Shown here: piece after piece, positions 1 through 10,998 of the stretch | Layout: each line of letters begins with the position of its first letter | Position numbering within the stretch: the first letter of the stretch is position 1 | NCBI GenBank assembly: GCA_003488445.1 | Contig: DNLO01000039.1 | Location: 1-10,998 of the forward strand | Reading direction: 5' to 3' | Source of the DNA: Lachnospiraceae bacterium | Lineage (GTDB): Bacteria; Bacillota; Clostridia; Lachnospirales; Lachnospiraceae | Length of the DNA stretch: 10,998 nt | Made by a program: the position numbers and the translations under genes | The notes under the pieces: generated by a model | Told to the model about the DNA's origin: nothing | Seen by the model: only the letters and a program-made list of their open reading frames with translations | Database searches by the model: none

Positions 1-1741
1 CCCTGTTCCCTGTCAGATAGAAAAGGTGCAGTTTTCTCTTTGCTCTGGTCATGCCTACATAAAGAAGCCTGCGCTCCTCTTCTATATCAGATGGCTCCGT
101 GGCCCTGTGATATGGCACTATCCCCTTGTTGACATCAGCGATGAATACCTCATCGAACTCCAGCCCCTTGCAGGCATGAAGAGTCATCACCTTTATCGAC
201 GAACCTTTCGTATCCCTGTCTGCTGCCGTGCATCGATCTCCTCTCTCATCGATGGCTCTGATCCACTCATATATGGATCCATATCCCGATGCCAGCTCCG
301 TGATGGTCTCTATATCTTTCAAAGGGATCCCTCTTTCTGCGAGATATCCGTCGTATCCCACCACCCTTCTGAGATATCTGATTGCTGCAGCCGGCTTCAT
401 GCGGCCCATCCTGTTCACATCCTGAAGGAGCTCCTCTGCCTTCTTTCCGGCTTCCGGGATCCTCTCATAGTATCTCAGCGCATCCTTCAATGTGCTCCCC
501 TCACTGCCGTAAGCCTCCCTGCCTATATGCCTCTCAGGTCTGTTCATCACTCTTAAGATATCCGCTCTGTCATATCTGTCCGAGGCCAGTCTCAGATATG
601 CCCTGATGTCCTTTCCGGTTTCCGTATCATATATATCTTTTCTCCGACCCTTCATTTCCACGCCGGCTCCTCTCTCCGAGAGCATCCTCCCGAAAAGATC
701 TGCCAGCTCGTTGGTCCGCACCAGTACGGCCGCATCCTCTGTTCCGGACTCCGACAGTGCCGCAAGTATCGCCTTCGTCTCGGACTCCCTACCATCAAAG
801 CTCCGTATGTCCACCGCATCCCCCGGCAGCACAAAGGCCGTCTGCCTTTTTTCTATCCTGTCCCTGTTCTTTGATATCAGGTCCGAGGCAGCCTCCACTA
901 TGGGTCCTGCACACCTGTAGTTCATCTCGAGCCTGTATATACATGCACTCTCAAAGTCCTCCGTGAAGAGCCGCATCATATGGGGATCCGCTCCGCGAAA
1001 GCCGTAGATCGACTGATCGTCATCCCCCACTGCATATATGTTCCTGTCTTCACCCGCGAGCATCCTGACCGTTTCGTACTGTATCGGATCTATATCCTGA
1101 AACTCGTCTATCTGGATGTATCTGTACCTGTCGCTCCACAAAGCAAGCCGTGAGGGCTCCTTCAGGAAAAGATCCCTGCACCTGATCGTCATGTCATCAT
1201 AGTCCAGGAGTCTGGCACGCCTCATACCCTCACAGTATCTGTCATAGATAACGGTAAGCTCATCTGCCGGGAAGAGACCATACTCCTTTTGCGGCTCCAC
1301 GGGAAGTGTTCCCGTCTTTATGCTGCTGATAAGAGAAGCCAGCTCATCCACCGCACCACAGATATCCGTCGTCTCGATGCCTGCCTTACCTATGAGATCC
1401 CTGAGCATCGTGTATCTGTCTGCGGCTTTTATGATATTCTCAGCAGTCAGCCCGTATGTATGTTTAAGAATGGAAAGGAAGACCGAATGAAATGTACCGA
1501 ACGTAAGATATGCCGCATCTGCTCCAAGCATGGAGCCTGCTCTTTCTTTCATTTCCTTTGCTGCGGCCTTTGTGAATGTGAGTGTGAGGATGTGGTGTGG
1601 ATCGATACCAAGTTCGAGGATGAGATGCAAGATGCGTCTGATGATGGTGTATGTCTTGCCGGAGCCCGGCCCCGCTATCACAAGTGCGGGACCGTCACCG
1701 TGTCTGATCGCGGCTCCCTGAGCCGCATTTGGTTCTCTCAC
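1..1741 (-). CDS. UvrD/PcrA-type superfamily 1A DNA helicase, 3' end beyond window
   Basis: ATP-dependent 3'-5' DNA helicase of the UvrD/Rep/PcrA family, expected to unwind DNA in repair or at stalled forks. The first 580 residues are visible. Motifs in order: Q-motif remnant around Q8, Walker A AGPGSGKT at 23-30, motif Ia [11 protein letters not shown] at 54-64, TFGTFHS at 80-86, Walker B with D212-E213 (IDEFQD), motif [17 protein letters not shown] at 238-251, motif IV LEMNYR at 271-276, motif V with H522 and KGLEF just after it, and motif VI YVGMTRA at 561-567. The start is GTG at 1741: its GTGA overlaps the gltX stop by 4 nt, and GGAGG lies 7 nt upstream. Motif VI comes somewhat earlier than in PcrA, so the complete protein is probably compact (an estimate). 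The C-terminus is lost at the window edge. It is not possible to say whether this is the main PcrA or a paralogue. Confidence 0.93.
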
Positions 1742-3201
1742 GTGCCTTCCTCCAGCAGTACGATGCCTCTGTCTATCCTCTCAAGAGACTCCTGCCTGCC
1801 CAGGATCTCCATGAGCTCCGTGGCTCCTCCCGGTGTCATCTGCTTGCCGGAAACCGCTGTACGCAGCGGCCAGAGTATCTGTCCGTTCTTCATGCCGTTC
1901 TCTTCGGCGAAGCCCTTTAAGAGCTCGTAGAGAGCATCATTGCTCCAGTCCTTCGTATCCTCCAGCAGGGGACGTATCTTCTTAAGTGCCTCCAGCGAGG
2001 ACTCCTTTGTGGTCTTCATCTTCTTGTGTTCATACATCGCGGTGTCGTATTCGGGAAGCGACTCAAAGAAATCTATATGATCCTTTATATCCGAGAAGAG
2101 CTCTATCCTGCTCTGTACCATGCCTGCTATATGCTTCAGGTCCAGGGGCTTTGTGATCACCGCTTTTATGTAGGGCAGAGCCATCTCGCAGAACGCATCG
2201 GGATCCATCTTCTTTAAGTATTCACCGTTCATCCAGCGAAGCTTCCCATAGTCGAATACCGCCGGGCTCTTGCTTATCTTATGATAATCAAATCTTTCTA
2301 TGAGCTCTTCCATGCTCATTATCTCCTGATTGTCCTCAGGAGACCAGCCCAGAAGTGCCACGAAATTGACTATGGCCTCAGGCAGAAATCCCTGCTCCAG
2401 AAGGTCCTCGAAGGATGAATGCCCGGATCTCTTGGAGAGCTTCTTGTGATCCTCATCGGTGATCAGCGGACAGTGGATATACTCGGGTATCTCCCAACCG
2501 AACGCCTCGTAAAGCCTGTTGTACTTCGGCGAGCTGGACAGATACTCGTTCCCCCTCACCACATGGGTGATCCCCATAAGATGATCATCCACCACATTCG
2601 CGAAGTTGTACGTAGGGAAGCCGTCACTCTTGATCAGTATCATGTCATCAAGCTCGGAGTTGTCTACCGAGATGTCCCCGTAGATATCATCATGGAAGGT
2701 AGTTGTACCCTCCGTGGGATTGTTCTGTCTTATCACATAGGGAATGCCGCTCTTAAGCTTCTCTTCTACCTCTTCCCTGGTGAGGTTCAGACAGTGCTTG
2801 TCATATACGGTTATCTCCTTGTCCGTGCCCTCCACCTTCGTCTTGAGGGATGCGAGCCTCTCGGGAGTACAGAAGCAGTAATAGGCCTCTCCCTTGTCCA
2901 CGAGCTCCTTCGCATACTTAAGGTACAGTCCCGACTTCACGCGCTCCGACTGTACATAGGGTCCCACACCGCCGTCCCTGTCGGGTCCCTCATCGTATGT
3001 GAGTCCGGTAGCCTTCAGAGTGCGGTTGATGATATCCACTGCACCCTCCATCTCGCGTTCCTGATCCGTATCCTCTATGCGAAGGATGAAGTCTCCTCCG
3101 GCATGTCTCGTTATCAGATAAGCATAGAGTGCCGTCCTCAGATTGCCTACATGCATCCTTCCCGTAGGTGAAGGTGCGAATCTTGTCCTTACTTTACTCA
3201 T
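1738..3201 (-). CDS. gltX: Glutamyl-tRNA synthetase
   Basis: Class I aminoacyl-tRNA synthetase that charges tRNA-Glu with glutamate in the cytoplasm. The 487-aa length is normal for a bacterial GluRS. Visible signatures: N-terminal [13 protein letters not shown] (8-20), which contains the HIGH-equivalent HVGN; the catalytic-domain stretch RIEDTDQER (41-49); and KLSKRSG (254-260), the KMSKS-equivalent loop. A CxC pair (C109, C111) followed by Y133 and C137 matches the Cys-Cys-Tyr-Cys zinc site described for E. coli GluRS, so zinc binding is likely. The C-terminal anticodon-binding part is intact. The start at 3201 follows GGAGGAGAG. In many Bacillota this enzyme also misacylates tRNA-Gln for the GatCAB amidotransferase; discrimination cannot be judged here. 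It lies 47 nt after the VOC gene, and its stop overlaps the helicase start. Confidence 0.97.
1745..1753 (-). promoter_or_regulatory. Ribosome binding site deciding the GTG start of the helicase
   Basis: On the minus strand GGAGGAAGG lies inside the last codons of gltX, with the GGAGG core 7 nt before the GTG at 1741. It supports GTG as the true helicase start and suggests translational coupling through the GTGA stop-start overlap. Confidence 0.7.
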
Positions 3202-3248
3202 TTACTCTTACTCTCCTCCGTCTTCTTTATCGTATATCCTGCCGGTCT
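3202..3248 (-). promoter_or_regulatory. 47-nt gap before gltX with ribosome binding site
   Basis: This is the longest intergenic gap in the window. On the minus strand it contains GGAGGAGAG (3211-3219), placed to serve the gltX ATG at 3201. An AT-rich patch (GATATACGATAAA) could resemble a -10 box, but no matching -35 was found, so no promoter is called. There is no inverted repeat with a T-run, so no terminator separates the VOC gene from gltX. Confidence 0.5.
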
Positions 3249-3644
3249 TCAGTCTTTACATTCCACCAGCTCTATGAGTCCTGTCTGTCTTCTGAACATG
3301 AAGCACACCCTGGCGCCTCCGATGGCCGGGGCAGGCTCCGTCTCACCCGCCGGGGTATATCCTTCCTCTCTGAGCCTTGATACAGCCTCCTCTATATCAT
3401 CACAGCAGTAGCAGATATGATACGGGGCATTCCCGAGCTTCTTCAATGTGGCATACACCGGGGATCTGTCGCTCTTAGGAGATACCAGCTCTATCCTGTA
3501 GCCGTCATTTGTCATGAAGATGATATCCACATCCCTGATGCTGTCATACACCGTCTCCGTCTCTTTCACATATCCCAGCGCTTCGAAGGAGGCTGCGGCT
3601 TTTTCCATGTCCTTTGCAAGATATCCGATATGATGTATCTTCAT
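3249..3644 (-). CDS. VOC-superfamily protein, methylmalonyl-CoA epimerase/glyoxalase-like
   Basis: Small (131 aa) cytoplasmic metalloprotein of the vicinal-oxygen-chelate fold, with two beta-alpha-beta-beta-beta modules. Likely metal ligands are H5 (HHIGY), E52 (RIELVSP), H76 (YHICY) and E125 (LIELVE), the usual His/Glu-His/Glu pattern. The opening HHIGYLAKDMEKA, the second module CDDIEEAVSRLREEG and the C-terminal GLIELVE resemble methylmalonyl-CoA epimerase, although the family is broad and includes glyoxalases, dioxygenases and resistance proteins. The start at 3644 follows GAGGAAGGA and lies 1 nt after the aminopeptidase stop, implying co-translation. The substrate is unknown. One possibility is a small acyl-thioester or alpha-hydroxy acid linked to the nearby carrier-protein pathway, but no residue shows this. 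Confidence 0.85.
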   Translation of the reverse strand: MKIHHIGYLAKDMEKAAASFEALGYVKETETVYDSIRDVDIIFMTNDGYRIELVSPKSDRSPVYATLKKLGNAPYHICYCCDDIEEAVSRLREEGYTPAGETEPAPAIGGARVCFMFRRQTGLIELVECKD

Positions 3645-3645
3645 C

Positions 3646-5421
3646 TCATCCTTCCTCTGTCACAGCATCTATACCCGCATATGTACGAAGCCATTTTCTC
3701 TCGTTCTCATCGAGGCTGTCCTTAAGTCTCTCATACACTTCCTTCTGATACCGCTCGTAAAGCTCTGTCTCATCGGATGTCATAAGGCTCCTGTCGATCC
3801 CTCTGTCATCTATCGGCACGTAAGTGAGACATTCAAAGCCGTAGAAGGTGCCGTCTACAGTCTGCTCTGCTTCCTTCACCATGAGGATGCTCTCAAGCCT
3901 CACGCCGAATCTCCCCTCCCTGTATATACCGGGCTCGTCAGAGACCAGCATGCCGGGCTGCAGCGGCTTCTGATCGGCAGTGTATTTATATCTTATGGCC
4001 TGGGGCCCCTCGTGTACGTTCAGCATATACCCTATACCGTGCCCCGTACCGTGCCTGTAGTCCATGCCTTTTTGCCACAGCCTCTGCCTTGCGAGTATAT
4101 CCAGGTTCACTCCCGTGCACCCCTTCAGGAAGGTCGTATACATCAGCTTCAGCATACCTGCCGCAGTCAGAGTGAAGGCTTCCTTCTCTTCCTCCGTGAT
4201 CTCTCCCATGACGATCGTCCTGGTCACATCGGTGGTGCCTCCCTCGTACTGTCCTCCGGAGTCCACCATATACAGTCCCTTCTTCTCTATGACCCTGTCA
4301 TGCTCTTTCGAGGGGGAATAATGGATGATGGCGGCATTGTCGCCGTATGCCGATATGGTCTCAAAGGAGGGCTCCCTGAACTCCTTTATCTGCTTCCTGA
4401 AGTTCAAAAGACCGGCTGCCGCGCTCATCTCGGTCTCCTCAGTGTCCACGGTTGTGATCCATCTGATGAATCTCGTCAGCTGCAGCGAATCCTTCAGATA
4501 TATCTTTCTGATATGCTCCCTCTCCACCGGATTCTTCACTGCCTTCATCATCTCCACCGGAGAGTATCTGTCCAGGATCTTTGCTCTCTTCTTTATGATC
4601 CTGTAATGCAGATAGCTCACATATCTCGTATCCAGCATCACTCTGCCGGATACCGCATTGCTTTTCAGAAATCCCGCTATATCCTCATAAGGCTTCACAA
4701 GAGACGCCGTATAGCCGGTATCCGCCTTTTCATCCGTAAGGAAGATAAAGGCCTTTTCCAGAGTGATGTAGGCATAGGCCATGGCCACCGGTGTGTATCT
4801 GATGTCACGTGCCCTTATATTGAAAAGATATGCGATATCATCAAGCTTGGAAAGGAAGATGGCATCGCACCCTTCCTTTTTCAGCTCTTCTCTCAGTGCC
4901 GCTATCCGGTCTATGCTGCTCTCGCCGCTTATCTCATCCGGGATGGTCTCTATAGCAGACCTTGGAAAAGCCGGTCGTTCATAGATCTTATCCGACAGAT
5001 CCTTTCTGCAGGAGATACGATGAGAAGGGATGCTCTTTTTCAGCTTCCTTCCGGCAGCTGCCGCAACGGTCCTGCCGTCAAATCCCAGCACGGCATCCTT
5101 AGGAAAGCTCTGCTTCATGTAGGTCACCATATCGGGAACTCCCTCTTCTCCGGACTTCATGAGCCGTATTCCGGATCCTTCGAGTTCACGCTCCGCCTGT
5201 ATGAAATACCGTCCGTCTGTCCAAAGCAGTGCCTCATCCTCTGTCACGAGCAGATCTCCCGCCGAGCCCGTAAAGCCCGAGAAGTATTCCCTGACCTTGA
5301 AATATTCGTTCACGTACTCCGAGGCATGGAAATCCGAGGTGGGGATATAGTAAGCATATATCCCCTCCTTCTTCATCCTCTTTCTGAGCTTCTCTACCCT
5401 TTCTGCTGCGGGATTTGCCAT
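3646..5421 (-). CDS. Aminopeptidase P family protein (Xaa-Pro aminopeptidase, peptidase M24B)
   Basis: Cytoplasmic dimetal peptidase expected to remove the N-terminal residue from peptides with proline in second position. The 591-aa length fits the long three-domain form (APP1/XPNPEP1-like): two creatinase-like N-terminal domains (about 8-150 and 170-295), the M24 pita-bread catalytic domain (about 305-520), and a short C-terminal M24_C extension (about 530-588). All five metal ligands are visible: D387 (VDSGG), D398 (TDVTRT), H461 (GTGHGIGY), E496 (SDEPGIY) and E510 (VRLES). The N-terminal TSDFHASEYV and FSGFTGSAG are family hallmarks. The start at 5421 lies 2 nt after the ACP stop. The nearest Shine-Dalgarno-like run, GGAGAGGA, is about 13 nt away, so translation probably depends on coupling. 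No signal peptide is present. No link to the acylation genes is evident beyond position. Confidence 0.95.
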   Translation of the reverse strand: MANPAAERVEKLRKRMKKEGIYAYYIPTSDFHASEYVNEYFKVREYFSGFTGSAGDLLVTEDEALLWTDGRYFIQAERELEGSGIRLMKSGEEGVPDMVTYMKQSFPKDAVLGFDGRTVAAAAGRKLKKSIPSHRISCRKDLSDKIYERPAFPRSAIETIPDEISGESSIDRIAALREELKKEGCDAIFLSKLDDIAYLFNIRARDIRYTPVAMAYAYITLEKAFIFLTDEKADTGYTASLVKPYEDIAGFLKSNAVSGRVMLDTRYVSYLHYRIIKKRAKILDRYSPVEMMKAVKNPVEREHIRKIYLKDSLQLTRFIRWITTVDTEETEMSAAAGLLNFRKQIKEFREPSFETISAYGDNAAIIHYSPSKEHDRVIEKKGLYMVDSGGQYEGGTTDVTRTIVMGEITEEEKEAFTLTAAGMLKLMYTTFLKGCTGVNLDILARQRLWQKGMDYRHGTGHGIGYMLNVHEGPQAIRYKYTADQKPLQPGMLVSDEPGIYREGRFGVRLESILMVKEAEQTVDGTFYGFECLTYVPIDDRGIDRSLMTSDETELYERYQKEVYERLKDSLDENERKWLRTYAGIDAVTEEG

Positions 5422-5423
5422 GC

Positions 5424-5669
5424 TCAGTCTTCGATCCTCTCCATTATTGCATCTATGAGCTCACCCACATCCTTGAGGCCCTGTACTTCCTTCATCACGA
5501 ACTTGAACCCGAACTCTTCCTCGATCTCATTCATGAGGCTCAGATGAGTGAGACTGTCCCAGCCGTCCACATCCGATGCTACCGTATCGTCCTCCAGGAC
5601 GAGCTCGTCATCATCAAAGATGTCACGCGCTATCTCGCATACCTTCTCCATCACTTCTTCTCTGGTCAT
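5424..5669 (-). CDS. Acyl carrier protein
   Basis: Stand-alone 81-aa carrier protein, strongly acidic, with the four-helix ACP pattern. The phosphopantetheine attachment serine is S39 in GWDSLTHL, the canonical DSL motif at the start of helix II. After modification by a phosphopantetheinyl transferase (none in this window) it would carry an acyl group as a thioester. Its ATGA overlap with the end of the FkbH-like gene, together with the strong GGAGGTG just upstream (5674-5680), indicates tight co-expression with that protein, its probable loading enzyme. No ketosynthase, malonyl transferase or other fatty-acid synthesis gene is nearby, so this is unlikely to be the housekeeping AcpP. By analogy with DltC it probably delivers an acyl group to the membrane acyltransferase. 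The acyl group, possibly glyceryl, is inferred. Confidence 0.93.
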   Translation of the reverse strand: MTREEVMEKVCEIARDIFDDDELVLEDDTVASDVDGWDSLTHLSLMNEIEEEFGFKFVMKEVQGLKDVGELIDAIMERIED

Positions 5670-7396
5670 TGTTCACCTCCATCGGTAATATATGTTTTCA
5701 GTATCTTAAAATCATCCGTCTTCAGCTCGTACTTTCCTTCGGATATCCTCTCAAATCCCATTCTGTCGTACATTTCCTTCACCATGGCATTCTTGGGTGT
5801 AGGTATATATTCTGCCTTCAGCAGTCTGCATCCGCTGTCCGCGGCAGTCCGTACCGTCTTGTTGATTATATACTCCTCCATGCCGCGCTTCAGCACTCTG
5901 CAGCTCATGAGCCAGGTGTCGATGAAGAACGTGTCCTCCGTCTCCCGTTTCATGATGACCACGGATACAAGCCCGTGATCTCCGAATCTGTCCTTCAGAG
6001 TGAAATAGAGGGTGACGTATCCGTCATCTTCTGCGATACGCGCTATATCGTCCTCTGTATATCTTACGGTCCTCAGATTGAACTGATTGGATCTCTGGGT
6101 GAGCTGGGCGATCCTTGGGTATCTCATGGGATCGAAGGGCCTTCCCTCTCCCTTCATCTCCAAGCTCTTAAGATAATCGTCTATAGATGCAAATGCAGTC
6201 TCGCTCTCTCTCCTCTTCGCCTCGGCCTGATACATTCCTGTCCTGTCGGCGTCCTCTTCGGAGTAGGAGGCCGTCTCGAAGTAGTTCATGCTCTGAAGGA
6301 AGGACAGATAGCAGGCAGGATCCTCAGGAAGATCCGGTACGGTTATCTCCGGTATCATGCTCTTTACAAGATCGCGCTCGAAGGGATTGTCATCCAGGAA
6401 GACTATCGAGTCCATCCCGATGTTCAGCGTCTGCCGGATATGCCTGATATTGGATGCCTTGTCCTCCCAGTTCGCGACAAACATGGCAAAGTCCGAAAGG
6501 CGAAGCACCATCTCCTCATGCTTTTCAAAGGGCTCTTTTGCCGCAGCCTCCTCATTCTTGCTGCACACCGCCAGCAGGATGCCTCTTTCCTTCAGCTGCT
6601 TCAGATAGAGCTGCAGATCCGTGAACACATGGCCTCTGCCCAGCTCGCCTATCTCTATGCCCGAGAGTCCGTCATCTCCTATGACACCTCCCCAGAGAGT
6701 GTTGTCCAGATCGCATATCACGCATTTGATGATACGACCGGACATGGCGCTTATCACATCATACACTTCCTTCGCCACATATCCCCAGGAGTTCAGATCC
6801 ACATTCACTTTCGCATTGTAGTAGAGCACGGGATCATAGAAAGCCTCCGTTCCGAGAGCGACCTGCACCGAGAGTATGTCCACCGGATATACACTCTTTC
6901 TCTTGCTCATCGCTTCCTGCAGCAGGCCGTTCAGTCTGCGTATCTGGTAGGTGAAGGAATCAGCCACCTTTATCCCGTAGTTGCCGAAGGCTGCATCCCT
7001 TATCTCCGTAAAGTTCATCTGGAGTATCCTGGCCTTGGAGTGCTGCTCTATGAGGTCCCAGTATCTTTCGATCCTTTTTTGTACCGAGTCCGCGAAGTCT
7101 TTCCTGCTGCCTGCCGGAAGCTCCATGAACTCTTCGTAGAGCTTCTCGCTGGCAAGATATATCAGCATCATATCCGGAGCGAAAGCATAGCTTTCCGACC
7201 CCTCGTCGAGAAGCTGTGCATCGATCTGATTGTAGTCGGCATCATATACCTTAAGGTTCATGCCCTGAAGATGGGCATAGCCGGATATGCACTGGGAAAG
7301 GAACTGTGTCGCGCAGGTGCCGAGCACTGCGAGTCTTATCTCCTTTCCTTCCACATCCTTCTTTGAGGCTTTGGTCAATTCCCTGAATCTGTACAT
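5666..7396 (-). CDS. FkbH-like HAD-IIIC/GNAT protein, probable glyceryl-ACP loading enzyme
   Basis: Members of the FkbH family take 1,3-bisphosphoglycerate, remove phosphate and load D-glyceryl onto a carrier-protein thiol. The protein is 576 aa from the chosen start. Domains: an N-terminal SGNH-like FkbH region (about 18-220, with LGTCAT at 25-30), a HAD-IIIC domain (about 222-360) and a GNAT-like C-terminus (about 420-565). HAD residues are complete: D229-L-D231-N-T233 followed by LWGGVIGDDG, VCSKN (S279, K280), and FLDDNPFER (D335, D336). FkbH signatures LTQRSNQFNLRT (432-443) and MSCRVLKRG (497-505) are present. C278 and C499 are candidates for the glyceryl-thioester cysteine. The start at 7396 has AAGGA 7 nt upstream and begins MYRFREL; an in-frame ATG at 7426 would add ten residues and overlap the previous gene. 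The stop overlaps the ACP start. Actual substrate unproven. Confidence 0.92.
   Translation of the reverse strand: MYRFRELTKASKKDVEGKEIRLAVLGTCATQFLSQCISGYAHLQGMNLKVYDADYNQIDAQLLDEGSESYAFAPDMMLIYLASEKLYEEFMELPAGSRKDFADSVQKRIERYWDLIEQHSKARILQMNFTEIRDAAFGNYGIKVADSFTYQIRRLNGLLQEAMSKRKSVYPVDILSVQVALGTEAFYDPVLYYNAKVNVDLNSWGYVAKEVYDVISAMSGRIIKCVICDLDNTLWGGVIGDDGLSGIEIGELGRGHVFTDLQLYLKQLKERGILLAVCSKNEEAAAKEPFEKHEEMVLRLSDFAMFVANWEDKASNIRHIRQTLNIGMDSIVFLDDNPFERDLVKSMIPEITVPDLPEDPACYLSFLQSMNYFETASYSEEDADRTGMYQAEAKRRESETAFASIDDYLKSLEMKGEGRPFDPMRYPRIAQLTQRSNQFNLRTVRYTEDDIARIAEDDGYVTLYFTLKDRFGDHGLVSVVIMKRETEDTFFIDTWLMSCRVLKRGMEEYIINKTVRTAADSGCRLLKAEYIPTPKNAMVKEMYDRMGFERISEGKYELKTDDFKILKTYITDGGEQ
5674..5680 (-). 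promoter_or_regulatory. Strong ribosome binding site of the ACP gene
   Basis: GGAGGTG on the minus strand, with the GGAGG core 6 nt before the ACP ATG and inside the last codons of the FkbH-like gene. It is among the strongest Shine-Dalgarno matches in the window, consistent with a carrier protein being made in excess over its loading enzyme. Confidence 0.65.
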
Positions 7397-7406
7397 CTTC
7401 CCGTCC

Positions 7407-8597
7407 TTATCTGCCGAATCCGGCATCTATATCCATCAGCCTGAGATCCAGCTCTCTTTCACCGTACTCTGATATTACTATATCAGGATGTACAAAGTCG
7501 ATAAAATCCTGGTCCACCCTGTAGCTCCATACAAAGGTCAGATCGGAAAAGCACTCCGCAAGCTCAGGCAGCATGCATACCCCTATCATGGAGTCGCCGA
7601 GTATGAGCACGCTCTTTTTGGGGGCATCATCATTGTGGAACATCGCACAGAGCGCCGGATTGTATACGTTCTTTGCGTACATCAGGCTCTGGAAGGCCTC
7701 GTACCTCTCACCGCTCTCCACCTGCACTGCCCTTATATCCACAGGCTTCCAGTCGATGAAGCTCTCCTCTGTCACCTTCCTGCCCGAAAGGCTGACAGGC
7801 CCCATCATGTCGGAAAGATCTCCCGCAAACGGGCCCTCCGTCGTATTAAAGCTCACCTTCACAGGCCCCTTCTCCAACATCCCCCATTCATTCAGTGACT
7901 CTATTATATCCCTGTAGGCGATGTTTCTCCCGTATGTGGTCCAGTGGGTGTCCGTCTTAAGATACACAGGCTTTCCCTCCGGGTTATCCTTTGCTTCTAT
8001 CAGGATCTTCTTGGGCCATATGACCTTCACATCGGTATTATCCCTCAGATAGTCACACAGCCTGTCTCCCACGGTCTCTCCCACGGTATGGGTGCTGCTC
8101 GCTATGTTCTCGGGATATATTGAGGGCTTGCCCGGAGCTATCATGAACACGTAGTCTATCCCCTGCTCCTTCAGTCCGTCGTTTATCCGCACGATCCTGT
8201 CTGCATACCCGGGTATCTTCTCAAGAAAATCTCCCGCAGACTCCACATCCATCTCAAGATTGCCCTCATCTGCCAGATAGAGAAAGCCCTCTTTCCCTAT
8301 CTCCACCCTGTCGGTCTTGGGCCTCTTCAGTACGCCGTAATTGATGGCACCGCTCAGGGTAAGATAAGCATCTCTCAGTCCCAGGTTGTCCTCAAACCAG
8401 CTCTTAAGATCCTCCCAAAGAGTATCCGACAGGCCGCCGTTCTCATCCTTCAGTGCGGGAAAAGACGCGAGATATCTGTTCTCGGTCTTTGACTCCCTGC
8501 CCTCTTCCCTGTTGAAGCAGATAAGGGAAGATGCTATGACTGCCGCAAATATGACCGCGATCAGTATTTCGTTGAAATTCTTCTTTATTGTCTCCAT
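7407..8597 (-). CDS. DHHW/AlgJ-like membrane-anchored SGNH-type acyltransferase component
   Basis: A 396-aa protein with one N-terminal hydrophobic segment (about 10-28) preceded by positive charges, so most of it should lie outside the membrane. The ENRYLASFPAL stretch (39-49) after the anchor is typical of DHHW/AlgJ/AlgX proteins. The catalytic signature is visible: KTDTHWT (D216, H218, W219) and LILGDSM with nucleophile S336, equivalent to the D-x-H plus Ser arrangement of AlgX/AlgJ. Such proteins work with an MBOAT partner to place acyl groups on exported polysaccharide. It lies 2 nt after the MBOAT stop, with no clear Shine-Dalgarno, which implies translational coupling. The role inferred here is transfer of an acyl group onto an unknown envelope polymer, like DltD or AlgJ. 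Esterase activity is an alternative. Confidence 0.9.
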   Translation of the reverse strand: METIKKNFNEILIAVIFAAVIASSLICFNREEGRESKTENRYLASFPALKDENGGLSDTLWEDLKSWFEDNLGLRDAYLTLSGAINYGVLKRPKTDRVEIGKEGFLYLADEGNLEMDVESAGDFLEKIPGYADRIVRINDGLKEQGIDYVFMIAPGKPSIYPENIASSTHTVGETVGDRLCDYLRDNTDVKVIWPKKILIEAKDNPEGKPVYLKTDTHWTTYGRNIAYRDIIESLNEWGMLEKGPVKVSFNTTEGPFAGDLSDMMGPVSLSGRKVTEESFIDWKPVDIRAVQVESGERYEAFQSLMYAKNVYNPALCAMFHNDDAPKKSVLILGDSMIGVCMLPELAECFSDLTFVWSYRVDQDFIDFVHPDIVISEYGERELDLRLMDIDAGFGR

Positions 8598-8599
8598 GG

Positions 8600-10045
8600 T
8601 CAGAATTGAAAATATACAAACGAACTGTAGGTCCCCGTATAGGCAAAAGCCACTGCGGTGATGAGCATCACTCCGTATATCAGGGGTGTCAGTGCCCGAA
8701 GCAGCCCCTCCCGCCCGTGCCTCCCAGCCAGAGCCCGGACAGCCGGTAACAGCGGGAAGGAGAACAGGATGCCTGCAGCCAGGGGCACCAGATCCTGCCT
8801 CAGATAAAATGCCGCCTCAGCCTGAAAAGCCGGAGCCCCGCCAAGTCCCAGCATGCTCTTCACATAGTCTGCATACTCCGCAAGGCTGTTGCACCTGAAC
8901 ATCAGCTGGCCGAAAACGACTGCAACCGCTGTATATACATGGGCTGATACCATGCTCCGGAGTGTCTTCTCTTTTTTCTTTATCCCGAGCTTTTTCCTTT
9001 TTGCCTTCTCATGGTCTGCCAGCAGTCTCTCTCCCGCTATCAGCACATAGTAATACAGTCCGTATACTATGGTCTTCGCTCCCACACCGTGCCACGCTCC
9101 GGAGAAGAGCCATACACCTAAAGATGCCAGCAGGTAGCAGGCGATCTTCGTGAGCTTCCTCGACTGGCAGGCACGGAATATGGGTATGTAGATATAGTTC
9201 TTCATCCACTGTCCCAGTGTCATATGCCATCTGTTCCAGAACTCAGTCACCGAGGAAGACATGTACGGATAGTCGAAATTCTCCGGAAGGCTGAACCCGA
9301 AGAGGCAGCCCAGACCTATGGCGATATCCGTATATCCCATGAAGTCATAGTACAGCTGTATCAGAAATCCCAAAAGAGCCAGCCAGGCAAAGACAGCTCC
9401 TCTCTTAGAAGCATCCATCCCGAAGGCGGTATTGATCATGGAAAGCAGAGTGTCGGCTATCACGAGCTTCTTAAAAAGACCCGCTATGATCCTCTTTATC
9501 CCCGAGAGAAAATGCGTAAGGTCTGTCTTCCTGTCTCCGAGAGAAGGTACAAACTCTGCACATCGGCTTATGGGTCCCATGGATATCTGAGGAAAGAAGG
9601 AGATATAGAGTGCCGTATCAAAGAGGTCCATGTGAGCCGGGAGCATATCCCAATACACATCCAGACAGTATGATACCGTCCTGAAGGTATAGAACGACAG
9701 GCCCAGCGGCAGGGTCACATTGGCCGCTCCGTTCCTGAACATCATATATTTGTAATAGAAAAGGATCCCGAAATTGAATACCAGTGAACCGGTGAGCAGG
9801 AACATGGCAAGGGCCTTCTTCTCCCTTTTGGATGCTATCAGCTCTCCCGTGATATAGTTGACCGCTATGCTGGCAATAAGGAGCAGCACCCTGTCAGGCT
9901 CTCCCGCGGCATAGAATATCACAGATGCCGCAAGCAGCACCATGTCTGCCGCCCTGCCTCTGTGACCCGTAAGGTACAGGGCGTAGTATACCGCTACCGT
10001 AAGCGGCAGGAATATGAAGATAAACTCAAGTGATGTAAAAGCCAT
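8600..10045 (-). CDS. MBOAT-family membrane O-acyltransferase (AlgI/DltB-like)
   Basis: Polytopic membrane protein, 481 aa with around ten hydrophobic segments. MBOAT proteins of this type take an acyl group from a cytoplasmic donor and pass it through the membrane for polymer acylation. Conserved features: TLPLGLSFYTFRTVSY (111-126), FFPQISMGPISR (150-161), QLYYDFMGYTDIAIG (230-244), EFWNRWHMTLGQW (268-280, with H274) and FSGAWHG with the catalytic-type H319. The last six residues, F-V-Y-F-Q-F (476-481), follow a final hydrophobic helix and resemble the C-terminal tyrosine motif of DltX. A lysine-rich cytoplasmic-type loop lies at about 346-361. The start at 10045 is 1 nt after the recG stop, with no evident Shine-Dalgarno, so coupled translation is likely. 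The next genes encode its probable partners (DHHW, FkbH-like, ACP). Confidence 0.93.
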   Translation of the reverse strand: MAFTSLEFIFIFLPLTVAVYYALYLTGHRGRAADMVLLAASVIFYAAGEPDRVLLLIASIAVNYITGELIASKREKKALAMFLLTGSLVFNFGILFYYKYMMFRNGAANVTLPLGLSFYTFRTVSYCLDVYWDMLPAHMDLFDTALYISFFPQISMGPISRCAEFVPSLGDRKTDLTHFLSGIKRIIAGLFKKLVIADTLLSMINTAFGMDASKRGAVFAWLALLGFLIQLYYDFMGYTDIAIGLGCLFGFSLPENFDYPYMSSSVTEFWNRWHMTLGQWMKNYIYIPIFRACQSRKLTKIACYLLASLGVWLFSGAWHGVGAKTIVYGLYYYVLIAGERLLADHEKAKRKKLGIKKKEKTLRSMVSAHVYTAVAVVFGQLMFRCNSLAEYADYVKSMLGLGGAPAFQAEAAFYLRQDLVPLAAGILFSFPLLPAVRALAGRHGREGLLRALTPLIYGVMLITAVAFAYTGTYSSFVYFQF

Positions 10046-10046
10046 A

Positions 10047-10998
10047 TTACAATACTACGCTGTCTGCAGAACCTTCCTCCGTATCGTACGCATGCTCATT
10101 CGCATATTCCGAAGCCATAGCCAGTATGTCGGCATCCGTATAGATGTCAGCCACCCTGAAGCCCAGCTCCCCCGACTGTCTCAGCCCGAATATATCTCCC
10201 GGTCCTCTCAGCTTCAGATCCTCCGATGCGATCTCAAAGCCGTCATTCGTCTTTCTTAATATGCCAAGTCTCTCCGACATCTCCCTGCCCTTCGAGGTGT
10301 CCACAAAGATGCAGTAGCTCTGTGCAGCTCCGCGCCCGATGCGTCCTCTCAGCTGGTGCAGCTGGGACAGCCCGTAATGGTCGGCATTCTCTATCATCAT
10401 CACCGTTGCGTTGGGCACATCCACTCCCACCTCCACTACCGTCGTGGAGACAAGGACATCAGTATCTCCGGATGCGAAAAGATTCATGACATTGTTCTTT
10501 TCCGCATTCTTCATCCTGCCGTGGAGTACACCGACCCTCACTTCGCTGCCCCATATCTCCCGAAGCTTCTGCGCGTATTCCAGGGTGTTCTCACCAAAGT
10601 CGTCCTCTCCGGGCTCTATCAGCGGACATATGACATAGGCCTGATGTCCCGCCTTTACTTCTTTACGGATGAAATTATACGCTTTTTTTCGATAGTCCGT
10701 ATCCACTACCGCATTCTTCACGGGAAGCCTCTGTGCGGGCTTGTCCTTCATCACGGATATATCCAGGTCTCCGTACAGTATGATCGCAAGAGTACGCGGG
10801 ATAGGTGTGGCGCTCATGACGAGTATATGGGGAGATCTGTCTCCTGCCTTATCCGTAAGAGACTTTCTCTGTCTCACACCGAACCTGTGCTGCTCGTCCG
10901 TAACGACGAGAGCCAGATCTCTGTATTCCACGAGCTCCGTGATCAGAGCATGTGTCCCTATAACGATATCCGCACTGCCGTCCGCTATGCTCTGTCTT
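10047..10998 (-). CDS. recG: ATP-dependent DNA helicase RecG, C-terminal part (5' end beyond window)
   Basis: Superfamily 2 helicase that reverses stalled forks and processes branched DNA. Only the last 316 residues are visible; the reading frame stays open to the right edge, so this is truncation by the window, not a short gene starting at an internal codon. In the fragment: DEQH box at 34-37 preceded by VIGTHAL (motif Ic region), SATPIPRTL (62-70, motif III), LHGRM (motif IV region), [15 protein letters not shown] (183-197, motif V) and QLRGRIGR (215-222, motif VI). The RecG-specific C-terminal stretch [17 protein letters not shown] and [13 protein letters not shown] (about 252-284) separates it from Mfd and PriA. 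The stop is TAA at 10047-10049, one base before the MBOAT ATG, so the acylation genes probably share its transcript. Confidence 0.97.

Follow-up and report, generated by a model that had tools for sequence, protein, structure and literature searches.

Gene content and layout of the locus

The window, which is the whole stretch of DNA analysed here, is 10,998 nt of Lachnospiraceae bacterium (GCA_003488445.1, contig DNLO01000039.1, positions 1 to 10,998). It holds a cassette of four genes, all present and intact on the minus strand and spanning 5424..10045, that encode an MBOAT acyltransferase, an SGNH O-acyltransferase, an FkbH-type loader and a stand-alone acyl carrier protein (ACP). The host is a gut or rumen bacterium. 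The features are listed below.

10047..10997, minus strand: recG (3' part), conserved upstream neighbour; NCBIfam RecG models up to 469.5 bits
8600..10045, minus strand: MBOAT acyltransferase, 481 aa; PF03062, 81 bits
7407..8597, minus strand: SGNH (AlgX/AlgJ/PatB1-type) O-acyltransferase, 396 aa; ALGX PF16822, 54.6 bits
5666..7426, minus strand: FkbH-type loader, 586 aa; FkbH_N 210.8 bits, TIGR01686 308.9 bits
5424..5669, minus strand: stand-alone ACP, 81 aa; PF00550 PP-binding, 25.2 bits
3646..5421, minus strand: M24 aminopeptidase P-type gene, conserved downstream neighbour; PF00557, 158.4 bits
3249..3644, minus strand: VOC protein, possible fifth component, 131 aa; TIGR03081, 63.5 bits (cut-off 114.95)

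One nucleotide separates recG from the MBOAT gene and 2 nt separate the latter from the SGNH gene, which overlaps the FkbH gene by 20 nt; the FkbH and ACP genes overlap by 4 nt, followed by 2 nt before the M24 aminopeptidase gene and 1 nt between this and the VOC gene. The first-pass annotation had described four consecutive, nearly gapless genes, and the coordinates and junctions (2 nt or overlaps) bear this out; there is no room between the cassette genes for a separate DltX microprotein, the motif being fused to the MBOAT. recG is not part of the acylation pathway discussed below, and the M24 gene probably lies outside it.

Among the nine window proteins scanned, none is a ketosynthase, an adenylation enzyme or a protein of fatty-acid synthesis, in agreement with the earlier statement that none is nearby. 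The window genes also include no FabH-like tetronate enzyme or linked polyketide synthase, no glycosyltransferase or sugar gene, and no glycopolymer genes that could name the acceptor; there is no AMP-binding protein among them, and the cassette contains no DltA-type adenylation enzyme.

The loader, the carrier and the export pair

The loader has an N-terminal SGNH-fold domain (residues about 27-231), a HAD-IIIC domain (about 232-388) and a GNAT-fold domain (about 424-572). Its TIGR01686 score of 308.9 exceeds the cut-off of 146.65 and the HAD motif residues are conserved, so that the earlier assignment to the FkbH family holds; D239, D241, K323, D345 and D346 are kept in all 72 aligned sequences, and Cys509 in the GNAT-fold domain in 97% of them. 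The attachment serine of the ACP, S39, lies in GWDSLTH, and every one of the 58 aligned ACPs, drawn almost entirely from FkbH loci, has a serine at this position. An FkbH protein and an ACP together are a likely source of glyceryl-ACP, according to the available part of PMC7489565.

The MBOAT has its catalytic His319 in GAWHG and ends in the acyl-shuttle motif FVYFQF (residues 476-481), which includes Tyr478; the tyrosine of this FxYxxF motif is demonstrated to be acetylated in PatA (available part of PMC12148441). The exact FxYxxF terminus is found in all eight distinct MBOATs from complete four-gene loci and in that of one further locus cut by a contig end (L016). Of 43 MBOATs examined in this branch, however, 35 carry the motif; being this widespread, it is by itself no argument for a carrier-bound donor. 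Both the shuttle hexapeptide and the VOC gene are features that the first-pass annotation did not include. The protein is related to the solved DltB structures 8jem and 6bug, and scores 175.7 bits against the DltB model TIGR04091, under the cut-off of 375.

The SGNH protein has a predicted N-terminal helix (residues 8-26). Among 46 aligned sequences H218 and S336 are invariant and D216 is present in at least 90%, and these three residues are the probable catalytic triad. Its structure model lies nearest to PatB1, DHHW and AlgJ structures, with AlgX also matched; DltD is not among the structural matches listed, though absence from that list does not exclude a family. The DHHW Pfam model gave no match to the window protein. 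For all four proteins the key residues are in place, in agreement with the earlier claim that catalytic residues are intact.

On sequence and modelled structure, we assign the export half to the Pat/Alg type, because the MBOAT scores under the DltB cut-off and has a fused FxYxxF motif, and because the SGNH model lies near PatB1, DHHW and AlgJ. Of the first-pass description of the cassette as Dlt-like, the division of labour into loader, carrier, MBOAT and SGNH protein stands, but on these same tests the MBOAT is not a DltB and the SGNH protein does not appear to be a DltD. The further suggestion that FkbH takes the place of DltA did not survive. Several of the genomes concerned carry DltA-like adenylation genes beside (other) MBOAT genes, and because of these separate genes we see the FkbH system as parallel to dlt and reject FkbH as a DltA replacement inside one dlt operon.

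Conservation and genomic neighbourhood

We examined a family draw of 200 genomes (199 besides the window's own). In Lachnospiraceae the cassette lies between recG and the M24 peptidase gene, and the complete four genes are found at this locus in L004, L005, L006 and L007. Genomes named AC3007 and KH1P17 are among those with the cassette. Synteny with the M24 gene is kept in L003-L008, L020 and L023, and with recG in L004, L005, L007, L008, L016 and L020; in L023 the end of the SGNH gene adjoins FkbH. Two of the nine recG-locus relatives (L008 and L020) have the order recG-FkbH-ACP-M24 without MBOAT and SGNH genes. In the L020 genome an MBOAT and an SGNH gene are found at a different place, close to a second MBOAT and an ACP-like gene; a search of the L008 genome for an SGNH match found none. 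The four genes also occur together at three further places in the FkbH tree: at L022, adjoining a Wzt-type ABC transporter and a methyltransferase, at L059, in the order FkbH-ACP-MBOAT-SGNH, and at L122, which belongs to another family. The conserved linkage that the first-pass annotation proposed as a check is thus found, both at the recG locus and elsewhere.

The FkbH tree was built from 83 sequences less 4 short, 2 over-long and 5 duplicate ones, leaving 72 rows; L063 and L113 are the same genome as L007, L066 the same as L010, and L111 the same as L023. L003 was labelled four-gene though its contig begins inside FkbH, as were L016 and L023/L111 though cut by contig ends. The four-gene label changes 5 times on this tree, all 5 changes being forced by well-supported branches, compared with a mean of 10.5 for shuffled labels; the long branches of L114 and L115 may be falsely joined. 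The pattern appears as repeated assembly of the four genes would give.

Of the 45 FkbH loci fetched in the family draw, all except L071 entered the neighbour count; a same-strand ACP gene lies within 6 kb at 36 of these 44 loci and a same-strand MBOAT gene at 20. SGNH relatives are commoner than FkbH (97 and 44 of the 200 genomes, respectively), and at five SGNH loci picked regardless of FkbH (L103-L107) the MBOAT is present and FkbH absent. Close SGNH relatives are few, with G073 (55%) alone among the 199 other genomes and G122 next (29%).

A ketosynthase was found at one of the 45 FkbH loci (L071), fused to FkbH. Set scans covered 222 neighbours of 100-700 aa, whose 25 commonest families do not include ketosynthase. 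Of the 20 neighbours above that size, 13 were scanned singly, with no ketosynthase in the 12 besides L071. A polyketide context is thus rare for FkbH in this family. Across the phylum draw, NRPS or PKS proteins accompany FkbH at 3 of 13 loci (L118, L123 and L124, of which two share a genome).

The VOC protein resembles methylmalonyl-CoA epimerase but scores below the model's cut-off. Relatives of at least 100 bits, a line picked after the list was seen, are present in 16 of the 199 other family genomes; all 16 also have FkbH, and in 10 the VOC gene is within 3.5 kb of it. With relatives at any E up to 1e-3, 24 of 34 accompany FkbH (Fisher p 6e-12, a test that wrongly takes genomes to be independent). 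Because of this co-occurrence we disfavour a housekeeping methylmalonyl-CoA epimerase, and the protein may epimerise the acyl group; it may instead have a glyoxalase role, since one relative in G073 sits behind gap-pgk-tpi. The VOC gene is present in L003 and absent from all six relatives with a visible M24-gltX junction (L004, L006, L007, L008, L020 and L023).

Proposed function and comparison with known systems

Coupling of an FkbH loader and a stand-alone ACP to an MBOAT-SGNH export pair is supported at the sequence level. The cassette is probably an envelope-acylation machine fed from glycolysis, in which 1,3-bisphosphoglycerate would give glyceryl-ACP and the glyceryl group would pass by way of the MBOAT and SGNH proteins to an envelope polymer. 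This reading has its observed basis in the gene architecture, the intact motifs, the folds and the conserved and recurrent linkage, from which we infer the identity of the acyl group, the acceptor polymer and every chemical step. Weighing against it are the absence of the export pair beside FkbH-ACP in L008 and L020, the higher frequency of SGNH relatives than of FkbH, the FkbH-less loci L103-L107 and the scarcity of close SGNH relatives. FkbH would take the glyceryl group of 1,3-bisphosphoglycerate, with the HAD domain stripping the phosphate, and pass it, probably via Cys509 of the GNAT-fold domain, to the phosphopantetheine on Ser39 of the ACP; the VOC enzyme may set its C2 configuration. 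The MBOAT would receive the group from the carrier on the cytoplasmic side and move it to Tyr478 of its C-terminal hexapeptide, outside, from where the SGNH protein would take it onto Ser336 and esterify a cell-surface glycopolymer.

An alternative explanation is that the two halves are unrelated, the MBOAT-SGNH pair being an ordinary acetyl-CoA-driven O-acetyltransferase and FkbH-ACP making a cytoplasmic glyceryl donor for another use, for instance the N- or O-acylation of a sugar that is then exported. The FkbH-less pairs at L103-L107 are consistent with this, as are L008 and L020, which keep FkbH-ACP without the pair alongside, and the sugar-pathway genes at many FkbH-ACP loci; glycerate-derived acyl groups are moreover known on sugars of Campylobacter jejuni flagellar glycans (available part of PMC3068675), whose locus holds an fkbH-domain gene (available part of PMC7099621). 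Nevertheless, the four genes are repeatedly co-assembled, the reading frames overlap at the SGNH-FkbH-ACP junctions and the window genes include no glycosyltransferase or sugar gene, and we consider this explanation unlikely. It is also conceivable, although we give it only a slim chance, that the same machine exports a different group, for example an L-glyceryl, lactyl or 3-hydroxypropionyl-like one, which the VOC protein or enzymes elsewhere would first make from glyceryl-ACP by epimerisation, reduction, dehydration or methylation. VOC relatives track FkbH, and other FkbH-ACP loci have MaoC and SDR genes or a 2-hydroxyacyl dehydratase set, but the VOC protein is the sole modifying enzyme by the cassette, and its gene is absent from the six relatives named above, though present in L003.

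Participation in a polyketide or tetronate pathway with the synthase elsewhere in the genome would accord with the textbook role of FkbH (available part of PMC7489565), with the L071 fusion and with the three phylum-draw loci; the window without a ketosynthase, the neighbour scans, in which none was among the 25 commonest families or the 12 longer neighbours besides L071, and the lack of a known place for an MBOAT-SGNH pair in such a pathway lead us to reject it as highly improbable. A divergent D-alanylation (Dlt) system would explain the division of labour and the relationship of the MBOAT to DltB, yet it is hardly credible given a window with no adenylation enzyme, a DltB score under the cut-off, a fused shuttle motif and separate DltA-like genes in the same genomes.

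Returning to the glycolysis-fed machine, a broader and more tentative proposal, which we think possible but doubtful, is that FkbH taps 1,3-bisphosphoglycerate, a dedicated VOC epimerase resets C2 on the carrier, and a Pat-type MBOAT-SGNH pair switched from a CoA to a carrier donor puts a glyceryl (or L-glyceryl) ester on an envelope polymer, FkbH-ACP modules with interchangeable tailoring sets being a general three-carbon acyl supply that serves surface glycans of Clostridia in gut and rumen. If the acylation reading is true, the division drawn between Dlt acylation as carrier-fed and Pat/Alg acylation as CoA-fed would no longer hold, FkbH would gain a role outside natural products, and surface chemistry would be tied directly to a glycolytic intermediate. 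The predicted substituent in rumen and gut Lachnospiraceae, whose envelope chemistry is to our knowledge little known, is a base-labile glycerate (+88 Da) that should be easily measured.

The feeding of an MBOAT-SGNH surface-acylation machine by FkbH-ACP seems not to have been described previously. We found no description of such a cassette in the open-access literature, where the papers listed for FkbH with MBOAT are on natural products and those on FkbH and polysaccharide describe none either; among papers on glyceryl or bisphosphoglycerate, those with FkbH concern, by title, natural products save for one Cannabis association study. Of the papers listed there, none deals with comparable glyceryl esters or with the dehydratase cluster, and nothing useful was found on the genes for glyceryl transfer to gellan, a polymer that bears L-glyceryl.

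Several known systems share parts of this arrangement. FkbH and ACP modules of polyketide and tetronate pathways (e.g. Mad7/Mad8) have the FkbH-like protein and stand-alone ACP, whereas the cassette window has no synthase and the product presumably goes to a membrane acyltransferase. The suomilide/banyaside (bsl) cluster also combines an FkbH-like domain with an MBOAT, but according to the available part of PMC13122637 that domain supplies an NRPS with glycerate and the proposed target of the MBOAT is a hexose on the completed peptide, with no envelope role. The C. jejuni flagellar glycan locus resembles the cassette in having an FkbH gene (cj1302) and a surface glycan with an acyl group derived from glycerate; pseudaminic acid there bears dimethylglyceric acid, though the available parts of the sources do not tie cj1302 to that group and name no MBOAT-SGNH pair.

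The Dlt pathway (DltA, DltB, DltC, DltD, DltX) shares the roles of loader, carrier, MBOAT and SGNH protein, a carrier with a phosphopantetheine serine (S39 here, which does not make the cassette ACP a DltC) and, we infer, an acyl thioester on the carrier as donor; it differs in having an adenylation enzyme as loader rather than FkbH, and in its export proteins, the cassette MBOAT falling below the DltB cut-off with a shuttle motif of its own and the SGNH model being nearest to PatB1, DHHW and AlgJ. Pat/Alg-type pairs (PatA-PatB, PatA1-PatB1, AlgI-AlgJ/X) share the catalytic His and fused C-terminal FxYxxF of the MBOAT, and an SGNH partner with the PatB1/AlgJ fold and Asp-His-Ser residues. According to the available part of PMC12148441, MBOAT-SGNH pairs outside Dlt have no carrier, evidently since they draw on acyl-CoA, whereas the cassette operon has a dedicated carrier and loader, whose genes overlap, and its donor would be a carrier-bound acyl group.

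Cassette structure and conservation at the recG locus

All four cassette genes are intact, and the first-pass annotation was right to call them nearly gapless: the junctions are 2 nt, then a 20-nt overlap, then a 4-nt overlap. The minus-strand order in the window is recG, MBOAT, SGNH, FkbH, ACP, M24 aminopeptidase, VOC, gltX and a UvrD/PcrA-like helicase, with a G+C content of 50–53% in 1-kb windows; the source assembly is 1.5 Mb and 61.8% complete. The same genome has a second FkbH (L068, G000 contig 136, 3.1 kb), which an SDR-like gene adjoins on the opposite strand.

The FkbH protein was scanned against genome contigs, yielding 21 loci; most FkbH relatives in named genome contigs came from Lachnospiraceae. 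By synteny, nine of these represent the recG/M24 locus (L003–L008, L016, L020 and L023). The cassette is complete in four (L004, L005, L006 and L007), and two contig-limited loci hold all that their contigs permit (MBOAT, SGNH and FkbH in L016; an SGNH end, FkbH and ACP in L023); the L003 contig begins within FkbH. MBOAT and SGNH are absent between recG and FkbH in the other two, L008 and L020. Relatives of both (55% and 59% identity) lie elsewhere in the L020 genome, adjoining a CotH-type gene and near another MBOAT and an ACP-like gene of 85 residues (16 bits for PP-binding, under the cut-off), and a search of the L008 assembly as it stands gave no SGNH match. CotH-kinase-type genes adjoin cassette-related MBOAT–SGNH pairs at L108:9083-10903 and L022:9543-11933.

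All four genes also occur together at L022, beside a methyltransferase and an ABC transporter bearing a Wzt-type C-terminal domain; at L059, in the order FkbH-ACP-MBOAT-SGNH; and at L122, from another family, where the SGNH partner is a 678-residue DHHW protein. When 72 FkbH proteins are placed on a maximum-likelihood tree, these three fall outside the recG clade, whose support is 100/99. The four-gene label requires five changes on this tree, all five forced by starred branches (shuffled mean 10.5), a pattern that four gains plus a single loss would give, though fewer gains offset by additional losses may give it too. Together with the four complete recG-locus relatives, these loci bear out the conserved linkage of the four genes that had been proposed as a check.

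FkbH neighbourhoods

FkbH exceeds the cut-off in 44 of 200 Lachnospiraceae genomes (family draw) and 14 of 398 genomes of the phylum draw, the window's own genome being counted in both. Of the 45 family-draw FkbH loci that were fetched, 44 were used to count neighbours; within 6 kb on the same strand, ACP is present in 36 (31 immediately adjacent), MBOAT in 20, VOC in 11 and MaoC-like genes in 6. Among 222 neighbouring proteins of 100–700 aa, MBOAT is the top Pfam family upstream (10/113) and ties with Glyoxalase_4 downstream (9/109); other recurring families are glycosyltransferases, NeuB, cytidylyltransferases and sugar aminotransferases, and ketoacyl synthase is outside the 25 commonest families in either set. 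Thirteen of 20 longer ORFs were scanned; one, L071 (G081 contig 69, Lachnospiraceae), is a ketosynthase-FkbH fusion, and among the other 12 are a fucosyltransferase, a YfhO protein, one of capsule-synthesis/acyltransferase type and several with no relation to these. Three of 13 phylum-draw loci, from other Bacillota families, are NRPS or PKS loci (L118, L123 and L124); these and L071 are true natural-product uses of FkbH. In Lachnospiraceae, FkbH is thus observed mainly in surface-glycan-like settings.

Near another FkbH locus, a single protein (L058:3071-6001) combines acyltransferase-3, PGA_cap and GDSL lipase domains, an export-side acylation design of another kind. Two tailoring sets also recur beside FkbH:

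L013:4817-12029, L066 (the L010 genome) and L119 (different family and gene order): dehydratase set, mostly with ACP, comprising GcvH, lipoamide dehydrogenase, lipoate ligase, two 2-hydroxyglutaryl-CoA-dehydratase subunits and a BadF/HgdC-type activator; individual loci may show only part
L009, L011, L014, L015 and L021: dehydratase set, from the first residues of proteins only
L012, L017, L018, L070, L087, L089, L090, L098 and L102: FkbH-ACP, then a MaoC-like dehydratase and, in most, an SDR gene; the surroundings are often of the sugar-pathway type

The first looks like a radical dehydratase system that would act on a glyceryl- or lactyl-type thioester.

The VOC gene

VOC, which may be a fifth component of the cassette, is retained after the M24 aminopeptidase gene in L003 and missing from all six relatives with a visible M24-gltX junction (L004, L006, L007, L008, L020 and L023). 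VOC relatives of at least 100 bits occur in 16 of the 199 other family-draw genomes, and FkbH is present in all 16 versus 43 of 199 overall (Fisher p 1.7e-12, kinship ignored); in 10 of the 16 the two lie within 3.5 kb. At a looser limit (any E up to 1e-3), 24 of 34 VOC-bearing genomes have FkbH. A VOC-type gene follows ACP in L128 (92 bits), and others lie beside MBOAT (L133) or within a sugar-pathway locus (L130). A role as an epimerase on glyceryl-ACP fits; alternatively, VOC may be a glyoxalase for triose by-products. In L127 (same-genus genome G073, contig 5) the relative directly follows gap-pgk-tpi (GAPDH, PGK and TPI genes); 1,3-bisphosphoglycerate is the GAPDH product, the PGK substrate and the expected FkbH substrate.

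Mechanism and relation to Dlt

The likeliest mechanism, which we favour with some reserve, is that FkbH would take a glyceryl group from 1,3-bisphosphoglycerate and load it onto ACP, from which it would pass through MBOAT Tyr478 and SGNH Ser336 to an envelope polymer.

The cassette had been described as a Dlt-like acylation system loaded by FkbH in place of DltA. The gene arrangement is confirmed and that reading is supported in part: the four-gene linkage is indeed conserved, but the export pair is of the Pat/Alg type. DltA-like adenylation proteins of about 225–300 bits (cut-off 559.85) adjoin MBOAT genes in several of the genomes that carry the cassette, in G201 on the cassette's own contig. 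A search of 12 genomes gave no protein over the DltA cut-off. The cassette is therefore a system parallel to Dlt-like loci. Two such loci pair MBOAT with an ornithine/arginine-decarboxylase-type PLP gene, L109 with a DltA-like adenylation enzyme (MBOAT C-terminal tail LIYAQF) and L108 with an ACP-like gene (FMYAAF), possibly for an aminoacylation that uses a different amino acid or an amine. The parts themselves are known; our searches of the open-access literature found no report of an FkbH-ACP donor module for a Pat/Alg export pair.
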